A DNA stretch of 64,000 bases, taken from positions 1,184,041-1,248,040 of the forward strand of contig NZ_CP117180.1 in NCBI RefSeq assembly GCF_033971325.1. The letters run 5' to 3'. This document shows, piece after piece, positions 1-64,000 of this stretch. Positions within the stretch are counted from its first letter, which is position 1. Each line of letters starts with the position of its first letter. The notes under the pieces were generated by a model. It worked only from the letters and a program-made list of their open reading frames with translations. It did no database searches and had not been told where the DNA came from. This stretch comes from Hydrogenobacter sp. T-2 (lineage in GTDB: Bacteria; Aquificota; Aquificia; Aquificales; Aquificaceae). The position numbers and the translations under genes are program-made.

Positions 1-234
1 CGCCAAAAAGTCAGAACCCTTTATGGTATCAAAGGCATGGGCTTCTGGGCTATCTTGAGGAACTGCGTTTCCAAGAGCAGCGTTTAGACCCCCCTGTGCT
101 GCACCTGTATGAGACCTTGTGGGGTAGACCTTTGAGACCACCGCCACTCTTATGGATGGGTCCCTTGCACACTCTATGGCAGTGCGAAGACCAGCACCAC
201 CTGCACCTATAACTACCACGTCATAGCTTTTCAT
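1..234 (-). CDS. sdhA: Succinate dehydrogenase/fumarate reductase flavoprotein subunit (N-terminal part)
   Basis: The first 78 codons are present and the rest lies beyond the left edge. The product opens [20 protein letters not shown], a Rossmann FAD-binding motif (GAGGAG), followed by a SHTGAAQGG stretch, which is the segment of this family that carries the FAD-linking histidine. The enzyme interconverts succinate and fumarate at the membrane; in an rTCA organism the fumarate-reducing direction is expected, so frdA is an equally fair name. A TAAAAT hexamer on this strand ends 8 nt before the ATG, in the 16-nt gap after the DUF202 gene, suggesting its own nearly leaderless promoter. SDH and FRD cannot be separated from this fragment. 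Confidence 0.9.
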
Positions 235-250
235 GGCTTTAAATTTTAAC

Positions 251-907
251 CTATATTACCTTCAGCACATAGAAGGTTAGCACCAAGCAGGCTATAAATA
301 TAACCACTCCATAAGCCTTGTAAAGCCAAGTGTGTGTCCTATAGAAGCCTCTGTCAACCTGCTGTATAGTTCTATGGAAGTTAGCCATGCCAAGGATTAA
401 GGTAAGCAAGCCAACCACTATAACAAAGATACCTATGCCTACAAGCCTGTGGTGCTCTTCCGCAAGGTGAATGTTAAAAACCTTTTCAAGCTGAAGTAGA
501 AAAAACTCAAACTTCTCTATAACAAAGCCAAAAACTATAAGAGCTATGGCAGTCCTCACCCAAGCAAGAAAGGTTCTCTCCGCTGCCATGTAAATCCTTG
601 GGTCTATAACTTCCTTTGGATGCACAGGAATGCCTCCTTCTATGTATTTTATGTCAAGGTAGAAGGTAATTAAACCTGCGATAATCATAAAAAGCCCCAC
701 GACCCCAGAGGCTCTGGCGGTCCATTCAAGAAGCACAGAAGCATGTATCTTTTGGGTAATGACAGCCAGCGTCTCCAACTTTCTGAGAAATACTCCAAAG
801 GACAAGGTGTATAGGGCAAGCCTGACATAGCCAAGGTATGTTCTTTCCACAGACATGTATATGCGTGCATCCCTGGCAGAGGGTAGTTTATTCCTTAGTA
901 TCAACAT
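251..907 (-). CDS. Membrane protein with two DUF202 domains
   Basis: 218 residues. Two copies of the DUF202 signature are visible: [20 protein letters not shown] near residue 13 and [20 protein letters not shown] near residue 103. Each is followed by two hydrophobic membrane segments, and a further segment ends the protein. DUF202 proteins (YidH/YidG type) are usually single-domain inner-membrane proteins of about 100-120 residues with no settled biochemical role, so this is an internal duplication or fusion. Its start overlaps the end of the upstream antiporter by 20 nt, suggesting co-transcription and translational coupling. Function unknown. Confidence 0.8.
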
Positions 908-2546
908 AACTCACAAACTCTTTTACAAGCTCCTCAAAGGCGTAGTAGTAGGGATTTATCACCCTGTATATTCCTATCTTTTCTAACTTCTCCGCATCTC
1001 TTTGAGACCTTGCGACCGCTATTATTTTGCCCTTGTAGTCCATATCCCTTAGGTTATTTACCAGTGTCTTTATGTCTTCCAGCTCTGGAACGGTTATAAC
1101 TATTATGCTGGACTGACTTATAGGTAGCTCTTCCAAGGTTGTTTTGTCCTCCGCAGAGCCAAAGTGGGCAGGCAGTCCCTTTTCTCTAAGCTCGCTTACC
1201 CTTGAAGGGTTGTAGTCCAAGCCTATGGCGTTTATACCCATCTCCTTACAGTGCTCTAAGAGCTCTCCACCAAGCCTGCCAAGTCCAAATATGATAACCT
1301 CCACTGGTCTTTCTTCAGAAAAGAGCCTCTCAAACCTTAGCTCTGCATGAGGTGTCCTCTTTTCAAAAACACGAAGAAGAGGCTCAAGCCATCTATATAA
1401 CTTGTGGGAGTAGAGTATCATATAGGTGGAAAGGGCTATGGTTATAAGACCCACCATGGTGGTTATGCTAAGGGCGTCCATTCCCACATGACCTAAGGAC
1501 ATACCCATAGCCACGAAGATTATGGAGAACTCGCTTATCTGTGCCACTGTAAGACCTGCCAAAAAGCCTGTTTTCTTCCTGTATCCCATAATACCCATTA
1601 TCACCATAACGATAAGAGGGTTGCCAATTAGAACAAATAGGGACAGAATAACTGCAATGTGCCAGTCCATGCGAATTACAGAAAAGTCAAACTTAGTGCC
1701 AAGGTCTATAAAGAAGAAAAGGAGCAGAAAGTCCCTTATGGGCGTAAGTCTTGAGCTTATCGCATCCCTAAAGTGGGTTGCAGAGAGGGAAAAGCCTGCA
1801 AGAAAGGCACCAAGCTCCTTTGAGAGCTCAAGGTATTCTCCAAGTGCTGCAAGACTTACAGACCAAGCTACCGCAAAAAGGAGCAAAAGCTCAAGAGAGC
1901 CTGCCACGACCCTTAGGAGCCTGTCCGCTATGTATTTCATAAAGACATAGATAAAAAGACCCATAAGCGAGAGCTTTAAGATAACGGTAAGAACTATCTG
2001 AAATACATCCCCCTCCTTATCCGTTATACCGAGAGCACTCATTACCACAAGGGCTATTATGACCGCTATGTCTTGGACTATGAGAAAGCCTATAGCTATC
2101 CTACCGTGAAGGGTATCCACTTCCTTTTTGTCAGAGAGGAGCTTGACTATTATCACTGTGGAGGAGAAGGTGAGGGCTATGGCAAGATAGAGGGAAGTGA
2201 GCCAGTCTTTGCCAAGAAGCAAGATTATAAAAAAGCCTATAACACTGGTAAAGATTATCTGACCCAAGCCAGTGGCTACCGCCACCGCCCCAAGTCTACG
2301 CACATACTGAGGGTTTAGTTCCAAACCTACAAGAAAGAGAAGCACCGCAACGCCTACTTGAGCCAAAATATCTACCGTGTCCTGTGCCTTAACAAGCCCA
2401 AAGCCAGAGGGACCAAGCAAAATGCCAAGGATTATGTAAGCTATAATGAGAGGTTGGCGAAGCACAAGACCCAAAAGACCCAGCAAAACCGCAAGGAGCA
2501 GTATGAAGGCAAATTCAAAGTAAGCAGTGGTGAAAAAGGGATGCAT
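888..2546 (-). CDS. CPA2-family cation/proton antiporter with C-terminal RCK (TrkA-N) domain
   Basis: 552 residues. About the first 390 form a polytopic membrane domain of the Kef/YbaL type (hydrophobic helices with a short ELSKELGAFLAGF segment), expected to exchange K+ or Na+ for protons. From about residue 410 a Rossmann domain follows (VEVIIFGLGRLGG, then an acidic residue in GLDYNPSRV), typical of the NAD-binding RCK gating domain. The upstream start MHPFF is preceded by TAAAAT 9 nt before the ATG. Downstream, the end overlaps the DUF202 gene. Ion specificity cannot be read from sequence. Confidence 0.85.
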   Translation of the reverse strand: MHPFFTTAYFEFAFILLLAVLLGLLGLVLRQPLIIAYIILGILLGPSGFGLVKAQDTVDILAQVGVAVLLFLVGLELNPQYVRRLGAVAVATGLGQIIFTSVIGFFIILLLGKDWLTSLYLAIALTFSSTVIIVKLLSDKKEVDTLHGRIAIGFLIVQDIAVIIALVVMSALGITDKEGDVFQIVLTVILKLSLMGLFIYVFMKYIADRLLRVVAGSLELLLLFAVAWSVSLAALGEYLELSKELGAFLAGFSLSATHFRDAISSRLTPIRDFLLLFFFIDLGTKFDFSVIRMDWHIAVILSLFVLIGNPLIVMVIMGIMGYRKKTGFLAGLTVAQISEFSIIFVAMGMSLGHVGMDALSITTMVGLITIALSTYMILYSHKLYRWLEPLLRVFEKRTPHAELRFERLFSEERPVEVIIFGLGRLGGELLEHCKEMGINAIGLDYNPSRVSELREKGLPAHFGSAEDKTTLEELPISQSSIIVITVPELEDIKTLVNNLRDMDYKGKIIAVARSQRDAEKLEKIGIYRVINPYYYAFEELVKEFVSYVDTKE

Positions 2547-2558
2547 TATATTCTTATT

Positions 2559-3725
2559 TTAAACCAAAAGTTGCGAAGGCACAGCTCCAAGTCTGCTGAG
2601 TTTTTTCTTTATGATGTCCTGTGAATACTTTTCCAAGTAGTAGACTATGGTTTCCACTCTTATCTTTACACTACCTGCAGGCTTTGTCTCATCTAACTCT
2701 CCGAACTTGAAAAAGAGCGTCCCAGAACTCTCCACTATCTTCTGCACTGGTGTAAAGGTTGGCTGGTCCATACCACACTCGTAGCTGGAAAGTCTTATAA
2801 CCCCCGTTATCCATGGAAACCTCGCAGAAAACTTTGCTCCCCATATTATCTCGTTGGTGTTTGAGCTGTAAGAGGAAGTCCACACATCTGAGATATCAAA
2901 GTAGCTCCTTATTATGCCAGCCCTTATCTCCTCTCCAAAGAGCCACTCCAAGAGCCAGGCATCCAAAGGTAGGTAGTTATACCAAAGCACAGGAAAGCCA
3001 TACTGTTGGAATTCTCCATCTATATCATGCCCTATGCCAGGGTCCATATGGTAAGGTCTTGCAAGGACAAGGATGGCAGGTCTGTTGTTTTTTACGCACC
3101 ACCTTATTATCTCAAGGCTCTTTTCTCTCATTTTTCTTTCAAAGTCCTCAAGGGCTCTAAAGCCTTCTTTTACCGCTCTTGCGGTCTCTTCAAGAGTAAG
3201 ACCCGGAATATGCTCCTTTAAGGACTCCCACAGATACTTGGGAAGAAGTTCAGGCTCTGCAAAGGGCACAAAGGGAGAAACAAAGGCTATCCCCCTTTCT
3301 TCAAACTCCTTTCTCTCTCTCAAAAAGCCAGCCTTTATGTTCTCCACGCTCATCATTACCCGAGTGCAAGAGAGAGTATCCACCACATGACCCTTTAGAA
3401 AGGATGGCAGAGAGTATATCATGGGAACAAAAAGCAGGTTTATATCCTTGTGAAGAAGCTCGCCCATATGCCCTGCGAGAGCCTTTACGGGAAAGCAGGA
3501 GTCCATGGTTATTCTACCCTTTCCATATTCTCTGTATTGCTCCTCAGAGGTGTCTGAGCTAAAGACTATCCTGCCCACGCCAAGGCTTTGAAAAAAGCCC
3601 ACCCAAAACTGGTGAGTGCCCCATATGTTGAGAAACTTAGGGATACCTACCTTAATGGACCTTCTGTCCCCTTGGGACTTTAAAGGCCTCTTTTTTAACA
3701 AAGTCAGCGATGTTAGGAAATTCAT
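2559..3725 (-). CDS. Acyl-CoA dehydratase activase-related protein, DUF2229-type
   Basis: 388 residues. The body begins KVGIPKFLNIW and contains MDSCFPVKALAGH and ILVLARPYHMDPGIGHDI, motifs of the DUF2229 part of the very large activase-related proteins associated with 2-hydroxyacyl-CoA dehydratases. Cysteines near residues 75 and 135 could bind an Fe-S cluster. The first ATG lies 74 nt inside the 3' end of the activase gene in another frame; homology appears to begin about 25 codons later, so the true start may be internal. It is the third gene of a set (7328 to 2559) that in many anaerobes is one polypeptide. No dehydratase catalytic subunits are nearby, so the substrate is unknown. Confidence 0.75.
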   Translation of the reverse strand: MNFLTSLTLLKKRPLKSQGDRRSIKVGIPKFLNIWGTHQFWVGFFQSLGVGRIVFSSDTSEEQYREYGKGRITMDSCFPVKALAGHMGELLHKDINLLFVPMIYSLPSFLKGHVVDTLSCTRVMMSVENIKAGFLRERKEFEERGIAFVSPFVPFAEPELLPKYLWESLKEHIPGLTLEETARAVKEGFRALEDFERKMREKSLEIIRWCVKNNRPAILVLARPYHMDPGIGHDIDGEFQQYGFPVLWYNYLPLDAWLLEWLFGEEIRAGIIRSYFDISDVWTSSYSSNTNEIIWGAKFSARFPWITGVIRLSSYECGMDQPTFTPVQKIVESSGTLFFKFGELDETKPAGSVKIRVETIVYYLEKYSQDIIKKKLSRLGAVPSQLLV

Positions 3726-5814
3726 GCTTTAACCTCTCCATTTTTTCTTTGACTGCCTTTAGCTCCCTTTCGTCTTCCACAAGACCCTTCGGGCAGGCGT
3801 TGTTAACAATAAGCCTTACCCATCCTGCAGTAAGTGGAACTTTGCTCCAAGGTCTTCCCTCACCTTCGCCTATGTAAACATCTATAAAGCTCCTCTGACA
3901 GTTTACAGGACACCAATGGCATACTGTGTCCTTTGAGGTGGTGGACCTGTAGGTGAGCCTCTCTATGCTCTCAAAGCCTCTAAAGGAAGTCTTTCCATGT
4001 TTTTGGTAATGCTCAAGTGCGATAAGTGCTGAACCTATAGCTCCTGCCTCGCCTGAATAGGGATGCACGTAGACCTCTGCGTCTGGGACTTTGGACTTTA
4101 TGAAGTCTATTTGAGCTTTCACCACCGCAAGGTTTCTGTGCGTGCCACCTTGGAGGATAAACTTTTTGCCTACCTGTGAGAGGTTATTTATGTTGCCCGC
4201 ATAGACCCACACATTGAGAGGAAGCACATAGCAAAGTCCTGCAAGAATCTCCTCCGCCTTCCAACCCTTTCTTTGCTGGTTTACTATATCGCTTTGTAGA
4301 AAAACGCCACAGCCCATGGTAAAGCTCGGCATAGCCTTTGCAGAGAAAGCCCTGTCCGCTATTTCAGAAAGTGGGATGCTAAACCTCTCCGCCACTCCCT
4401 GCAGAAAGGCACCGTTTCCGGAGGAACATTGAGAGTTTAGCCTAAAGTCCACCACAGAACCTTGACGCAGTATCATAATCTTTACATCCACTCCGCCCAC
4501 ATCGCATATGCAGTCCGCATCTGGGAAAAAGTGAAGACCAGCAACCGCATGAGCGACCGTCTCCACCACCGCCACATCCGCACCGAGAACATCCTTTAAT
4601 AGGTCTTTACCATATCCCGTAAGTCCCAAAGCAAGAACCTTTCTATCGCCAAGGTATTCTTTTATCTGTCTGAATATGTCCTTTGCATCCTCTATGGGAT
4701 TTCCCTTGCTTAGGCTGTAGCAGGAAAAGACTATTTCCTTCTCTGGTGTTATGCAGACCGCCTTGGCAGTGGTTGACCCAAAATCACAACCTATGATTAT
4801 CTCCTTTGCCTTCTTTGGCTGAATTTTGTTTTCCACCACGTAGGAGTATTTCTTCTTAAACTCAAGGAGCTCCTCCTCCAAGGAAACGAGACCTCCCTTA
4901 CCTTCCCTTAGCTTTTGCTCATATTGACCTTCTTCCACCCACCAGCGAAGCCTTTCTGTGCCTGCGTAAAGCCCGCCTTCTTCCTCAAGGGCTGTGAATA
5001 TGCACCCCAGCGCAGCGTAATATAGGGAGTTTTCTGGAACAATAACCAGCTTTTCCATCTCCTCCTTGCTAAAGTCCCCTATGCCCCTTTCCTTCCAGAG
5101 CCTTTGCAGATGCAGTCTCCAAGCCTGTTGAAGTCCTTTGAAGAAGAGATTAGGACCTCCAAGAAGAAGCACCTTGGGAAGAGGAGTGTTTCCCTTGGTA
5201 AGCTGAGCGAGGTTTTGATAGACCACCGCCTCAAAGAGGGAGGCAATTATCTCTTCCTTTGGCACGCCCGCTTTCACCAAAGAGTTCACGTCCGCCTCCG
5301 CAAAAATGCCACACTTGGAGCTTATTCTGTGAAGCGTATAGCCCTCGTAGTCCATCTGGGAAAGGACGTCAGAGGAGATGCCTAACTTTCTTGCGGACTT
5401 CTCTATAAAAGTTCCAGTCCCACCCGCACACACATTTTGCATATAGACCTGTCTGTTTCTTTTCCCCTCCTGTTCCTTTATAAAGATGGTTTTCATGTCC
5501 TCCCCGCCTATCTCGCTTACAAACCTCACATCTGGATGCAGTTTTTCCACCGCAGTGGCAACCGCCACCACCTCCTGCACAAAGCGAGCCCCTATTAGCT
5601 CCCCAATAAAACCACCCCCAGAGCCTGTTATGTATACTCTGTCTCTGCCCGGCTTTAGACCGTATCTGCCTTCAAGCCTTAGAAGAAACTCCAAAACCTT
5701 CTCAGCTTGTTTTGTGTTGTGCCTTTCGTAAGCCCTGTCAAGTATATTGCCTTTTTCGTCCGTCAGCACATACTTACAAGTGGTGCTACCCACATCTATA
5801 CCCAGCAAGAGCAT
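3652..5814 (-). CDS. Two-domain BadF/BadG/HgdC-type ATPase (CoA enzyme activase)
   Basis: 720 residues with two ASKHA ATPase modules: the first opens LLLGIDVGSTTCKYVLTDEK at residue 2, the second IIIGCDFGSTTAKAVC near residue 340. Each carries a cysteine-glycine loop, VCAGGTGTFIEKSAR and QCSSGNGAFLQGVAE, which in this family helps hold a [4Fe-4S] cluster at a subunit interface. Such activases use ATP to drive one-electron transfer to a dehydratase or reductase. The C-terminal about 70 residues (CHWCPVNCQR) carry a further cysteine group. The gene starts 2 nt after the upstream 503-residue gene ends and overlaps the next gene by 74 nt, so the three are one operon. Partner enzyme unknown. Confidence 0.85.
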   Translation of the reverse strand: MLLLGIDVGSTTCKYVLTDEKGNILDRAYERHNTKQAEKVLEFLLRLEGRYGLKPGRDRVYITGSGGGFIGELIGARFVQEVVAVATAVEKLHPDVRFVSEIGGEDMKTIFIKEQEGKRNRQVYMQNVCAGGTGTFIEKSARKLGISSDVLSQMDYEGYTLHRISSKCGIFAEADVNSLVKAGVPKEEIIASLFEAVVYQNLAQLTKGNTPLPKVLLLGGPNLFFKGLQQAWRLHLQRLWKERGIGDFSKEEMEKLVIVPENSLYYAALGCIFTALEEEGGLYAGTERLRWWVEEGQYEQKLREGKGGLVSLEEELLEFKKKYSYVVENKIQPKKAKEIIIGCDFGSTTAKAVCITPEKEIVFSCYSLSKGNPIEDAKDIFRQIKEYLGDRKVLALGLTGYGKDLLKDVLGADVAVVETVAHAVAGLHFFPDADCICDVGGVDVKIMILRQGSVVDFRLNSQCSSGNGAFLQGVAERFSIPLSEIADRAFSAKAMPSFTMGCGVFLQSDIVNQQRKGWKAEEILAGLCYVLPLNVWVYAGNINNLSQVGKKFILQGGTHRNLAVVKAQIDFIKSKVPDAEVYVHPYSGEAGAIGSALIALEHYQKHGKTSFRGFESIERLTYRSTTSKDTVCHWCPVNCQRSFIDVYIGEGEGRPWSKVPLTAGWVRLIVNNACPKGLVEDERELKAVKEKMERLKHEFPNIADFVKKEAFKVPRGQKVH

Positions 5815-5816
5815 AA

Positions 5817-7328
5817 CTATATCCTCCCCATAAGCTTTGCTATATGCATCGCATAATTGCTGGCAGTGCCCGCATATCCGTAGTGTGGGACTTTGTAGGT
5901 TGCCCTTCTTAGCTCTGGATGGTCTTCTTCAAAGTTCCTTATATCTTCCACCGTCAAACCAGTCCTTTCCAGAACCTCCTCAAACTCCTCTTTTGCTCTT
6001 CTTTTTGCCTCCGTTAATATCATCTGACACCTTGAGTAGGCATGCACCTCCGCATCTCCCTTTATCTCAATAGGTGCATAAAGCAGGTCCGGATAGTCCC
6101 CAAGCACCTTTGCCATAGCACCCACCGACATGGTATTAGGCAGACATCCATAAGGAGATAGCTCACATATCATATGTGCCTGCCTATTTAAATAGGCATA
6201 CAGGGCTTTGCCAATAAGCATATGACCTTCTCCACCCGTTAGCCTGTAGTGGAAGTATGGTCTTGCCAATTCTTTGAGTTTCCTTTGGTCTGGCAGTGGG
6301 TTTGGTATGTTGTTGAGGGCTTTTCTGAGGCGGTTGTAGACCATCTTGTAAAGCCCTGCTATTGTGCCTATGGCGAGCTTTTTAAGGTAATACTTTTTCA
6401 CAAAGCCCTTGGCATCTTCCAACTTAAAAAGCTCCATGTTTATCAAATAGTCCATCCAAACTGCCACAGGCGGTGGTATAACCTCCGCACCTTCCTTCTC
6501 AAGCCACCTCTTTATGTTGTAGTTGCCATCCCCTTCGTGGGTTTGCAACCAAAACTCACCAGTTATCTTCACCTTTGGCTTTACTCTAAGCCTATCCACC
6601 TCTATCTCATCCCACAGCCTTCTTACCTCCTTTAAGGCATCCACAAAATAGCCTGTGAAAACATGCCACACCAAAGAGTCTATCTTTTTGCCCTTTATGG
6701 GTCTGTTTTTTAACTTTTCATATAACAATTCAATGCTCTCTTTTACTACCCTGTCTGTAGAACCCTCAACCACTTCATAAGGTCTTATTGCATATTCCAT
6801 GTCCGTTATAAGGTCTGCATAAAACATGGAATACACAAGCCCAAAGGTGAGAGGCATGCTTATCTCAAGCCCACCACCGGGTGCGGACTGTTCCATCTGC
6901 ATAAGGTCAAGGAGGAAAAGCCTAAAGTCTGTAAGGTTTAACCCTTCAAGCACCCTCTCGTAAGACTCGTGATATTGACCAAACCTACAAGGTCCACAAG
7001 CTCCTATGGTTACGAAAAGATAATTGTTCTTTACGCCTTCTTCACCCTCTCTTTCTCTCAAAGTCATCAATGTCCTTGCCAAATTCCCAGCGGTAAAAGT
7101 AGTAGGACAGCAAGCCCCCACATCTATGAACTCCTTTCCTATGTCTAAGTCTTGTCTTTCTATATTAGGCAAAGGCATGCTTTTGTATCCCATCCTCTCA
7201 AGAGACCCTTGTATAAGCCTTTCGTGTTTCCATGTAAGTCCACCAAAGAGTATGGTGGTTTTTGACCTCTCTTCCTTTGTGAAAGGTCTTGGTCTGTAGG
7301 CTCTATAATGAAACTCTTTTGTCTCCAT
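5817..7328 (-). CDS. 2-hydroxyglutaryl-CoA dehydratase-related protein, activase-associated
   Basis: 503 residues, first gene of the activase operon. Cysteine motifs VGACCPTTFTAGN (about residue 63) and TIGACGPCRFGQYHE (about residue 98) resemble the Fe-S binding part of the C-terminal half of giant activase-related proteins (HGD-D-like fold). Later CELSPYGCLPNTMSVG (about residue 385) gives another cysteine pair. A good ribosome site (AAGGAGGG) lies 8 nt upstream of the ATG, in contrast to the many genes here that lack one. The usual order in fused homologues places this part last, whereas here it is transcribed first. Substrate unknown. Confidence 0.72.
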   Translation of the reverse strand: METKEFHYRAYRPRPFTKEERSKTTILFGGLTWKHERLIQGSLERMGYKSMPLPNIERQDLDIGKEFIDVGACCPTTFTAGNLARTLMTLREREGEEGVKNNYLFVTIGACGPCRFGQYHESYERVLEGLNLTDFRLFLLDLMQMEQSAPGGGLEISMPLTFGLVYSMFYADLITDMEYAIRPYEVVEGSTDRVVKESIELLYEKLKNRPIKGKKIDSLVWHVFTGYFVDALKEVRRLWDEIEVDRLRVKPKVKITGEFWLQTHEGDGNYNIKRWLEKEGAEVIPPPVAVWMDYLINMELFKLEDAKGFVKKYYLKKLAIGTIAGLYKMVYNRLRKALNNIPNPLPDQRKLKELARPYFHYRLTGGEGHMLIGKALYAYLNRQAHMICELSPYGCLPNTMSVGAMAKVLGDYPDLLYAPIEIKGDAEVHAYSRCQMILTEAKRRAKEEFEEVLERTGLTVEDIRNFEEDHPELRRATYKVPHYGYAGTASNYAMHIAKLMGRI

Positions 7329-7426
7329 AGTAAACCCTCCTTAAGTTTTCTAAAAATTTATGCCTACTGCCTGACTTTTATTTATGCTTCTGGTCATATG
7401 AAAGCCTATAAGCCTATATTTAAAGC

Positions 7427-7954
7427 ATGGGCTTGGCTGAGAGATATCCTGTAAGATATACGGTAGAGGATTGGAAGCATTGGCAAGGAGACTGGGAACT
7501 CATAGAAGGCATTCCTTATGCCATGGCTTCTCCAAGACCTATCAATCAAAGAATGCTTATCCTAATAAGCCTCATTCTTGAGTTAACTCTGAAAGCTAAA
7601 TGTCCTGAATGTCTGGTCTATGCGGAGCTTGACTGGTATATATCCTATGACACGGTTATAAGACCAGACTTAATGGTGCTGTGTGGAGAAATACCAGAGA
7701 GGGTAGAAATCCCTCCACATATGGTTATTGAAATAGTCTCACCCTCCAGTAGGCAAATAGATGAGGGTCTTAAGTTTGAACTATGTGAGAAAGAGGGTGT
7801 GAAATACTTTGTTTTGATTTATCCTGACGAGAAGCAAGTGAAAGTTTTTGAACTATCTTATGGCAGATACATAGAAAAGCAGGATAGAAATTTTCTTTTT
7901 GAAGCATGTCAACTGGAGATAAACTTTGAGGAGGCTTTCTATGGGATTGGCTGA
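7427..7954 (+). CDS. Uma2-family putative restriction endonuclease-fold protein, copy 1
   Basis: 175 residues. The Uma2 (DUF820) family has a PD-(D/E)XK nuclease-like core; visible elements are VIRPDLMVL, VIEIVSPSSRQID and GVKYFVLIYPDEKQVKVFEL, matching the D, E-x-V and K positions. The N-terminal YTVEDWKHWQGDWELIEGIP is the usual family opening. TATATT ends 6 nt before the ATG, predicting a leaderless message. Its last 14 nt overlap the start of a second copy, and a 71-nt block is shared with that copy with only 2 mismatches. Biological role of the family is unresolved. Confidence 0.8.
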   Translation: MGLAERYPVRYTVEDWKHWQGDWELIEGIPYAMASPRPINQRMLILISLILELTLKAKCPECLVYAELDWYISYDTVIRPDLMVLCGEIPERVEIPPHMVIEIVSPSSRQIDEGLKFELCEKEGVKYFVLIYPDEKQVKVFELSYGRYIEKQDRNFLFEACQLEINFEEAFYGIG

Positions 7955-8474
7955 GAGGTATCCTGTAAGGTATACGGTAGAGAACTGGAAGCATTGGAAA
8001 GGAGACTGGGAACTTATAGAGGGCGTTCCCTACGCGATGGCTTCGCCAAGACCTGTTAATCAGTATATCCTCGTGAAAATTTCACAGATGCTCGCCAACA
8101 TACTTGACAACACAAGAGACTGCAATAAATGTTTTGCTTTTGCAGAACTTGACTGGTATATATCCTATGACACAGTTATAAGACCAGACTTAATGGTTCT
8201 GTGTGGAGAAATACCAGATAAGGTTGAAAGTCCACCACAAATGGTTGTCGAGATAGTCTCGCCATCAAACAGGCAAATGGATGAGGGCTTGAAGTTTGAA
8301 CTCTGTGAAAGAGAGGGCGTGAAATACTTTGTGCTCCTTTACCCTGACGAGAGGCAGGTGAAAGTTTTTGAACTCGTGGGTAGCAGGTATGAAGAGAAGA
8401 GGGATAGCGTATTTACCTTTGGTAGGTGTGAACTGAACATAGATTTTTCAGGAGCCTTTGATAGGCTAAGATGA
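7941..8474 (+). CDS. Uma2-family putative restriction endonuclease-fold protein, copy 2
   Basis: 177 residues from the ATG at 7941, chosen because MGLAERYPVRYTVENWKHW then aligns exactly with copy 1; an ATG 15 nt earlier is less likely. It has the same PD-(D/E)XK-like elements (VIRPDLMVL, VVEIVSPSNRQMD, GVKYFVLLYPDER). The middle (QYILVKISQMLANILDNTRDCNK) differs clearly from copy 1, so the pair is an old tandem duplication with local sequence homogenisation. It overlaps the end of copy 1 by 14 nt, so translation is probably coupled. argG follows with its own promoter. Confidence 0.8.
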   Translation: MGLAERYPVRYTVENWKHWKGDWELIEGVPYAMASPRPVNQYILVKISQMLANILDNTRDCNKCFAFAELDWYISYDTVIRPDLMVLCGEIPDKVESPPQMVVEIVSPSNRQMDEGLKFELCEREGVKYFVLLYPDERQVKVFELVGSRYEEKRDSVFTFGRCELNIDFSGAFDRLR

Positions 8475-8486
8475 TATAATAGACCT
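8475..8486 (+). promoter_or_regulatory. Extended -10 of argG, predicted leaderless start
   Basis: TGATATAAT fits the extended -10 form (TGn before TATAAT). TATAAT occupies 8475-8480 and the ATG is at 8487, leaving only 6 nt. Transcription starting the usual 6-8 nt after the hexamer would begin at the start codon. No ribosome site is possible. Confidence 0.6.
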
Positions 8487-9689
8487 ATGCCAAAAAGAGT
8501 AATACTTGCCTATTCTGGTGGGCTTGACACTTCCGTAATAGTAAGATGGCTAACCGATAGAGGTTATGAGGTTATAACCTACACTGCGGATGTAGGGCAG
8601 GGTGAAGAGCTTTCTGAAATATCTCAGAAGGCAAGGGCATCTGGTGCGGTAGAGGCTATAGTAGAAGACCTAAAGGAGGAGTTTGCAAGAGAGTATTGTC
8701 TGCCAACCCTTAGGGCTTTGGCTCTTTATGAAGGCAAATACCCTCTAACCGCAAGCCTTTCAAGACCCCTCATAGCCAAAAAGTTGGTAGAATACGCAGA
8801 AAGGCTGGGTGCTGACTATGTGGCACATGGTTCTACTGGGAAGGGCAATGACCAAGTGAGGTTTGAGCTATCCGTTTGGGCTTTAAACCCAGACCTTGAG
8901 GTGCTTGCACCTGTGAGAGAGTGGGAGTTTCGCTCAAGAGAGGAAGAGGTTGAATATGCTCTCAAATACAACATACCTGTAAAGGCTACAAAGGACAAAC
9001 CTTATTCCATAGATAAAAACCTCTGGGGCATATCCATAGAATGCGGTCCGTTGGAGGACCCTTGGACTGAGCCACCAGAGGATGCCTTTGAGTGGACCCT
9101 TTCACCTCAAAAGGCATCAGATGAGCCAGAGTATGTGGAAATAGGCTTTGAAAAAGGAGTGCCTACCGCCATAAACGGGGAGAGGTTTGAAAAGCTAAGC
9201 GAACTTATCCTTAGACTAAACGCCATAGCAGGAAGGCATGGAGTTGGTCGCATAGACATGGTAGAGAACAGGCTTGTGGGAATAAAAAGCAGAGAGGTTT
9301 ACGAAGCTCCGGGGGCAACGGTACTTTATGAAGCCTACAGGGACTTGCTCTCTTTGGTGCTTGACAGGTTTACTTTCCACTATTTCCTAACCCATATCCC
9401 ACACGAGTATGCAAAGGTGGTATATGAAGGTCTATGGTTTTCACCTCTTAGGGATGCAATGGACGCTTTTAATTCCACCCTTGCGGAGTATGTAAATGGC
9501 AAGGTTATGCTTAAGCTATACAAAGGACATGTGCAAGCAGTAGGCAGGAGCTCACCCAACAGTCTATATGTGGAGGATTTGGCAACGTATTCTGAAAAGG
9601 ATGCCTTTGACCACAAGGCAGGTGCCAACTTTACAAAGGTGTTTGGTCTACCATTAAAGGTTTTAGGAAGGGTAAAGAGGGGCATATGA
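8487..9689 (+). CDS. argG: Argininosuccinate synthase
   Basis: 400 residues, normal length for the enzyme that joins citrulline and aspartate using ATP in arginine synthesis. The N-terminal ILAYSGGLDTSVIVRWL holds the SGGLDTS P-loop of N-type ATP pyrophosphatases; GSTGKGNDQVRFE and SIDKNLWGISIECGPLEDPW are family motifs for citrulline and aspartate binding. It has no Shine-Dalgarno sequence and seems leaderless. The stop overlaps the ATG of a short truncated gene (ATGA), showing that a further gene once followed in the same operon. Confidence 0.97.
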   Translation: MPKRVILAYSGGLDTSVIVRWLTDRGYEVITYTADVGQGEELSEISQKARASGAVEAIVEDLKEEFAREYCLPTLRALALYEGKYPLTASLSRPLIAKKLVEYAERLGADYVAHGSTGKGNDQVRFELSVWALNPDLEVLAPVREWEFRSREEEVEYALKYNIPVKATKDKPYSIDKNLWGISIECGPLEDPWTEPPEDAFEWTLSPQKASDEPEYVEIGFEKGVPTAINGERFEKLSELILRLNAIAGRHGVGRIDMVENRLVGIKSREVYEAPGATVLYEAYRDLLSLVLDRFTFHYFLTHIPHEYAKVVYEGLWFSPLRDAMDAFNSTLAEYVNGKVMLKLYKGHVQAVGRSSPNSLYVEDLATYSEKDAFDHKAGANFTKVFGLPLKVLGRVKRGI

Positions 9690-9868
9690 AATTTTCCGCT
9701 CCAAAACTCGTGCGTGCCTACCTTTTCCTTTATTACCAACCTACCGATGTAAGACAGCTTGCTTTTGATATAGAAGCGGTATTAAACAAAGAGCTACTAG
9801 GGAGATACACTCCTGCCTTTTATACTTTCTTAATGTGTCTCAAAGCGTGTATGGCAAGCGTAATATAA
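9686..9868 (+). pseudogene. Truncated N-terminal gene fragment after argG
   Basis: A 60-codon frame starts in an ATGA overlap with argG. About 49 codons (MKFSAPKLVRAYLF to TPAFYTFL) look like ordinary coding sequence with the codon use of the neighbours; after that the reading becomes cysteine/serine-rich and stops. The point of change, around 9830, is where the AT-rich toxin-antitoxin segment begins. I read this as the front of a former operon gene cut by that insertion. The family is not recognised and the rest of the gene is not found downstream. Confidence 0.45.
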
Positions 9869-9894
9869 TCAACCCTTTACAGATATATGATAAG

Positions 9895-10062
9895 ATGCCT
9901 GATAGAGATATCTACGAAGCAGGTGTTCAGATAGTATGTGACCTAAATGATAGATATGCTTTCAATAACATAGAAGATTACACAACAAATGAAAGCTCTC
10001 TCCAGAAGGCTCTTGACCTTGCCTTTTCAAGCATTGAGAAAGAAATTACAAGAATAAGATAG
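9895..10062 (+). CDS. Small protein at the head of a toxin-antitoxin operon
   Basis: 55 residues, MPDRDIYEAGVQIVCDL..., acidic and helical-looking, family not recognised. The ATG at 9895 is preferred over a GTG at 9835, because a TATAAT at 9864-9869 would place the transcript start after that GTG. It lies 10 nt before the antitoxin-like gene on the same strand and shares its AT-rich composition, so it may be a second antitoxin or an accessory member of the module. Whether it is expressed is uncertain. Confidence 0.45.
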   Translation: MPDRDIYEAGVQIVCDLNDRYAFNNIEDYTTNESSLQKALDLAFSSIEKEITRIR

Positions 10063-10072
10063 GAGGATTGAA

Positions 10073-10303
10073 ATGGTATATACGCAGGAATACGAGCTGG
10101 GTATTTATGAAAAATTAAACCCTCAACCACGATATACAATAACAAAACTATCTACCACCGTTTTCTCAGAAAGTTATCAAAACTTAATAGATGCTAAGAA
10201 ATTAATAATTAAAAGGCTTAAAGGCATATATAAAGACACGCCTCTATCTGTTGATGATTTTCTAAAGGAAAAACATGAAAGAGTGGAAAAAGGTTTGGAT
10301 TAA
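10073..10303 (+). CDS. Probable antitoxin of PIN-domain (VapBC-type) module
   Basis: 76 residues, with a good ribosome site (AGGAGG) 7 nt before the ATG. The C-terminal LSVDDFLKEKHERVEKGL has the short amphipathic character typical of antitoxin tails that wrap a PIN toxin. Its stop overlaps the toxin ATG (TAATG), the classic arrangement for stoichiometric translation. No DNA-binding fold is obvious by eye, so the assignment rests mainly on context. Confidence 0.6.
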   Translation: MVYTQEYELGIYEKLNPQPRYTITKLSTTVFSESYQNLIDAKKLIIKRLKGIYKDTPLSVDDFLKEKHERVEKGLD

Positions 10304-10695
10304 TGCGGTATATACTTGACGCTTCTGCTATTATAGCCTATTTCAGAGACGAAAGTGGTGCAGACATAGTCTATTATTATCTAAACAAAGAGAGTTATGT
10401 TCATAGAATTAACCTGTGTGAGGTTGCATATTTTCTGCTTCGCAATGGAATTGATAAGGAAGAAGTTAAACAGAAAATACAAGAATTAGAAACCTCGCTA
10501 AGTGGAGTTTATGAGGATTTTGATGAAGAAATATGCTTGCTTGCCAGCAAGATTAAATATAATTGCAAAGTTTCAATTGCAGATGCGATACTTACTGCAA
10601 TCGCCAAGAGATATGGTTATAAGATAGTGACCGCAGACAGAAGAGATTTCCAGAGAATAAGCGAGAGTGGATTCTATAGCAATTTTATAAGGTAA
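10303..10695 (+). CDS. vapC: PIN-domain ribonuclease toxin (VapC-like)
   Basis: 130 residues. The PIN fold acidic residues are visible: Asp in MRYILDASAIIAYF, Glu in INLCEVAYF, Asp in ISIADAILTAIA-like VSIADAIL, and Asp in KIVTADRRDF. VapC toxins cleave tRNA or rRNA when freed from antitoxin. The three genes 9895-10695 are distinctly richer in A+T than argG and aroD on either side, which suggests acquisition as a block. The aroD promoter begins right at the end of this gene. Confidence 0.85.
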   Translation: MRYILDASAIIAYFRDESGADIVYYYLNKESYVHRINLCEVAYFLLRNGIDKEEVKQKIQELETSLSGVYEDFDEEICLLASKIKYNCKVSIADAILTAIAKRYGYKIVTADRRDFQRISESGFYSNFIR

Positions 10696-10704
10696 AATAT
10701 ACCT

Positions 10705-11361
10705 ATGCTCATAGCAGTCCCCCTCTCAGACAGAGACTTTGAGGAAAATCTAAGCCTTTGCAAAGAAAAGGGTGCGGACATAATAGAGCTTAGGGTGGAC
10801 CTCTTTGAAAATAAGGACACTCAGTTCGTTCTTGAATGTGTAAAAAGGGTTCAAAAAGAGGGTCTAAAGACTATTCTTACAGTGAGAAGCCAAAGGGAAG
10901 GTGGTTCACAGGTTGAAAATAGGTTGGAAATTTTCAGAAGGGTCGCCCCATACAGCGATTACACAGACATAGAGCTTTCCTCTCAAGATATCATCTCTCA
11001 GGTAAGGGACATAGTAAAGACCGCCAGGAAAAAACTCATAATCTCTTACCATAACTTTGAGCTTACGCCTGCCAATTGGATACTAAGGGAAGTATTCAGA
11101 GAAGCAAGAAGGTGGGATGCGGATATCGTAAAGATTTCTGTAAAAGCAAACTCCTACCAAGATACCGCAAGGCTTTTGTGTCTTGGTAAAGAGGAAGAAG
11201 GAGAAAAAATCCTAATTGCTATGGGTGAATACGGAAAGGTTTCAAGGGCTACGGGCTTTGTCTTTGGGTCTGTGATAAGCTATGCTTTTATAGGTTCTGC
11301 GGTAGCACCCGGGCAGTTGAACCTTGAGGAGATGGTGAAGATAAGAAATCTTTTCTTCTGA
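10705..11361 (+). CDS. aroD: 3-dehydroquinate dehydratase, type I
   Basis: 218 residues. The type I (Schiff-base) enzyme dehydrates 3-dehydroquinate in the shikimate pathway. The active-site pattern is present: ELRVDLFE near residue 30, the catalytic His in ISYHNFELTP (about residue 114) and the Lys in IVKISVKANSY (about residue 143), then a closing GSAVAPGQL. TAAAAT at 10693-10698 ends 6 nt before the ATG, so the message is probably leaderless, with the promoter inside the end of the toxin gene. Confidence 0.94.
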   Translation: MLIAVPLSDRDFEENLSLCKEKGADIIELRVDLFENKDTQFVLECVKRVQKEGLKTILTVRSQREGGSQVENRLEIFRRVAPYSDYTDIELSSQDIISQVRDIVKTARKKLIISYHNFELTPANWILREVFREARRWDADIVKISVKANSYQDTARLLCLGKEEEGEKILIAMGEYGKVSRATGFVFGSVISYAFIGSAVAPGQLNLEEMVKIRNLFF

Positions 11362-11391
11362 TGCAAAAGAGCTTCTGCTTATAAAATCATC

Positions 11392-11420
11392 TTGCAAATT
11401 TTTCGCAGAAGTATTATAAT
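11392..11420 (+). promoter_or_regulatory. Promoter of the cytochrome c peroxidase gene
   Basis: TTGCAA at 11392-11397, a 17-bp spacer, and TATAAT at 11415-11420 make the best-matching sigma70-type promoter of the window. A leader of about 40 nt and a strong AAGGAGGTG ribosome site (11455-11463) follow. A 7-bp inverted repeat, CTTCTGC at 11372-11378 and GCAGAAG at 11405-11411, brackets the -35 and could be a regulator site. Confidence 0.65.
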
Positions 11421-11468
11421 TTAGATCATATATGGCTGTATAAAAAAACTTTATAAGGAGGTGAAGGC

Positions 11469-12584
11469 ATGAAGAAAGTGTTGTTAAGTGCGGTATTGGT
11501 TGGAGCGGTAGTTGCGGGTGCTGGTGTTTATGCCCAAAGCAAAGGAAAGGCTCAAGCTCCTCAGCCGAAGGATGAAGATGCACAGCTTCTTGAGCAGGCA
11601 AGACAGTTTTTCCAACCTCTACCCCAAGTGATGGACAACCCAGAAAACCCAATAACCAAAGAAAAGGTAGAACTTGGTAAGATGCTCTACTATGATCCAA
11701 GGCTTTCAAAGAGTGGTTTGATAAGCTGTAATACTTGCCATAACTTGGCAACCTACGGCGTGGATAATCTTCCCACTTCCATAGGGCACGGTTGGGCTAT
11801 CGGTCCAAGAAACGCACCTACCGTATACAACGCAGCATTGCATACCGCTCAATTTTGGGATGGAAGGGCAAAGGATGTGGAAGAGCAAGCTCTCGGTCCG
11901 ATACTTAATCCTATAGAGATGGCTATGCCTTCTGAAAAGGAAGTGATTGAAAGGCTAAGGTCTATTCCAGAATATGTGGAAATGTTCAAAAAGGCTTTCC
12001 CTAACGACAAGGAACCTCTTAGGTATGAAAACATAGGTAAGGCTATAGGAGCTTTTGAAAGAACCCTAACGACACCCTCAAGGTTTGATGAGTTCCTCAA
12101 GGGCAATACAAAGGCTCTAACTGCAGAAGAAAAGAAGGGTCTAAAACTTTTCGTTGAAGTTGGCTGTGTAGCATGCCACTCTGGACCTGCCTTAGGAGGA
12201 AACGCATTCTTTAAGTTCGGTCAGTTTGTAGACTATTGGAAGGCAACCGCACCATACGTAACTCTTGATAAACCCACCATACCCGTTGACCTTGGAAGGT
12301 TTGGTGTTACTAAGAAGGAAGAAGACATGTTTGTATTCAAATCTCCTTCTCTTAGAAACATAGAAAAAACCTATCCATACTTCCATGATGGAAGTGTTTG
12401 GAGTCTTGAGGATGCAGTCAAGATAATGGCGGAAACACAACTTGGAAGGAAGCTAACAGAGGAGGAAACGCGTTATATAGTAGCCTTCCTCAAGTCACTT
12501 ACCGGTCAGATACCAAAACACGCCCTTGAAGTGCCTGTCCTTCCTGCATCAACGGACAAAACACCAAGACCTCAAGCAAAGTAA
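11469..12584 (+). CDS. Dihaem cytochrome c peroxidase (MauG/CcpA family), exported
   Basis: 371 residues. A signal peptide (MKKVLLSAVLVGAVVAGAGVYA) leads to the periplasm. Two CXXCH haem sites are visible, SCNTCH near residue 88 and GCVACH near residue 234, with the family stretch RNAPTVYNAALHTAQFWDGR between them. Such enzymes reduce hydrogen peroxide with electrons from cytochrome c; MauG-like oxidation roles are possible. It has a normal promoter and leader, unlike many neighbours, consistent with a regulated, highly expressed gene. A short GC hairpin follows the stop. Confidence 0.93.
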   Translation: MKKVLLSAVLVGAVVAGAGVYAQSKGKAQAPQPKDEDAQLLEQARQFFQPLPQVMDNPENPITKEKVELGKMLYYDPRLSKSGLISCNTCHNLATYGVDNLPTSIGHGWAIGPRNAPTVYNAALHTAQFWDGRAKDVEEQALGPILNPIEMAMPSEKEVIERLRSIPEYVEMFKKAFPNDKEPLRYENIGKAIGAFERTLTTPSRFDEFLKGNTKALTAEEKKGLKLFVEVGCVACHSGPALGGNAFFKFGQFVDYWKATAPYVTLDKPTIPVDLGRFGVTKKEEDMFVFKSPSLRNIEKTYPYFHDGSVWSLEDAVKIMAETQLGRKLTEEETRYIVAFLKSLTGQIPKHALEVPVLPASTDKTPRPQAK

Positions 12585-12595
12585 AGAAGGCTCAG

Positions 12596-12613
12596 GGGGT
12601 CCGAATGGACCCC
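12596..12613 (+). terminator. Hairpin after the peroxidase gene
   Basis: GGGGTCC, loop GAAT, GGACCCC: a perfect 7-bp stem 11 nt after the peroxidase stop, followed by TTCAGTTTATAAT. The T-run is weak, so efficiency is uncertain. The next gene's -10 follows at once. Confidence 0.6.
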
Positions 12614-12633
12614 TTCAGTTTATAATAAAAGCC

Positions 12634-13080
12634 ATGATGATTGTTGTGTTTCTAATACTCTTCGTAGTTGCGGTATCTCACCCTCAGACCTTAGACAGGC
12701 AGTTTTTTGAGTTTGAAAGCCTCTTACAGAAGCATGCCCTAAGATACAAGAAACAAATGCGTGCAGATGAAGTAATCTATGCTCACAGAAATCTCACCTT
12801 ACGCATAGAAAAAACTGGCGCAAGGGTCTCTGGCTTAAGTGCGTGGATAGTTCCAAGAAGGGATTACAGAGAAAATAAGCAGACAATTGACTTTCTGTCC
12901 TCCGGGGTAAGAGTGTTTTGCAAGGCAAAGGACAATGAAGTAAACAGGTTTGTAGAGACCCTTTCTTACTCTATAACCCATACAAAAAGCACCTCCGTAA
13001 ACGTGGGAACATGCAAGGGTGAACTCCGCCATGTGATAGAGATGATGAGCTGGGAGCTTCTTTTAAGGTTAGATAGATGA
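12634..13080 (+). CDS. Small exported protein of unknown function
   Basis: 148 residues from the ATG at 12634. TATAAT at 12621-12626 ends 7 nt before it, so a longer frame starting inside the peroxidase gene is unlikely to be real. The N-terminus MMIVVFLILFVVAVSHPQT is a signal peptide or membrane anchor; the mature part is basic, with two cysteines (VFCKAK, GTCKG) that could pair outside the cytoplasm. The family is not recognised. Its stop overlaps the next gene's ATG (ATGA), so the two are co-translated; the partner is a cytoplasmic aminotransferase, which gives no clear clue. Confidence 0.65.
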   Translation: MMIVVFLILFVVAVSHPQTLDRQFFEFESLLQKHALRYKKQMRADEVIYAHRNLTLRIEKTGARVSGLSAWIVPRRDYRENKQTIDFLSSGVRVFCKAKDNEVNRFVETLSYSITHTKSTSVNVGTCKGELRHVIEMMSWELLLRLDR

Positions 13081-13811
13081 TTACACGAACCACTCTGTTT
13101 GGTGAAGGTCTTTTTGAGACCCTTAGGTGGAGACCCTCTGAAGAGAAGCTAAAACTTCATTACGAAAGGTTAAAAAGCTCTGCGGAGTTTTTTGAGATTC
13201 CTTGCCCTACATACGAAGAGTTTTTAAAAGACCTTGAGGAGGTTTCAAGAGGAGAAAGAGAGCTTTATATAAAGTATGTGCTTATTTCAAAGGGTGGGGA
13301 GTATCTTACAGATAAGCCTCAGTCCTATGGAAAATTGTTGTTGGCTAAGCCACTAAAACCTACGCCCAAAAGGGTGAAACTCTGCTTTTCCTCATACAAG
13401 AGACACTCCACTGACCCAATATGCAGGCACAAGACCACTTCTTATCTTTTTAACCTTTTGGTCAAAAAGGACGCATTAAAAAGAGGCTTTTGGGACGGAA
13501 TAATAGTCAATGAAAAAGAGCATATCTGTGAAACCTCTACAGCAAACTTGCTTTTTTTGAAAGGTTCAAAGCTATACACTCCTGTCAAGGAAGATGGGCT
13601 TTTGTGGGGGACTACCCTTGAGTTTTTAAGCAGGCGTTTAGAGATAAAGGAAGACTACATAAAAGTTTCTAAGCTTGAAGGTTTTGACAGCGTATTTGTG
13701 TTAAACTCTCTCTTACTCTGTGCGGTAGTGGAAGATGTGGATGGGAAAAAATTGAGGAGGGACAATGCCACCCTTGAAGAGATTAACCGTATCCTAAGAG
13801 TTTCCCTATAG
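13077..13811 (+). CDS. pabC: Class IV aminotransferase, probable aminodeoxychorismate lyase
   Basis: 244 residues. The fold type IV PLP enzyme signature is seen in FGEGLFETLRW, the HKTTSYLFNLL segment holding the likely PLP lysine, and EKEHICETSTANLLFLK. The length fits 4-amino-4-deoxychorismate lyase of folate synthesis better than branched-chain aminotransferase (about 300), but D-amino acid or other class IV activities cannot be excluded. The ATG lies in an ATGA overlap with the upstream gene. The 3' end overlaps convergent ispD by 29 nt. Confidence 0.75.
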   Translation: MITRTTLFGEGLFETLRWRPSEEKLKLHYERLKSSAEFFEIPCPTYEEFLKDLEEVSRGERELYIKYVLISKGGEYLTDKPQSYGKLLLAKPLKPTPKRVKLCFSSYKRHSTDPICRHKTTSYLFNLLVKKDALKRGFWDGIIVNEKEHICETSTANLLFLKGSKLYTPVKEDGLLWGTTLEFLSRRLEIKEDYIKVSKLEGFDSVFVLNSLLLCAVVEDVDGKKLRRDNATLEEINRILRVSL

Positions 13812-14424
13812 CCTCTGCAAGTAGTATGTCCTCTGGGTATGTGATTTTTATATTGGTGGGCTCACCTTGAATTACACCCACCTTGTAGCCATACCTTTCA
13901 AGGAGTTGAGCATCATCAGTGGCACAAAAACCCTCATTTCTCGCTTTGAAATGACATTCAAGCAAGGTTCTTTTCCTAAAGGCTTGGGGGGTCTGAGAGA
14001 GCCACAGGTTTGTCCTGTCTACTGTTTCTACCACCATGCCATGGGCTACCCTCTTTATGGTGTCCCTCACGGGCAGTGCAGGAATTTTTCCCTCAAACTC
14101 TCCAAGGTCACAAACCCTTAAAAAAAGTTCAAGGCTTGCAAAGGGTCTTGCACAGTCATGCACTACTACAAGGTCTCCCTTGGCTTCAAGAAGTGCATTA
14201 AAGACAGAATCTTGCCTCTCCTTTCCACCAGGAACCTTAACCACTCCAGCGGGAATGCTATGGTTTATATCTTCAGGGGGCAAGACAAGAATGGTCTCAT
14301 CAAACTTACCAAGAAGCCTATCTAAAGAATGCATAAACAGAGGCTTTCCAAAGAGCTTTTCAAACTGCTTTTTCCTGCCAAAGCGTCTTCCCTCGCCTGC
14401 GGAGAGAAGAATAAGGCTTATCAT
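13783..14424 (-). CDS. ispD: 2-C-methyl-D-erythritol 4-phosphate cytidylyltransferase
   Basis: 213 residues. It transfers CMP to methylerythritol phosphate in the non-mevalonate isoprenoid pathway. The N-terminal ILLSAGEGRRFGRKKQFEKL is the CTP-binding loop; VVHDCARPF and RDTIKRV are family motifs in the expected order. Its ATG overlaps the stop of the upstream 125-residue gene by 4 nt, and its end overlaps the convergent aminotransferase gene. Confidence 0.93.
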   Translation of the reverse strand: MISLILLSAGEGRRFGRKKQFEKLFGKPLFMHSLDRLLGKFDETILVLPPEDINHSIPAGVVKVPGGKERQDSVFNALLEAKGDLVVVHDCARPFASLELFLRVCDLGEFEGKIPALPVRDTIKRVAHGMVVETVDRTNLWLSQTPQAFRKRTLLECHFKARNEGFCATDDAQLLERYGYKVGVIQGEPTNIKITYPEDILLAEAIGKLLGYG

Positions 14425-14798
14425 TCTTCCTTGAGCCTTTCTATCCTATCCACTATATCATCTTTTAGTTCTTCTATGATGGGGTTTTCAGAGGAGAAAA
14501 AGTATTCTCCATCCCTGTCAAGCACCATGGCAAGGAGATAATAGCCCTTGACCTCGTTTTCAAGAGCCTCTCTTGTGGTTCTATCAAGAAATTTCTTTAT
14601 GCTTTCTGGGTCTCTTAGGTTAACTTTTATGTCTACTATTTCAAACTCTTCCACATCTATCTGATTGGCAGGCAGGCTCTCCCTTTGCACATACACAGGA
14701 GAGTATATGCAATATATAGTATGCTCACCTAAGCCCTTTTCCTTTATATTCTCAAAGAGCTTTTCCACGTAATTCCTTACTTGATGTCTTACACTCAT
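14421..14798 (-). CDS. Conserved-looking protein of unknown function
   Basis: 125 residues, MSVRHQVRNYVEKLFENIKEKGLGEHTIYCIYSP..., soluble, acidic, ending in a charged helix. No recognised domain. TAAAAT ends 6 nt before the ATG, predicting a leaderless message, and the stop overlaps ispD, so it heads an operon with it. No enzymatic motif can be seen. Confidence 0.7.
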   Translation of the reverse strand: MSVRHQVRNYVEKLFENIKEKGLGEHTIYCIYSPVYVQRESLPANQIDVEEFEIVDIKVNLRDPESIKKFLDRTTREALENEVKGYYLLAMVLDRDGEYFFSSENPIIEELKDDIVDRIERLKEE

Positions 14799-14821
14799 AG
14801 GAATATTTTAGCTTAAAAGGT

Positions 14822-15139
14822 CTAAAGGATGCCAGCTTCTTTTAGTGCCTCTTTTACCTTTCCAATTTTTTCCTCTCTTTCTTCAAGCTCCTTTGTCTTT
14901 CTGATAGCTGGAGCAAGTGCACTTCTCCTGTCCCATATGACAAAACCTATAAGGCTCATCATACCAGCAAACAAAACTCCAAAGCCCCAGAGCATAATGT
15001 TTATTACATCATCTATTCTCTTGTTTAAGTCATCTATCCTTTTGTTTGCATCATCTATCCTCTGCATTAAAGCCTTTTGATTTTCCTCAAGCCTTATAAT
15101 CCTGTCCCTATCTTCAAGAGTAAAAGGGACCTGCTTGGC
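14822..15139 (-). pseudogene. Beheaded coiled-coil/membrane protein, in frame after the aldehyde dehydrogenase stop
   Basis: The frame runs AKQVPFTLEDRDRIIRLEENQKAL, a heptad coiled coil (DDANKRIDDLNKRIDDV), a membrane helix (GVLFAGMMSLIGFVIWDRRS) and a charged tail. It is a clear paralogue of the complete gene at 49554-49997, but the signal peptide is missing: coding resumes at the codon right after the aldehyde dehydrogenase stop, in the same frame, at the residues that follow signal cleavage in the paralogue. The first ATG is at 15067 and would give 81 residues. It may be a remnant, or an internally started cytoplasmic-side protein. Confidence 0.65.
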
Positions 15140-16570
15140 TTAAGAAAGGTCAAAAATAACCATCTTTATCTCCGTGTAGTCTTCTATGGCAAAGCGTGGT
15201 CCTTCTCTACCTATGCCAGAGTATTTAACACCGCCGTATGGCATATGGTCTGCTCTAAAGTTAGGTCCTTCGTTTATAAGCACTCCGCCTGCTTGAACCT
15301 TCCTTATAAATTCCCAAGCTATGTCTATGTCTTTGGTAAATACTCCCACCTGAAGACCATACTCTGAATCGTTAACCATCTGTATGGCTTCCTCTACTTC
15401 CTTGTAGGGGTTGACCACCACCACTGGAGCAAAGGCTTCTTCCCTATAGAGTTTTGTGTTTGGAGGAACAAGAGAAACAATCGTCGGCAAAAGCACAGAA
15501 GAAACCCTATCTCCACAAGAAACACCACCAGTTATAAGTTTTGCACCTTCATGAAGAGCTTCATCTATCCACTCCTGAACTCTTTGAACCTCAGAAACCC
15601 CTATCATTGGTCCCACATCCGTATCCTCTTGCATGGGGTCTCCCATCTTGAGCCCCTTTACCGCCTTTTCAAGCTCCTCAAGGAATTGGTCAAAAAGCTC
15701 CTCGTGGACAAAGACCCTTTGCACAGATATGCAAACCTGACCTGCTATGGCGTAGCCTCCGAGAAGGGTTTTTTGCACTGCCTTTTTTAGGTCTCCATCC
15801 TTGTGAAGCACTATGGCGGAATTTGACCCAAGCTCAAGCACCACCTTTTTTATACCTGCCTGACGGGTTATTATCTCTCCTATCTTTCTGCTTCCTGTAA
15901 AGGAAACTACCCTCACATCAGGATGCATTGTCATAGCCTTTCCCACATCGCCGTATCCTGGGAGGATGCTAAGGGATTGTGGAGGAAGTCCAGCCTCAAG
16001 CATAACCTCACCGAGCATAAGAGGTGTAAGAGGTGTCCTCTCTGAGGGTTTAAGGATTACCGCATTTTCGCAGGCAAGGGCTGGTGCTACCTTATGCATG
16101 GAAAGGTTTAAGGGAAAGTTAAAGGGTGTTATGGCAGAGACTATACCCACAGGCTGACGAAGGTAAAAGCCTACTTTACCCTTTCCGTTGGGATGGGCGT
16201 CAATGGGAATGACCTCTCCTCCTATCCTTCTTGCCTCTTCCGCAGAGAAGATTAGGGTCTGTATGGCTCTTTGAACCTCCGTCCTTGCCTCTCTTATGGT
16301 TTTTCCCACCTCAAGCACAAGGGTTTTGGCAAATTCTTCCGCTCTCTTTCTGAGGATATGGCTTGCTTTCATAAGGATTTCATATCTTTCGTATGAGCTC
16401 AAGGAAGAAAGTTTTTTGTGTCCCTCCTTTGCCACCTCTATAGCCTTATAGACATCTTCCTCACTTGCCTTTGAAACCTCTGCCACAACTTCGCCAGTGT
16501 AAGGGTATACCACCGACAGTTTTTCTTCCTTTGAAACCCACTCTCCGCCAAGTAAAAGCTCCGTTCTCAT
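15140..16570 (-). CDS. NAD(P)-dependent aldehyde dehydrogenase
   Basis: 476 residues. ALDH superfamily landmarks: [20 protein letters not shown] (about residue 140), FTGSRKIGE (about 225), the glutamate in VVLELGSN (about 247), the catalytic cysteine in [10 protein letters not shown] (about 281) and [10 protein letters not shown] (about 380). The sequence type is close to lactaldehyde/ALDH11-like enzymes; substrate is uncertain. It is transcribed away from tyrS across a 22-bp gap that holds -10 hexamers for both. Its stop codon is followed in frame by a truncated coiled-coil gene. Confidence 0.9.
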
Positions 16571-16592
16571 GGGTTATAATTTTAACTCCATC
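16571..16592. promoter_or_regulatory. Divergent promoter between aldehyde dehydrogenase and tyrS
   Basis: The 22-bp gap contains TATAATTTTA (16575-16584). Read forward, TATAAT (16575-16580) serves tyrS, 12 nt before its ATG. Read in reverse, TAAAAT (16584-16579) serves the dehydrogenase, 8 nt before its ATG. The hexamers overlap by two bases, and any -35 elements must lie inside the opposing gene. Confidence 0.6.
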
Positions 16593-17777
16593 ATGCTTAG
16601 CCCAAAGGAGCAACTTAAACTTCTCAAGCAGGGAACTGTAGAGATAATAGAAGAAGAGGAGCTTTTGGAAAAGCTAAAAGAGGGTAGACCGCTTCGTATA
16701 AAGGCTGGCTTTGACCCTACCGCTCCAGACCTTCATCTTGGGCATACGGTTCTTCTTCAAAAACTGCGTCAGTTTCAACTCTTGGGGCATGAGGTCTATT
16801 TTGTGATAGGTGATTTTACCGCCATGATAGGAGACCCCACAGGAAGAAGTGAGACAAGACCGCCTCTTAGTAGGGAGCAGGTCTTAGAAAACGCCAAAAC
16901 ATATGAACATCAAGTCTTTAAGGTGCTTCTGCCAGAAAAAACCAACATAGTCTTTAACAGCACCTGGCTTTCTTCTCTTGGAACAGAGGGTATTATAAAG
17001 CTGGCAGGTCAATACACAGTGGCGAGGATGTTAGAAAGAGATGACTTTTCAAAAAGGTTTAAAGAGGGTAATCCCATATATATCCATGAGTTTCTCTATC
17101 CATTGCTTCAAGGTTATGACTCTGTTTTCCTAAAGGCGGATGTGGAGCTGGGTGGCACAGACCAGAAGTTTAACTTGCTTGTAGGAAGAGACCTTCAGAG
17201 AGCCCTCGGTCAAAAGCCTCAAGTGTGTATAACCATGCCACTTTTGGTGGGTCTTGACGGTGTAAAGAAGATGTCCAAGTCCTATGGCAATTACATAGGC
17301 ATTACGGAAGAGCCAAACCAAATGTTTGGAAAGATTATGTCCATCTCCGATGAGCTTATGTGGAACTACTACCTTCTGCTTACAGACTATAGGCAGGAGG
17401 AGATAGAGGAGTTTAAAAAGAACTTACATCCTATGGAAGCCAAAAAGAGGCTTGCTCATTACATAGTTTCCCGTTATCACTCAAAGGAAAGTGCGGACAA
17501 AGCCCTTGAGTTCTTTGAAAAAACCTTTTCTCAAAGAGAGTTTCCAGAGGACGCACAAATCATAAAAGTTCCCGCAGGCTATCGCCAAAAGGCTCATGAA
17601 TTTCTCTTTGAGTTGGGTATAGAAGCATCAAAAAACTCCGCACGCAGGCTCATAGAAGGTGGAGGTCTTAAGATAAACGGTCAAAAGATACAAGACCCAA
17701 ATCAAGAAATTCAAGTATCCGAGGAGCTAAAACTTCAAGTTGGTAAAAAGAGGTTTTATAGGATTATTCCCCAGTAG
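16593..17777 (+). CDS. tyrS: Tyrosyl-tRNA synthetase
   Basis: 394 residues from the ATG at 16593. An earlier ATG at 16569 falls upstream of the -10 hexamer and before the family start ([11 protein letters not shown]), so it is rejected. Class I signatures are [13 protein letters not shown] (HIGH-type) and KKMSKSYGN (KMSKS). The C-terminal [18 protein letters not shown] is an S4 RNA-binding domain. This is the longer TyrRS form with 45-residue HIGH spacing as in thermophiles. Its end overlaps the convergent ftsL-like gene by 14 nt. Confidence 0.95.
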
Positions 17778-18018
17778 AGCTCTTAACCACCTTTATCCTG
17801 CTCCAATCTATGGGACTAAGCCCAGAAGATTCTGCGTAGCTTTTAACAGTTTTGTAGTTTATGTGTTTCTCTATTTCAGCCTTTAGAGTCAGACTCCTTT
17901 CTTTTTCTCTCTTTAGCTCAGAGACCTTTTTGGCATAATCTCTTGCCACATTTAGGCTATAGGAGGAGTATAGCAGGTTAAACATAAGAAGCAAAGAAGC
18001 CAAAATTAAGTATTTCAT
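17764..18018 (-). CDS. ftsL: FtsL-like small membrane protein
   Basis: 84 residues: an N-terminal membrane helix ([21 protein letters not shown]), a short coiled coil ([25 protein letters not shown]) and a short tail. This topology and its position directly after rsmH, with a 4-nt overlap, match FtsL, the bitopic division protein that partners FtsB/FtsQ. Sequence similarity in this family is too weak to prove identity by eye. Confidence 0.7.
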
Positions 18019-18869
18019 GGCTTTTCTCCTGCCCTCAACTTTGCACTTCTACTTGCAGGATTTTTCTTCACTTCTTCCATAGTAGGCGTTATGGGTTTTT
18101 TTGTCAAGGGTTTAAGGTGTGTTTTTATAAAGTTCTTTACTATCCTGTCTTCAAGAGAATGAAAGGATATGACCACTACTCTACCTCCAGACCTAAGAAA
18201 GTCAAGGGTTTTCCGCAGGGCTATCTCAAGGCTCTTTAGCTCTTCGTTTACTTCTATCCTTATAGCCTGAAAGACCCTTGTGGCAGGATGTATCCTTCCA
18301 CCCTTGTAAGGTAAGAGCGAAGTTATTATCTCCACAAGCTCAAGGGTGGTTTCTATGGGTTTTTTGGCTCTCGCCAAAACTATCGCCCTTGCTATCCTTT
18401 TTGCATAAGGCTCTTCTCCGTATTCTTTGAATATTCTTTCCAAATCCCTCTCCGAATAGTTATTGACCACTTGGTAGGCACTCAACCTGTCCTCTGGATT
18501 CATCCTCATATCCAATGGCTCGTCCCTTTGAAAGGAAAAGCCTCTTGGACTCTTTAACTGTAGCATAGAGACACCAAGGTCAAAGAGAAAGCCGTCCACC
18601 TGCGAAAGTCCTTCCATTTTGAGGACTTGGTCAAGGTCTGAAAAGTTTGCATGATAAAGGCTGTATCTACCTTCAAAGTCTTTGAGGCTTTCCTGTGCCA
18701 TCTCAAGTGCGTAAGGGTCTCTGTCTATGCCTATCACAAAGGCTTGTGGGTTTTTCTCCAATATCCTACGCGTATGCCCACCAAGACCTATGGTGCAATC
18801 CACATAAAGTTTTCCTCCATTACCTAACAGTAGGTCTGTGGACTCCTCAAGAAGAACAGGGATATGCAT
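18015..18869 (-). CDS. rsmH: 16S rRNA m4C1402 N4-methyltransferase
   Basis: 284 residues. It methylates N4 of C1402 in 16S rRNA with SAM. Visible motifs: [13 protein letters not shown], the SAM loop [42 protein letters not shown] and [14 protein letters not shown], all characteristic of MraW/RsmH. It shares its first base with the last base of rnhB, and overlaps the ftsL-like gene, so it sits in a tight operon rplS-rnhB-rsmH-ftsL. Confidence 0.96.
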
Positions 18870-19468
18870 TAATCTCCAAAAAGGTTTGACTGTCTTATTG
18901 GAGAAAAGCTCCTCCTGTGTATTGGGCTTTCTCTATAAAGTCTTATGGCACTTATATGCTCCCTTGTTGCGTAGCCCTTATGTTTTGAGAAGTTATACTG
19001 AGGGTAGAGTTTATGATAATGCTCCATTATTCTGTCTCTGAGAACCTTTGCCACAACGCTGGCACAGGCACAGCTAAGGCTCTTTTCATCACCCTTCACA
19101 AGAGGAACACATTCATAACCTTCCACAGGCAAGTAGTCGCTTATAACCACATGAAACTTGTGCTTTAGGTCTTCCAAAGCCCTTTTAAAGGCAATGAGAT
19201 TGGCTTTTAAGATGCCCACCTTGTCTATTAGAAAAGAGTCCACAACCGCAGTGCCTATAGCGAGGGCTTTGGACTTTATCAGCTCATAGGCTAAATCCCT
19301 CTCCCTCTGGCTCATGGACTTGGAGTCGCCTTCTATAAAAGGTTCTATAAAGGGTGGAAGTATAACCGCACAGGCAACGAGAGGTCCAGCCAAAGGACCC
19401 CTTCCCGCTTCGTCAACACCTGCCACTAAAAGACCCTTTTCCCAATGGGGCCTTTCGTATTCTATCAT
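18869..19468 (-). CDS. rnhB: Ribonuclease HII
   Basis: 199 residues. It removes RNA from RNA-DNA hybrids, including single ribonucleotides. The acidic active site is seen in [18 protein letters not shown] (D-E pair), then [10 protein letters not shown] and [14 protein letters not shown]. The start overlaps the end of rplS by 4 nt (ATGA). The pairing with rplS is a common arrangement in bacteria. Confidence 0.95.
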
Positions 19469-19839
19469 GCCTTTTTCCTGAGCTCCCAGGGCTTTATCTC
19501 CCTTATCTTACCCATAGCCTCCTTGCCCTTGTATTTACGCAGGAAGTAAAGCCTTGACCTTCTGACCTTTCCATACTTGACCAGCTCAATTTTCTCTATG
19601 TTTGGGCTATAAAAGGGAAATGTCCTTTCTATACCCACTCCATAGGACTCCTTCCTTACAGTAAAGGTCTTACCTATGCCACCACCCTTTATCCTTATAA
19701 CCACGCCCTCAAAGGGCTGTATCCTTTCTTTTTCTCCTTCCACTATTTTGTAGTGAACCTTTACCGTATCACCCACCTTAAAGGCTGGGTATTGTTTTTT
19801 TGGAAGATATAGCTCCTCAATTTTCTGAAGCAAGCTCAT
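19465..19839 (-). CDS. rplS: 50S ribosomal protein L19
   Basis: 124 residues, the expected length. Motifs [42 protein letters not shown] and [20 protein letters not shown] are typical L19. A strong AAGGAGG ribosome site and a leader of about 25 nt precede it, consistent with conventional initiation on an abundant ribosomal protein message. Confidence 0.97.
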
Positions 19840-19859
19840 AGCTAAGACCTCCTTTTATA

Positions 19860-19890
19860 CTTAAGACATACAATTATAGCACAGTTTGGG
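19860..19890 (-). promoter_or_regulatory. Promoter of rplS operon
   Basis: On the minus strand TGCTATAAT gives an extended -10 (TATAAT at about 19878-19873), about 34 nt before the rplS ATG, followed by the AAGGAGG site. No good -35 is visible, as expected for an extended -10 promoter. Confidence 0.55.
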
Positions 19891-19986
19891 TTATAATAAC
19901 GCAAGTTGCAAGCTATAAAAAATTGATAACCTTGAGCCCGTCATGAGGGATAGGAGGAGAAAGTTGTTTGATGATATAATCCTTTT

Positions 19987-20847
19987 GTGTCTTCAAAAGA
20001 TATAACTCTCAAAGACATCTTTGAGGAAGTCCCACACAGGCTTAGCAAAATCCTCTCTCCAGCCCCCATTAAAGAGCTGTTGCCAACATCTCTGCCATCC
20101 ACTGAGCTAAGAGTGGACTTCTTGGCAAGACTTGAGGATGAAAGCATCCTACATATGGAGTTCCAATCCTTTAACGATACAAACATGCCTTGGAGGATGC
20201 TTCGCTACTATACCGCCATAGCAGAAAAATACAAAACACACAACATAAAACAGCTCCTCGTGTATGTGGGAAATGAAAAGCTCAGGATGAAGCCCTCTCT
20301 CAAGATTAAGAACTTAGTCTTTAGGTATGAAATACTTGACATAAGACAGATAGACTGCAAGATACTACTTGAGAGCCAAGACCCTGTAGATAGGATAATG
20401 GCATGTTTGTGCAAAGTAGAGGATGAAAGATATTTGATAGAGAAACTTGTGGAGACGCTGGAAGGCATGGAAGAGGAACAAAGGAAAGACTACATCATGA
20501 AGCTATTGACATTGACAGAGCTAAGACCTAACTTAAGGATAAGGCTAACAGAGGAGGTCAAGCACATGCCTATAGTGGTTAGACCTGAGGATATAAAACT
20601 GCCAAAGAGGAAGTTGAGAAAGGACATCTTATACAGGCTTGGTCTTGAGGAAGGGTTCATAAAAGCATTGCAAGATACAGTGTTGACTCTTATAAGGGGC
20701 AAGATTGGAAGAGTTCCTGAAGGTGTAGAAGTAAAGGTGAAGGGCATAAGGGACAGGGAATATTTAAATGCTTTGATAGAGAAGTTAATAAACTCTGGAG
20801 ATGTTTTGGAGCTTTTGAAGGAGGAGAGGCTTTTGAGTTGTAATTGA
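19987..20847 (+). CDS. Rpn/PD-(D/E)XK nuclease-family transposase-like protein, intact copy
   Basis: 286 residues beginning at a GTG. The nuclease core is visible: LRVDFLARLEDESILHMEFQSFND (D and E-x-Q positions of PD-(D/E)XK) followed by KQLLVYVGNEKLRM. The Rpn family in E. coli comprises recombination-promoting nucleases. An extended -10 (TGATATAAT) ends 6 nt before the GTG, so the message is probably leaderless. A second, broken copy lies at 39341-40128, and an 89-nt segment (20521-20609) is shared with it with 2 mismatches. Confidence 0.8.
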   Translation: MSSKDITLKDIFEEVPHRLSKILSPAPIKELLPTSLPSTELRVDFLARLEDESILHMEFQSFNDTNMPWRMLRYYTAIAEKYKTHNIKQLLVYVGNEKLRMKPSLKIKNLVFRYEILDIRQIDCKILLESQDPVDRIMACLCKVEDERYLIEKLVETLEGMEEEQRKDYIMKLLTLTELRPNLRIRLTEEVKHMPIVVRPEDIKLPKRKLRKDILYRLGLEEGFIKALQDTVLTLIRGKIGRVPEGVEVKVKGIRDREYLNALIEKLINSGDVLELLKEERLLSCN

Positions 20848-20912
20848 CAGGAAAGCACTATATAATAACTTGCAATTTGGTTTATAATGGAAAAATCTCT
20901 GGGTTTTTGCTA

Positions 20913-22490
20913 ATGGACTACTCCGCACTTGACCTTATAGCTGAGCCAATTCTGATAGTGGATAAAGAGCATCGCGTTCTCTTTGCTAACAAAAAGGCAA
21001 GAGAGGTATACGGTAATAGGGCGGAAACCTGTTATGGGCTTTCTCATTCCTTCTCAAAACCATGTTATGAATACGAGGGGCATCCATGTCCAGTTAGAAA
21101 CATAAGAGAGCTGGGAATAGAAAAGTCTGGCGTCCTACATGTTCACAAAACGCAAGAGGGTGAAAGGTATTTTTATGTGTTAGCTCACTACCTTCCGGAA
21201 AAGGGCTTTTATGTGGAGTTTCATATAGACCTCTTTGACCTTATGGAAAATCTAAAGCTCAGTGGTCAGAGGACGGAGCTTTTTCTCTCTGGAGGTCCTG
21301 TGGTCTTTTTCCAATGGAAAAGGGCAGAGGGCTGGCCTGTGGAGTTTGTTTCACCCAATGTGTCTGAGTTTCTTGGATATACAGCAGAGGACTTTATATC
21401 GGGAAGAATAAGGTATTCAGAGCTTATACATCCAGAAGACTTGGAAAGGGTAGCCCAAGAGGTAATGTATCACACAGAGAAGAAATCTCCCTTTTGGACA
21501 CATCAAGATTATAGGCTTAGAAGAAAAGACGGAGAATACATATGGGTTCTTGACTATACCGTGCCATTATTTAATGACAAGAATGAGATAATTGGCTACT
21601 ATGGATACTTGCTAAATATAACTGAAAAACATGAACAGGAAGAGCTTTTCCATATTCTTGCAGAGTCAAACCCTCATGCGGTGCTGGTCTACGATTTTTG
21701 GCAAAACAAAATTCTCTATTTGAACCAAAGGGCGGTAAAACTTTTTGAATATAATAGAGAGGAATTACTTAACATTGAGGACCCTATAAGCCTCGTATTT
21801 TGGAGAGATAGAGAGGTGGCTTATGAAAACTTAAAGAAAAGGAAAGAGGGTGACAGAAGTCCTATCAGCTACAAGCTAAGAATTGTTACCAAGCGTGGAA
21901 AAATAAAATGGGTCAACTTATCTTCAAGTGTAGCGTCTTTCAAAGGAAAGACTGTCTCCATAATAACTCTCGTAGACATATCAGAAGAGGTAAAAAGGGA
22001 AAGAACCCTAATAAAACTTGCCACAAGAGACCAGCTTACTGGCATATTTAACAGACGGGCACTTATCCACGATTTTGAGCGTCTTTTATTTCAGGCAAAA
22101 AGATACCAGACACCCTTTTCTTTGGTCATCCTTGACATAGATAACTTCAAAAAGTTAAACGATACATACGGACATCTTGTAGGAGATAGGGTTTTAAAGG
22201 AGATGGTTAAAGAAATAAGGAGGATTCTGCGAAAAAGCGATATCTTTGGAAGATGGGGTGGTGAGGAGTTCTTGGTGCTTCTTCCTATGACCTCGGAGCC
22301 TTACGCACCTGCAGAGAAGATAAGACAAGCTGTGGAAAGCCATAAGTTTTTTGGAAACTTGAAGATAACCATATCTCTGGGAGCAACCACTTACAGGGAA
22401 GGTGATACTATGGACAGCATGATTTCAAGGGCGGACGAAGCACTTTACCAAGCAAAACAGCAGGGGAAAAACAGGGTGGTAGTTATCTAA
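20913..22490 (+). CDS. PAS-PAS(-PAS)-GGDEF diguanylate cyclase
   Basis: 525 residues from the ATG at 20913; longer starts would precede a TATAAT at 20883-20888. An N-terminal PAS-like domain ([20 protein letters not shown]) carries an unusual cysteine/histidine group ([22 protein letters not shown]). A PAS/PAC module ([16 protein letters not shown] to [14 protein letters not shown]) and a third PAS ([15 protein letters not shown]) follow. The C-terminal GGDEF domain has [25 protein letters not shown] and an RKSD I-site five residues before it, so it likely makes c-di-GMP with product inhibition. No transmembrane segment is seen, so it should sense a cytoplasmic signal. Confidence 0.9.
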
Positions 22491-22984
22491 GAGAGCTGTT
22501 CTTTTAGCTTCTCGTTCATTTCTTGGACCTTTTGCCTTAAGGATGCCTCATAGTCTTTTAGTTTTTTCTCAAGCTCTGGGTATTTTATGGAGAGTATCCT
22601 TATGGCAAGAAGCCCTGCGTTTGTGCCGTTGCCTATGCCTACGGTTGCCACTGGGATGCCTGCTGGCATCTGCACTATGGAGTAAAGGGAGTCCACACCA
22701 TTTAGGTGTTTAGAAGGCACGGGGACACCTATCACTGGTAGTGTGGTCATGCTGGCGGTCATGCCCGGGAGATGTGCGGAGCCTCCTGCACCTGCTATTA
22801 TTACCTCTATGCCTCTTTCTCTTGCGGTTTTTGCATATTCATACATGGCTTCTGGCGTTCTGTGGGCGGATACAACCCTGACTTCGCAGGGGACTTCAAA
22901 CTGCACAAGGACTTCGTAAGCAGGCTTTAGCCACTCCCAGTCAGAAAGACTACCCATTATTATTCCCACCAAAGGACTTTTCAT
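22487..22984 (-). CDS. purE: N5-carboxyaminoimidazole ribonucleotide mutase
   Basis: 165 residues from the ATG at 22984. PurE moves the carboxyl of N5-CAIR to C4 in purine synthesis. Motifs [32 protein letters not shown] and [15 protein letters not shown] are diagnostic. The longer frame from 23020 crosses the divergent promoter and the start of the opposite gene, so it is rejected. The stop overlaps the convergent GGDEF gene by 4 nt. Confidence 0.95.
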
Positions 22985-23000
22985 GCATATAATTTTATGC
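22985..23000. promoter_or_regulatory. 16-bp divergent leaderless promoter, purE and coiled-coil gene
   Basis: The entire gap, GCATATAATTTTATGC, lies between two ATG codons in opposite directions. TATAAT (22988-22993) faces right and TAAAAT (22997-22992) faces left, overlapping by two bases. Each hexamer is exactly 7 nt from its start codon. The outer bases GCATA/TATGC are an exact inverted repeat that extends to the CAT/ATG start codons themselves. Confidence 0.7.
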
Positions 23001-23405
23001 ATGAGTATAGAGAAGTTCATGAAAGAGCTTTTTGATATGGAAGAGAGCCTCTGGCAAAGGCGTATGAAAGTCCTTTATCAGTATAAGAGAGTTCAAGAAA
23101 TGAGGCAGAAGATACGAGAGATTGAAGAGGTATTTGAGGAAGAGGTAGGCATTGACCTTCAAACCGCCCTATACTTCTTGGAAGAATACGAGAGCAACCC
23201 TCAGAGCTTTGAGAGAATAAAGGAAACACTGGGAGAAGAGGTTTTTCAGACGATAGAAGCTCTTGCGGACAGGATTAGGCAGATAAGGGATATGAAGAAG
23301 GAAGTGGATGAGGTGGAAAAGGAGATATTTGAAATAGATGCGGAGATAGACGATACCTTTGAAAAGCTCCAAGAATACAAAAGAAAAATTCAGGAAATGC
23401 TATGA
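23001..23405 (+). CDS. Coiled-coil protein of unknown function
   Basis: 134 residues from the ATG at 23001, set by the divergent promoter 7 nt upstream. Almost the whole protein is predicted helical and strongly charged ([40 protein letters not shown]), without membrane segments. The stop overlaps the ATG of the ferredoxin-like gene (ATGA), implying joint synthesis. Family not recognised; it could be an adaptor for the Fe-S protein, which is only inference. Confidence 0.65.
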
Positions 23406-23953
23406 AAAGACCCATAATGCTAATAGACCTTGACAGGTGCATAGGTTGTCTTTCTTGTGAGGTTGCCTGTAAACAGGAAAAGGGGCTTGAGAACTTTGGC
23501 ATAAGACCCATGAAGGTCTTCAGAGTAAGTGGCATTGGAGACAAGGCGGATGCCTTCTTTCTGCCTATGAACTGTTTTCACTGTGAGCCAGCACCCTGCG
23601 TTTACGCCTGTCCTACCTCCGCCATGAGGAAAAGAGAGGATGGCATAGTCTATGTGGAAGAGCTAAGGTGCATAGGCTGTAAGGCGTGCATAATTGCCTG
23701 TCCCTATGGAGCTATAGCCTTTAATCCTGCCACCATGAAGGTGGAAAAGTGTGATTATTGCTACAAAAGAGTGGATGCTGGACTTTTACCCTCTTGCGTG
23801 TCTAAGTGTGTTACCAACTGCCTGTATTTTGTGGAGATAGAGGATGTGCCAAAGGAAAGACATACCGCAAGAAGAATAGACTCAGAGCTATATAGAGAGC
23901 TTTTCCGCTGGAGGTTAGAAGAAGAACCTCTTGAGGTCCAAAACAATCCCTAA
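23402..23953 (+). CDS. Four-cluster ferredoxin-type electron-transfer subunit (DmsB/NrfC-like)
   Basis: 183 residues with sixteen cysteines in four groups: CIGCLSCEVAC, CFHCEPAPCVYAC, CIGCKACIIAC and CDYCYKRVDAGLLPSCVSKC. This is the arrangement of the B subunit of molybdopterin oxidoreductases (DMSO reductase, formate dehydrogenase, polysulfide reductase). No signal peptide, so cytoplasmic. No catalytic or membrane subunit is adjacent, so the partner must be encoded elsewhere. The end overlaps the convergent prepilin peptidase gene by 39 nt. Confidence 0.88.
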   Translation: MKRPIMLIDLDRCIGCLSCEVACKQEKGLENFGIRPMKVFRVSGIGDKADAFFLPMNCFHCEPAPCVYACPTSAMRKREDGIVYVEELRCIGCKACIIACPYGAIAFNPATMKVEKCDYCYKRVDAGLLPSCVSKCVTNCLYFVEIEDVPKERHTARRIDSELYRELFRWRLEEEPLEVQNNP

Positions 23954-24673
23954 AAAGACACCCAGAGAGAGAAAAGGTCCGTATGGAAGAGCAAACTGCA
24001 GGCTTTTGTTTTTCAATATTATAGGTAGTGCATACAAAAGACCAAGCAAAGACCCCAAAAAGACCGCATATACAACACCCCAAAGACCAGCCACAGAACC
24101 TATAAAAGCCATGAGCTTTACATCTCCAAAGCCAAGCCCCTCTATTTTTCTGAGCTTTGTGTAATAGAGGTATATAAGTAGAAAGAGGACACCACCCACA
24201 AAAGCACCAAGTAGGCTTTCCTTTAGGCTAAAGTCCTGCCTTAAGACAGACACCACAAGCCCAAAGGCAAGTCCACCAAGCGTGAAAATATCTGGAAGTA
24301 TAAAGGTATCCCAGTCTATAAGGCTTGCCACAAGAAGCATGGAGAAGAAAACAAAGAAAACAAGGCTCAAAAGAGGCTCTTCAAACCTTACTCTGCAGAG
24401 AACTGCCAAAAAGCCAGTAAAGGCTTCCACCAGAGGATATCTGATGGATATTTTTGCTCCGCAATGTCTACATCTACCTTTTAGGATAAGGTAAGAAACT
24501 ATGGGAATGTTGTCATACCATCTTATTCTTTGACCACATTGAGGGCAATGAGAGGGAGGAGAGACAATAGAAATACCTCTGGGTATTCTATATATTAGCA
24601 CGTTGTAAAAACTTCCCAGGCTTGCACCAAGTAAGAACAAGAAAACGTATTCTAAAAGTTGAAGGAACTCCAC
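23915..24673 (-). CDS. pilD: Type IV prepilin peptidase/N-methyltransferase
   Basis: 252 residues starting with GTG. It cleaves and methylates type IV prepilins at the inner membrane. The N-terminal zinc motif is complete: CPQCGQRIRWYDNIPIVSY...GRCRHC. The two catalytic aspartates are in LIDWDTFILPD and GLGFGDVKLMAF (GxGD). About eight membrane segments follow. It is divergent from the lipoprotein gene, with a 20-bp gap holding both -10 elements. No pilin genes lie in this window. Confidence 0.93.
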   Translation of the reverse strand: MEFLQLLEYVFLFLLGASLGSFYNVLIYRIPRGISIVSPPSHCPQCGQRIRWYDNIPIVSYLILKGRCRHCGAKISIRYPLVEAFTGFLAVLCRVRFEEPLLSLVFFVFFSMLLVASLIDWDTFILPDIFTLGGLAFGLVVSVLRQDFSLKESLLGAFVGGVLFLLIYLYYTKLRKIEGLGFGDVKLMAFIGSVAGLWGVVYAVFLGSLLGLLYALPIILKNKSLQFALPYGPFLSLGVFLGIVLDLKRFFF

Positions 24674-24693
24674 TGTGGATTAAAATTATAGTC
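24674..24693. promoter_or_regulatory. Divergent promoter between pilD and the thioredoxin-fold lipoprotein
   Basis: The 20-bp gap contains TATAATTTTA on the minus strand. TATAAT (24690-24685) faces pilD, 11 nt before its GTG; TAAAAT (24681-24686) faces the lipoprotein, 7 nt before its ATG. It is the same core as at purE and tyrS, in opposite orientation. Confidence 0.6.
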
Positions 24694-25170
24694 ATGAGGA
24701 AGGTCTTATACATACTGATTATTGTTTTCTTAGCCTCATGTCAGCAAAAGCAAAATGTGTCAAGTTTTGAGATAAAGGACATAGTGCCAAAGCATGAATA
24801 CGCTATGCTTATAGTGGAGAGTGAGAGCTGTATTTACTGCAAACAGCTAAAAAAAGACCTTCAGAGCCCGAGCTTAGCTTCGGAGTTAGAGAACATGGAT
24901 GTTTACAGCGTGCTTTATGAGAGCAACGCAAGAGTGAGATATATCCTCAAAGGGCAAGAGCATGTAAGCACGGAAGAGGAGCTTGTAAGGGCACTAAAGG
25001 TCAACTCCTTCCCTCAACTCTTCTTCTATGATAAGGAAGGCAATATAGTGCTTCATCTACCAGGCTACCAGCCACCCAAAACCCTTGCTTGCACTATTAG
25101 GTTTGTAAAAGAGGGAAAATATAAAGACACCAAGTATATGGACTACCTCAAGGCGGAAGAATGCATCTAA
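24694..25170 (+). CDS. Thioredoxin-fold lipoprotein
   Basis: 158 residues from the ATG at 24694. A lipoprotein signal MRKVLYILIIVFLASC places the lipidated cysteine at residue 16. A CxxC redox pair lies in SESCIYCKQLKKDL, with the cis-proline region NSFPQLFFYDKEGN, so this is a SoxW/DsbE-like thioredoxin-fold protein facing the periplasm. TAAAAT ends 7 nt before the ATG. Its 3' end overlaps the next gene by 10 nt. The exact redox role (cytochrome maturation or sulfur oxidation) is not determined. Confidence 0.82.
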   Translation: MRKVLYILIIVFLASCQQKQNVSSFEIKDIVPKHEYAMLIVESESCIYCKQLKKDLQSPSLASELENMDVYSVLYESNARVRYILKGQEHVSTEEELVRALKVNSFPQLFFYDKEGNIVLHLPGYQPPKTLACTIRFVKEGKYKDTKYMDYLKAEECI

Positions 25171-25793
25171 AAGCCATACTCTTTGACTTAGACGGGACGC
25201 TCATAGACTCTTACAGAGACATAGCCATACATCTCAACAAAACTCTAAAGGACTTTAACAAACCTCAGGTTGAGATACAAGAAGTCAGATACATGGTGGG
25301 AGGCGGTGCAAAAGAGCTTCTAAAAAGGTTCTTCCAAGATGGCATCCTTGAAGAGGCTCTAAAAGTTTTCAGAGAGTATTATCTCAAAGAGCCTGTTATT
25401 CACACAAAGCCCTTTGATGGCATAATGGAAGTTCTTGAAAGAGCAAGAAGCAAGGGTATAGAGCTTGCGGTGGTTACTAATAAGATGGAAAGCCTTTCTA
25501 AGGTCATACTTCAGGAGCTTGGTATGGCAGAGTATTTTTCAGTGGTGATTGGGGGAGACACGCTTTCTGAGAAAAAGCCTTCACCCTTGCCTGTGCTGGA
25601 AGCCCTAAGACATGTTGGTGCCTTGCCTTCAGAGGCTATCATAGTGGGAGATACGGAAGCGGACCTAAAGGCAGGCAGGCTCGCAGGTGTAAAAAGGGGT
25701 CTTGCCCTGTGGGGTTATGTTAAAGTTCAAGAAGAAGTTCCAGATTTTGAACTCCATAGCCCTTTGGATTTAGCCAATTTTTTTAATCCTTGA
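25161..25793 (+). CDS. gph: HAD-family phosphatase, probable phosphoglycolate phosphatase
   Basis: 210 residues. HAD motifs: ILFDLDGTLIDS (nucleophile Asp), VVTNKMES (motif II), KKPSPLPVLEAL (motif III) and VGDTEADLKAGRLAG (motif IV). The helical cap sits after motif I. This matches the Gph/PGP group that clears 2-phosphoglycolate, but HAD substrates are hard to assign. It overlaps the upstream lipoprotein gene by 10 nt and the convergent DUF167 gene by 11 nt. Confidence 0.8.
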   Translation: MHLKAILFDLDGTLIDSYRDIAIHLNKTLKDFNKPQVEIQEVRYMVGGGAKELLKRFFQDGILEEALKVFREYYLKEPVIHTKPFDGIMEVLERARSKGIELAVVTNKMESLSKVILQELGMAEYFSVVIGGDTLSEKKPSPLPVLEALRHVGALPSEAIIVGDTEADLKAGRLAGVKRGLALWGYVKVQEEVPDFELHSPLDLANFFNP

Positions 25794-26007
25794 TAACCTC
25801 AAAAACCTTAAGCCTTGAGGTAGAACCTCTTAGAAGTTGGACCTTTGACTTTGAAACTCCAAAGTGCTTTGCCAAAAGCTCTATGATTCTCTCATTGGCT
25901 CTACCATCTTCTGGTGGTTCTTTTACCGCAACCTCATATATGCCTTCCTCTACTTCTTTTACCCACTCCACCTTTGATTTAGGCTTAGCTCTTACTCTCA
26001 GTATCAT
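25783..26007 (-). CDS. DUF167 (YggU) family protein
   Basis: 74 residues. The family pattern VRAKPKSKVEWVKEVEEGIYEVAVKEPPEDGRANERIIELLAKHF... is clear, notably PPEDGRANE and the later HFGVSKSKVQLLRGSTSRLK. Function is unknown. The start overlaps the upstream gene by 4 nt, so it is the last gene of the epmA operon. Confidence 0.9.
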   Translation of the reverse strand: MILRVRAKPKSKVEWVKEVEEGIYEVAVKEPPEDGRANERIIELLAKHFGVSKSKVQLLRGSTSRLKVFEVIKD

Positions 26008-26210
26008 TCTTCGGGCAGTTCTCTAATAGCCTTGTATTTTATCGTATATAACACCACAAAACCGTCTATGCCATGCTCTCTTGCAAGGCTTGTCTCCACC
26101 TCAAGCACTTGACCGCCTTCCTGCTCTATTGTGGATAAAACCTCGTTGAGCTTTTCGGTAATCTCTCTATCATTGCCCTCAAGGGAAATTACCATGCACC
26201 TGTATGCCAT
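26004..26210 (-). CDS. Small protein of unknown function
   Basis: 68 residues, MAYRCMVISLEGNDREITEKLNEV..., alternating strand/helix pattern suggesting a small ferredoxin-like or ACT-like fold. Not recognised. It starts 2 nt after the epmA stop and overlaps the DUF167 gene, so it is translated from the same message. Confidence 0.65.
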   Translation of the reverse strand: MAYRCMVISLEGNDREITEKLNEVLSTIEQEGGQVLEVETSLAREHGIDGFVVLYTIKYKAIRELPEE

Positions 26211-26212
26211 GC

Positions 26213-27082
26213 TTAAAAGTATATCTCATCAAGGCTATTAATTCCCTTATAAACCATAAAAAGCCTCTCAAGTCCTATGGAACAGCCCGCACAGGGAGGA
26301 AAGTCTCTGTAGGACTCAAGAAGCTCCTCGTCAAAGGGTAAATCCCTACCCCTTGCGAAGTTTTCCATCCTTCTTCTTATCTCCTCAGGGTTTGTTTCTT
26401 CACTCCAGCCGTTGGCTATCTCTATGCCCTTTATATATAGCTCAAACCTCTCCGCATAACCATCTACCACTTTGGCGTAAGAGCTTAATCTTTGAGGAAA
26501 ATGGGTTATAAACTCAGGCTTTTCTCTGCCAAGATTTCTTTCCACATCCACATATATTCTGAAAAAGAGACTTTCCCAGTCTTCTTTGTCGTCAAATTCG
26601 TAGCCGTAGGCAAGTAGGTTGTTTTTGAATATTTCCTCATCCTCCGAAAGCACCACACCCGCATACTCCTCAAAGGCATGCTCAAGCCTTGTAGTCTTGT
26701 ATTCCTTTGAAATTCCCAAAAACTCAAGCAAGTCAGCTATTTCTCTTATGAGATAACTGTAGTCCGCCCCAATCTTATACCACTCAAGCATGGTAAACTC
26801 TATCTTGTTGAGCCTTCCGCACTCATTGTTTCTGAAGACCTTTGCCACTTGAAATATGTCCTTTTTGTGCTTTGAGAGTAGCTTTTTCATAGAAAACTCT
26901 GGCGAGGTCTGAAGCCACAGAATCTTTTCCTTACCGCACTCCACAACCTTAAGCCCGATAGGCTCTACATTCAAGTCAACGTTGGGAAACTCAAGAAGCA
27001 CGGGTGTATGGACTTCAAGATAACCTCTTTCTCTGAAGAATTCCCTTACTTTCTGAATAAACTCAGACCACTCAAAGACCAT
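26213..27082 (-). CDS. epmA: EF-P lysyltransferase (EpmA-type, LysRS-like)
   Basis: 289 residues: a class II lysyl-tRNA synthetase catalytic domain with no anticodon-binding domain. Motif 2 region FRNNECGRLNKIEFTMLEWY and motif 3 GCSIGLERLFMVYKG are visible, with EIANGWSEET between. The family attaches beta-lysine to elongation factor P. An extended -10 (TGTTATAAT) ends 7 nt before the ATG, in the 16-nt gap after tRNA-His, so the gene likely makes a leaderless message separate from the tRNA. epmB and efp are not in this window. Confidence 0.88.
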   Translation of the reverse strand: MVFEWSEFIQKVREFFRERGYLEVHTPVLLEFPNVDLNVEPIGLKVVECGKEKILWLQTSPEFSMKKLLSKHKKDIFQVAKVFRNNECGRLNKIEFTMLEWYKIGADYSYLIREIADLLEFLGISKEYKTTRLEHAFEEYAGVVLSEDEEIFKNNLLAYGYEFDDKEDWESLFFRIYVDVERNLGREKPEFITHFPQRLSSYAKVVDGYAERFELYIKGIEIANGWSEETNPEEIRRRMENFARGRDLPFDEELLESYRDFPPCAGCSIGLERLFMVYKGINSLDEIYF

Positions 27083-27098
27083 CTAAAGGATTATAACA

Positions 27099-27175
27099 TG
27101 GGGAGAGCGACGGGAGTCGAACCCGCGACCCGTGGATCCACAGTCCACTGCTCTGCCAACTGAGCTACGCTCTCC
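27099..27175 (-). tRNA. tRNA-His (anticodon GTG)
   Basis: 77 nt including the CCA end. The acceptor pairs GGAGAGCG with CGCTCTCC, giving the extra G-1:C73 pair unique to tRNA-His. D-arm AGCTCAGTTGGCAGAGC, anticodon stem GTGGA/TCCAC around CTGTGGA (anticodon GTG), and T-arm with GGTTCGACTCC are all present. CCA is encoded. Confidence 0.97.
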
Positions 27176-27197
27176 TAATCTTTTTATTATAATCCCC

Positions 27198-27899
27198 TTA
27201 GCTCTTTCCTGCAAGGTTCATTATAAGGGCAGTTGCCACTGCACCAGCCATCTCCATTCTCAGCACATAAGGTCTTAGAAAAAGAGGCTTAAAACCTTTG
27301 CTTTTTAGAGTCTCCACCTCTTCAATAGACAGACCACCCTCAGGACCCACCAGAACACCGTAGCTTCTCTTAGTGAGGTCAAGGCTCTTTATATCAGCCT
27401 CTGCGGAGAAGTTATCAAGCACAAGAGAAACCTCTTCTTTGGCTTCCAACTCATATAGCCTTATAGGTCTACCTATCTCCATAGGTTTCGGTCTTTTGCA
27501 TTGTTTAAAAGAGGCAAGGCTTAGCTTTTTCCATCTTTCCAACTTCTCTTCAACAACGCTTAACTTCTGAAAGCCTCTTTTACACACCAAAGGTATCAGC
27601 AAGTTTGCCCCTGTCTGGCTTGCCCTGTCTATTACTTCCTCCATAAGTCTTAGTTCTAAGGGTATACACTGGTATAGATTTACCTCTGGCTTTGGCAAAG
27701 GAATGTTTATCTCTTCCAGAGGCTTGCACAGAGCGTAGCCTTTTTCAATAGACAAAAGGATACTCAAGAATAACCTGCCTTCACAAAAAACCTCAAGCCT
27801 GTCTCCTTTTTTAACTCTTAAGGCTTTAAGGTGATTAAACTCTTGACCACCTATAACTAAGAAATCCCCCTCCTTACCAGTGCATATTAGCCTTTCCAT
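27198..27899 (-). CDS. rsmE: 16S rRNA m3U1498 methyltransferase
   Basis: 233 residues. This SPOUT enzyme methylates N3 of U1498 in 16S rRNA. The N-terminal PUA-like part (HLKALRVKKGDRLEVF) is followed by EEVIDRASQTGANLLIPL and the knot motif VLVGPEGGLSIEEVE, ending LRPYVLRMEMAGAVAT. The ATG lies 7 nt downstream of the HU terminator hairpin with no ribosome site in between, so how it is transcribed is not obvious. tRNA-His follows in the same direction. Confidence 0.94.
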   Translation of the reverse strand: MERLICTGKEGDFLVIGGQEFNHLKALRVKKGDRLEVFCEGRLFLSILLSIEKGYALCKPLEEINIPLPKPEVNLYQCIPLELRLMEEVIDRASQTGANLLIPLVCKRGFQKLSVVEEKLERWKKLSLASFKQCKRPKPMEIGRPIRLYELEAKEEVSLVLDNFSAEADIKSLDLTKRSYGVLVGPEGGLSIEEVETLKSKGFKPLFLRPYVLRMEMAGAVATALIMNLAGKS

Positions 27900-27906
27900 A
27901 AGAGGA

Positions 27907-27924
27907 GCGGGGCGAATGCCCCGC
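27907..27924 (-). terminator. Hairpin after the HU gene
   Basis: GCGGGGC, a 4-nt loop, GCCCCGC: a perfect 7-bp GC stem 6 nt after the HU stop. The sequence after it (TCCTCTTATGG) has few T residues, so it may attenuate rather than stop transcription into rsmE, or stabilise the HU mRNA end. Confidence 0.6.
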
Positions 27925-27930
27925 CTGCGG

Positions 27931-28203
27931 TTACTTTACAGACTCTCTGAGTTCCTTCGCAGGTCTGAAGGCAACTACCTTTCTGGCTGGTATCTTTATC
28001 TCCGCGCCGGTCCTTGGGTTGCGTCCTTTCCTTTCTGCCCTTGTGCGAACTGCAAATATCCCAAATCCAGGGACAGCTACTCTTTCGCCCTTTTTAAGAG
28101 CTTCAGAGACTGCCTGAATGGCAGACTTGAGGGCGGCATCAGCTTGCTTTTTAGTAATGCCTGCCCCTTTGGCTATGGCTGAAACAAGCTCAGCTTTGGT
28201 CAT
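27931..28203 (-). CDS. hup: HU-family DNA-binding protein
   Basis: 90 residues, the standard HU length. MTKAELVSAIAKGAGITKKQADAAL starts the helical dimer part and GRNPRTGAEIKIPARKVVAFRP is the PROSITE-type HU/IHF signature on the DNA-gripping arm. It binds DNA non-specifically as a dimer and compacts the nucleoid. A full promoter, a leader of about 30 nt and an AAGGAGGG ribosome site precede it, and a hairpin follows. Confidence 0.97.
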   Translation of the reverse strand: MTKAELVSAIAKGAGITKKQADAALKSAIQAVSEALKKGERVAVPGFGIFAVRTRAERKGRNPRTGAEIKIPARKVVAFRPAKELRESVK

Positions 28204-28234
28204 GGCGTTCCCTCCTTACAAGGTTTTTTAGCAG

Positions 28235-28262
28235 TTTATAATGATATACCAAGTTAAGTCAA
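28235..28262 (-). promoter_or_regulatory. HU promoter, with a forward -10 on the opposite strand
   Basis: On the minus strand TTGACT (28262-28257), a 16-bp spacer and TATAAA (28240-28235). On the plus strand a TATAAT at 28237-28242 overlaps it and could serve the EamA gene with a leader of about 45 nt. Again the two -10 elements overlap. Confidence 0.6.
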
Positions 28263-28292
28263 GATGCAAGAGTATTTTTGAGGATTTTAAAC

Positions 28293-28718
28293 ATGAGAAG
28301 CATAATTTTTGCAATTCTTGCAAGTTTTATGTGGGGGACAGCCCCAGTGCTTTTTAAGCTTGGTTTGAGAGGGGAGGTGCATCCTATAAGTGCCTTAGTT
28401 TTTCACAACCTTTCCGCCTTCTCGCTTGCGTTAGTGATTACAATTGTTATGGGTATGAAATTGAACTATCCATTTAGAGAAGTTATGCTTATAATGGCAG
28501 GTGGCATAATGTCAGGCTTTCTTGGACTCTTCTTTTTCTTTGAGGCTGTTAAGCGTGGAGAGGTATCGGTGGTAGCCCCTATAGCTTCCACATCACCCAT
28601 TTGGGGTGCGCTTATTGCCTTTCTACTTCTTGGTGAACCCTTTAGCTGGCTCAGAGCCTTTGGTATACTTCTTGTGGTATGTGGAATAGTTTTAATAAGC
28701 CTATCCTCTGGCAAGTAG
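28293..28718 (+). CDS. Half-size EamA/DMT transporter
   Basis: 141 residues from the ATG at 28293, preceded by GAGG 9 nt upstream. One EamA repeat of five membrane segments: ILASFMWGTAPVLFKLGL at the start and SWLRAFGILLVVCGIVLI at the end, with RGEVSVVAPIASTSPIWGALIAFLLLGE in the middle. Usual DMT carriers have two repeats (about 290 residues), so this one must act as a dimer. Substrate unknown. Its last 40 nt overlap lnt. Confidence 0.82.
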   Translation: MRSIIFAILASFMWGTAPVLFKLGLRGEVHPISALVFHNLSAFSLALVITIVMGMKLNYPFREVMLIMAGGIMSGFLGLFFFFEAVKRGEVSVVAPIASTSPIWGALIAFLLLGEPFSWLRAFGILLVVCGIVLISLSSGK

Positions 28719-30040
28719 CTCTGGCTTTTCTGACAGGTTTTCTGTTATACCTGCCTTTTTCTAAATATGAGCTTTGGTTCTTTTTTCTTCCCGCTTTTAT
28801 ACTCCTTCTTCATATAAGGTCTGGACTTTACTGGCTTCTTTCTGGCTTTGTTTTCTTTTTTCTCTCCTTGAGGTGTGCCAACATCGCCAGTATAGACTAC
28901 GGTGGCGTTAACCCTTTTCTTTCTTACGGGCTTTTCAGTCTATTTGCACTATTTCTTAGCCTCTACCAGTTTTACCTACCCTTCTGGCTGTGGAAAAGGC
29001 TTTTTGGAGGCAATTTATGGCTCTTACCCCTTTTGTATGTGGTCTTTGAAGTAATCCGCTCAAACTTTCCCTATGGAGGCTTTCCTTGGCTTATCGTGGG
29101 CTCTCTTTCCGTATACCTTCCTATTGTAAAACACAGCCTTCTGTATGCAAACGTCTATATTCAGAGCCTTTTTTTGATATACACCGCACTGTCTCTCTTA
29201 CGTAGAAAGCTAAGGCTAACCATTTTTGTGTGGATTGTTCTTCTACTTATGGGCTTTTTTGCCCTCAGAGAAAAGGAAAAGGCAATGGAAAAAGCACCAG
29301 CTTTAAGGGTTGCACTGGTGCAAACCGCAGTGCCTCAGGAAGACAAACTCCAAAGGGAATCCTTTAGGAAACATGCAAGAGAAATACTTAAGCTGGTAGA
29401 AGAGGCTAATAAGAAGGGTGTGGACCTTATAGTTCTTCCAGAATCCGCCTTTCACTTTTTCTACTCAGAGGAAGATGATGAATACAACTTTGAGCTAAGG
29501 CTACTTAGCCAGAAGACACCCATTCTTGTAGGTCTTATTGACATAAGAGAAGGTCTAAAACCCTACAACTCCGCCTACCTTTTAAAGGATGGCATTGCTA
29601 TCCAGAGCTACGACAAGATAAGACTTTTCCCGATAGGAGAATACATGCCCTTTCCCTTTGGCTTTCTAAAAGAGATTTTTCCAGCCATAAGTGGCATAGA
29701 CTACGTCCCAGGTAAAAGTCTAATGCCTTTAGAATACAAAACCATGAGGATAGCCACACCCATATGCTTTGAAGTAGCCTATCATGGTCTTGTTATGGAG
29801 CTTTCTAAGAGGGCAAACCTCATAGCAGTCCTTACCAATGACGGCTGGTTTAAGAACTCTGACTGTGTAAGCCAACACTACCTCTGGGCAAGGGTAAGGG
29901 CTTTGGAAACCGGTAAATATGTGCTTTGGGTAAACAACTCAGGAGACACTGGCATAATAGACCCTATGGGTAGGGTCCTTGAGAGGATGCCATATATGAA
30001 AAGAGGTGTAGTTTATGGAGAGGTCTTACTTATTGACTAA
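28679..30040 (+). CDS. lnt: Apolipoprotein N-acyltransferase
   Basis: 453 residues. It N-acylates the lipid-modified cysteine of lipoproteins at the periplasmic face of the inner membrane. Six or so membrane helices are followed by a nitrilase-like domain with the catalytic triad: Glu in VLPESAFHFF, Lys in SYDKIRLFPIGEYMPF and Cys in TPICFEVAYHG. The start overlaps the EamA gene by 40 nt; the end overlaps pgsA by 26 nt. Its presence fits the diderm envelope and the lipoprotein at 24694. Confidence 0.93.
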   Translation: MWNSFNKPILWQVALAFLTGFLLYLPFSKYELWFFFLPAFILLLHIRSGLYWLLSGFVFFFLSLRCANIASIDYGGVNPFLSYGLFSLFALFLSLYQFYLPFWLWKRLFGGNLWLLPLLYVVFEVIRSNFPYGGFPWLIVGSLSVYLPIVKHSLLYANVYIQSLFLIYTALSLLRRKLRLTIFVWIVLLLMGFFALREKEKAMEKAPALRVALVQTAVPQEDKLQRESFRKHAREILKLVEEANKKGVDLIVLPESAFHFFYSEEDDEYNFELRLLSQKTPILVGLIDIREGLKPYNSAYLLKDGIAIQSYDKIRLFPIGEYMPFPFGFLKEIFPAISGIDYVPGKSLMPLEYKTMRIATPICFEVAYHGLVMELSKRANLIAVLTNDGWFKNSDCVSQHYLWARVRALETGKYVLWVNNSGDTGIIDPMGRVLERMPYMKRGVVYGEVLLID

Positions 30041-30548
30041 CCTACCAAACCTCTTATCCCTTCTTAGGCTAATACTTAGTCCGACGCTTCTTTTTGCTCC
30101 AAAGGATTACATAATTTTTATCTTTCTTCCACTTGCTATCTCTGACGCTCTGGATGGATTCCTTGCAAGGAAGTTAAAGGCTCAAACAGAGCTTGGCAAG
30201 GTGCTTGACCCTTTGGCGGACAAGGTAATGGTCCTGTGTGGACTTTTTGTATGCACCTTTAGGTTTAATCTTTTGCCTCCTGCCTTCCTTTACGCTGTTT
30301 TGTCAAGAGACTTGTTTCTCCTTATAGGCGGGCTTGTCCTTACCAGCAGATATGGAAAGGTTCCTTCCGCAAGGTTTTTAGGTAAGGCTTTTACCCTTAC
30401 GCTGTCCCTTTTTATTCTTCTGTGTCTTGCAGGTTATTCTTCTCAGTTTATGCTCTGGGTTAGCGCGCTTATGCTTTTTCTTTCTTGGTTAGACTATGCC
30501 CTCTTTGGATTAAAAAGGCTCAGAAGTCAAACTTCCTTCTCAACCTAA
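30015..30548 (+). CDS. pgsA: CDP-diacylglycerol-glycerol-3-phosphate 3-phosphatidyltransferase
   Basis: 177 residues. The CDP-alcohol phosphatidyltransferase motif D-G-x2-A-R-x8-G-x3-D-x3-D is complete in DALDGFLARKL...TELGKVLDPLADKV. Five to six membrane helices. The first step to phosphatidylglycerol is the likeliest role; other CDP-alcohol transferases share the motif. The 3' end overlaps the convergent tamB by 29 nt. Confidence 0.87.
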   Translation: MERSYLLTNLPNLLSLLRLILSPTLLFAPKDYIIFIFLPLAISDALDGFLARKLKAQTELGKVLDPLADKVMVLCGLFVCTFRFNLLPPAFLYAVLSRDLFLLIGGLVLTSRYGKVPSARFLGKAFTLTLSLFILLCLAGYSSQFMLWVSALMLFLSWLDYALFGLKRLRSQTSFST

Positions 30549-33500
30549 CTCTTGCCTCTTGAGTTCTGTCAGAGTAGTATCTGCCACCTATGGAGGTGTT
30601 GGGTGTGAGTTTTACATCTCCACCTGTATAAGTTTCCTTTGGGTTTTTCAGAGTGCTTTGCCTGTGTTCTACCGTTATTCTTGGAGTTAGGTCTTTGGAA
30701 ATAGTCGCATTCAACCCAACCTCTCCTGTGGGAGATACCGACGGTGATACCTGGACTCTTATATCAAGACCTGTTGCGCGGTTTGCACCCTTTAGGAGAC
30801 CACTTATCTGTGGTATCTGGCTTATAAGGGCACTGCCTACTGGTATTAGTCCTTCCGCTTCTCCACCACCGAGGACCAGCGCGGTGAGCACCTCTCTTAT
30901 ATCTCTGGGTGGCTCAGACCTGACTATCACCTTTGGATATTGAGGGTTTCCCTTAAGGTCAATTATTATGCTGTAGTCTGGTGTAGGGGTCAATATGGTA
31001 AGGTCCATCTGACTGTCCTTATTTGTAAGAGTTAGCTCGCCCCTTCTAACATAGAACTCCCTTTCAAAGTATCTCAAAGCACCTCCCTTAAGGTAAGCCT
31101 TTACCGTATAGTTGGGCTCATAAAAAGTGCCTCTTATCTTTGCAGAAAGGTCCGTATACACATAGCCCTCTGGAAGATTAAGTCTTAAAGGTTCAGAAGA
31201 GACAATAGATAGGTCAAGATTGACTCTCTTATAGCCTTCAGGACTTGCTCCAGCCCCTCTGTTGATTCTTTGCACATTAAGGACTCCAGAGGTATAAAAC
31301 TCACCCTTTATATTTAAGTTCCTATAATCGGAGCTTAAAAGTCCCTTTCCAGAAACAAACATATTTGCTCTTATGGCATCACTTCTGTAGAGAATAGGTA
31401 GTTGTGTAGCTTCAAAGCTAAGCTGTGCGGTTTTTTCATCTCCCTGCAAGCCCAGAAGAATAGAAGCCCTTTCGTTTCCGCTTAGCCTTGCAAAGCCAGA
31501 GAGTTTGTTATCTTTAAAGCTTACCTCAAGCATGCCAGAAAGTGGAACTGCAAGGTATCTAGACCTAAGGGTTATCCTTTCAGAGCTTGCCTTGAAACTC
31601 AATCTGTCTGTGTAAGACAGCTTATAGGATATCTTACCCTCAGCATCCGCAAGGACCCTGCTTCTTATCACAGAAAAAAACCTGCTAAGATCAATAGTTC
31701 CTTCAGAGGAAAGCCTTAAACCATCCTCATAAGAGAGGTCAAGCCAACCTTCAATAACTCCATACATCTTACCCTTGAGTGAAACACTTTTAGCCTCATA
31801 TTCTCCCTTTTGAAACTCTATGATTGAAAGTCTTTCTTGCCCTATGCTAAGTGTAAATGGTTCAACCTCTATGCTACCTCTTTCTATGCTTCCATACAAT
31901 TTCACCTTAGGCACTACAAGGGTGATAACACCCTCTTTAAGGGTGAAACCTTTTATTAAGGCGTTTAGTTTGTCTTCCCTCATTTCTAAGTTTGCACTAA
32001 TTGGGAAACTGTAGTTTTTATATTTACCCCTGCCTAAAACCTCAAGATTTATATCCCTATTCCTCCCACTCAAGCGGTATTCTGAGGCTATAAAAAGATC
32101 GCCTTGAGTGTGCTTTAGAGTGCCCTCAAGTTTGTAGGAGAACTCCCTGTAGTCATAATAACCTCTACCTCTTAGCTCATCTTTAAGGTCAAAGGAGAAG
32201 AAAATTTTCTGACCCTCTAGCCTTCCCTCAAATCCACCCTCTGGGTAAGAGAACTGAAAGGCATTTACATCCCATAGTTTTCCTCTAAAGTTGCCCTTTA
32301 ACTGCTCACCCATTTTTTCTATCTCAAAGGATAGACCAGCCCAAGAAGACACCTTTTCTCTTACAACTCTACCTTCAATTCTTCCAGAACTCCATAGCCT
32401 GTTTTCTTTTACTTTCAAATCCACCCCTCCACTCAAAGATTCCAACTCAACGCCTGCATATAGAAGGTCCAAGCCTTCGAGCATTAAACTACCAAAGAAA
32501 TCCTTATTCTTTAAAGAGCCTCTTCCTGAAAGAGAATAGCCCACTCCACTGAGGTTTATCCTATAGTTTTCTCCTTCAAGAAAAAGTTCGTAGTTGGAGT
32601 TTCCAAGGCTTATATCTCTTAAAAATAGGTTCTCAAGCCTTCCTCTTCCATAGCTAAATGCTTGACCTTCTTGAAGCCTAAAAGATCCATTGTAGGAAAC
32701 TACCGCAGATAATTCCTTTTGCTTTATACTGTATCCTATTAGGTTCACGTTTCCCGTAAAATCTCTACCGTAGAAACTTCCGCTAAAGGAGAATAAGAAA
32801 GGTTGAGATACAGACAGCTCCATGTTTCCCCTTATCACACCTTCATAGTTGAGAGACAACCTAAAGCTGACGCCCATAAGCTCTTGGGTCTCAAAGTTTA
32901 CTACAGGAGAATAGGACTGGAGATTTAAGGTCCTTTTTCTTAGGTCAAGCTCAAGCTGTCCATTAGCTACCGCAGAAATGCTCTGTTTTATTCCAATTAG
33001 CCGTCGGTCTACCGGAAAACCTCTAAACGTCGCCTGCAAGATTCCTTCCCTTAGAGAATAGTCAACTTCGGCAATAGTGAAGCGGTCTGTTATTACCGTT
33101 TTAATCTGGCTTCTTTCCCTCCATTTCCAAAGGTATTCTCCTTCCAACTTTAGATTCCTGAATTCCTTCCTATTTTTTATATCAAGCATCTCTGAAGACC
33201 CAGAGAAGTTCGCAATTACTTGAGTGTAGCTAAGATTTCCTGATAGTTTTATTTTAATCCTCGTGAGAGAAAAACTCTCCCTTTGAATAGGCTCTATGTA
33301 TCCCTCTGCGTCAAAGCTTCCCCTCTTTCCTTCCCATACTCCCTTTAAGCTAACTTCATAAAGTTCGCTTTTCACTTGAGCTTGGTCTACTATAATTCTC
33401 TTCCCCTCTATGTGGGCTTTTTTAAGAAAGACCTCAATGTGGTGCATGTCCTTATAATGCTGCCAATAAGCCTGCATCCACCCAGTAGAATAGAGCTCTC

Positions 33501-33915
33501 CTTTTCTTAACTCTATCCTTGGTATAAAAAGAGTGAGACTTTCTCCATTATGGACATGGTTTGCGGAAATGTATAGCTTGTCTATCCTCAGGTTTAACCT
33601 ACTTGCAAGTTTTACAAGAGGTCCAAAGTCATAGTCAAAAGGTTTATCAGAAGGTGGAGCTTTGGAAACCTCTATAAAACTAAGCTCACCAGCCTTAATA
33701 TCCCATGGTCTTATAGCTCCGTCGTAGACAAAGATATGAAAAGCTTTTTCCTTAAGAGGCACATATAAAAGAAAACTCCTAAAGCTTAGACCCCTTTCAA
33801 AGCTAAGTCTTATCCCCTCTACCTCAATCTCTATGTTCCTCGCCATAAGATAGGGCTTTATAAAAAGAAAGTAGAGGGCAAGGAGCAGGAGTATAAAATA
33901 ACCTATCACCTGCAT
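30520..33915 (-). CDS. tamB: TamB-like translocation and assembly module protein
   Basis: 1131 residues. One N-terminal membrane anchor (VIGYFILLLLALYFLFIKPYL), a long repetitive beta-rich body spanning the periplasm, and the DUF490/TamB C-terminus: NPQYPKVIVRSEPPRDIREVLTALVLGG, then ending LTPRITVEHRQSTLKN...RVRLRRKFDF. TamB-class proteins carry phospholipid between membranes and help outer-membrane protein assembly. The final FDF suits an outer-membrane partner. Divergent from plsY, a phospholipid synthesis gene, with overlapping -10 elements. Confidence 0.88.
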   Translation of the reverse strand: MQVIGYFILLLLALYFLFIKPYLMARNIEIEVEGIRLSFERGLSFRSFLLYVPLKEKAFHIFVYDGAIRPWDIKAGELSFIEVSKAPPSDKPFDYDFGPLVKLASRLNLRIDKLYISANHVHNGESLTLFIPRIELRKGELYSTGWMQAYWQHYKDMHHIEVFLKKAHIEGKRIIVDQAQVKSELYEVSLKGVWEGKRGSFDAEGYIEPIQRESFSLTRIKIKLSGNLSYTQVIANFSGSSEMLDIKNRKEFRNLKLEGEYLWKWRERSQIKTVITDRFTIAEVDYSLREGILQATFRGFPVDRRLIGIKQSISAVANGQLELDLRKRTLNLQSYSPVVNFETQELMGVSFRLSLNYEGVIRGNMELSVSQPFLFSFSGSFYGRDFTGNVNLIGYSIKQKELSAVVSYNGSFRLQEGQAFSYGRGRLENLFLRDISLGNSNYELFLEGENYRINLSGVGYSLSGRGSLKNKDFFGSLMLEGLDLLYAGVELESLSGGVDLKVKENRLWSSGRIEGRVVREKVSSWAGLSFEIEKMGEQLKGNFRGKLWDVNAFQFSYPEGGFEGRLEGQKIFFSFDLKDELRGRGYYDYREFSYKLEGTLKHTQGDLFIASEYRLSGRNRDINLEVLGRGKYKNYSFPISANLEMREDKLNALIKGFTLKEGVITLVVPKVKLYGSIERGSIEVEPFTLSIGQERLSIIEFQKGEYEAKSVSLKGKMYGVIEGWLDLSYEDGLRLSSEGTIDLSRFFSVIRSRVLADAEGKISYKLSYTDRLSFKASSERITLRSRYLAVPLSGMLEVSFKDNKLSGFARLSGNERASILLGLQGDEKTAQLSFEATQLPILYRSDAIRANMFVSGKGLLSSDYRNLNIKGEFYTSGVLNVQRINRGAGASPEGYKRVNLDLSIVSSEPLRLNLPEGYVYTDLSAKIRGTFYEPNYTVKAYLKGGALRYFEREFYVRRGELTLTNKDSQMDLTILTPTPDYSIIIDLKGNPQYPKVIVRSEPPRDIREVLTALVLGGGEAEGLIPVGSALISQIPQISGLLKGANRATGLDIRVQVSPSVSPTGEVGLNATISKDLTPRITVEHRQSTLKNPKETYTGGDVKLTPNTSIGGRYYSDRTQEARVRLRRKFDF

Positions 33916-33938
33916 AGATTTAGGTTATCATAGTTTCC
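33916..33938. promoter_or_regulatory. Divergent promoter between tamB and plsY
   Basis: The 23-bp gap holds TATCAT (33926-33931) facing plsY, 7 nt before its ATG, and TATGAT (33933-33928) facing tamB, 12 nt before its ATG. The hexamers overlap by four bases (TTATCATAG is near-symmetric). It pairs two envelope lipid functions. Confidence 0.5.
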
Positions 33939-34523
33939 ATGGACAGTGTGCTTCTTATTCTCTTTGCCTACCTGTATGGCTCAGTGCTTTTTGGAGAGCA
34001 TATAGCGAAGGCAAGAGGTGTGGATATAAGGTCTGTGGGTAGTGGAAACGTTGGTGCTACCAATGTGGGAAGAGCACTGGGTAAAAAATACGCTGTTTTG
34101 GTCTTTCTACTTGACTTTTCCAAGGGTTTAATTCCTATGCTTCTTGCAAGGCTCTACTTTGGACTTGATAGCTGGACTGCCTTTTTTGTAGGTCTTGCAA
34201 GCCTTCTGGGGCATATGTATCCAGTTTTTCACAACTTCAAAGGTGGAAAGGGTGTGGCTACCGCCTTTGGCACTCTTACTGCGGTCTCTCCACTAATTGC
34301 GGTTCTTTCCATAGCCTTCTGGGGGCTTATATTTAGGTGGAAAAGTATAGTTTCTGTTGCTTCTCTTTCTGCTTCCGCTCTTGCGGTTTTGCTCCTTCTT
34401 TTTTCAGATTACCCCTTCAAAATATTCTTTATGGCACTCCTTATGTTCTTCCTTATCCTATACAGGCACAAGGATAATCTTGCGAGGCTCTTAGAGGGTA
34501 AGGAACACAGCTTTAGGTCGTGA
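33939..34523 (+). CDS. plsY: Acyl-phosphate glycerol-3-phosphate acyltransferase
   Basis: 194 residues. PlsY starts phospholipid synthesis by moving an acyl group from acyl-phosphate to glycerol 3-phosphate. Its three motifs are plain: VGSGNVGATNVGR (about residue 32), HMYPVFHNFKGGKGVATAFG (about 95) and the later charged loop (RWKSIVSVASL). Several membrane helices. GTGA overlap with the next gene. Confidence 0.95.
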   Translation: MDSVLLILFAYLYGSVLFGEHIAKARGVDIRSVGSGNVGATNVGRALGKKYAVLVFLLDFSKGLIPMLLARLYFGLDSWTAFFVGLASLLGHMYPVFHNFKGGKGVATAFGTLTAVSPLIAVLSIAFWGLIFRWKSIVSVASLSASALAVLLLLFSDYPFKIFFMALLMFFLILYRHKDNLARLLEGKEHSFRS

Positions 34524-35938
34524 TAGCGGTTATTTCTTTTAACCTAATCTTGCTCCTTTTCAGAGTGTTTTATGTAGTTTACTACCCCCTTGACCTCACA
34601 CCAGAGGAAGCCCAATACTGGGATTGGTCGAGGCACTTAGACCTAAGCTACTATTCAAAACCACCTATGGTTGCCTATTTGAACTTTTTGACAAGAGAAA
34701 TCTTTGGTGTTTCAGAGCTTGCGGTAAGGATAACACCTATAGTTTTTTCCTTTCTACTTTCTTTGCTTACTTACCTTTTTGTAAAAAAAGTTTTTGACGA
34801 GAGGTCTGCCATAATAGCCTCTACCTTGCCACAGATAACCATAGGCTTTGGCATAAACTCTCTGCTGATGACCACAGATGCGCCTTTTATCTTCTTTTGG
34901 TCTTTGAGTCTTATGGTGCTGTTTTTTGCTTTTGAGAAAAACCTTCTTTGGCTCTGGCTTTTGGCGGGATTTTTGGGTGGTCTTGCCTTTTTGAGTAAGT
35001 ATCCAGCGGTTTTTCTTGTTCCCTGTGCACTTTTATATGGCATCTTCTTTAAAAGAAGCCTGCTTAAAGACTACAAGCCTTATCTTAGTCTAATTCCCGC
35101 CTTTCTTTTATCCTTGCCTGTTTTGTATTGGAACTATAAGCATGACTTCGTCTCCTTCAAACATGTTTCTACCCTTGCCAGCAAGTCCGCAAGCCTTTTA
35201 AACTTTGGCTCTTTCCTTGAGTTTCTTGCAGGTCAGGTTCTTTTGCTTTCAATTATTCCCTTTCTACTTTTGCCATACCTCTGGTTCAAAAACATAAAGA
35301 AAGAAAAAACCGCTTTTTTTGTTTTTTTCTCCCTTATACCCTTTCTCTTCTTTGCGGTGCTTTCTATTTTCAAAAGGGTAGAAGCCAACTGGGCTGGGTT
35401 TTCTTACTTTTCCGCCTTTATTTTGGTGAGCCTATATCTTTCAAAAAGCAGGCTACTTTTGCCTTCCTACCTTCTGGCAGGACTTTTGTTTGTGTTTTTG
35501 CACTTTACTCCTCTTCTTGATAAGGTTGGGCTTGGAGGGCTTCTCCCGCCTCACAGAGACCCCACAAAGGCAGGCATAGGTTGGTCTCAACTGGGAGAGG
35601 TAGTTTCAGAAATGAGAACAGCACAGGAGAGTATCATAAGCCCCCACTATCAAATTAGTGCGGAGCTCGCCTTCTATGTAAGAGGAAACCCAAGAACTTA
35701 TTGCATAAACCTTGGAAGAAGAATGAACCAGTATGACCTTTGGGAAAAGGACTATGAAGGCAACGCCATCTTTGTCGATTATGCACCCATAAACCCAAGA
35801 GTCCTATCCGCAAGTGAGGGTATAATAGAAGAGGCAGAGCTTCCCATCTTTTGGAGAGGTAGGGAGATAAGGAGGTTTTACATATACAAGCTCAAAAATC
35901 TTAAAAAAGTGGAGGAAGAGATGCCAGGGAGTTATTAG
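34520..35938 (+). CDS. ArnT/PMT-like membrane glycosyltransferase (GT-C fold)
   Basis: 472 residues starting at a GTG in a GTGA overlap with plsY. The family N-terminus DLTPEEAQYWDWSRHLDLSYYSKPPMVAYL carries the acidic residues of GT-C enzymes that use lipid-linked sugars. About ten membrane segments follow, then a soluble C-terminal part (RRMNQYDLWEKDYEGNAIFVDY). The acceptor may be lipid A, protein or a cell-surface glycan; sequence does not tell. Confidence 0.85.
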   Translation: MIAVISFNLILLLFRVFYVVYYPLDLTPEEAQYWDWSRHLDLSYYSKPPMVAYLNFLTREIFGVSELAVRITPIVFSFLLSLLTYLFVKKVFDERSAIIASTLPQITIGFGINSLLMTTDAPFIFFWSLSLMVLFFAFEKNLLWLWLLAGFLGGLAFLSKYPAVFLVPCALLYGIFFKRSLLKDYKPYLSLIPAFLLSLPVLYWNYKHDFVSFKHVSTLASKSASLLNFGSFLEFLAGQVLLLSIIPFLLLPYLWFKNIKKEKTAFFVFFSLIPFLFFAVLSIFKRVEANWAGFSYFSAFILVSLYLSKSRLLLPSYLLAGLLFVFLHFTPLLDKVGLGGLLPPHRDPTKAGIGWSQLGEVVSEMRTAQESIISPHYQISAELAFYVRGNPRTYCINLGRRMNQYDLWEKDYEGNAIFVDYAPINPRVLSASEGIIEEAELPIFWRGREIRRFYIYKLKNLKKVEEEMPGSY

Positions 35939-35945
35939 GTTTTTA

Positions 35946-36737
35946 ATGAGTTTATACTTGGTTGGGTTTTTCCTCTATTATTCTCTGCCCTATGTTTATG
36001 TTGACCATGTAAACTATTCCATTCCTTCTCCAGTGCCTATACCCTTTCAAAAGCGATGCGCATGCGTTATAAACCCCAAAAGCGTCTACAACAGCCCCTT
36101 GGGAAACCCGAGGAAGCTTCAAGAAGAGTTAGAAAAGAGAAATGCTTTAGCTTGTCATATGGAAGAGGAAAGAGTAAAGGGCTACCAAGATATCGGGCTT
36201 AGTAAATGGCTTTTATATTTTCTCTTTGAATACATACCTAAAACCCTTCTTCTTGAAAAGCCTTCAGACCCCTATTCTCTCATTAGTCTAAGCCAATGTA
36301 AACCCCTGGCATCAGATATGCCAATAATCATTTCCCTATGGAAGTTAGACATACCCAGTTACAGCTTTATACTGAGAGATAGGAAGAACCTATACTATGC
36401 AGGTCAGTGCGACCCTCACGAGAACACAGCCCTCATACCCTTCACAGGAAGCAAGAACCCACAAATATACGCGTATTCGCGAGCGGGTTTTTTCTTCCCA
36501 GGCGACCAGTTTAAAACCCCTGCAGTGCTAAGTGCAGACTTTTACGAAAAGAGAGTTTTGATATTTCTCTTAAGGGATGGCACAATATATAAGGTCTTTG
36601 ACCAAAGGTCTATAAGAGAAACTCTACAAGATAGTGGCAATTATAGTGTGCAGGTCTACACTTACCGTCTTCGTTTTTGGAGGTTTTACTTTGGGCTTAG
36701 GTTTCTCTCCTGCACCCCAGCCTTTCACGCCATATAA
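35946..36737 (+). CDS. Predicted exported protein of unknown function
   Basis: 263 residues. A hydrophobic N-terminus (SLYLVGFFLYYSLPYVYV) looks like a signal or anchor. The middle CACVINPKSVYNSPLGNPRKL and ALACHMEEERVKGYQ, with five cysteines in all, are distinctive, and the C-terminal part is beta-rich and aromatic. I do not recognise the family. It follows the glycosyltransferase by 7 nt and so belongs to the envelope operon plsY-GT-C. Its end overlaps convergent recG by 13 nt. Confidence 0.65.
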   Translation: MSLYLVGFFLYYSLPYVYVDHVNYSIPSPVPIPFQKRCACVINPKSVYNSPLGNPRKLQEELEKRNALACHMEEERVKGYQDIGLSKWLLYFLFEYIPKTLLLEKPSDPYSLISLSQCKPLASDMPIIISLWKLDIPSYSFILRDRKNLYYAGQCDPHENTALIPFTGSKNPQIYAYSRAGFFFPGDQFKTPAVLSADFYEKRVLIFLLRDGTIYKVFDQRSIRETLQDSGNYSVQVYTYRLRFWRFYFGLRFLSCTPAFHAI

Positions 36738-39091
36738 GAAAGACCCATCTTATCGCCATATCTATGGATGAGAACCTTCTTTAAGTCCATGTATTTTTCA
36801 AGGTTTGGGTCTTCCTCAAGGGTCTTTTTTGCGTCTTCCTTTGCAAGCTCAAGCATAACCCTGTCTTGAGCCCTTGCAAGGTTTGCCACCATAAAGCCAA
36901 AGTATCCTGACTGAGAAACACCCAATAGCTCTCCAGGACCTCTCAGCTTTAGGTCTTCCTCTGCAATCTCAAAGCCGTTATTAGACTTTACCACAACCTT
37001 TAACCTCTTCATAGCCTCTTGGTCCTTCTTTAGTTCATCTGGCACCACAAGGTAGCAATAGGCTTGTTTGTCTGACCTTCCTACCCTTCCTCTAAGCTGA
37101 TGAAGCTGAGAAAGACCAAACCGGTGTGCGGATTCTATAACCATAAGGGTTGCGGATGGCACATCCACGCCCACCTCCACCACAGTGGTAGCCACAAGGA
37201 TATCTCCAGTGTCTTTGAACCTCTCCATAAATTCTCTCTTTTCTTCGTCCCTTAGCTTTCCATGAAGCAATAGCACCTCCTTGTCTGGAAAAAGGCTTTT
37301 CCACCTTTCATATTCCTTTACTGCGGACTTCATATCAAGGCTTTCTGATTCTTCAATAAGAGGATAGATAACATAGACCTTGTTTCCCAGCGAAAGCTCT
37401 CCCCTTACTGCCTGCAAAACCTTGTCAAACTCCGAATCAAATAGGAGCTTTGTAATAACAGGTTTTCTACCAATAGGCATCTGGTCTATTATTGAAAGGT
37501 CAAGGTCTCCATACAAGGAAAGAGCAAGGGTTCTCGGTATGGGCGTAGCACTCATCACAAGGCTATGAGGATAATAACCTTTACCCTTCTCCAAAAGAAG
37601 TTTCCTCTGCATAACACCAAAACGATGCTGTTCGTCCACCACCACAAAGGCAAGCCTATGAAACTCCACGCTCTCTTGAATTAGGGCGTGAGTGCCTACA
37701 AGCACCTTTATGTTTCCCCTTTCTGTATGAAAAAGCACGCTTTTTCTCTTAGACCCCTTTACAGACCCAGTCAAAAGACCCACATGAACCCCAAGAGGCT
37801 CAAGAAACTTCCTAAAGTTTTCGTAATGCTGAAGTGCCAATATCTCCGTAGGGACCATTATGGCACTTTGATAGCCTTCCCTTGCAAAGGCGTAAGCTAT
37901 AGCCATAGCCACAACCGTCTTTCCACTTCCCACATCACCCTGCAAAAGCCTATTCATAGGTCTGTCTTCCTTTATGTCCGTCAGTATTTCCCTTATAGCC
38001 TTCATTTGAGCCTGAGTGAGCTTAAAAGGCAAAGAAGCTAAAAATTCCTTAATATGCTTTTCTGGTTCTTTGAGGGCTACCGCAGGTTGGCTCTTTACCT
38101 GAGACTTTATAAGATGTAAAGAAAGCTGAAACAGGAAAAGGTCTTCGTATATGAGCCTTTTTTGAAAAGGCGTGGAAAAGCTGTTTAGGTCTTCTTCGGA
38201 AAACCCGATTGGTCTATGTAAAAGGTATAGGCTTTCTCCAATAGGTGGGAAGTTTCTCTCTTTTATGACCCACTCAGGAAGATATTCAGGCATATACTTT
38301 GTAGTTTCAGAAAGTTTGTAGAGAATGCTCCTTATTCTTTCGTGTCTTTTCTCTGCGGATATACTCCTTAGCTCTCCGTCCACCCTTATATAGTAAAAGG
38401 GCAAAACCCTTCCAACCTCCGTCTCTTTTAGAAACTCGGGATGAACCATATACCTTTCGCCCGCAAACTCCTTTAGCTTTCCATAGACTATAAGCTCTTG
38501 ACCTTTTCTGAAGCTATAAAGAGGTCTTTTGTCCTTGTAGCGAAACCTCAAATATAGGCTTTCTGTGCTATCCTCACACAAAACCCAAGCGGGATATTTT
38601 TCTTGTGGGTCATAACCTGTGGCAACCACTTTAACCTTTAAGGCTACCTTCTGCCCAGGCTTTGTGGTCTTTACCGTGTATAAAAGCCTTCTGTCTTCAT
38701 ACCTCAGCGGAGCAAACCAAAGGGCAGAATAGAGGTCTTTTATTCCAAAGGCTTTGAGGGTCTTCTTTTCCTTCTCATCAAGTATTTTTAGTTTATCCAC
38801 AGGTTTGAAAAATGCCTCTATAGGCTTTTTCTCTACCTTGGAAAAGTCTACCTCAAGGGTAGGTAAAGGATGCCTTAGCCTATCCTCAATGACCTTTAGA
38901 ATAGCCTTTTTCTTCTCAAAAGGAAGTTTGTCAAAATCCCTTAACATTTCAAGGTATGAGGGCTCAAGGCTGTCCTTTAAAAGGTTAAAAAGATACAGAC
39001 CAACGCCAAAACTCCTCCTGAGACGCTTATAGTCTTCCTGGGATAAGTCTTTTATGAGCTTTACTGCCTTTTCTACTTTGTTCTCAGACAT
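36725..39091 (-). CDS. recG: ATP-dependent DNA helicase RecG
   Basis: 788 residues, somewhat longer than the usual 690 because of an N-terminal helical extension of about 100 residues. The wedge/OB domain is followed by helicase motifs: GDVGSGKTVVAMAIA (Walker A, about residue 380), DEQHRFGVMQR (motif II), VMSATPIPRTLALS (III) and LHQLRGRVGRSD (VI). RecG remodels stalled forks and Holliday junctions. No ribosome site is visible before the ATG; a dam gene fragment reads into it from upstream. Confidence 0.95.
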   Translation of the reverse strand: MSENKVEKAVKLIKDLSQEDYKRLRRSFGVGLYLFNLLKDSLEPSYLEMLRDFDKLPFEKKKAILKVIEDRLRHPLPTLEVDFSKVEKKPIEAFFKPVDKLKILDEKEKKTLKAFGIKDLYSALWFAPLRYEDRRLLYTVKTTKPGQKVALKVKVVATGYDPQEKYPAWVLCEDSTESLYLRFRYKDKRPLYSFRKGQELIVYGKLKEFAGERYMVHPEFLKETEVGRVLPFYYIRVDGELRSISAEKRHERIRSILYKLSETTKYMPEYLPEWVIKERNFPPIGESLYLLHRPIGFSEEDLNSFSTPFQKRLIYEDLFLFQLSLHLIKSQVKSQPAVALKEPEKHIKEFLASLPFKLTQAQMKAIREILTDIKEDRPMNRLLQGDVGSGKTVVAMAIAYAFAREGYQSAIMVPTEILALQHYENFRKFLEPLGVHVGLLTGSVKGSKRKSVLFHTERGNIKVLVGTHALIQESVEFHRLAFVVVDEQHRFGVMQRKLLLEKGKGYYPHSLVMSATPIPRTLALSLYGDLDLSIIDQMPIGRKPVITKLLFDSEFDKVLQAVRGELSLGNKVYVIYPLIEESESLDMKSAVKEYERWKSLFPDKEVLLLHGKLRDEEKREFMERFKDTGDILVATTVVEVGVDVPSATLMVIESAHRFGLSQLHQLRGRVGRSDKQAYCYLVVPDELKKDQEAMKRLKVVVKSNNGFEIAEEDLKLRGPGELLGVSQSGYFGFMVANLARAQDRVMLELAKEDAKKTLEEDPNLEKYMDLKKVLIHRYGDKMGLSYMA

Positions 39092-39284
39092 GGTTCAGTT
39101 GCTGGTTATTACCGCTTATAGCCCTTTTTGGCTGAGCTTCAAAAAACAAAGCACTACCACCCACAAAAGGTTCTACGTAAGTCCGATATTTTGATGGCAT
39201 ACAAGCCACAAGCAAGTTCACTATCTGCCTTTTCCCACATGCCCATTTAACAAAGGTTTTGAGTTTTCCCGGGAGAAGGGTCAT
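39084..39284 (-). pseudogene. Fragment of a Dam-family DNA adenine methyltransferase
   Basis: 66 codons match the N-terminus of Dam-type enzymes: KTFVKWACGKRQIVNLL (SAM-binding FVKWAGGK region) and YRTYVEPFVGGSALFFEAQPKRAI. The reading ends where the catalytic DPPY motif and the whole target domain would follow, and the stop lies inside recG. It is a broken relic beside the broken Rpn gene. Confidence 0.82.
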
Positions 39285-39340
39285 AACAATTTTCTATTAT
39301 ATCTGTTAAGCCTAAAACCTATGCTTGTTATAATTTTCGT

Positions 39341-40128
39341 GTGTTCTCAAAGGACATAGCCTTAAAAGACATATTTGAAGAAATCCCACACAGACTTAGC
39401 AAAATACTTGCACCCGCACCCATAAAAGAGCTACTGCCTACCAACTTCCCTTCCACAGAGCTAAGGGTGGACTTCTTGGCAAGGCTTGAGGATGAAAGCA
39501 TACTGCATATAGAGTTCCAGTCATTTAACGACACTAATATGCCCTTTAGAATGCTACGCTATTACCTTGCCATATTAGAGAGATATCCAAGCAGTCCTAT
39601 AAAACAGCTCCTTGTGTATGTGGGAAACAGAAAGCTCAGAATGAAGTCAAGGCTAAGGCTTAGAAACCTTACCTTTAGCTATGAGATGCTTGACATAAGG
39701 CAGATAGACTGCAAGGTGCTTTTGGAAAGTCCAGACCCTATGGATAGGCTACTGGCATGTCTTTGTAGGGTTGAGGGCGAAGACTATCTTATCCAGAAGC
39801 TCATAAGGACTATGGAAGGCATGAACGAGGAAGAAAGAAAGGACTATCTTTTGAAAATCTTGACGCTAACGGAACTAAGACCTAACTTAAGGATAAGGCT
39901 AACAGAGGAGGTCAGGCACATGCCTATAGTGGTTAGACCTGAGGATATAAGACTGCCAAAGAGTATATGGTTATAACTCTCGCAGAGGGTAAACTTGGCT
40001 ATGTGCCACAGGGTTTGCAAGGAAAGGTAATAAAGATAAAAGATAGAGAGTTTCTACATGCTTTAATTAAAAAGTTGATAAGTTCTGAAAATCTTTTGGA
40101 AGTATTAGGGCAGGAGCTGAAACTTTGA
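39341..40128 (+). pseudogene. Broken second copy of the Rpn-type nuclease gene
   Basis: The first 211 codons (GTG start, VDFLARLEDESILHIEFQSFND) follow the intact gene at 19987 closely, then the frame stops at 39974-39976 just after RPEDIRLPK. A second frame from 39967 (VITLAEGKLGYVPQGL... to 40128) matches the C-terminal part of the intact protein. About 20 codons between them are deleted with a frame change. The nuclease core is still whole, and the promoter (TGTTATAAT, 6 nt before the GTG) is kept, so a truncated protein may be made. Confidence 0.82.
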
Positions 40129-40153
40129 CCCATAAGGTATATAATAACTCTCT

Positions 40154-41002
40154 GTGAAATTTCCACCGCAGGAACGGTTTTTCAACTTTGAGGAGTCAGA
40201 AAAGTTAAAGAAGTTTTTCCTAAAGGCTTGTGAGGTTTTTACTGAATATAGGTATATTATGCTACCTTCCATTGAGCTATACAGTCCAAGGCTTTATGAT
40301 GAAGGTGCTTTCGTCGTAGGGAATTTGCAGGATGGAAGTCTTTTGTGTCTAAGAAAAGACTGGACGGTAAGCCTTGCAAGATTCTTAAGCCTTCAAAGGG
40401 ATCTGGAACTTCCTCTTAGAGTTTTTTACTTTGGAAATACCTTTTCCACCAATATGGAGTTTGAGAGTTTTCAGGTGGGAATTGAGCTTCTTGGAGAGGC
40501 TTCTCCAAAGGCGGAAGTGGAAGTTATTCAAAAGATTGCAGACTATCTGAGGGCTTGTGGCCTTTCTGAGCTAACCGTAAGCGTGGGGCATGTGGGAATA
40601 GCCAAGGGTCTTCTCAAAAGATACGGAGAGGGATACAAAAAACCCTTGCTTGAAAAAAACTTCTCGGAGCTCTCCCACGCACCAGAGCTTAAGGACTTAC
40701 TTACCACACAGGGCGATCCAGAGGTCTTGCAAGAATTCAAAAAGAAACATCCAGAGTTTTCCACAGAGTGTCATGAGCTGTTAGAAGTTTATGAAAACCT
40801 CAAAGACTTTAAGCTACTCTTTGACCTATCTGAACTTCGTCCTCAGGACTACTATACGGGGCTTGTCTTTGAGTTTTTCCACCCTTACCTTGGTTATCCT
40901 GTCGCTGGTGGTGGTAGGTATGACGGTCTTTATAAGACTCTTGGAAAGGAGCTGTGTGCGGTTGGCGGTGCGGTTTATCTTGATAGACTACTTGAGCTCT
41001 AA
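40154..41002 (+). CDS. hisZ: ATP phosphoribosyltransferase regulatory subunit
   Basis: 282 residues, a HisRS-like class II catalytic fold without the anticodon domain. KFPPQERFFNFEESEKL starts it; LLCLRKDWTVSLARFLS and YYTGLVFEFFHPYLGYPVAGGGRYDGL (the HisA motif of histidyl-tRNA synthetases) follow. HisZ pairs with the short HisG to start histidine synthesis. GTG start, with TATAAT ending 8 nt upstream. The end overlaps metK by 15 nt. Confidence 0.87.
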   Translation: MKFPPQERFFNFEESEKLKKFFLKACEVFTEYRYIMLPSIELYSPRLYDEGAFVVGNLQDGSLLCLRKDWTVSLARFLSLQRDLELPLRVFYFGNTFSTNMEFESFQVGIELLGEASPKAEVEVIQKIADYLRACGLSELTVSVGHVGIAKGLLKRYGEGYKKPLLEKNFSELSHAPELKDLLTTQGDPEVLQEFKKKHPEFSTECHELLEVYENLKDFKLLFDLSELRPQDYYTGLVFEFFHPYLGYPVAGGGRYDGLYKTLGKELCAVGGAVYLDRLLEL

Positions 41003-42118
41003 AAACTCTTCAAGTTTTGTTAGCTTTTCCCAGGGAAGGTTTTCCTTTCCAAAGTGCCCGTAGCAAGCGGTCTGCCTATATATGGGCTTTCTTAAGTCAA
41101 GAAACTCTATCATCTTCTTAGGGCTTGTGTGGAAAACCTCTAAGAGCCTTTCTCTTATCTTCTCTCTGTCCACCCTTTCTGTCCCATAGGTTTCTATATC
41201 AAAGGCTATTACCTCGCTCATACCAAAGGCGTAAGCCATTTGCACCATGCACCTATCTGCAAGACCGCTGGCTACCACATGCTTTGCCATCATGCGTGCC
41301 ATATAAGAGGCGGTTCTGTCAGTTTTTGTTGGGTCTTTGCCAGAAAAGGCACTGCCTCCAGAATAAGCCACATCTCCATAGGCATCAGAAACTATCTTTC
41401 TACCAGTCTGTCCTGCATCCGCTACAGGACCACCAAGCACAAACCTTCCCGACGGGTTGATAAGAATACGTGTATCCCTTGATACTAAGCTCTGAGGCAC
41501 TACCTTTTTGACCGCCTCTTCCGTAATAAAGTCCCTCAGCTTTTCAAGTTGAGTTTCTGGGTCATGTTGACAGAAAACTATTATGTCCTTCACAGATAGG
41601 GGTTTGTTGTCTTCGTATAGCACCGTTATTAGAACCTTGCCGTCAGGTCTGAGAAAGGGTGCCTTGCCAGACTTCCTAAGTTCAGAAATCTTGTGAGAGA
41701 GTCTGTGGGCAAGGCTTATGGGCATAGGCATAAGGCTTTCCGTTTCCTTGCAGGCATAACCCACGACCGTTGCAGTATCTCCTGCACCCTCTGAAGATAT
41801 ACCGAGCACTATCTCAGGGCTCTGTTCCTCTATGGAGGTTATTACCGCAGAGGAATCCGCATCAAAGCCGTGCTCTGGTCTGTTGTAGCCTATTTCTTTT
41901 ATGGTCTTTCTGACAATGCCTGGTATATCCACATAGCTTTCTGTAGAGACATGACCTGCCACAAAGGTCATGCCAGAGATGAGAAGTATTTCAAGGGACA
42001 CCCTGCTGTATGGGTCTTTCCTTAGAAATTCGTCCAGGAGAGCGTCCGCTATGAGGTCTGCTAACTTGTCTGGATGTCCCTCCATGGGGGACTCTGCCAT
42101 CTTTATTGTCCTGCCCAT
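40988..42118 (-). CDS. metK: S-adenosylmethionine synthetase
   Basis: 376 residues. MEGHPDKLADLIADALLDEFL is the ATP-binding start; GGSAFSGKDPTKTDRTASYMAR is the loop contacting phosphates. The second signature reads EGAGDTATVVGYACKETESLMPMP, where most bacterial enzymes have GDQG followed by a hydrophobic pair; this is a noticeable variation. TATAAT ends 8 nt before the ATG, in the 16-nt gap after the KH gene, so no room exists for a SAM riboswitch. Confidence 0.94.
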   Translation of the reverse strand: MGRTIKMAESPMEGHPDKLADLIADALLDEFLRKDPYSRVSLEILLISGMTFVAGHVSTESYVDIPGIVRKTIKEIGYNRPEHGFDADSSAVITSIEEQSPEIVLGISSEGAGDTATVVGYACKETESLMPMPISLAHRLSHKISELRKSGKAPFLRPDGKVLITVLYEDNKPLSVKDIIVFCQHDPETQLEKLRDFITEEAVKKVVPQSLVSRDTRILINPSGRFVLGGPVADAGQTGRKIVSDAYGDVAYSGGSAFSGKDPTKTDRTASYMARMMAKHVVASGLADRCMVQMAYAFGMSEVIAFDIETYGTERVDREKIRERLLEVFHTSPKKMIEFLDLRKPIYRQTACYGHFGKENLPWEKLTKLEEFLELK

Positions 42119-42134
42119 GGAGGTTTATTATAAA

Positions 42135-42374
42135 CTACTCAAGTATCTCAAGAACCACCCTTTTGTTTATCTTCCTTCCCATGGAAGAAAGGATGGTTCT
42201 GAGAGACCTTGCAATGCGACCGCCCCTTCCTATAACCTTTCCGAGGTCGTTTTTGTCAACCCTGAGCTCAATAACCACTGTTTTTTCTCCTTCAATTTCC
42301 TGCACGTTTACCTTCTCAGGGTTGTCCACAAGGGATTTGGCAGTTATTTCTACGATATCCCTTAGCTGGCTCAT
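42135..42374 (-). CDS. khpA: KH-domain RNA-binding protein (KhpA/YlqC)
   Basis: 79 residues. The KH loop is in VDKNDLGKVIGRGGRIARSLRTIL (GxxG = GRGG). The small single-KH protein binds RNA and in other bacteria works with KhpB in cell size control. Ribosome site AGGAGG. It follows rpsP by 13 nt, the usual neighbourhood (rpsP-khpA-rimM). Confidence 0.93.
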   Translation of the reverse strand: MSQLRDIVEITAKSLVDNPEKVNVQEIEGEKTVVIELRVDKNDLGKVIGRGGRIARSLRTILSSMGRKINKRVVLEILE

Positions 42375-42387
42375 GGTTTACCTCCTG

Positions 42388-42627
42388 TTAGAGTATTTTT
42401 GAGTTTTTGAGTATGGCTTTTGCTCTTTCTGTAATCTCAGCTCCTTTTTGGAGCCACTCTTTTAACTTTTCTTCCTTTACCTCTATAAGCCTTTTGTTTA
42501 CAGGGTCATAGGTGGCTATCACATCTACCACCTTACCATCCCTTGGTGCTTTTGCGTCCGCCACCACAAGCCTGTATATGGGGTGATGCCTTCTTCCGTA
42601 TCTTGATACTCTTATCCTTAATGCCAT
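42388..42627 (-). CDS. rpsP: 30S ribosomal protein S16
   Basis: 79 residues. RIRVSRYGRRHHPIYRLVVADAKAPRDGKVVDVIATYDP is textbook S16 with the C-terminal part slightly short. Good ribosome site (GAGGAGG). A TATAAT about 35 nt upstream on this strand is the likely promoter for rpsP-khpA. Confidence 0.97.
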   Translation of the reverse strand: MALRIRVSRYGRRHHPIYRLVVADAKAPRDGKVVDVIATYDPVNKRLIEVKEEKLKEWLQKGAEITERAKAILKNSKIL

Positions 42628-42664
42628 TTTTTTTGCCTCCTCAGAGCAGTCAATGTATTATACA

Positions 42665-44671
42665 CTATTTTCTTATAGAATTCAAGACCACACTAAGAGA
42701 AGAAAATGCCATCATAAGCCCCGCATACTCAGGCTTTAGGTATATGCCCTTCAAGTATAATAGCCCACCAGCTATAGGTATGCCCACAAGGTTATAAATA
42801 AAAGCCCAAAAGAGGTTTTCCCTTATCCTTCGCATGGTTTTAACCTTTATGTCAAAGAACTCTCTTAAGCCTTCAAGCCCTCTGAGCAAAATCACATCTC
42901 CTGCCCTCTTTGCCATATCTGTGCCAGAACCAAGAGCAAATGAGAGGTCCGCGCGAGCCATCGCAGGAGCGTCGTTTATACCGTCGCCTGCAAGCCCAAC
43001 CCTGTAGCCTTCCGCTTTTAGCTCCTCTACCTTCCTTAGCTTGTCTTCAGGCTTTGCCTTGGCAAAAAACTCTGCTATGCCTAACTCTCTGGCTACCACC
43101 CTTGCTTTGTCCTCTCTATCTCCTGTGAGCATGCAAACCCTTATACCTTTTGAAAGGAGAAAATCCACCACCCTTTTTGCCTCTGGTCTTATGCGGTCCT
43201 CAAAGTAGAACTCCGCCAGCTTTGTACCATTTTTGTAGAGAGCTACACCTTCTTCTGACCTTCCAAGCATGTAATCTCCACATATTACACCAACTCCAGC
43301 CTCCTCTTTGCAGTTTTCAAAGTTTTCTCCTTCTAGGCCCTTTGACCTGCAAAAATCCCTTATAGACTGAGAGTAGGGATGGTTGGAAGCCTTTGCAAGA
43401 CCACAGGCTACAAAAAGGGCGGAGCTGTGGTAGAGCTTAAGGTCAATAAGTTTGGGCTTTCCCTCTGTGAGAGTGCCAGTTTTATCAAGGAGCAGGATGT
43501 CTATTTCCTTTTCAAGGGCGGATGGGTCCTTTATGAGGACACCTCTTTTGTAGGCTCTAAAGAGCCCTACAGTAAGTGCAAGAGGAACCGCAATGCCAAA
43601 GGCACAGGGGCAAGAAACCACAAGCACCGCAAGGGAAAAGTTAACTGCCTTCTGTAGGTCTCCAGTGGAAGCATACCAAAATAGAAAGGTCAAAAGAGAA
43701 AGCAAAAGCACGAACTGAACAAAGTAGTGGGAAAACCTGTCCGCAAGGCGATGAATTCTTGGCTTTTTGCTAAGGGTCTCTTCTACAAGTCTTACGAGCA
43801 AGTTGGCATAACTACTGGAAAAGGTCTTTTCCACCTTTGCCTTTGCAAAACCAGAAAGCACCACACTACCAGATATGAGCCTATCACCAACAGATTTTCT
43901 AACGGGCAGGCTCTCTCCGCTTACAAGGGACTCATCCACTTCAAGAGAGCCTTCTAAAACTCTGCAGTCTACAGCTACCATATCACCACTTCTCAGAATT
44001 AGCGTATCGCCTACAAAAACCTCCAAGGGAGTTTTTTCTATCTCCCTTCCATCCTTGAAAACCCTTAACCTTACTGTTTGCAAAGAAAATAGGTCTTTTA
44101 AGCCTCTTAGGGCTTTGGACTTTACCCACTCTTCAAGGAACTTGCCAGTTTTTACAAAGGTTATGAGAAAGGCGGATGTTTCAAAGAAGGGCTCTCCAGG
44201 GAGAAAGTCAAAGAGAGTAAGAAGGCTATACAAAAGGGCAGAGGTGCTACCTAAGGCTACCAGCAAGTCCATATTGCCTACCCTTGCCCTAAGGGAACTT
44301 ATTGCACCCTTGTAGAAGCCATATCCACCAATAAGCTGAATAGCTATAGCAAGCAAAACCTGTGTATAAAGACTAGGTGTGCTATGCACGAACATGAGAG
44401 CCATTATCAAAAGGCTTGAACTCCAGCAAAAAAGAAGTATCTCGAGAGACCTCTTTTTACCCTCTACCTTTTCAACCCTGTAGCCCAGAGATTCTATGAC
44501 CCTTCCAATCTGGTCAGGGCTCAAAAGCTCCTCATCAAAGTCTACTGCTACTCTTCCCAACTCAAAGGAAACCTCTACCCTTTGAATACCCTTTAACCTC
44601 TTAAGGCTTATCTCTATAGCTCTTGCACAGTTTACGCAGGTCATTCCAGAGACTTTCAAACTTGCACGCAT
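42665..44671 (-). CDS. copA: Copper-type P1B ATPase
   Basis: 668 residues with one N-terminal metal-binding domain (GMTCVNCARAIE). The CPC transmembrane motif is in VVSCPCAFGIAVP, the phosphorylation site in LLDKTGTLTEGKP, the P1B-specific histidine in ASNHPYSQS, and the hinge in GDGINDAPAMARADL. These point to Cu(I) export or delivery to copper enzymes such as cytochrome oxidase. CATACT ends 6 nt before the ATG, a possible leaderless start. Confidence 0.93.
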   Translation of the reverse strand: MRASLKVSGMTCVNCARAIEISLKRLKGIQRVEVSFELGRVAVDFDEELLSPDQIGRVIESLGYRVEKVEGKKRSLEILLFCWSSSLLIMALMFVHSTPSLYTQVLLAIAIQLIGGYGFYKGAISSLRARVGNMDLLVALGSTSALLYSLLTLFDFLPGEPFFETSAFLITFVKTGKFLEEWVKSKALRGLKDLFSLQTVRLRVFKDGREIEKTPLEVFVGDTLILRSGDMVAVDCRVLEGSLEVDESLVSGESLPVRKSVGDRLISGSVVLSGFAKAKVEKTFSSSYANLLVRLVEETLSKKPRIHRLADRFSHYFVQFVLLLSLLTFLFWYASTGDLQKAVNFSLAVLVVSCPCAFGIAVPLALTVGLFRAYKRGVLIKDPSALEKEIDILLLDKTGTLTEGKPKLIDLKLYHSSALFVACGLAKASNHPYSQSIRDFCRSKGLEGENFENCKEEAGVGVICGDYMLGRSEEGVALYKNGTKLAEFYFEDRIRPEAKRVVDFLLSKGIRVCMLTGDREDKARVVARELGIAEFFAKAKPEDKLRKVEELKAEGYRVGLAGDGINDAPAMARADLSFALGSGTDMAKRAGDVILLRGLEGLREFFDIKVKTMRRIRENLFWAFIYNLVGIPIAGGLLYLKGIYLKPEYAGLMMAFSSLSVVLNSIRK

Positions 44672-44712
44672 AGATTAAGTATGAGGTTTTGGGCATGTTA
44701 ATTTCAAGAGGT

Positions 44713-45216
44713 TTATTTTGCTTTGTTTTTTAGATAATCTAAAACCCTTTGTGGGTCTGCGGAGGGGTCTACACCCCTGTATATTTTCTCCACCTTTAGC
44801 TCAGGGTTTATAAGCACTGTGTCTCTTGAGCAAAAGCCCGCTATTACAGTGACTCCATAAGACTTTGCCACGCTACCCTTTGGGTCGGAGAGAAATTCCA
44901 CAGAAAGGTTGTATTTTTCTCTAAACTTCCTTATGCTCTCCACACTGTCAGTGCTTACTCCAAAAACCTTTACCCTTAGTCTTTCAAACTCTGGCATGAG
45001 CCTTGTATATTCCTTTGCCTGTGCAGTGCAACCCGGAGTGTCCGCCTTTGGGTAAAAGTAGAGGACTACCCACCTTCCTCTGTACTCTGAAAGGTTAACA
45101 GTTTTACCCTCGTGGTTTTTAAGACTAAAGAGGTAGGCTTGTTGACCTTCTTGCAGTGGAGCACCTGCCTGAGCTATACCAAGCAGAGCAAGGACTTTTA
45201 TAATAAACTCCTTCAT
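44713..45216 (-). CDS. Exported peroxiredoxin (PrxQ/Bcp type)
   Basis: 167 residues. The peroxidatic cysteine is in PKADTPGCTAQAKEYT (family TPGCT motif, about residue 58). A second cysteine lies in GFCSRDTVL. The first 20 residues (MKEFIIKVLALLGIAQAGAP) look like a signal peptide, which is unusual as most Bcp proteins are cytoplasmic, so a periplasmic peroxidase is suggested. Ribosome site GAGGTGG, 1 nt after the upstream gene. Confidence 0.88.
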   Translation of the reverse strand: MKEFIIKVLALLGIAQAGAPLQEGQQAYLFSLKNHEGKTVNLSEYRGRWVVLYFYPKADTPGCTAQAKEYTRLMPEFERLRVKVFGVSTDSVESIRKFREKYNLSVEFLSDPKGSVAKSYGVTVIAGFCSRDTVLINPELKVEKIYRGVDPSADPQRVLDYLKNKAK

Positions 45217-45217
45217 A

Positions 45218-45685
45218 TTACCACCTCCAAAAGGAATAGGCTATTAGCAAAACACCAAGAGACAGAGGGATAAAACCCACATAAAACCAAAAGGTGGCAG
45301 AGCCTATCACAAGAAGAATACCACCCAGCTCAAGAATTTCCTTTCCCTTTGCCCTTGCCAAAGCACTGTAGCACCTTGACTGGATATAAAGCCCAACACC
45401 AGAAACAAAGGCAGTTATAAGAAGCCTTTTTATGTCAAAGCCATAGGAATCAAGCACATGCTTTGCCCATAGCCCACCCACTATGGCAAGCAAAAGCCCA
45501 AGCCCAAAGGTCTTTTTTAGCTCTCCCAAAGAGGACCTCTCCAAAAGCCCAGCCATACCATACATGAGAGCAAGACCACCAACCACTGCAAAAACCTCAT
45601 GCAAACCACCAAGAGGAAGGATAAGAGTGCCAGCAAGAGCAAAAGTCTGTGGCTCTAAGTTAGTAGTCTTTTTAACCTCCTGCAT
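45218..45685 (-). CDS. Small integral membrane protein of unknown function
   Basis: 155 residues with about five hydrophobic helices (LILPLGGLHEVFAVVGGLALM; LGLLLAIVGGLWA; GGILLVIGSATFWFYVGFI). No recognised family signature. Its start overlaps the upstream SRPBCC-like gene by 31 nt and its stop is 1 nt from the peroxiredoxin, so the three genes form an operon. Confidence 0.7.
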   Translation of the reverse strand: MQEVKKTTNLEPQTFALAGTLILPLGGLHEVFAVVGGLALMYGMAGLLERSSLGELKKTFGLGLLLAIVGGLWAKHVLDSYGFDIKRLLITAFVSGVGLYIQSRCYSALARAKGKEILELGGILLVIGSATFWFYVGFIPLSLGVLLIAYSFWRW

Positions 45686-46065
45686 CTATATATAAACATA
45701 AGCCTAAGGAATAGCCTTAACAAGACATTTGGTAGTAGGCTCTCTACGGTAAGATGGTCTTCTATCACCGTTGAGTTTCCCTTTGGTATGAATTTGTGTC
45801 TGTGTTCCCAGTGTCTTATAAAGAAAGGCTTTTTAAGAGCTATATCTGTAAAGCCAAAGGCTCCCACATCCCTTATAAGGCTTTCCATTATCGTAAAACC
45901 GAGAAACTTCAGCCTTATCACCATACCCTCCTTTAGCTCCTCTTCTGGCTCTACCTTAAAAAGAAAGGATAAGGGCGTTATCTTGAGGAGATTTGCTGAA
46001 TTGTTAAAAAAGCCTCTTACTAATTCCATGGGTGCTGTAAGGTTACAGTAGGAGAAAAGTTCCAT
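45655..46065 (-). CDS. SRPBCC (START/polyketide cyclase-like) protein
   Basis: 136 residues from the ATG at 46065. The fold is suggested by FSYCNLTAPMELVRGFFNNSANLLKITPLSFLFKV at the start, GMVIRLKFLGF in the middle and HWEHRHKFIPKGNSTVIEDHLTVESL with a final amphipathic helix. The first 46 codons of the longest frame are not typical of the family and are rejected. SRPBCC proteins bind hydrophobic ligands; the ligand is unknown here. Confidence 0.75.
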   Translation of the reverse strand: MELFSYCNLTAPMELVRGFFNNSANLLKITPLSFLFKVEPEEELKEGMVIRLKFLGFTIMESLIRDVGAFGFTDIALKKPFFIRHWEHRHKFIPKGNSTVIEDHLTVESLLPNVLLRLFLRLMFIYRCRRLKRLLT

Positions 46066-46351
46066 CTTCTTGAGAAAGTTTAATGGCTTTATGCAAAATG
46101 GTATGATATTTATCATGTGCTGGGTGAGAAATTTGGTATTATCAAGCAGACCTCCTGAAAAAGCTGTACCCAATAGCATAAGCATATACATACACAAGCA
46201 CACAATTTAATGTCTCCATCCACTACCAGCATTAAAAAGTTTTATCTAACTTATAACACTCTCTACAACCTGCCTCTTACTTCCTAATTCCTTGCTTTCA
46301 CACAGGGACTGTTTCATCCATTGTGTAAAAATAAAGTAAGGAGGTGTTAAT

Positions 46352-47099
46352 ATGAAAAAGCCAAGCAAAGAAAAAGTAGAGCAATGCCGTAGGGAGTTCA
46401 GCGAAGTCCTAAAAGACTTTATGGCTCAAACCATAGGCAAAATGCTACAAGCAGAGCTGGATGAATTCCTCTTATCTACAAGAGACATACAAGACATCCT
46501 TGAAGACATCTACGGCACAAGACTATCTGCAAGCACCATATCAAGGTTAACTGACAGAATAATGCCAGAGGTCAAAGACTGGAATAGACACAGATGGCTA
46601 CAAAGAGATACTTGGCTTTTGGCTTGCAAGACAGGAAAGTGCTAGCTTTTGGGTAAATGTCTTGAATGACCTCAAGGCAAGAAGAGTAGAGGACATACTT
46701 GTAGTGGTAAGCAACGAGCTAAAAGGTATACAAGAAGCAGTAAGGAGCGTATATCCCATAAGCGACCATCAGAAGTGTCTGGTTCACAAGGTAAGGAACA
46801 GTCTAAAGAAGGTCAAATACAAAGACAGGAAGAGAGTAGCCAGTGCATTGAGGGCAATATACATGTCTACCACGCAGATGCAAGCTAAGGAGAACTTTGA
46901 GAGGTTTAGGAGGGAATACCAAGTAGAGTATCCACAGGTAGTGAGGGACTGGGAAAGAGAGCTTGAGGAGATATTGACCTTTTACAGATATCCCTATGAA
47001 ATAAGGAGGATGTTGGCGACTACGAACTTTGTGGAGAGTATAAACAGCAAGATAAGGAAGGTAATATATGGCAATTTGTTGTGCCTAAAGGTATTGTGA
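46352..47099 (+). pseudogene. IS256-family transposase, multiply broken
   Basis: The first part (46352-46645) has the conserved RDIQDILEDIYGTRLSASTISRLTDRIMPEVKDW. After DWNRHR about 45 residues that normally hold the first catalytic Asp are missing and the frame shifts; the next frame reads GYKEILGFWLARQESASFWVNVLNDLKARR. Where the second Asp is expected, in VDGLKG, this copy has SNELKG. The part DHQKCLVHKVRNSLKKVKYKDRK and ATTNFVESINSKIRK is family-typical, then homology stops. It cannot be active. Confidence 0.88.
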
Positions 47100-47156
47100 A
47101 GGGGAATGAGGACATAGATTTTGACATGGTTGATTTTACAGTTGAAGAGGGTTAAG
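47049..47156 (+). pseudogene. Unidentified C-terminal coding remnant fused behind the transposase
   Basis: In a frame different from the transposase the DNA reads EGNIWQFVVPKGIVKGNEDIDF and continues DMVDFTVEEG to a stop at 47154-47156. It does not resemble an IS256 C-terminus. It looks like the tail of another acidic protein joined here by deletion. Family unknown. Confidence 0.35.
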
Positions 47157-47220
47157 CTGGGGAAGGGCATAATTCTACCTACCCCTTAGAGGGTATAGGT
47201 ATGCAAGCCCTCTCCAGCTT
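47154..47220. other. Nested inverted repeat able to form a long hairpin
   Basis: Outer arms AAGCTGGGGAAGGGC (47154-47168) and GCCCTCTCCAGCTT (47207-47220) pair with one or two bulges. Inside, TACCTACCC (47176-47184), loop CTTAGA and GGGTATAGGTA (47191-47201) pair with a single bulged T. Two lesser GC hairpins follow between 47247 and 47297. Whether it is transcribed is unknown. Confidence 0.5.
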
Positions 47221-47342
47221 TATGATAAAATATTAAGCGTAGAAAAGAGGGCTAAACTACTCCTGCCCTATGGTGAGGGCTTTAAGGTGCGAGCCCCTTT
47301 CCTACTTATTTACACAGATGCTTTTCAGGGTATATAATACAG

Positions 47343-47639
47343 TTGCCCTGCTATAGAGCAAGGGCATATTGGGATGAATACCCGAAAAGTATAAAAGCTA
47401 TACTGAAGGTCATAGATGGTATAATTTACACAAATTTTGAAACGGCCCCTTCTATAAGTAGTGTTCTTGGACAGAGCAAGTGGCTACCAAGGTGTAACTT
47501 AGATATAGGTCAAAAACAAGCGAATGAATGTCTAAAAAGGCTTATAGGGTAAGGTTTGTTAGATAAGGAAGGCATAGTTTTTCAAAAGGAATGCGAAGAA
47601 GGCGATAATTTAGTAGGCAAATTCTTCCTATCTCCTTAA
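47343..47639 (+). pseudogene. Unidentified gene remnant with an in-frame stop
   Basis: A TTG-started frame, LPCYRARAYWDEYPKSIKAI, runs 69 codons to a TAA at 47550-47552; the same frame continues GLLDKEGIVFQKECEEGDNLVGKFFLSP to a second stop at 47637-47639. The stretch around the stop, DIGQKQANECLKRLIG then GLLDKEG, looks like the recognition helix and turn of a winged-helix domain. It begins right after the IS end, so the IS probably cut its front off. Family not recognised. Confidence 0.45.
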
Positions 47640-47714
47640 CAATCTAAAGGCAAACCCGCTTAGAAATATGACCGTTATAAGCCCTATAAAAGCCAAGATT
47701 AGGATGTATTTCAC
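47628..47714 (-). CDS. 28-residue single-span membrane peptide coupled to fumarase
   Basis: A GTG at 47714 overlaps the fumarase stop (GTGA), and encodes a peptide that opens KYILILAFIGLITVIFLSG and ends FAFRLLRR. It is one hydrophobic helix with a positively charged C-terminus, expected to sit in the inner membrane with the tail in the cytoplasm. The exact overlap and clean hydrophobic/charged pattern suggest a real gene rather than chance. Function unknown; anchoring of a TCA-cycle complex is only a guess. Confidence 0.5.
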   Translation of the reverse strand: MKYILILAFIGLITVIFLSGFAFRLLRR

Positions 47715-48556
47715 AGCTCTATCTCCGCATGCCTGCTGGCATGGCATTGGATGTTTACTGCCACCGGGAGAGAGGCTATGTGGCAAGGGTAAAGCTCCAC
47801 CTTTACATCCACCGCAGTCACAGTCCCACCAAAACCCATAGGACCCCAACCTATCTTGTTTATTTCCTCTATAAGCTCCTCTTCTATTCTCTTGGCTACA
47901 GGGTCTTTACTTCTTTCTCCCACTGGTCTAAGTAGTGCCTTCTTGGCAAGCAAGGCACAGTATTCAAAGGTGCCACCTATTCCTACACCGACGGTGAAGG
48001 GTGGACAGGCATTAGGACCAGCAAGTTTTACCGTCTCAAGGACAAACCTTTTTACACCCTCCCAACCGTCCGCAGGCTTTAGCATGGCAAGGCGTGAGGT
48101 GTTTTCTGAGCCTGCACCCTTTGGTGCAAAGGTGAGCTTTAACCTATCTCCGGGAACTACCCTATAGTGTATCACTGCAGGAGTGTTGTCCTTTGTGTTT
48201 TTTCTTTCAAAAACAGGGTCATAAACCATAGAAGCCCTAAGATAGCCCTCTGTATAAGCCCTTCTTACTCCTTCGTTTATGGCATCTTCAAGAGACCCAC
48301 CCACCACATGAACCTCTTGACCTATCTCCACAAAAACCACTGCCACACCTGTGTCTTGACAGTATGCCATCTGCTCCTCTTTTGCGGACTTTATGTTAAG
48401 GAGTATCTGGCTGAGGACCTCTCTTCCTATTTCAGATTCTTCTCTCCTTATGGCACTTTGATAGGCAAGCTCCACATCCTCTGGAATTTCATAGTTCGCC
48501 CTTATGGCAATTTCCCTTACCGCCTCTACTATCTGGTTATAGTGCACTTCTCGCAT
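47711..48556 (-). CDS. Class I fumarate hydratase, alpha (N-terminal) subunit
   Basis: 281 residues, the size of the separate alpha subunit of two-part class I fumarases (also of TtdA tartrate dehydratase). Cluster cysteines are seen in MAYCQDTGVAVVFVEIG, AGPNACPPFTVGVGIGG and NIQCHASRHAEIEL; the last motif ends the protein as usual. It hydrates fumarate with a [4Fe-4S] cluster. Located after mdh (20-nt overlap), it fits malate/fumarate interconversion in the rTCA cycle. The beta subunit is not in this window. Confidence 0.92.
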   Translation of the reverse strand: MREVHYNQIVEAVREIAIRANYEIPEDVELAYQSAIRREESEIGREVLSQILLNIKSAKEEQMAYCQDTGVAVVFVEIGQEVHVVGGSLEDAINEGVRRAYTEGYLRASMVYDPVFERKNTKDNTPAVIHYRVVPGDRLKLTFAPKGAGSENTSRLAMLKPADGWEGVKRFVLETVKLAGPNACPPFTVGVGIGGTFEYCALLAKKALLRPVGERSKDPVAKRIEEELIEEINKIGWGPMGFGGTVTAVDVKVELYPCHIASLPVAVNIQCHASRHAEIEL

Positions 48557-49541
48557 TTAACAGCTCCTCCACTATGGCTATGTTTTTCCTTACGGACTCC
48601 ACAGACCTCTTCCACATCTGACGCTCTTCCTCTATCATAGGTATTTTAATCACTTCTTCTGCTCCATTGTTGCCCAATTTTACTGGCACGCCCACACACA
48701 AGCCTTCCGCCTCGTAGTACTTGCCAGCTTCTCCGTCCAAATACACAGAACATGGCAGTATTCTCTTGTTGTCTGTCACAATAGCTTCCACCATTTCCAC
48801 TATAGATGCAGCAGGTGCATGATAGGCAGAAGTTCCCATAAGGTCTACTATCTCACCACCACCAAACTGAGTTCTCTTTATAAGCTCTTGGATTTTCTCC
48901 TTTGGTAGCATATCCTTTAAAGGTATGCCTCCCACGTTAGAAATAGATATGAGAGGGACCATTTCATCACCATGACCACCTATAACATAAGCGTTTATAT
49001 CCTGTGGAGATATGCGTATTTCTCTTGATATAAAGGTTTTAAAGCGAGCAGAATCAAGCACGCCAGCCATACCCATAACCCTGTTTTTCTCAAAGCCAAG
49101 AATTTTATATACCGCATAGGTCATAAGGTCTACCGGGTTGGTAACTACTATAACTATAGCCTCAGGTGCGTATTCCTTTATTTTGCCTGCTATAACCGAG
49201 AGTATAGAGATGTTTTTTTCCAATAGGTCTTCCCTTGACATTCCGGGTCTTCTTGGAAAGCCAGCGGTTATAACAATAAGGTCGCTGTCCTTAACAGCTT
49301 CGTAGCCTTCACCTTCTGGTGTTACTGTGTAGCCTTCCACTCTTCCATCAATGTTCAATGCGGAAAGCATTTGCTGAATGTCAAGGGCTTTTCCTTTAAC
49401 GGGCTCAATCATTCTGTCTCCATCCTTCTTTGGCAGGTCAAACATACGCACATCCACAAGACCTCTCAAAGCCAAAAGGCTTGCGGTATGCTCGCCTACA
49501 TTACCTGCACCTATTACAGACACAACCTTGCGTAGCTTCAT
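48537..49541 (-). CDS. mdh: Malate dehydrogenase (LDH-like type)
   Basis: 334 residues. VVSVIGAGNVGEHTASLLA gives the NAD fold; VTNPVDLMTYAVYK and the catalytic His in VIGGHGDEMVPL follow; the DLPKKDGDR stretch after strand 2 favours NAD. The arginine in FPRRPGMSREDLL fits oxaloacetate/malate specificity. Good GGAGGG ribosome site 7 nt before the ATG. It lies between the coiled-coil gene and fumarase, all in one direction. Confidence 0.92.
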   Translation of the reverse strand: MKLRKVVSVIGAGNVGEHTASLLALRGLVDVRMFDLPKKDGDRMIEPVKGKALDIQQMLSALNIDGRVEGYTVTPEGEGYEAVKDSDLIVITAGFPRRPGMSREDLLEKNISILSVIAGKIKEYAPEAIVIVVTNPVDLMTYAVYKILGFEKNRVMGMAGVLDSARFKTFISREIRISPQDINAYVIGGHGDEMVPLISISNVGGIPLKDMLPKEKIQELIKRTQFGGGEIVDLMGTSAYHAPAASIVEMVEAIVTDNKRILPCSVYLDGEAGKYYEAEGLCVGVPVKLGNNGAEEVIKIPMIEEERQMWKRSVESVRKNIAIVEELLNARSAL

Positions 49542-49553
49542 GTTAACCCTCCT

Positions 49554-49997
49554 TTACAGCATGTTATACTTCCTTAGGATTTCATACACCTTCTTGTCTT
49601 CCTCTGCAAGGCTTCTCAGTGCCTCAAGAAAGGTTTTGTCTTTATCTTCCAGCTTCTTTATCTTATCTTCAAAAGGCTTTAGTGTAGTCCTTCTGTCCCA
49701 TATGGCAAAGCCTATAGTAGCCACAGTTATGGTAGTAAATATGCCAGTAATTATCCACAAAAAGTTGAAAAGCATGTCTATCTTGCGGTTTACTTCGTCT
49801 ATACGCTTGTTCATTTCCTCAAAGCGAGTATCCATACGCCTGTTAGTTTCCTCAAAACGAGTATCCACACTTTTACTTAGTGCCTTTAGCTCTGCCTCCA
49901 TTCTAATGAGCCTATCCCTATCCTCTAAGGTAAAAGGCACTTCCTTTGCATGCACCATGCTAAGGCACAAAACCAGGGCTAAGAGCCATTTGCTCAT
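49554..49997 (-). CDS. Exported coiled-coil protein with membrane anchor, in the TCA operon
   Basis: 147 residues from the ATG at 49997, which overlaps the aconitase stop (ATGA). A signal peptide (MSKWLLALVLCLSMVHA) precedes EVPFTLEDRDRLIRMEAELKAL, then repeated heptads (DTRFEETNRRMDTRFEEMNKRIDEV), a membrane helix (LWIITGIFTTITVATIGFAIW) and a charged tail. The family is found as a truncated copy at 14822-15139. Function unknown; its place between aconitase and malate dehydrogenase is unexpected for an envelope protein. Confidence 0.78.
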   Translation of the reverse strand: MSKWLLALVLCLSMVHAKEVPFTLEDRDRLIRMEAELKALSKSVDTRFEETNRRMDTRFEEMNKRIDEVNRKIDMLFNFLWIITGIFTTITVATIGFAIWDRRTTLKPFEDKIKKLEDKDKTFLEALRSLAEEDKKVYEILRKYNML

Positions 49998-51970
49998 ACT
50001 TCCACCTTTTGTTTTTTCTTTATCCAATTAAGCAGTCCACCTGCCAATAGCACAGAAACTTGCTTAGGTGTAAGGTTGTATTTGCATACTATTTGCTCTC
50101 CCGTGGTCTTGTTTATAACCACCACCTCCTGTCCAGCCTGTAGTCTTTGAGTGAGCTCTGGTATTTCTATCTCATCACCCAGAGAGAACTTGCTGTAGTC
50201 CTCTTTGTTTACAAATTCCAAGGGCACTATGCCAAAGTTTACAAGATTTGCATGGTGTATCCTTGCAAAAGACTTGGCTATAACCGCACGCACTCCAAGA
50301 AATCTGGGGGCAAGTGCTGCATGTTCTCTGGATGAGCCTTGACCGTAATTTTCACCACCTATTATTATGTTGGCTTTTCCTTTCTCATCCCTTATCTTCT
50401 TGGCTCTTGAGACGAACTCTGGGTCTACGTAGTGGTAAACATACTCGCTTATGGCGTAGATGTTAGACCTAAGGGGTAGTATTTTTGCACCTGCGGGCAT
50501 TATGTGGTCTGTGGTTATGTTGTCTCCCACTATAAGGCTTACTTCTCCCTCTATGAGCTCTGGCATTTCGTCAAACTCAGGTAGAGGCTTTATGTTTGGA
50601 CCTCTGTATATTTCCACCTTTCTCGCCTCTTCTTCAGGCAGTGGTGGTATAAAGGCTTCATCGCCGTATGGAAAGCTTTCTGGTAGCTCCACTCTTATCC
50701 ACTTTATACCCTCTCTCTCTGCTAATTTTCTTGGGTCTATTATCTCTCCCGCTATGGCACAGGCTACACAAACCTCTGGAGATGCAAGGTATACTTTCGC
50801 ATCAGGCGTGCCAGACCTTCCTTCAAAGTTTCTGTTAAAGCTCCTAATGGACACTCCACCGCTTGGTGGCGCATATCCCATACCTATGCATGGACCACAG
50901 GCACTTTCCAATATCCTCGCCCCTGCCTTTAGAAAGTTAAGGAGATTACCGTTTTGAGTTATAAGCTCAAGGGCTTGCTTTGAGCCAGGGGCTACCGCAA
51001 ATATAACATCTGGATGAACCTTCCTTCCTTCGAGCATCTTGCCCGCTCTTGTAAGGTCCACGAAGGAGGAATTTGTGCAAGAGCCTATTACTACCTGGTC
51101 TACCTTTGTGCCTTCCACTTCTCTCACAGGCACCACATTATCTGGTGAATGAGGGCAGGCTATTAGTGGTTCAAGCTCAGAAAGGTTTATCTCAATTACT
51201 TCGTCATACTCCGCATCTGGGTCTGGCAAAAGCTCTATCCAGTCCTGCTCCCTGCCTTGAGCTTTAAGATACGCCCTTGTTATCTCATCGGATGGGAATA
51301 TAGAAGTGGTTGCACCAAGCTCCGCTCCCATGTTGGTTATGGTTGCCCTCTCTGGCACAGAAAGCTCTTTTATACCCTCTCCAAAGTATTCAAAAATCTT
51401 TCCTACACCACCCTTTACCGTTAACCTTCTTAAAAGCTCAAGGATTATATCCTTTGCACTGACCCACTCTGGCATCTTACCAGTTAGCTTTACACCTACT
51501 ATCTTTGGCATTTTTAGATAAAAGGGTTCACCAGCCATCGCCGCAGCCACATCAAGACCACCCGCACCTATGGCTATCATACCCACACCGCCAGAGGTAG
51601 GTGTGTGAGAGTCTGAGCCAAGAAGCGTTTTTCCAGGCTTTGCAAACCTTTCCACATGGACTTGATGACATATACCATTACCGGGTTTGGAAAGCCATAT
51701 GCCATACCTTTTGGCAATGCTCATAAGATATTTATGGTCATCTGGGTTTCTAAAGTCCGTTTGTAGCATGTTATGGTCTATGTAGCTAACAGAAAGCTCT
51801 GTTTTGACCCTATCCACTCCCATTGCTTCAAACTGGAGATAAGCCATAGTTCCAGTTGCGTCCTGTGTGAGGGTTTGGTCTATCCTTATGGCTATCTCCT
51901 CACCGGGTATTAGCTTTCCGCTAACAAGGTGCTCCTTTAGTATTTTGTAAGCGACTGTTCCCTTTGCCAT
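49994..51970 (-). CDS. acn: Aconitate hydratase
   Basis: 658 residues, in the range of the shorter monomeric aconitases (mitochondrial/AcnA-related). Cluster ligands are in VIGSCTNSSFVDLTRAG and ESACGPCIGMGYAPPSGG. The swivel domain has ITTDHIMPAGAK and GGENYGQGSSREHAAL, then ANLVNFGIVPLEF. It interconverts citrate and isocitrate. TATAAT and an AAAGGAGG site precede the ATG, making this the head of the acn-(coiled coil)-mdh-fumarase-peptide operon. Confidence 0.95.
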   Translation of the reverse strand: MAKGTVAYKILKEHLVSGKLIPGEEIAIRIDQTLTQDATGTMAYLQFEAMGVDRVKTELSVSYIDHNMLQTDFRNPDDHKYLMSIAKRYGIWLSKPGNGICHQVHVERFAKPGKTLLGSDSHTPTSGGVGMIAIGAGGLDVAAAMAGEPFYLKMPKIVGVKLTGKMPEWVSAKDIILELLRRLTVKGGVGKIFEYFGEGIKELSVPERATITNMGAELGATTSIFPSDEITRAYLKAQGREQDWIELLPDPDAEYDEVIEINLSELEPLIACPHSPDNVVPVREVEGTKVDQVVIGSCTNSSFVDLTRAGKMLEGRKVHPDVIFAVAPGSKQALELITQNGNLLNFLKAGARILESACGPCIGMGYAPPSGGVSIRSFNRNFEGRSGTPDAKVYLASPEVCVACAIAGEIIDPRKLAEREGIKWIRVELPESFPYGDEAFIPPLPEEEARKVEIYRGPNIKPLPEFDEMPELIEGEVSLIVGDNITTDHIMPAGAKILPLRSNIYAISEYVYHYVDPEFVSRAKKIRDEKGKANIIIGGENYGQGSSREHAALAPRFLGVRAVIAKSFARIHHANLVNFGIVPLEFVNKEDYSKFSLGDEIEIPELTQRLQAGQEVVVINKTTGEQIVCKYNLTPKQVSVLLAGGLLNWIKKKQKVEV

Positions 51971-52012
51971 GCGTGCCTCCTTTCAAAAGGTGATGATTTA
52001 TATTATAACTTT

Positions 52013-53698
52013 TTAACCTTTGAGATACCTTTCTACTTCCTGCTTGAGAGTAGGGCTTATACCCAGCCTTCTTAAAGTTCCCTCGTCCGCTTTTAGAAAC
52101 TCGTAGAGGTTTTCAAAATTCCTGTAAATGAGCCTTTTCTTTACTTCTCCTATGCCTTTTACTTTATCCAAGGTGTCCTTTAGACCCTCCTTTAGTCTTA
52201 ATTTCCTGTTGTAGGTAAGTGCAAACCTGTGTGCCTCGTCCCTAATTAGCCCAAAGACTCTGTATAAAATAGGATGTTGGGTCAGCCTTACTTCTTTTCT
52301 TTCCTCCGAGATAAGAATTTCCTCCTCCTTTGCAAGGGCATAGACCTTTATTGGTAAGGAAAATTTGTCTCTCACTCTTATAGCAACACTGAGCTGTCCA
52401 TAACCACCGTCTATAAGCCAAAGGTCTGGCATTTTTTCCTCGCCTTCCTTTAGCCTTCTTGCTCTCCGTGAAAGGACTTCTTCCAAAGCTCTATAGTCAT
52501 CTATCCCTTCAAAGCTCTTTATTCTGTATCTTCTATAAGCTCTTTTGTTCATGCTTCCCATTTCCCACACTACGCAAGAACCAACAGTGTATTCACCATA
52601 AAAGTGAGAAATATCAAAACCCTCTATTCTCTCTGGCATTGGAATACGTAGCACCCTATGAAACTCCTCCCTAAGAACCACAGGGTCAAGATGGTGTCCA
52701 AGGTTTTCCCTTATGAGTTCCTCAAGCTCTGGGCTTATATCCCTTCTTAGCTCAAAGTTTCCTCTTTGAGAGAGCCACCATAGGGTTTCTTCCGAAAGCT
52801 CAAAGTTCACAAGCAGGTTTTGAGGCAGAGGGCTCGTGTAGTAAAATCCCAGCAAAAACTCCTCAAGGTCTTCTTCCCTCTCAAGGACAAAAACTTGCTT
52901 GTCCACAAGCCTTCCAGACCTAATGAGAAAAACACCCAAAACCCTACCCATAGCGTAAAGAATATCCGCATTACCATATTCAAGCCCAGAGACCCTTTGA
53001 CCCTTAGAGAGGTTTTCCAAAGCCTGTATTTGGTCTCTTAGCATGGCACATCTTTCAAAGTTAAGCCTTTGCATTTCCTCTTCTATCTTTTGGTATAGCT
53101 CCTCTAAAACTTCGCTCACCTCTCCAGAGAGCAAAGCAATAGCGGATTTTACCGACAGCCTATAAGATTCCTTGTCTATAAGACCACAGCAAGGTCCAGA
53201 GCAAAGTCCAAGATGATAATCCATACAGGGTTCTTTTCTTTCAGGGATTGGGTCGCAGGTTCTGAGTTTAAACACCCTGTGAATAAGTCTTTTAACCTTT
53301 TTAGCCTTTGAGGTGCTAAAGAAAGGTCCAAAAAGCTGTCCTCTATGTTCTGTGCCTCTTACCACTCTTACAGTAGGATATGGCTCATCGGTCAATAAAA
53401 GTAGAGGATAGCCACCGCCATACTTGTGGAGCACATTATAACGAGGTTTGTGGAGTTGAATAAGGTCTACTTCCAGCGTTAAGGCTTCAAAGGTGTTGCG
53501 TGTTATAACCCACTCCACAGAAGTGGAGTTTTCTATAATAGCTTTTTCCTTGCTGTCCTTTTCCGCCAGCTTGTAGTGTTGAAGGAGCCTATCCCTAAGG
53601 TTTTTTGCCTTACCTATGTATATGGGTTTGTTGCCCCTTTTGAAAAGGTATACGCCGGGTTTTTCTGGTGCCTTTTGAAGTTCTTCAAGGCTTAGCAT
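52013..53698 (-). CDS. uvrC: Excinuclease ABC subunit C
   Basis: 561 residues from the ATG at 53698. The GIY-YIG nuclease opens KPGVYLFKRGNKPIYIGKAKNL; CMDYHLGLCSGPCCGLIDKE is the cysteine-containing linker; the UVR motif, the RNase H-like domain (IEGFDISHFYG, LIDGGYGQL) and a C-terminal HhH pair (LDKVKGIGEVKKRLIYRNF) follow. It makes both incisions in nucleotide excision repair. TATTAT ends 6 nt before this ATG, so the longer frame is not used. Confidence 0.94.
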   Translation of the reverse strand: MLSLEELQKAPEKPGVYLFKRGNKPIYIGKAKNLRDRLLQHYKLAEKDSKEKAIIENSTSVEWVITRNTFEALTLEVDLIQLHKPRYNVLHKYGGGYPLLLLTDEPYPTVRVVRGTEHRGQLFGPFFSTSKAKKVKRLIHRVFKLRTCDPIPERKEPCMDYHLGLCSGPCCGLIDKESYRLSVKSAIALLSGEVSEVLEELYQKIEEEMQRLNFERCAMLRDQIQALENLSKGQRVSGLEYGNADILYAMGRVLGVFLIRSGRLVDKQVFVLEREEDLEEFLLGFYYTSPLPQNLLVNFELSEETLWWLSQRGNFELRRDISPELEELIRENLGHHLDPVVLREEFHRVLRIPMPERIEGFDISHFYGEYTVGSCVVWEMGSMNKRAYRRYRIKSFEGIDDYRALEEVLSRRARRLKEGEEKMPDLWLIDGGYGQLSVAIRVRDKFSLPIKVYALAKEEEILISEERKEVRLTQHPILYRVFGLIRDEAHRFALTYNRKLRLKEGLKDTLDKVKGIGEVKKRLIYRNFENLYEFLKADEGTLRRLGISPTLKQEVERYLKG

Positions 53699-53714
53699 AG
53701 TTATATAATATGTG

Positions 53715-54641
53715 CTATTCAAATAAACTAACCTTTTCTTTGAGCCTTCTTGTCGCTATCTCATAGTAGTGCTTATTTATCTCAATGCCAATAAACCTTC
53801 TACCTGTCTCTTTACAAGCTATAGCAGTAGAGCCACTACCCATAAAAGGGTCAACCACCAAGGCTTTTTCTTTTGTGGTAAGTTCAATCAGAAACCTCAA
53901 GAGTTTTATAGGTTTTACGCTTGGATGGTCATTGAAAGCACCCTTTTCTTTCCTGTCTGGTTTTTCAATTAGAAAATATCTATCCATAACCTCATCTATG
54001 CTATCTGTGGTTATTATGTTAGACGGGAACATCCCTTTTCCTTGCTTTATTTTGACATTAAACAACCCAACTCCATACTTTGCAAAATTTTCCAATAATG
54101 TGCCTTCTGGAGGCTTTTGAGCCACCATTATAGGCTCGTAGTTGCTTTTTACCTTCGGGACTTTGTATGCTCTTAGCTCTTCTCTTAGTTTTTCTTTCAC
54201 CTCGGGAGGAAAAGCAGTTCTATCAAGAAAATGTTCAAGGCTAAAAGCCTTTGGCTGATTTTGTGTATATATCCATAGAAATATATCTCTAACCCAAAAC
54301 CCAGCATCCTCCGTAGAACATACAAGCCTATGGAACAATCTTGGATGGGAAAAAGAGAGAAACCAACCACCCGGCTTTAAAATCCTGAAAACCTTATAAG
54401 CTACAGAGGAGAACCATTTTCCAAACTCTACAGCCTGCTCTGGAGAAAATTTCATACCTACAGGTAAGTATTTAACAGTTCCTACACTGCTTTTTGCCCT
54501 CAATACCTCTTCATGAGACCATTTATCGTCAAGTTTATCAAGAAAATAAGGTGGGTCTGTAAGGACTAAGTCCACAGTATTCTCTGGTATTTTTTCCAAC
54601 CAAACAAGTGCATCACCAAGTATTAGTTCTATATCTTTCAT
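53715..54641 (-). CDS. Type II DNA methyltransferase (N6-adenine or N4-cytosine, beta-type order)
   Basis: 308 residues. Catalytic motif IV DLVLTDPPYFLDKLDDKW comes first (about residue 25) and the SAM-binding FxGxG motif in VDPFMGSGSTAIACKETGRRFIGIEI comes near the end, the order of beta-class enzymes. The ATG overlaps the stop of the HNH nuclease gene (ATGA). It should protect the host against the nuclease. DPPY rather than SPPY favours adenine, but the recognition site cannot be read. Confidence 0.88.
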   Translation of the reverse strand: MKDIELILGDALVWLEKIPENTVDLVLTDPPYFLDKLDDKWSHEEVLRAKSSVGTVKYLPVGMKFSPEQAVEFGKWFSSVAYKVFRILKPGGWFLSFSHPRLFHRLVCSTEDAGFWVRDIFLWIYTQNQPKAFSLEHFLDRTAFPPEVKEKLREELRAYKVPKVKSNYEPIMVAQKPPEGTLLENFAKYGVGLFNVKIKQGKGMFPSNIITTDSIDEVMDRYFLIEKPDRKEKGAFNDHPSVKPIKLLRFLIELTTKEKALVVDPFMGSGSTAIACKETGRRFIGIEINKHYYEIATRRLKEKVSLFE

Positions 54642-55348
54642 AGTTCTTTCCCTTCATATTTTAGCTTTAAAATTTTGTAAACCTGTTTTTGAACCTCTTC
54701 AGATGCCCTCAACACTACTCTTGGATTTGCTATGGTTATAACTCTTCCGAGTTTATCAAAGACGAACCAATCTCTGTATGCACGGTTACATTCATCACAC
54801 TGGGGTATGTATCCCTTAGATTCGTCCTTAGGGTCTATGTGAGCCCTTTGGAGCTTTGTTATGCGTCTTGGATTTTTTAGATTTGGTTTTCCCTCCTCCG
54901 AACCACAAGTAGCACATCTGTAATTGTAAACTTGTTTAAGTTTTTCGAAATCCACATCACTAATTCCAACTTTTCTATGTGGAGTCCAACCGGGATAAGG
55001 CTCTTCAAGAGACACCAAAAGGTAGCTATCCTTTGGAATTTTTACTTCCAAATGATTTCCTCTCGTGGATGATATTATATACCAACCCTTTTGTCTTGCA
55101 AGATGTCTTGCTTGTTGAACATCATTGGTATCAGGATACAAACTCCTGATAAACTGGGTTAGCTCAGACTTAGAAACTGGTCTGGTTTTGGGGTAATCTT
55201 TTGCGAGATATACTAGAACAAGCCCATCTTTAGTATACTTACCATTTTTTATAAGATGTGGTAGTTTTACACCTCTGTCTTTTAAGTGCTTCTCCCAATA
55301 AACCCTTACAAGTTCATATATACTCCTAATCTCTTCATCGCTTAGCAT
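54638..55348 (-). CDS. HNH restriction endonuclease
   Basis: 236 residues. Two zinc-type pairs CATCGSEEGK and CDECNRAYRDW flank the HNH histidine region RITKLQRAHIDPKD, and YIPQCDECN provides the asparagine. The first 130 residues carry a helical DNA-binding-like part (DTNDVQQARHLARQKGWYII). It is transcribed first, with the methylase in a 4-nt overlap: a compact type II system. An extended -10 (TGATATAAT) lies 11 nt before the ATG, so the leader is at most about 5 nt. Confidence 0.85.
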   Translation of the reverse strand: MLSDEEIRSIYELVRVYWEKHLKDRGVKLPHLIKNGKYTKDGLVLVYLAKDYPKTRPVSKSELTQFIRSLYPDTNDVQQARHLARQKGWYIISSTRGNHLEVKIPKDSYLLVSLEEPYPGWTPHRKVGISDVDFEKLKQVYNYRCATCGSEEGKPNLKNPRRITKLQRAHIDPKDESKGYIPQCDECNRAYRDWFVFDKLGRVITIANPRVVLRASEEVQKQVYKILKLKYEGKEL

Positions 55349-55409
55349 TTCAGGTTCAAATTATATCATGCGGAGACTCCTTCATCTCCAAGCCCTTCCC
55401 AGCTATTTT

Positions 55410-56297
55410 TCAAGGCTTAACATCAAGGTAAATATATAACTCCGAAAGGAGCTTTTCCACCGCCTTTTCTTTTTGCTTTGCCTCTAGAATAAGGTCTATT
55501 CTGTTTCCACCAAAGTGGTTGAGGAAGTCCATAAGGTCTTCTACCTTTATCCAGTCTCCGTGTTCACCAAAGCGATGCTTTCCCTCTGGCTCAGAGGATA
55601 GATGAAACTCTGGCACTCGCCCAGACCAAGTTTGCAGTATTTCACTTACCTCAAACTCTGAAGGATTTAGACGGTTATGATAGTAGTCAAAAACTATAGG
55701 TAAGTCCAGCTCCGCATCCAAAAGGTCTCTTACTGTGTAGTGTCTTTCATCGTTCTCCACTGCAAGATATCTATAGAGCCACTGGTTTTCCCTTAGGGTA
55801 TTCTTTAACCTCTTGAGGCTTTCTCTTTTGTCTTCATAAACACCACCTGCATGAACCACTACAACTCCCTCAGCTCCAACGCCTAAGGTTTCCAAAACCC
55901 AAAAGTGATATTCCAATTCCCTCAAAGATGCGTCCACCACCTCCTTTTTTGGAGAGTTTAGCACCACAAACTGTCCTGGGTGCATGGTTATCCTTATTGG
56001 AAACTTCCTCAAGGTCTTGGAAAACTCTCTTAATTTTCCCTCCACCTCCTTCAGCCAGTCCTTTTTGAAAGAGGGATGAGATGCAAAAGGCACAAGGTCT
56101 GAACCCAGCCTGAATATACCACAGCCTAAGGATAGGGAAATCTCTAAGAGCCTTTCAAAGTCTTTTAGGTTTTTCTCTACAGTATACATAAGCCTTTCAT
56201 AGCTAAGGTTTGATAGCCTAAACTTCCTATTAGTAGTTATTTTGCCATCTGCAGTAGAGCAGAAAAACCCTACCTTTATGCCCTTGAGTTCAAACAC
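55410..56297 (-). CDS. uvsE: UV damage endonuclease
   Basis: 295 residues from a GTG at 56297 ([13 protein letters not shown]...). This start is set by TATAAT exactly 6 nt upstream; the longer frame would read through obgE. The TIM-barrel fold is supported by [46 protein letters not shown] and [14 protein letters not shown], with His/Glu/Asp metal ligands. UvsE nicks DNA 5' of UV lesions and other distortions. Confidence 0.9.
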
Positions 56298-56319
56298 AGG
56301 GGAATTATACTTATTTCTT
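56298..56319. promoter_or_regulatory. Divergent leaderless promoter, uvsE and obgE
   Basis: The 22-bp gap holds TATAAT on the minus strand (56309-56304), 6 nt from the uvsE GTG, and TATACT on the plus strand (56306-56311), 8 nt from the obgE ATG. The hexamers overlap by four bases in AATTATACTT. Both start codons fit transcription starting within a base or two of translation. Confidence 0.65.
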
Positions 56320-57354
56320 ATGTTCGTTGATAGGGTAAAAATACGCGTTAAGGCTGGGGATGGTGGCAATGGTGCGGTTGCTTTTCTAAGGGAAAAATAC
56401 AGACCCTTTGGTGGTCCTGCGGGTGGAGATGGTGGAAAGGGTGGGGATGTGGTTTTGGTAGCCACAGGGAGAAAACATACCCTTTATGACTTTAAGTTTC
56501 AAGCGCATTTTAAGGCTCAGAGGGGAGAGCATGGTAAAGGGAAAAACCAGAAGGGCAAAGATGGAGAAGACCTAATAATAGAGGTGCCTGTTGGCACGGT
56601 GGTTATTGATGCGGACACTGGAGAAGTCCTTTGCGACCTTGTAAAAGATGGGCAAAGGTGCGTGGTGGCAAAGGGTGGGAGAGGTGGAAGAGGCAACGCA
56701 CACTTTGCAACACCTACCAATCAAACACCAAGATACGCAGAAAAAGGGGAGAAGGGAGAAGAACGGTGGCTCATATTGGAGCTAAAGCTCATAGCGGATG
56801 TGGGTCTTGTAGGGCTTCCTAATGCGGGAAAGTCCACTCTAATATCTGTCCTTACAAGGGCAAAGCCAAAGATAGCGGACTATCCCTTTACTACCCTTTC
56901 TCCTGTCTTGGGTGTTATGGAGTTGGACGAAGAGAGGCATGTGGTAATTGCGGACATCCCCGGTCTTATAGAAGGTGCGAGCCAGGGAAAGGGTCTTGGT
57001 CTTGACTTCCTGAGGCATATAGAAAGAACTAAGTTGCTCCTGCACTTGGTAGACATATCAGATGGAAGGACAGAGGACCCTATAAAAGCCTTTCAAACAG
57101 TCTTGAAGGAGATGGAAAACTACAGTCCAGAACTCCTTAAAAAGCCTCAGATAGTGGTGGGAACAAAACTTGACGCCCTATCAGACAGGTCTTATATAGA
57201 AAGCTTAAAGAAGGTCTTTGAAAGTATGGGTTATCCCTTTGTAGCCATATCCGCTGTGACTGGTGAGAACCTCAATGATTTAAAATACCTCATAGGAAGG
57301 AAGTTAGAGGAGCTTAAGGATGCAGAGCTTGGGAAGATACAAGTTGTCTCTTAG
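56320..57354 (+). CDS. obgE: Obg-family GTPase
   Basis: 344 residues from the ATG at 56320 ([20 protein letters not shown]). The Obg domain is glycine-rich ([28 protein letters not shown]). The G domain has [30 protein letters not shown] and GTKLDAL. No C-terminal OCT domain, as in other short Obg proteins. It assists 50S ribosome assembly and stress responses. The end overlaps the next gene by 35 nt. Confidence 0.95.
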
Positions 57355-58255
57355 TCCACATCAACCACAGGAAATAGAACCCAATGAAATAGAAGAATCT
57401 TTGCAGTTTTCCGACCTTGCGGAAGAGCCAAGGGTATACGATGGATACGTGCCAGAAAATTTCAATCTTGTGTTTATAGACGGAGTAAGACGCACCGAGT
57501 GTCTTGCCTATGTTAGAGATGAGGAAACAGGGGAGAGTTTTGAAGGTGCTTTCTTATCCTTGGGTGCTGGTGCTTTAAGGATAGAATATGGAAGGCTAAA
57601 CCTCTTAAGGGAATCTCTTATACTCCATAGAGTGGAACGGCTTTTCTTTCATAAAGGTGGTATTCTTATGGACGAATTGCTTGGCTTTAGACCGTATCCG
57701 GTTGAGGGAGAGCTTTCTGTGGAAATTAACAGATACATGAAAGAAGAGCTTGAGGCAAGGCTTGCCCTACAAATTCAAAAGGAAGTCAAGGACAGTCTTG
57801 TAATATGCGATGGAACTTTGAGCTATAAGCTCAGGAAAACGCCCTTTCTGGGTCTTGTAAAAAGCATGAAAAAGCTCTATATGGATAGGTCGTATCTTCC
57901 TCTTTTATACATTTTGAAGCCTGGACAAAGAAGTCCCATAGTGAAAGTTCACCATCAGCAGGAACAAGAAGAGAAGGAAAAGGTAGATAAATATACATGG
58001 TATGTAAAGCTCACAGAACACGAAGGGCTACAAGGTCTTGTAAGAGTTGAGGTCTTCAAAAGGGACTTTGAAGAGGTCAAAAGACTTGCCAACATTTCCG
58101 CAGGAGTGCTTCCTCTCTTTGCCAGCCAATCCTTCCAAGATAGAAGGTCGCCTCAAAATCTTTTACCCATAGGTAGGCTTGAAAAGTTTCTCAGACTTCA
58201 TTTAGGTCCATACCGCATTATAAGGAGGCAGATAGAGAGCTTTTTCTATGCTTGA
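57320..58255 (+). CDS. NurA-like nuclease-domain protein
   Basis: 311 residues. [16 protein letters not shown] (about residue 50) and [14 protein letters not shown] (about 155) look like the two acidic strand motifs of the NurA fold, with the later [29 protein letters not shown] in the usual place of its C-terminal part. In archaea NurA resects DNA ends with HerA; no HerA gene is near. Assignment is moderate. It overlaps obgE by 35 nt and the following carrier by 8 nt. Confidence 0.55.
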
Positions 58256-59117
58256 GGTCTTTCTTACCGTAAGCATTGCATACATACTCAAAAGGCTTGG
58301 TCTATTTTCCGAGGAACATTCTAAAGTTTTGGTAAACTACGTGTTATATTTTGCCCTTCCTTTGTTAAGTTTTAAAACCGCACATAATATAGGTCTTTCT
58401 AAGGAAGTGGCTTTTATCGGCGTTGGTGCTTGGCTTGTAATAGCTCTGTGTATACTCACTTCGTATCTCGTAGGTAAGGCTCTCAAGCTCAAAAAATCAG
58501 ACCTCAGGACGCTTATGATGGCTTCCGCCTTTGGCAATACAGCCTTTCTTGGCTATCCTTACAGTTTTACCTACTTTGGAGAAGAAGGGCTAAAGTATGC
58601 GGTTATTTACGACAGCGTAGGTTCTTTTCTTGCGGTCTCTTCTGTGGGCTTTTTAATAGTGAGTGGCAATCTTCAATTAAGGTCCATAATACTCTTTCCA
58701 CCCTTTCTTGGCTTGTTATTTGGCTTTCTGCTAAGGGCTTATGAGCTTCCAGCCTTCTTTTGGAAATTTGTGGACTTTTCTATTGCATCGCTACTGCCAG
58801 TGGTTTTGTTTTCTCTGGGTCTTTCCCTTAAGTTTTCTCATGTTGGTAAAGGTCTTAAACTCTTGGCTACCGCCATTGGCATAAAGATGTTCCTATCTCC
58901 ACTTTTTGCCCTTTTGGTATTTAAAGCCTTGCCTGTGAGCGAAACCGCTTACAGGGTCTCTGTGCTTGAGTCCGCTATGCCTACCATGATAACCGCAAGC
59001 CTTTTGGTGCTAAGGTATGGGCTCAACCATAGCCTTGCCTTTGCCAGTGCAGGTCTTGGCATTCTTTTGAGTTTTTTGAGCATTCCCGCATGGGTTTATA
59101 TCCTAAATAAGCTCTAA
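58248..59117 (+). CDS. AEC-family (auxin efflux carrier-like) membrane transporter
   Basis: 289 residues with about ten hydrophobic helices. [32 protein letters not shown] and [21 protein letters not shown], then [18 protein letters not shown], are AEC/MleP-like patterns. Bacterial members move malate, malonate or other dicarboxylates, which would suit this metabolism, but substrate is not provable. The end overlaps the convergent MNT gene by 4 nt. Confidence 0.82.
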
Positions 59118-59467
59118 GAAAGCCAGACAACCTCCCTTTGCAAAACCTCTCTGTAAAACCTCGTATCCTTTAGCTTTTCTATCTCCTCTTCTGTATAAAC
59201 CAGCAAGTCCGCAGGCACAGGAAGTTCAGTGGTATCAAAGGCAAGAGGTCTTCTTATAAAGGGTTCATCGCTTTTGGAAACTACCACCACTATATCCACA
59301 TCGCTTCCCACGTTCCAATCTCCTCTTGCGTAAGAGCCGAAATAACCCACCTTTACCACTTCGGGATGTTCTTTTTTTACCTTCTTCGTCCATTCAACGA
59401 GAGCCTTTTCCACATCTTCCTTAGAGACCCATCTGAAGACGGACGAATTCAAGAACCTTACTGGCAT
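59114..59467 (-). CDS. MNT-type nucleotidyltransferase (antitoxin of HEPN-MNT pair)
   Basis: 117 residues. The polymerase-beta-like core is [24 protein letters not shown] (GS-x-DxD). In HEPN-MNT modules this protein AMPylates or otherwise silences the HEPN RNase. Its start overlaps the HEPN gene by 47 nt, so expression is tightly linked. Confidence 0.87.
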
Positions 59468-59804
59468 AATCTATTGCCTCCTTTGCTTGCTTCTGTGTAA
59501 AGTGTTCGTAAGGTGCACCCATAGGAAAGCCGTTGGGATATCTTGTGGGTATGTAATAAAGGTCAAGCATTTTGGCAAGGTCTAAAAGCTCTTCAGGGAT
59601 TTCTATTGGTAAATCCTTAAGCAGTCTGCTAAGAGAATGACCCCAAGCTTCTTGCTTAAAGTAATAGTGAAGAGCCTTTAGAGCTTTTTCTGCGGACTGA
59701 TGGCTGGCAAAACACGCCCATTCGTAATCCCCCATCTCCAAAGACCTTTTGGCATGCTCAAGGTCTCGCTCAGCCTGTTTATACCAATCTATGCTTCTAT
59801 CCAT
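59421..59804 (-). CDS. HEPN-domain protein (toxin of HEPN-MNT pair)
   Basis: 127 residues. The HEPN family opening [40 protein letters not shown] is clear, followed by [41 protein letters not shown] proteins of this kind are RNases controlled by the partner MNT protein. TATAAT ends 7 nt before the ATG on the minus strand and is part of a palindrome shared with the tRNA-Leu promoter. Confidence 0.87.
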
Positions 59805-59829
59805 GAAAAGAATTATAATTTTCTATACA
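59805..59829. promoter_or_regulatory. Palindromic divergent promoter, HEPN gene and tRNA-Leu
   Basis: AATTATAATT (59811-59820) is a perfect palindrome. It supplies TATAAT to the right (59814-59819), 10 nt before the tRNA-Leu 5' end, and TATAAT to the left (59817-59812), 7 nt before the HEPN ATG. Confidence 0.6.
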
Positions 59830-59916
59830 GCCGGAGTGGCGGAACTGGCAGACGCAGGGGATTCAAAATCCCCCGCCCGCAAGGGCGTGCGGGTTCGACT
59901 CCCGCCTCCGGCACCA
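59830..59916 (+). tRNA. tRNA-Leu (anticodon CAA)
   Basis: 87 nt with encoded CCA. The acceptor is GCCGGAG/CTCCGGC; the anticodon arm is GGGGA, TTCAAAA, TCCCC (anticodon CAA, reading UUG). A long variable arm (GCCCGCAAGGGCGT) marks a class II tRNA, and GGTTCGACTCC is the T-loop region. queC starts 5 nt after the CCA. Confidence 0.96.
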
Positions 59917-59921
59917 AAGCC

Positions 59922-60572
59922 ATGAAGAAGGTTATTGTTTTATTCTCCGGTGGAATGGATAGCACCACCCTCTTGTGGCTCTGTAAGAAAGAATTTCAAG
60001 AGGTCTACGCTCTATCCTTTGACTACGGACAAAGACACAAGGTGGAGCTAAAGTATGCAATAGAGTTGGCTCAAATAGCGGGTGTAAAGGAGCATATCTT
60101 GGTAGAAGTACCTCACTATCGGCTAATTAAAGGTTCAGCTTTACTGGAAGGTGGTCCAGAAGTGCCAAAGGGAGAATACACCCAAGATGTGCCACCTACG
60201 AATGTGCCGATGAGGAACCTTGTCTTTCTTGCCATTGCCAGCTCCTTTGCGGACAGCCTTGGGGCGGAATACATAGCCATAGGCGTTCACGCCCTTGACA
60301 CTCCCTACCCCGACTGCAGGACAGAGTTTATAACTGCGATGGAATCCGCCATAAATGCTGGCTCTGCCTACGTGGCAAAAACAAAAAGAAGAGTGCATGT
60401 ATACGCTCCCTTTCTTGGTATGAGTAAGGTGGATATAGCAAAACTTGGAAAGGAGCTTGGCGTCCCCTTTGAAAAGACCTATTCCTGCTATATGGGAACT
60501 GAGCCCCCTTGTGGTGTGTGTGCTACCTGTATTCAAAGACAAGAGGCTCTCAAGGCTATAGGGTATGTTTAA
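59922..60572 (+). CDS. queC: 7-cyano-7-deazaguanine synthase
   Basis: 216 residues from the ATG at 59922. A longer frame running through the tRNA gene is not credible. QueC makes preQ0 for queuosine in tRNA. VLFSGGMDSTTLLWL is the PP-loop; the zinc site is CYMGTEPPCGVCATCIQRQEAL. The ATG is 5 nt after the tRNA-Leu CCA end and has no ribosome site, so the message is either tied to tRNA 3' processing or uses a promoter within the tRNA gene. Confidence 0.95.
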   Translation: MKKVIVLFSGGMDSTTLLWLCKKEFQEVYALSFDYGQRHKVELKYAIELAQIAGVKEHILVEVPHYRLIKGSALLEGGPEVPKGEYTQDVPPTNVPMRNLVFLAIASSFADSLGAEYIAIGVHALDTPYPDCRTEFITAMESAINAGSAYVAKTKRRVHVYAPFLGMSKVDIAKLGKELGVPFEKTYSCYMGTEPPCGVCATCIQRQEALKAIGYV

Positions 60573-60631
60573 TTAATAGACAAGTTCTTAGTTTAACTTC
60601 CTTAACCTGCATAGGCTCACTTCCACTATTT

Positions 60632-61300
60632 TTACAACTTTAAAAGTATTTCCTCTACCCTCTTCACAGGATTCTCCGCCCTCAAAATACTTCTACCCAT
60701 CACAATTATGTCCGCACCAGCACTTAGAGCCTCTTCAAGGCTTACCACCCTCTTTTGGTCTTCCACAGGGTCTCCCTCCAACCTAACACCGGGAACAACC
60801 GCAATAAAAGGCTTAGAGGCTTTCTCTTTGAGATAGCTTAGCTCTTTACCCGAGCACACTATACCGTCAAAGCCTTCCTTGAGGGCAAGTTCTGTAAGGT
60901 GGAAAACCTGTCCCTCTCTGTCTCTGCAAAAACCAATGTCTTGTATATCCTCATCGTCAAGGCTTGTTAGCAGAGTGACTCCAAGTAGCTTGAGCTTTCC
61001 TTTTACCTCCACTGCGGACCTGAGGGCAGATTTCCCTGCGGATATATGAATTGTAAGATAGTCCGCACCCAACTCCTTTGCGGATAAAACTCCTTCCTTT
61101 ACCGTATTGGGAATGTCGTGGAGCTTAAGGTCCAGAAATAACTCAAAACCTTCCTCTTTTATGTAGTCTGTTATTGCCCTATGATGGCAGATGAAAAGTT
61201 TATAGCCCACCTTAAAAAGGAGAGGATAGCCCCTAAGAGACCTCACCAAGTCTTTGGCTTGTTGAAGGTTTGTGTCTAAGGCTATGCAGAGCTTAGCCAT
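60632..61300 (-). CDS. pyrF: Orotidine-5'-phosphate decarboxylase
   Basis: 222 residues from the ATG at 61300, which has AGGAGG in front of it. CIALDTNLQQAKDL begins the barrel; FLDLKLHDIPNTVKEGV holds the DxKxxD catalytic group; VVPGVRLEGDP and DIIVMGRSILRAENPV form the phosphate site. Last step of UMP synthesis. The start overlaps the end of hisH by 8 nt. Confidence 0.94.
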   Translation of the reverse strand: MAKLCIALDTNLQQAKDLVRSLRGYPLLFKVGYKLFICHHRAITDYIKEEGFELFLDLKLHDIPNTVKEGVLSAKELGADYLTIHISAGKSALRSAVEVKGKLKLLGVTLLTSLDDEDIQDIGFCRDREGQVFHLTELALKEGFDGIVCSGKELSYLKEKASKPFIAVVPGVRLEGDPVEDQKRVVSLEEALSAGADIIVMGRSILRAENPVKRVEEILLKL

Positions 61301-61901
61301 AAAGCCTCCTCCTGAAGTTCTCAAGAAGCCTTAGTCCAGCCTTTTGGCTCTTTTCTGGATGAAACTGGACCGCAAAGATGTTTTCATACTCTATTGAAGA
61401 GACGAAGTCAATACCGTAATCTGTGGTGGTAAGAACTATATCCTGTCTCTTTGGCACTACATGGTAAGAATGGACAAAGTAAAAGTATTCGCCCTCTCTG
61501 ATGCCATTAAGAAGGTCAGAAGGCTTTTGCCTCCAGAGCTGATTCCAACCTATATGTGGCACTTTAACCTTTGGTGGAAGTAAAAGCACCTCACCCTCAA
61601 GCACTCCAAAGCCTTCTGTTTCTCCAAACTCATAACTCCTTTCAAAGAGTAGTTGAAGCCCAAGGCATATACCCATATAGGGTTTTCCCTTCTCAATATG
61701 CCTTAGTATCTCTTTCAAAAGCCCCAGTTTCCTTAAGTTTTCCATGGCATCCCTAAAGGCACCCACACCCGGTAAGACCAATACCTCTGCCCTTTTTACC
61801 TCTTCTGGGTCTGAGCTGACCTTTATAGAAAAGCCTACCTTCTCAAGTGCCTTTGACACGCTCCTTAAATTGCCCATTCCGTAGTCTATCAAAAGAAGCA
61901 T
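61293..61901 (-). CDS. hisH: Imidazole glycerol phosphate synthase, glutaminase subunit
   Basis: 202 residues. The class I amidotransferase triad: cysteine in GICLGLQLLFE, and histidine and glutamate in FAVQFHPEKSQ. LIDYGMGNLRSVSKAL is the usual N-terminus. HisH supplies ammonia to HisF in histidine synthesis. Its ATG abuts the ccdA stop, so the genes ccdA-hisH-pyrF are transcribed together despite unrelated roles. Confidence 0.95.
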   Translation of the reverse strand: MLLLIDYGMGNLRSVSKALEKVGFSIKVSSDPEEVKRAEVLVLPGVGAFRDAMENLRKLGLLKEILRHIEKGKPYMGICLGLQLLFERSYEFGETEGFGVLEGEVLLLPPKVKVPHIGWNQLWRQKPSDLLNGIREGEYFYFVHSYHVVPKRQDIVLTTTDYGIDFVSSIEYENIFAVQFHPEKSQKAGLRLLENFRRRLYG

Positions 61902-62738
61902 CTATGCACCCAGCAAAAGAGATATCTCCGCCAACTTGCCCATGGTAAGCAGGACCCCTAAAAGTATAAGCAAAAGCCCGCCCACGACCTCCACAACACC
62001 AAAAAAGCGTCCAAAACTTCTCACAAAGCCAAGAAAGGCAGAGAGCAAACCACCCGCTATGAGAAAGGGAATACCCATACCCATAGAATAGGCAAAGAGA
62101 AGGCTTGCACCCTGAAGAGCGGTTTCCTGTTGACTGGCATACAGCAGGATTGAGCCAAGCACTGGACCTATGCACGGACTCCATCCAAAGGCAAAGAGCA
62201 TACCCACCGCCAAAGCACCCAATCCAGAAACACTACCCTTCATTTCCTTTCTCATCTGCCTGTATAACACCTCATGAAGACCAAAGAGGTAAAGAAAAGC
62301 CACCACAAGGGCTATGCCCAATAGGTCAAAGAGGGTCTTCTGAGGAATAACTCCCAGAAAAAAGAAAGCAAGTATAAGTGCGGATACGCCTGCCAGCTCC
62401 TTTAAAAAACTGGGTCTTAGCATAACACCGGCAAAATGCAGACCAAAGAAAACCACTATACCACCACCCACCTTTGCTATGTGGTCTTGATACTCTCTCA
62501 AGAGCCCACCTATACCCGTTGCGGTAGCACCCATAAAGGTAAAGACTACGGAAAAACCCACCACGAAAAGAAGCGAAGCCATAAAAGCCTTTTGGCTAAA
62601 GCCACCCTTTTCTTTTACCTCCTGTGCTCCTATGCCAGATATGTAGGATATATAACCGGGAATTATTGGCAGGACGCAAGGAGACAGAAAGGACAACAAG
62701 CCAGCGGTAAAGGCTATAAGAAGAGATACCTCGCTCAT
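61902..62738 (-). CDS. ccdA: CcdA-family cytochrome c biogenesis membrane protein
   Basis: 278 residues, about seven or eight membrane helices. The two reactive cysteines are in LSPCVLPIIPGYISY and GWSPCIGPVLGS. CcdA carries electrons from cytoplasmic thioredoxin across the membrane to reduce apocytochrome c and periplasmic thiols. It fits the cytochrome peroxidase and the thioredoxin-fold lipoprotein elsewhere in the window. GGAGGTGAG ribosome site. Confidence 0.91.
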   Translation of the reverse strand: MSEVSLLIAFTAGLLSFLSPCVLPIIPGYISYISGIGAQEVKEKGGFSQKAFMASLLFVVGFSVVFTFMGATATGIGGLLREYQDHIAKVGGGIVVFFGLHFAGVMLRPSFLKELAGVSALILAFFFLGVIPQKTLFDLLGIALVVAFLYLFGLHEVLYRQMRKEMKGSVSGLGALAVGMLFAFGWSPCIGPVLGSILLYASQQETALQGASLLFAYSMGMGIPFLIAGGLLSAFLGFVRSFGRFFGVVEVVGGLLLILLGVLLTMGKLAEISLLLGA

Positions 62739-62761
62739 TTCTCACCTCCATGATAAATATA

Positions 62762-63964
62762 TTACTCCAGCACTTCAAAGGGTTCACGACCAGCAAGACT
62801 AAGGAGCTTTGCCCACAAGAGGATAAGCTTATACCGAGCTTCCATGAGCTGTCTTTCCGCCTCGCTTTTTTCCGCCATGGCATAGCCAAGGTCAAAGGCA
62901 AGCTCCAGCTCGTATTCAGACCTTCTCAAGGTTAAATTTTCCTCCGCAAAGCGATCTTTTGCTATAGCCTCTGTGAGCTTAGCCCTTAGGTATTCCCACT
63001 CATAGGGTGCGGAGAAAAACATTAGCCTCAGGCTTGCCTCAATGCCTTCCCTTTCTGACTGGGCTGACCTTTTTAGAGAAGCCAAGTAATCAACCTTGTA
63101 TTGTCTGCTTGCATCATAAATGGGTGTGGAAAGCTCAAGACCGCTTTTATCTGTGGATATCCTCAAGTTGAGCCTTGGAGATATTACTTGCTTTGCGGAT
63201 TTTATGTCCTCCTCGTAGCTTTTAACCTCAAGGTCTTTTATTCTTAGGCTCGTGTTTTCCTCAAGGGCTTCTTTTAAAAGCTCTGGGAAGGGTTTTATGA
63301 GCCTATCTACTTCTCTTGTTGGCAGGTCTTCAACCTGTATTATGGCTTCGTAGGGTATGCCAGCAAGCTCCTTTATTTGAAGAAGGGTGTGATTATACAT
63401 GTGCTGTGCATAGAATAGCTCTGACCTTTTTTCTCTGTAGACGCTTTCAAGTCTAAGGACTTCGTGGTCTGTGGCAAGTCCCAGCTCTTTCCTTTCCCTT
63501 GCCCTATCAAAACGCACATAGGCTATAGCCATCTCCTCTCTCTTTACCTCGGTAAGCTTTCTGTATAGCTGAGCTTCTGCAAAGAGCCTTATTATCCTAA
63601 GCTGTAGGTCTATGTGGAGTTGTCTTAGCATCAGCTGTGCGGTATCTCTCCTTATCTTTGAAAGCTCTATCCTTGACTTAGTCCGCTGGAATTCATACAG
63701 AGTGCTTACTACAGTAAGGTTAGCATCTAACTTCGTATCCTTTTTATCAAGGTCATAAAGAAGTGAAGCACCTGCGTAGACTATGGGTAGGTAATACTTT
63801 TGTGCAAGCTGATAGTCTATCTCAAGAGCGATTATCTGATGTCTTAGTCTCTGAAGTTCCTTGTTGTTTTTGAGTGCGAGTTCATACACCTTTTTGTAAT
63901 CAAGGGTTATTATCTCCTGAGAGAAAGACATACCAAAGAAAAGAAGGATGGCAAGAAATATCAT
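62762..63964 (-). CDS. TolC-like outer-membrane efflux protein
   Basis: 400 residues. Signal peptide MIFLAILLFFGMSFSQ. The mature part has long coiled coils (YELALKNNKELQRLRHQI; ERKELGLATDHEVLRLESVYREKR) and a repeat of the same kind after residue 200, as in OMF channel proteins. Usual TolC proteins are 420-500 residues, so it is on the short side. An upstream gene ends in an ATGA overlap with its start; it is probably the rest of an efflux system outside the window. Confidence 0.8.
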   Translation of the reverse strand: MIFLAILLFFGMSFSQEIITLDYKKVYELALKNNKELQRLRHQIIALEIDYQLAQKYYLPIVYAGASLLYDLDKKDTKLDANLTVVSTLYEFQRTKSRIELSKIRRDTAQLMLRQLHIDLQLRIIRLFAEAQLYRKLTEVKREEMAIAYVRFDRARERKELGLATDHEVLRLESVYREKRSELFYAQHMYNHTLLQIKELAGIPYEAIIQVEDLPTREVDRLIKPFPELLKEALEENTSLRIKDLEVKSYEEDIKSAKQVISPRLNLRISTDKSGLELSTPIYDASRQYKVDYLASLKRSAQSEREGIEASLRLMFFSAPYEWEYLRAKLTEAIAKDRFAEENLTLRRSEYELELAFDLGYAMAEKSEAERQLMEARYKLILLWAKLLSLAGREPFEVLE

Positions 63965-64000
63965 CTCCCTTTGTTTTCTCTCAAGAACTGCACCAAGTTT
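63961..64000 (-). CDS. C-terminal end of an upstream gene
   Basis: Only 12 codons (NLVQFLRENKGR) and a TGA that overlaps the ATG of the TolC-like gene are inside the window. The ATGA coupling supports a real gene. No function can be assigned. Confidence 0.4.
   Translation of the reverse strand, partial: NLVQFLRENKGR

Follow-up and report, generated by a model that had tools for sequence, protein, structure and literature searches.

Bidirectional -10 promoters have been described before, and so have leaderless genes in Aquificae. In bidirectional promoters (Warman et al., 2021, as summarized in PMC12825309 and PMC10268837), a pseudo-symmetric -10 region is shared and RNA polymerase could bind it in either orientation. 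Divergent transcription start sites are most often 18 bp apart, spacings of 10 and 23 bp being common too (PMC12825309), and in the 18-bp class the -7T and -11A positions coincide reciprocally, giving TANNNTA (PMC10268837). Leaderless genes with an ORF-adjacent -10 element have been described separately: 20.7-32.4% leaderless genes were predicted in two Aquificae genomes carrying the signal, a TATAAT-like box about 12 bp upstream, and Aquifex aeolicus is among the genomes that display it (PMC3160421). In Deinococcus, experiments showed that a -10 motif can suffice for leaderless expression, which rises when a -35 is added (PMC12340547); a term search of that paper returned no divergent or bidirectional case. 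Closely juxtaposed divergent promoters have been called common in M. tuberculosis (PMC3898074), and in A. aeolicus high read coverage was reported in overlapping head-to-head upstream regions, without explanation there (PMC4227106).

The locus considered here lies in a 64,000-nucleotide stretch of the genome of Hydrogenobacter sp. T-2 (the window), in which positions 22985-23000 (GCATATAATTTTATGC) form the whole 16-bp gap between purE and a divergent rightward ORF. The basic geometry given in the earlier note on this DNA was confirmed on the sequence: the ATG of purE is at 22984 (minus strand) and that of the rightward ORF at 23001 (plus strand), and the gap holds two opposed hexamers, TATAAT (22988-22993, plus strand) and TAAAAT (22997-22992, minus strand), which have 22992-22993 (AT) in common and each stand 7 nt from their ATG. 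The features of the locus are:

22988..22993, plus strand: putative rightward -10 element TATAAT, 7 nt 5' of the ATG at 23001, based on enrichment in the window and conservation in congeners
22992..22997, minus strand: putative leftward -10 element TAAAAT, 7 nt 5' of the purE ATG at 22984, based on conservation in congeners
22988..22997, no strand: conserved core of the predicted bidirectional promoter, TATAATTTTA, based on invariant columns and alignment A1
22982..22984, minus strand: purE start codon, with an N-terminus that aligns in relatives, and predicted transcription start (A at 22984)
23001..23003, plus strand: rightward start codon, with an N-terminus of length comparable to congeners, and predicted transcription start (A at 23001)
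22487..22984, minus strand: purE, AIR carboxylase (Pfam PF00731, E 4.3e-67)
23001..23405, plus strand: 134-aa predicted coiled-coil protein with homologues in congeners
23402..23953, plus strand: 4Fe-4S ferredoxin-type protein (Pfam PF13247), second gene of the rightward unit

The exact 16-mer of the gap occurs once in the 1.69-Mb genome, and it contains no Shine-Dalgarno-like sequence on either strand. The first T of either hexamer stands 13 nt 5' of its ATG, in agreement with the leaderless pattern of a TANNNT about 12 bp upstream. Start codons were assigned from the ORFs and from relatives; in-frame upstream ATGs exist at 22983 (plus strand) and 23002 (minus strand), each of which lies upstream of its own -10 hexamer and so could not be served by these promoters. 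The ferredoxin-type gene (23402) overlaps the stop of the 134-aa ORF by 4 bp. A Pfam search with the 134-aa protein gave no match and a scan of the genome contigs found no relatives of it, although homologues, with an (E)ESLWxRRM-like motif near the N-terminus, are present in most congeners. At its other end, purE meets a convergent ORF (20844-22490) that looks like a PAS/GGDEF protein; their stops overlap by 4 bp (22487-22490), so the 3' end of purE is also free of non-coding DNA.

Set against the described systems, the gap resembles the bidirectional promoters in having a near-symmetric -10 region readable on both strands, as TATAAT and TAAAAT, with a conserved core. The predicted start-to-start distance, taken from the start codons, is 17 bp, which is near the published 18 bp, the divergent start sites of such promoters being 7-25 bp apart on opposite strands. 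The register differs from that of the 18-bp class, however: the hexamers overlap by their last two bases (TANNATNNTA), that is by 2 bp and not 5, and the rightward -11A (22989) and leftward -7T (22992) do not coincide. The likeness to leaderless genes with an ORF-adjacent -10 (PMC3160421; Deinococcus-Thermus, PMC12340547) consists of a TANNNT near the ATG, mostly without a classical -35, and no Shine-Dalgarno site; the difference is that here two such motifs are opposed and have bases in common. The M. tuberculosis pair prpD (Rv1130)/Rv1129c (PMC3898074), compared on starts only, is also divergent, and there both transcription starts have been mapped to start codons, giving two leaderless mRNAs. 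In the part of the open-access literature consulted, no account turned up of Aquificae routinely using dual-leaderless promoters with a common core, or of the register TANNATNNTA.

Under dinucleotide shuffles of the window, the full geometry (CATNNNTANNATNNTANNNATG) is expected 0.01 times and occurs once. TATAAT-N7-ATG alone is enriched, with four occurrences against 0.44 expected, while TAAAAT-N7-ATG alone is not significantly so (two against 0.83). Because the latter is by itself at chance level, the leftward half of the promoter rests on conservation. A predicted leaderless signal is present across the genome: TATAATN{0,20}ATG matches 543 times, compared with 203 for a reversed-pattern control, and in 43 of the first 100 matches listed the hexamer lies 6-9 nt from the ATG. 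Among those first 100, an SD-like motif accompanies 1 of the 43 sites with gaps of 6-9 nt versus 9 of the 25 with gaps of 15-20 nt, a contrast consistent with two start modes, one leaderless and one SD-led. The modal gap is also 7 nt at the 70 sites of this genome that have a right-hand ORF, and the base before the ATG is C or T at 62 of them, a bias that fits a pyrimidine-purine initiator with +1 at the A of the ATG.

The earlier note had further supposed that -35 regions must lie inside the opposite genes. Across the same 70 sites, a search for a TTGACA-like -35 at 15-19 bp gave no clear signal (at least 4 of 6 positions matched at 20 sites, versus 11-16 in three control ranges). In the window, the best matches at 16-18 bp were 2/6 rightward and 3/6 leftward, which does not make a two-hexamer sigma-70 promoter at these spacings; a rightward 4/6 match, TTCCCA, occurs at 19 bp. 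As neither coding region nor the leaderless sites of the genome show a clear -35, there is no need to place one inside the neighboring gene, and that supposition is unsupported.

To follow the gap in relatives, we took the region upstream of purE from 13 congeneric genomes, including that of the window, and made column counts on 11 species with two near-duplicates left out. The core TATAATTTTA is retained in nearly all congeners at a nearly constant distance from purE. Seven of its ten columns are invariant over the 11 species and the remaining three are each conserved in 10/11; among four-fold degenerate columns of purE, 1 of 53 is invariant, and for most the majority base is found in 4-7 of the 11 species. 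The anchored extraction is biased toward finding the core, and the same block appears in an independent alignment (A1) of eight sequences. Two of the 13 congeners are exceptions, L010, where the rightward hexamer is CATAAT, and L017, which is without a leftward TANNNT. The expectation that relatives would keep both hexamers stands genus-wide, weakened in one half each by L010 and L017; the outer symmetry is not conserved in relatives. In this genome the symmetry that had been said to continue into the two ATG codons does exist, with CATGCATATAATTTTATGCATG (22982-23003) equal to its own reverse complement at 20 of 22 positions. The outer arms (GCA on the left, TGC on the right) drift, however: on the right, TGC is retained by the three closest species alone, and relatives show AAGT, AATC, ATCC and ATCT. 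Because of this drift, the extension of the palindrome appears better explained by the two start codons (CAT...ATG) and a pyrimidine on each side than by a conserved element, and a meaning for the symmetry is unsupported.

The promoter has survived exchanges of the gene opposite purE. In L005 and L017 the 134-aa ORF is gone and the same TATAAT directly precedes the 4Fe-4S gene, with 8 and 6 nt, respectively, between hexamer and ATG. In L007 and L009 the rightward -10 is kept and the start lies 20-21 nt downstream with an SD-like sequence, so there the promoter is conserved and the leaderlessness of the right side is not. In genome G066 (L008), purE and the 4Fe-4S gene are separated by a 162-bp insert, within which lies a 153-bp repeat whose inverted ends are ATACGCC..AGTGA / TCACTAGGCGTAT (L008, G066:C27, about 1104-1265; L211), which is present in at least 40 places in G066. 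The 13-bp promoter copy CTATAATTTTAAG stands at both ends of the insert, so purE and the 4Fe-4S gene both keep a copy; CTATAATTTTAAG was likely duplicated when the insert arrived. A 25-nt end of the 153-bp repeat also matches 18 places in genome G007. On the purE side of L010 (G080:C52), the copy is CATAATTTTA. Another TATAATTTTA follows 71 bp to the right of it; 20 nt separate the TATAAT of this second copy from the start of the coiled-coil gene, and they include a possible SD (AGGTGA). This may be an independent split of the shared promoter.

In sister genera, purE stands opposite another partner (L013-L015, L018 (tpiA), L021-L024 (murG)), tpiA and murG being what we take these genes to be from their N-termini. 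The purE gaps there are 24-25 bp long, with a TANNNT 6-8 nt from both starts, and the hexamers have TA rather than AT in common (ANNNTANNNT). By our own calculation these sister-genus promoters fit the published 23-bp class. Given the partner exchange within the genus and the purE/tpiA and purE/murG pairs, promoter sharing seems to follow whichever gene adjoins purE and not a functional link.

The compact layout recurs elsewhere in the genome. The pattern TATAATNNTAN{1,6}ATG, with the second TANNNT in the observed register, matches 41 times against 5 in the control. This set, which is conditioned on the second TA, comprises 35 distinct sites in this genome with a right-hand ORF of at least 70 aa, and at up to 18 of the 35 a divergent ORF begins 14-22 bp away (14 with ATG, 4 with GTG); distances to the nearest divergent start peak sharply at 12-23 bp over the 35 sites. 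By our count of an unconditioned sample, 40 TATAATN{6,9}ATG regions, about 29 have a real right-hand ORF and about 9 have a divergent leaderless-type neighbor less than 50 bp away, with gaps of 20 bp or less in 4 of these. Reading from N-termini, the partners in recurrent pairs presumably include gatB, rsmA, secF, trmFO, glmS, atpC, mreB, bioD and pyrB. Of the examples seen in this genome, TATAATTATA (L059/L060, G000:C1:369795-369819) has the greatest symmetry: it lies between divergent ORFs separated by 19 bp and carries a perfect TATAAT on either strand.

In other Aquificaceae, exact matches to the geometry lie mostly between real divergent ORFs (L032-L034, L039, L041, L044), with L035, L040 and L043 as exceptions that do not fall between two long ORFs. 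Exact matches in other families of the order are not so placed. Over the order as a whole, the loose geometry CATNNNTANNATNNTANNNATG shows no enrichment (by our count 20 places versus 18 in the reversed control), and its excess is confined to family f1 (15 versus 7). The layout had been put forward as unusually compact; its recurrence at up to 18 of 35 sites here and in related genera speaks against its being unusual for this organism. Since it recurs in this genome and in other Aquificaceae and the matches in other families are not between divergent ORFs, we regard it, from these genome comparisons, as characteristic of Aquificaceae rather than an oddity of one gap. On balance, we lean toward the broader view that Aquificaceae routinely pack divergent genes around a dual-leaderless bidirectional promoter of this kind (TANNATNNTA, starts about 15-20 bp apart) that would be -10-only, serve two mRNAs with no untranslated DNA outside the promoter, and have an exchangeable partner.

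Three other explanations of the gap have to be weighed. Only one hexamer, most likely TATAAT, might be used in vivo, the other gene having a leader and being transcribed from a promoter inside its neighbor. The chance-level frequency of TAAAAT-N7-ATG in the window would agree with this, as would weak promoter-like matches on purE's own strand (22984-22956) and on the plus strand in the right-hand ORF (23146-23175). Relative to the starts that they would need to serve, however, both matches are downstream, and their number is close to the shuffle mean (2 versus 0.8); a promoter further upstream would still leave both starts without an SD. Both hexamers are moreover conserved genus-wide, the right half included where the right gene has changed, and we consider one-way use unlikely.

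If the near-perfect 22-bp palindrome CATGCATAWAATTWTATGCATG were an operator bound by a dimeric regulator of both genes, the symmetry at 20 of 22 positions would be accounted for and the resemblance to -10 elements would be secondary. Beyond the three closest species the right arm is not intact, though, the 16-mer is single in the genome, and the other divergent pairs have the core in common and not the arms; with the outer arms not conserved in relatives, we rejected this reading as highly improbable. Nor do we give much credence to a chance origin, in which an AT-rich 16-bp gap would carry two -10 look-alikes, without function in at least one direction, in a layout never selected. Hexamers of this kind are short and TANNNT is frequent in AT-rich gaps, but the geometry is expected 0.01 times per window, the core is conserved, and the arrangement recurs at many divergent pairs.

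The reading offered in the earlier note, two overlapping and opposed leaderless -10 promoters, remains the best one, given the conserved hexamers, the peak at 6-9 nt and the pyrimidine at -1 in 62 of 70 sites. In our view the gap probably acts as one housekeeping (sigma-A) promoter that works in both directions and makes two leaderless mRNAs. Sigma-A would recognize the -10 motif on either strand of TATAATTTTA, with RNA polymerase binding the same DNA either way round but in one orientation at a time, so that the two directions are presumably mutually exclusive. The polymerase would melt the shared AT-rich core and start at the A of the downstream ATG (22984 or 23001), so both mRNAs would be leaderless, and both would be translated without a Shine-Dalgarno site. 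As no -35 would be required, the coding sequence upstream of each promoter would not be visibly constrained. In five tested E. coli bidirectional promoters, basal transcription was too low for competition between directions (PMC12825309), so occlusion at the purE gap should not be assumed.

Should the 5' ends be confirmed, 16 bp would be enough to hold a complete expression unit for two genes, with a promoter, a start site and a translation start for each, which is close to the smallest size possible. Because the layout recurs, at up to 18 sites in this genome and in sister genera, it offers a ready set of cases in which to study how polymerase chooses its direction on a shared core and whether the two directions occlude each other, and paired -10 motifs could guide start-codon annotation in Aquificaceae. 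The arrangement is also relevant to the ways in which small hyperthermophile genomes may shed intergenic DNA by means of leaderless starts and -10-only promoters.
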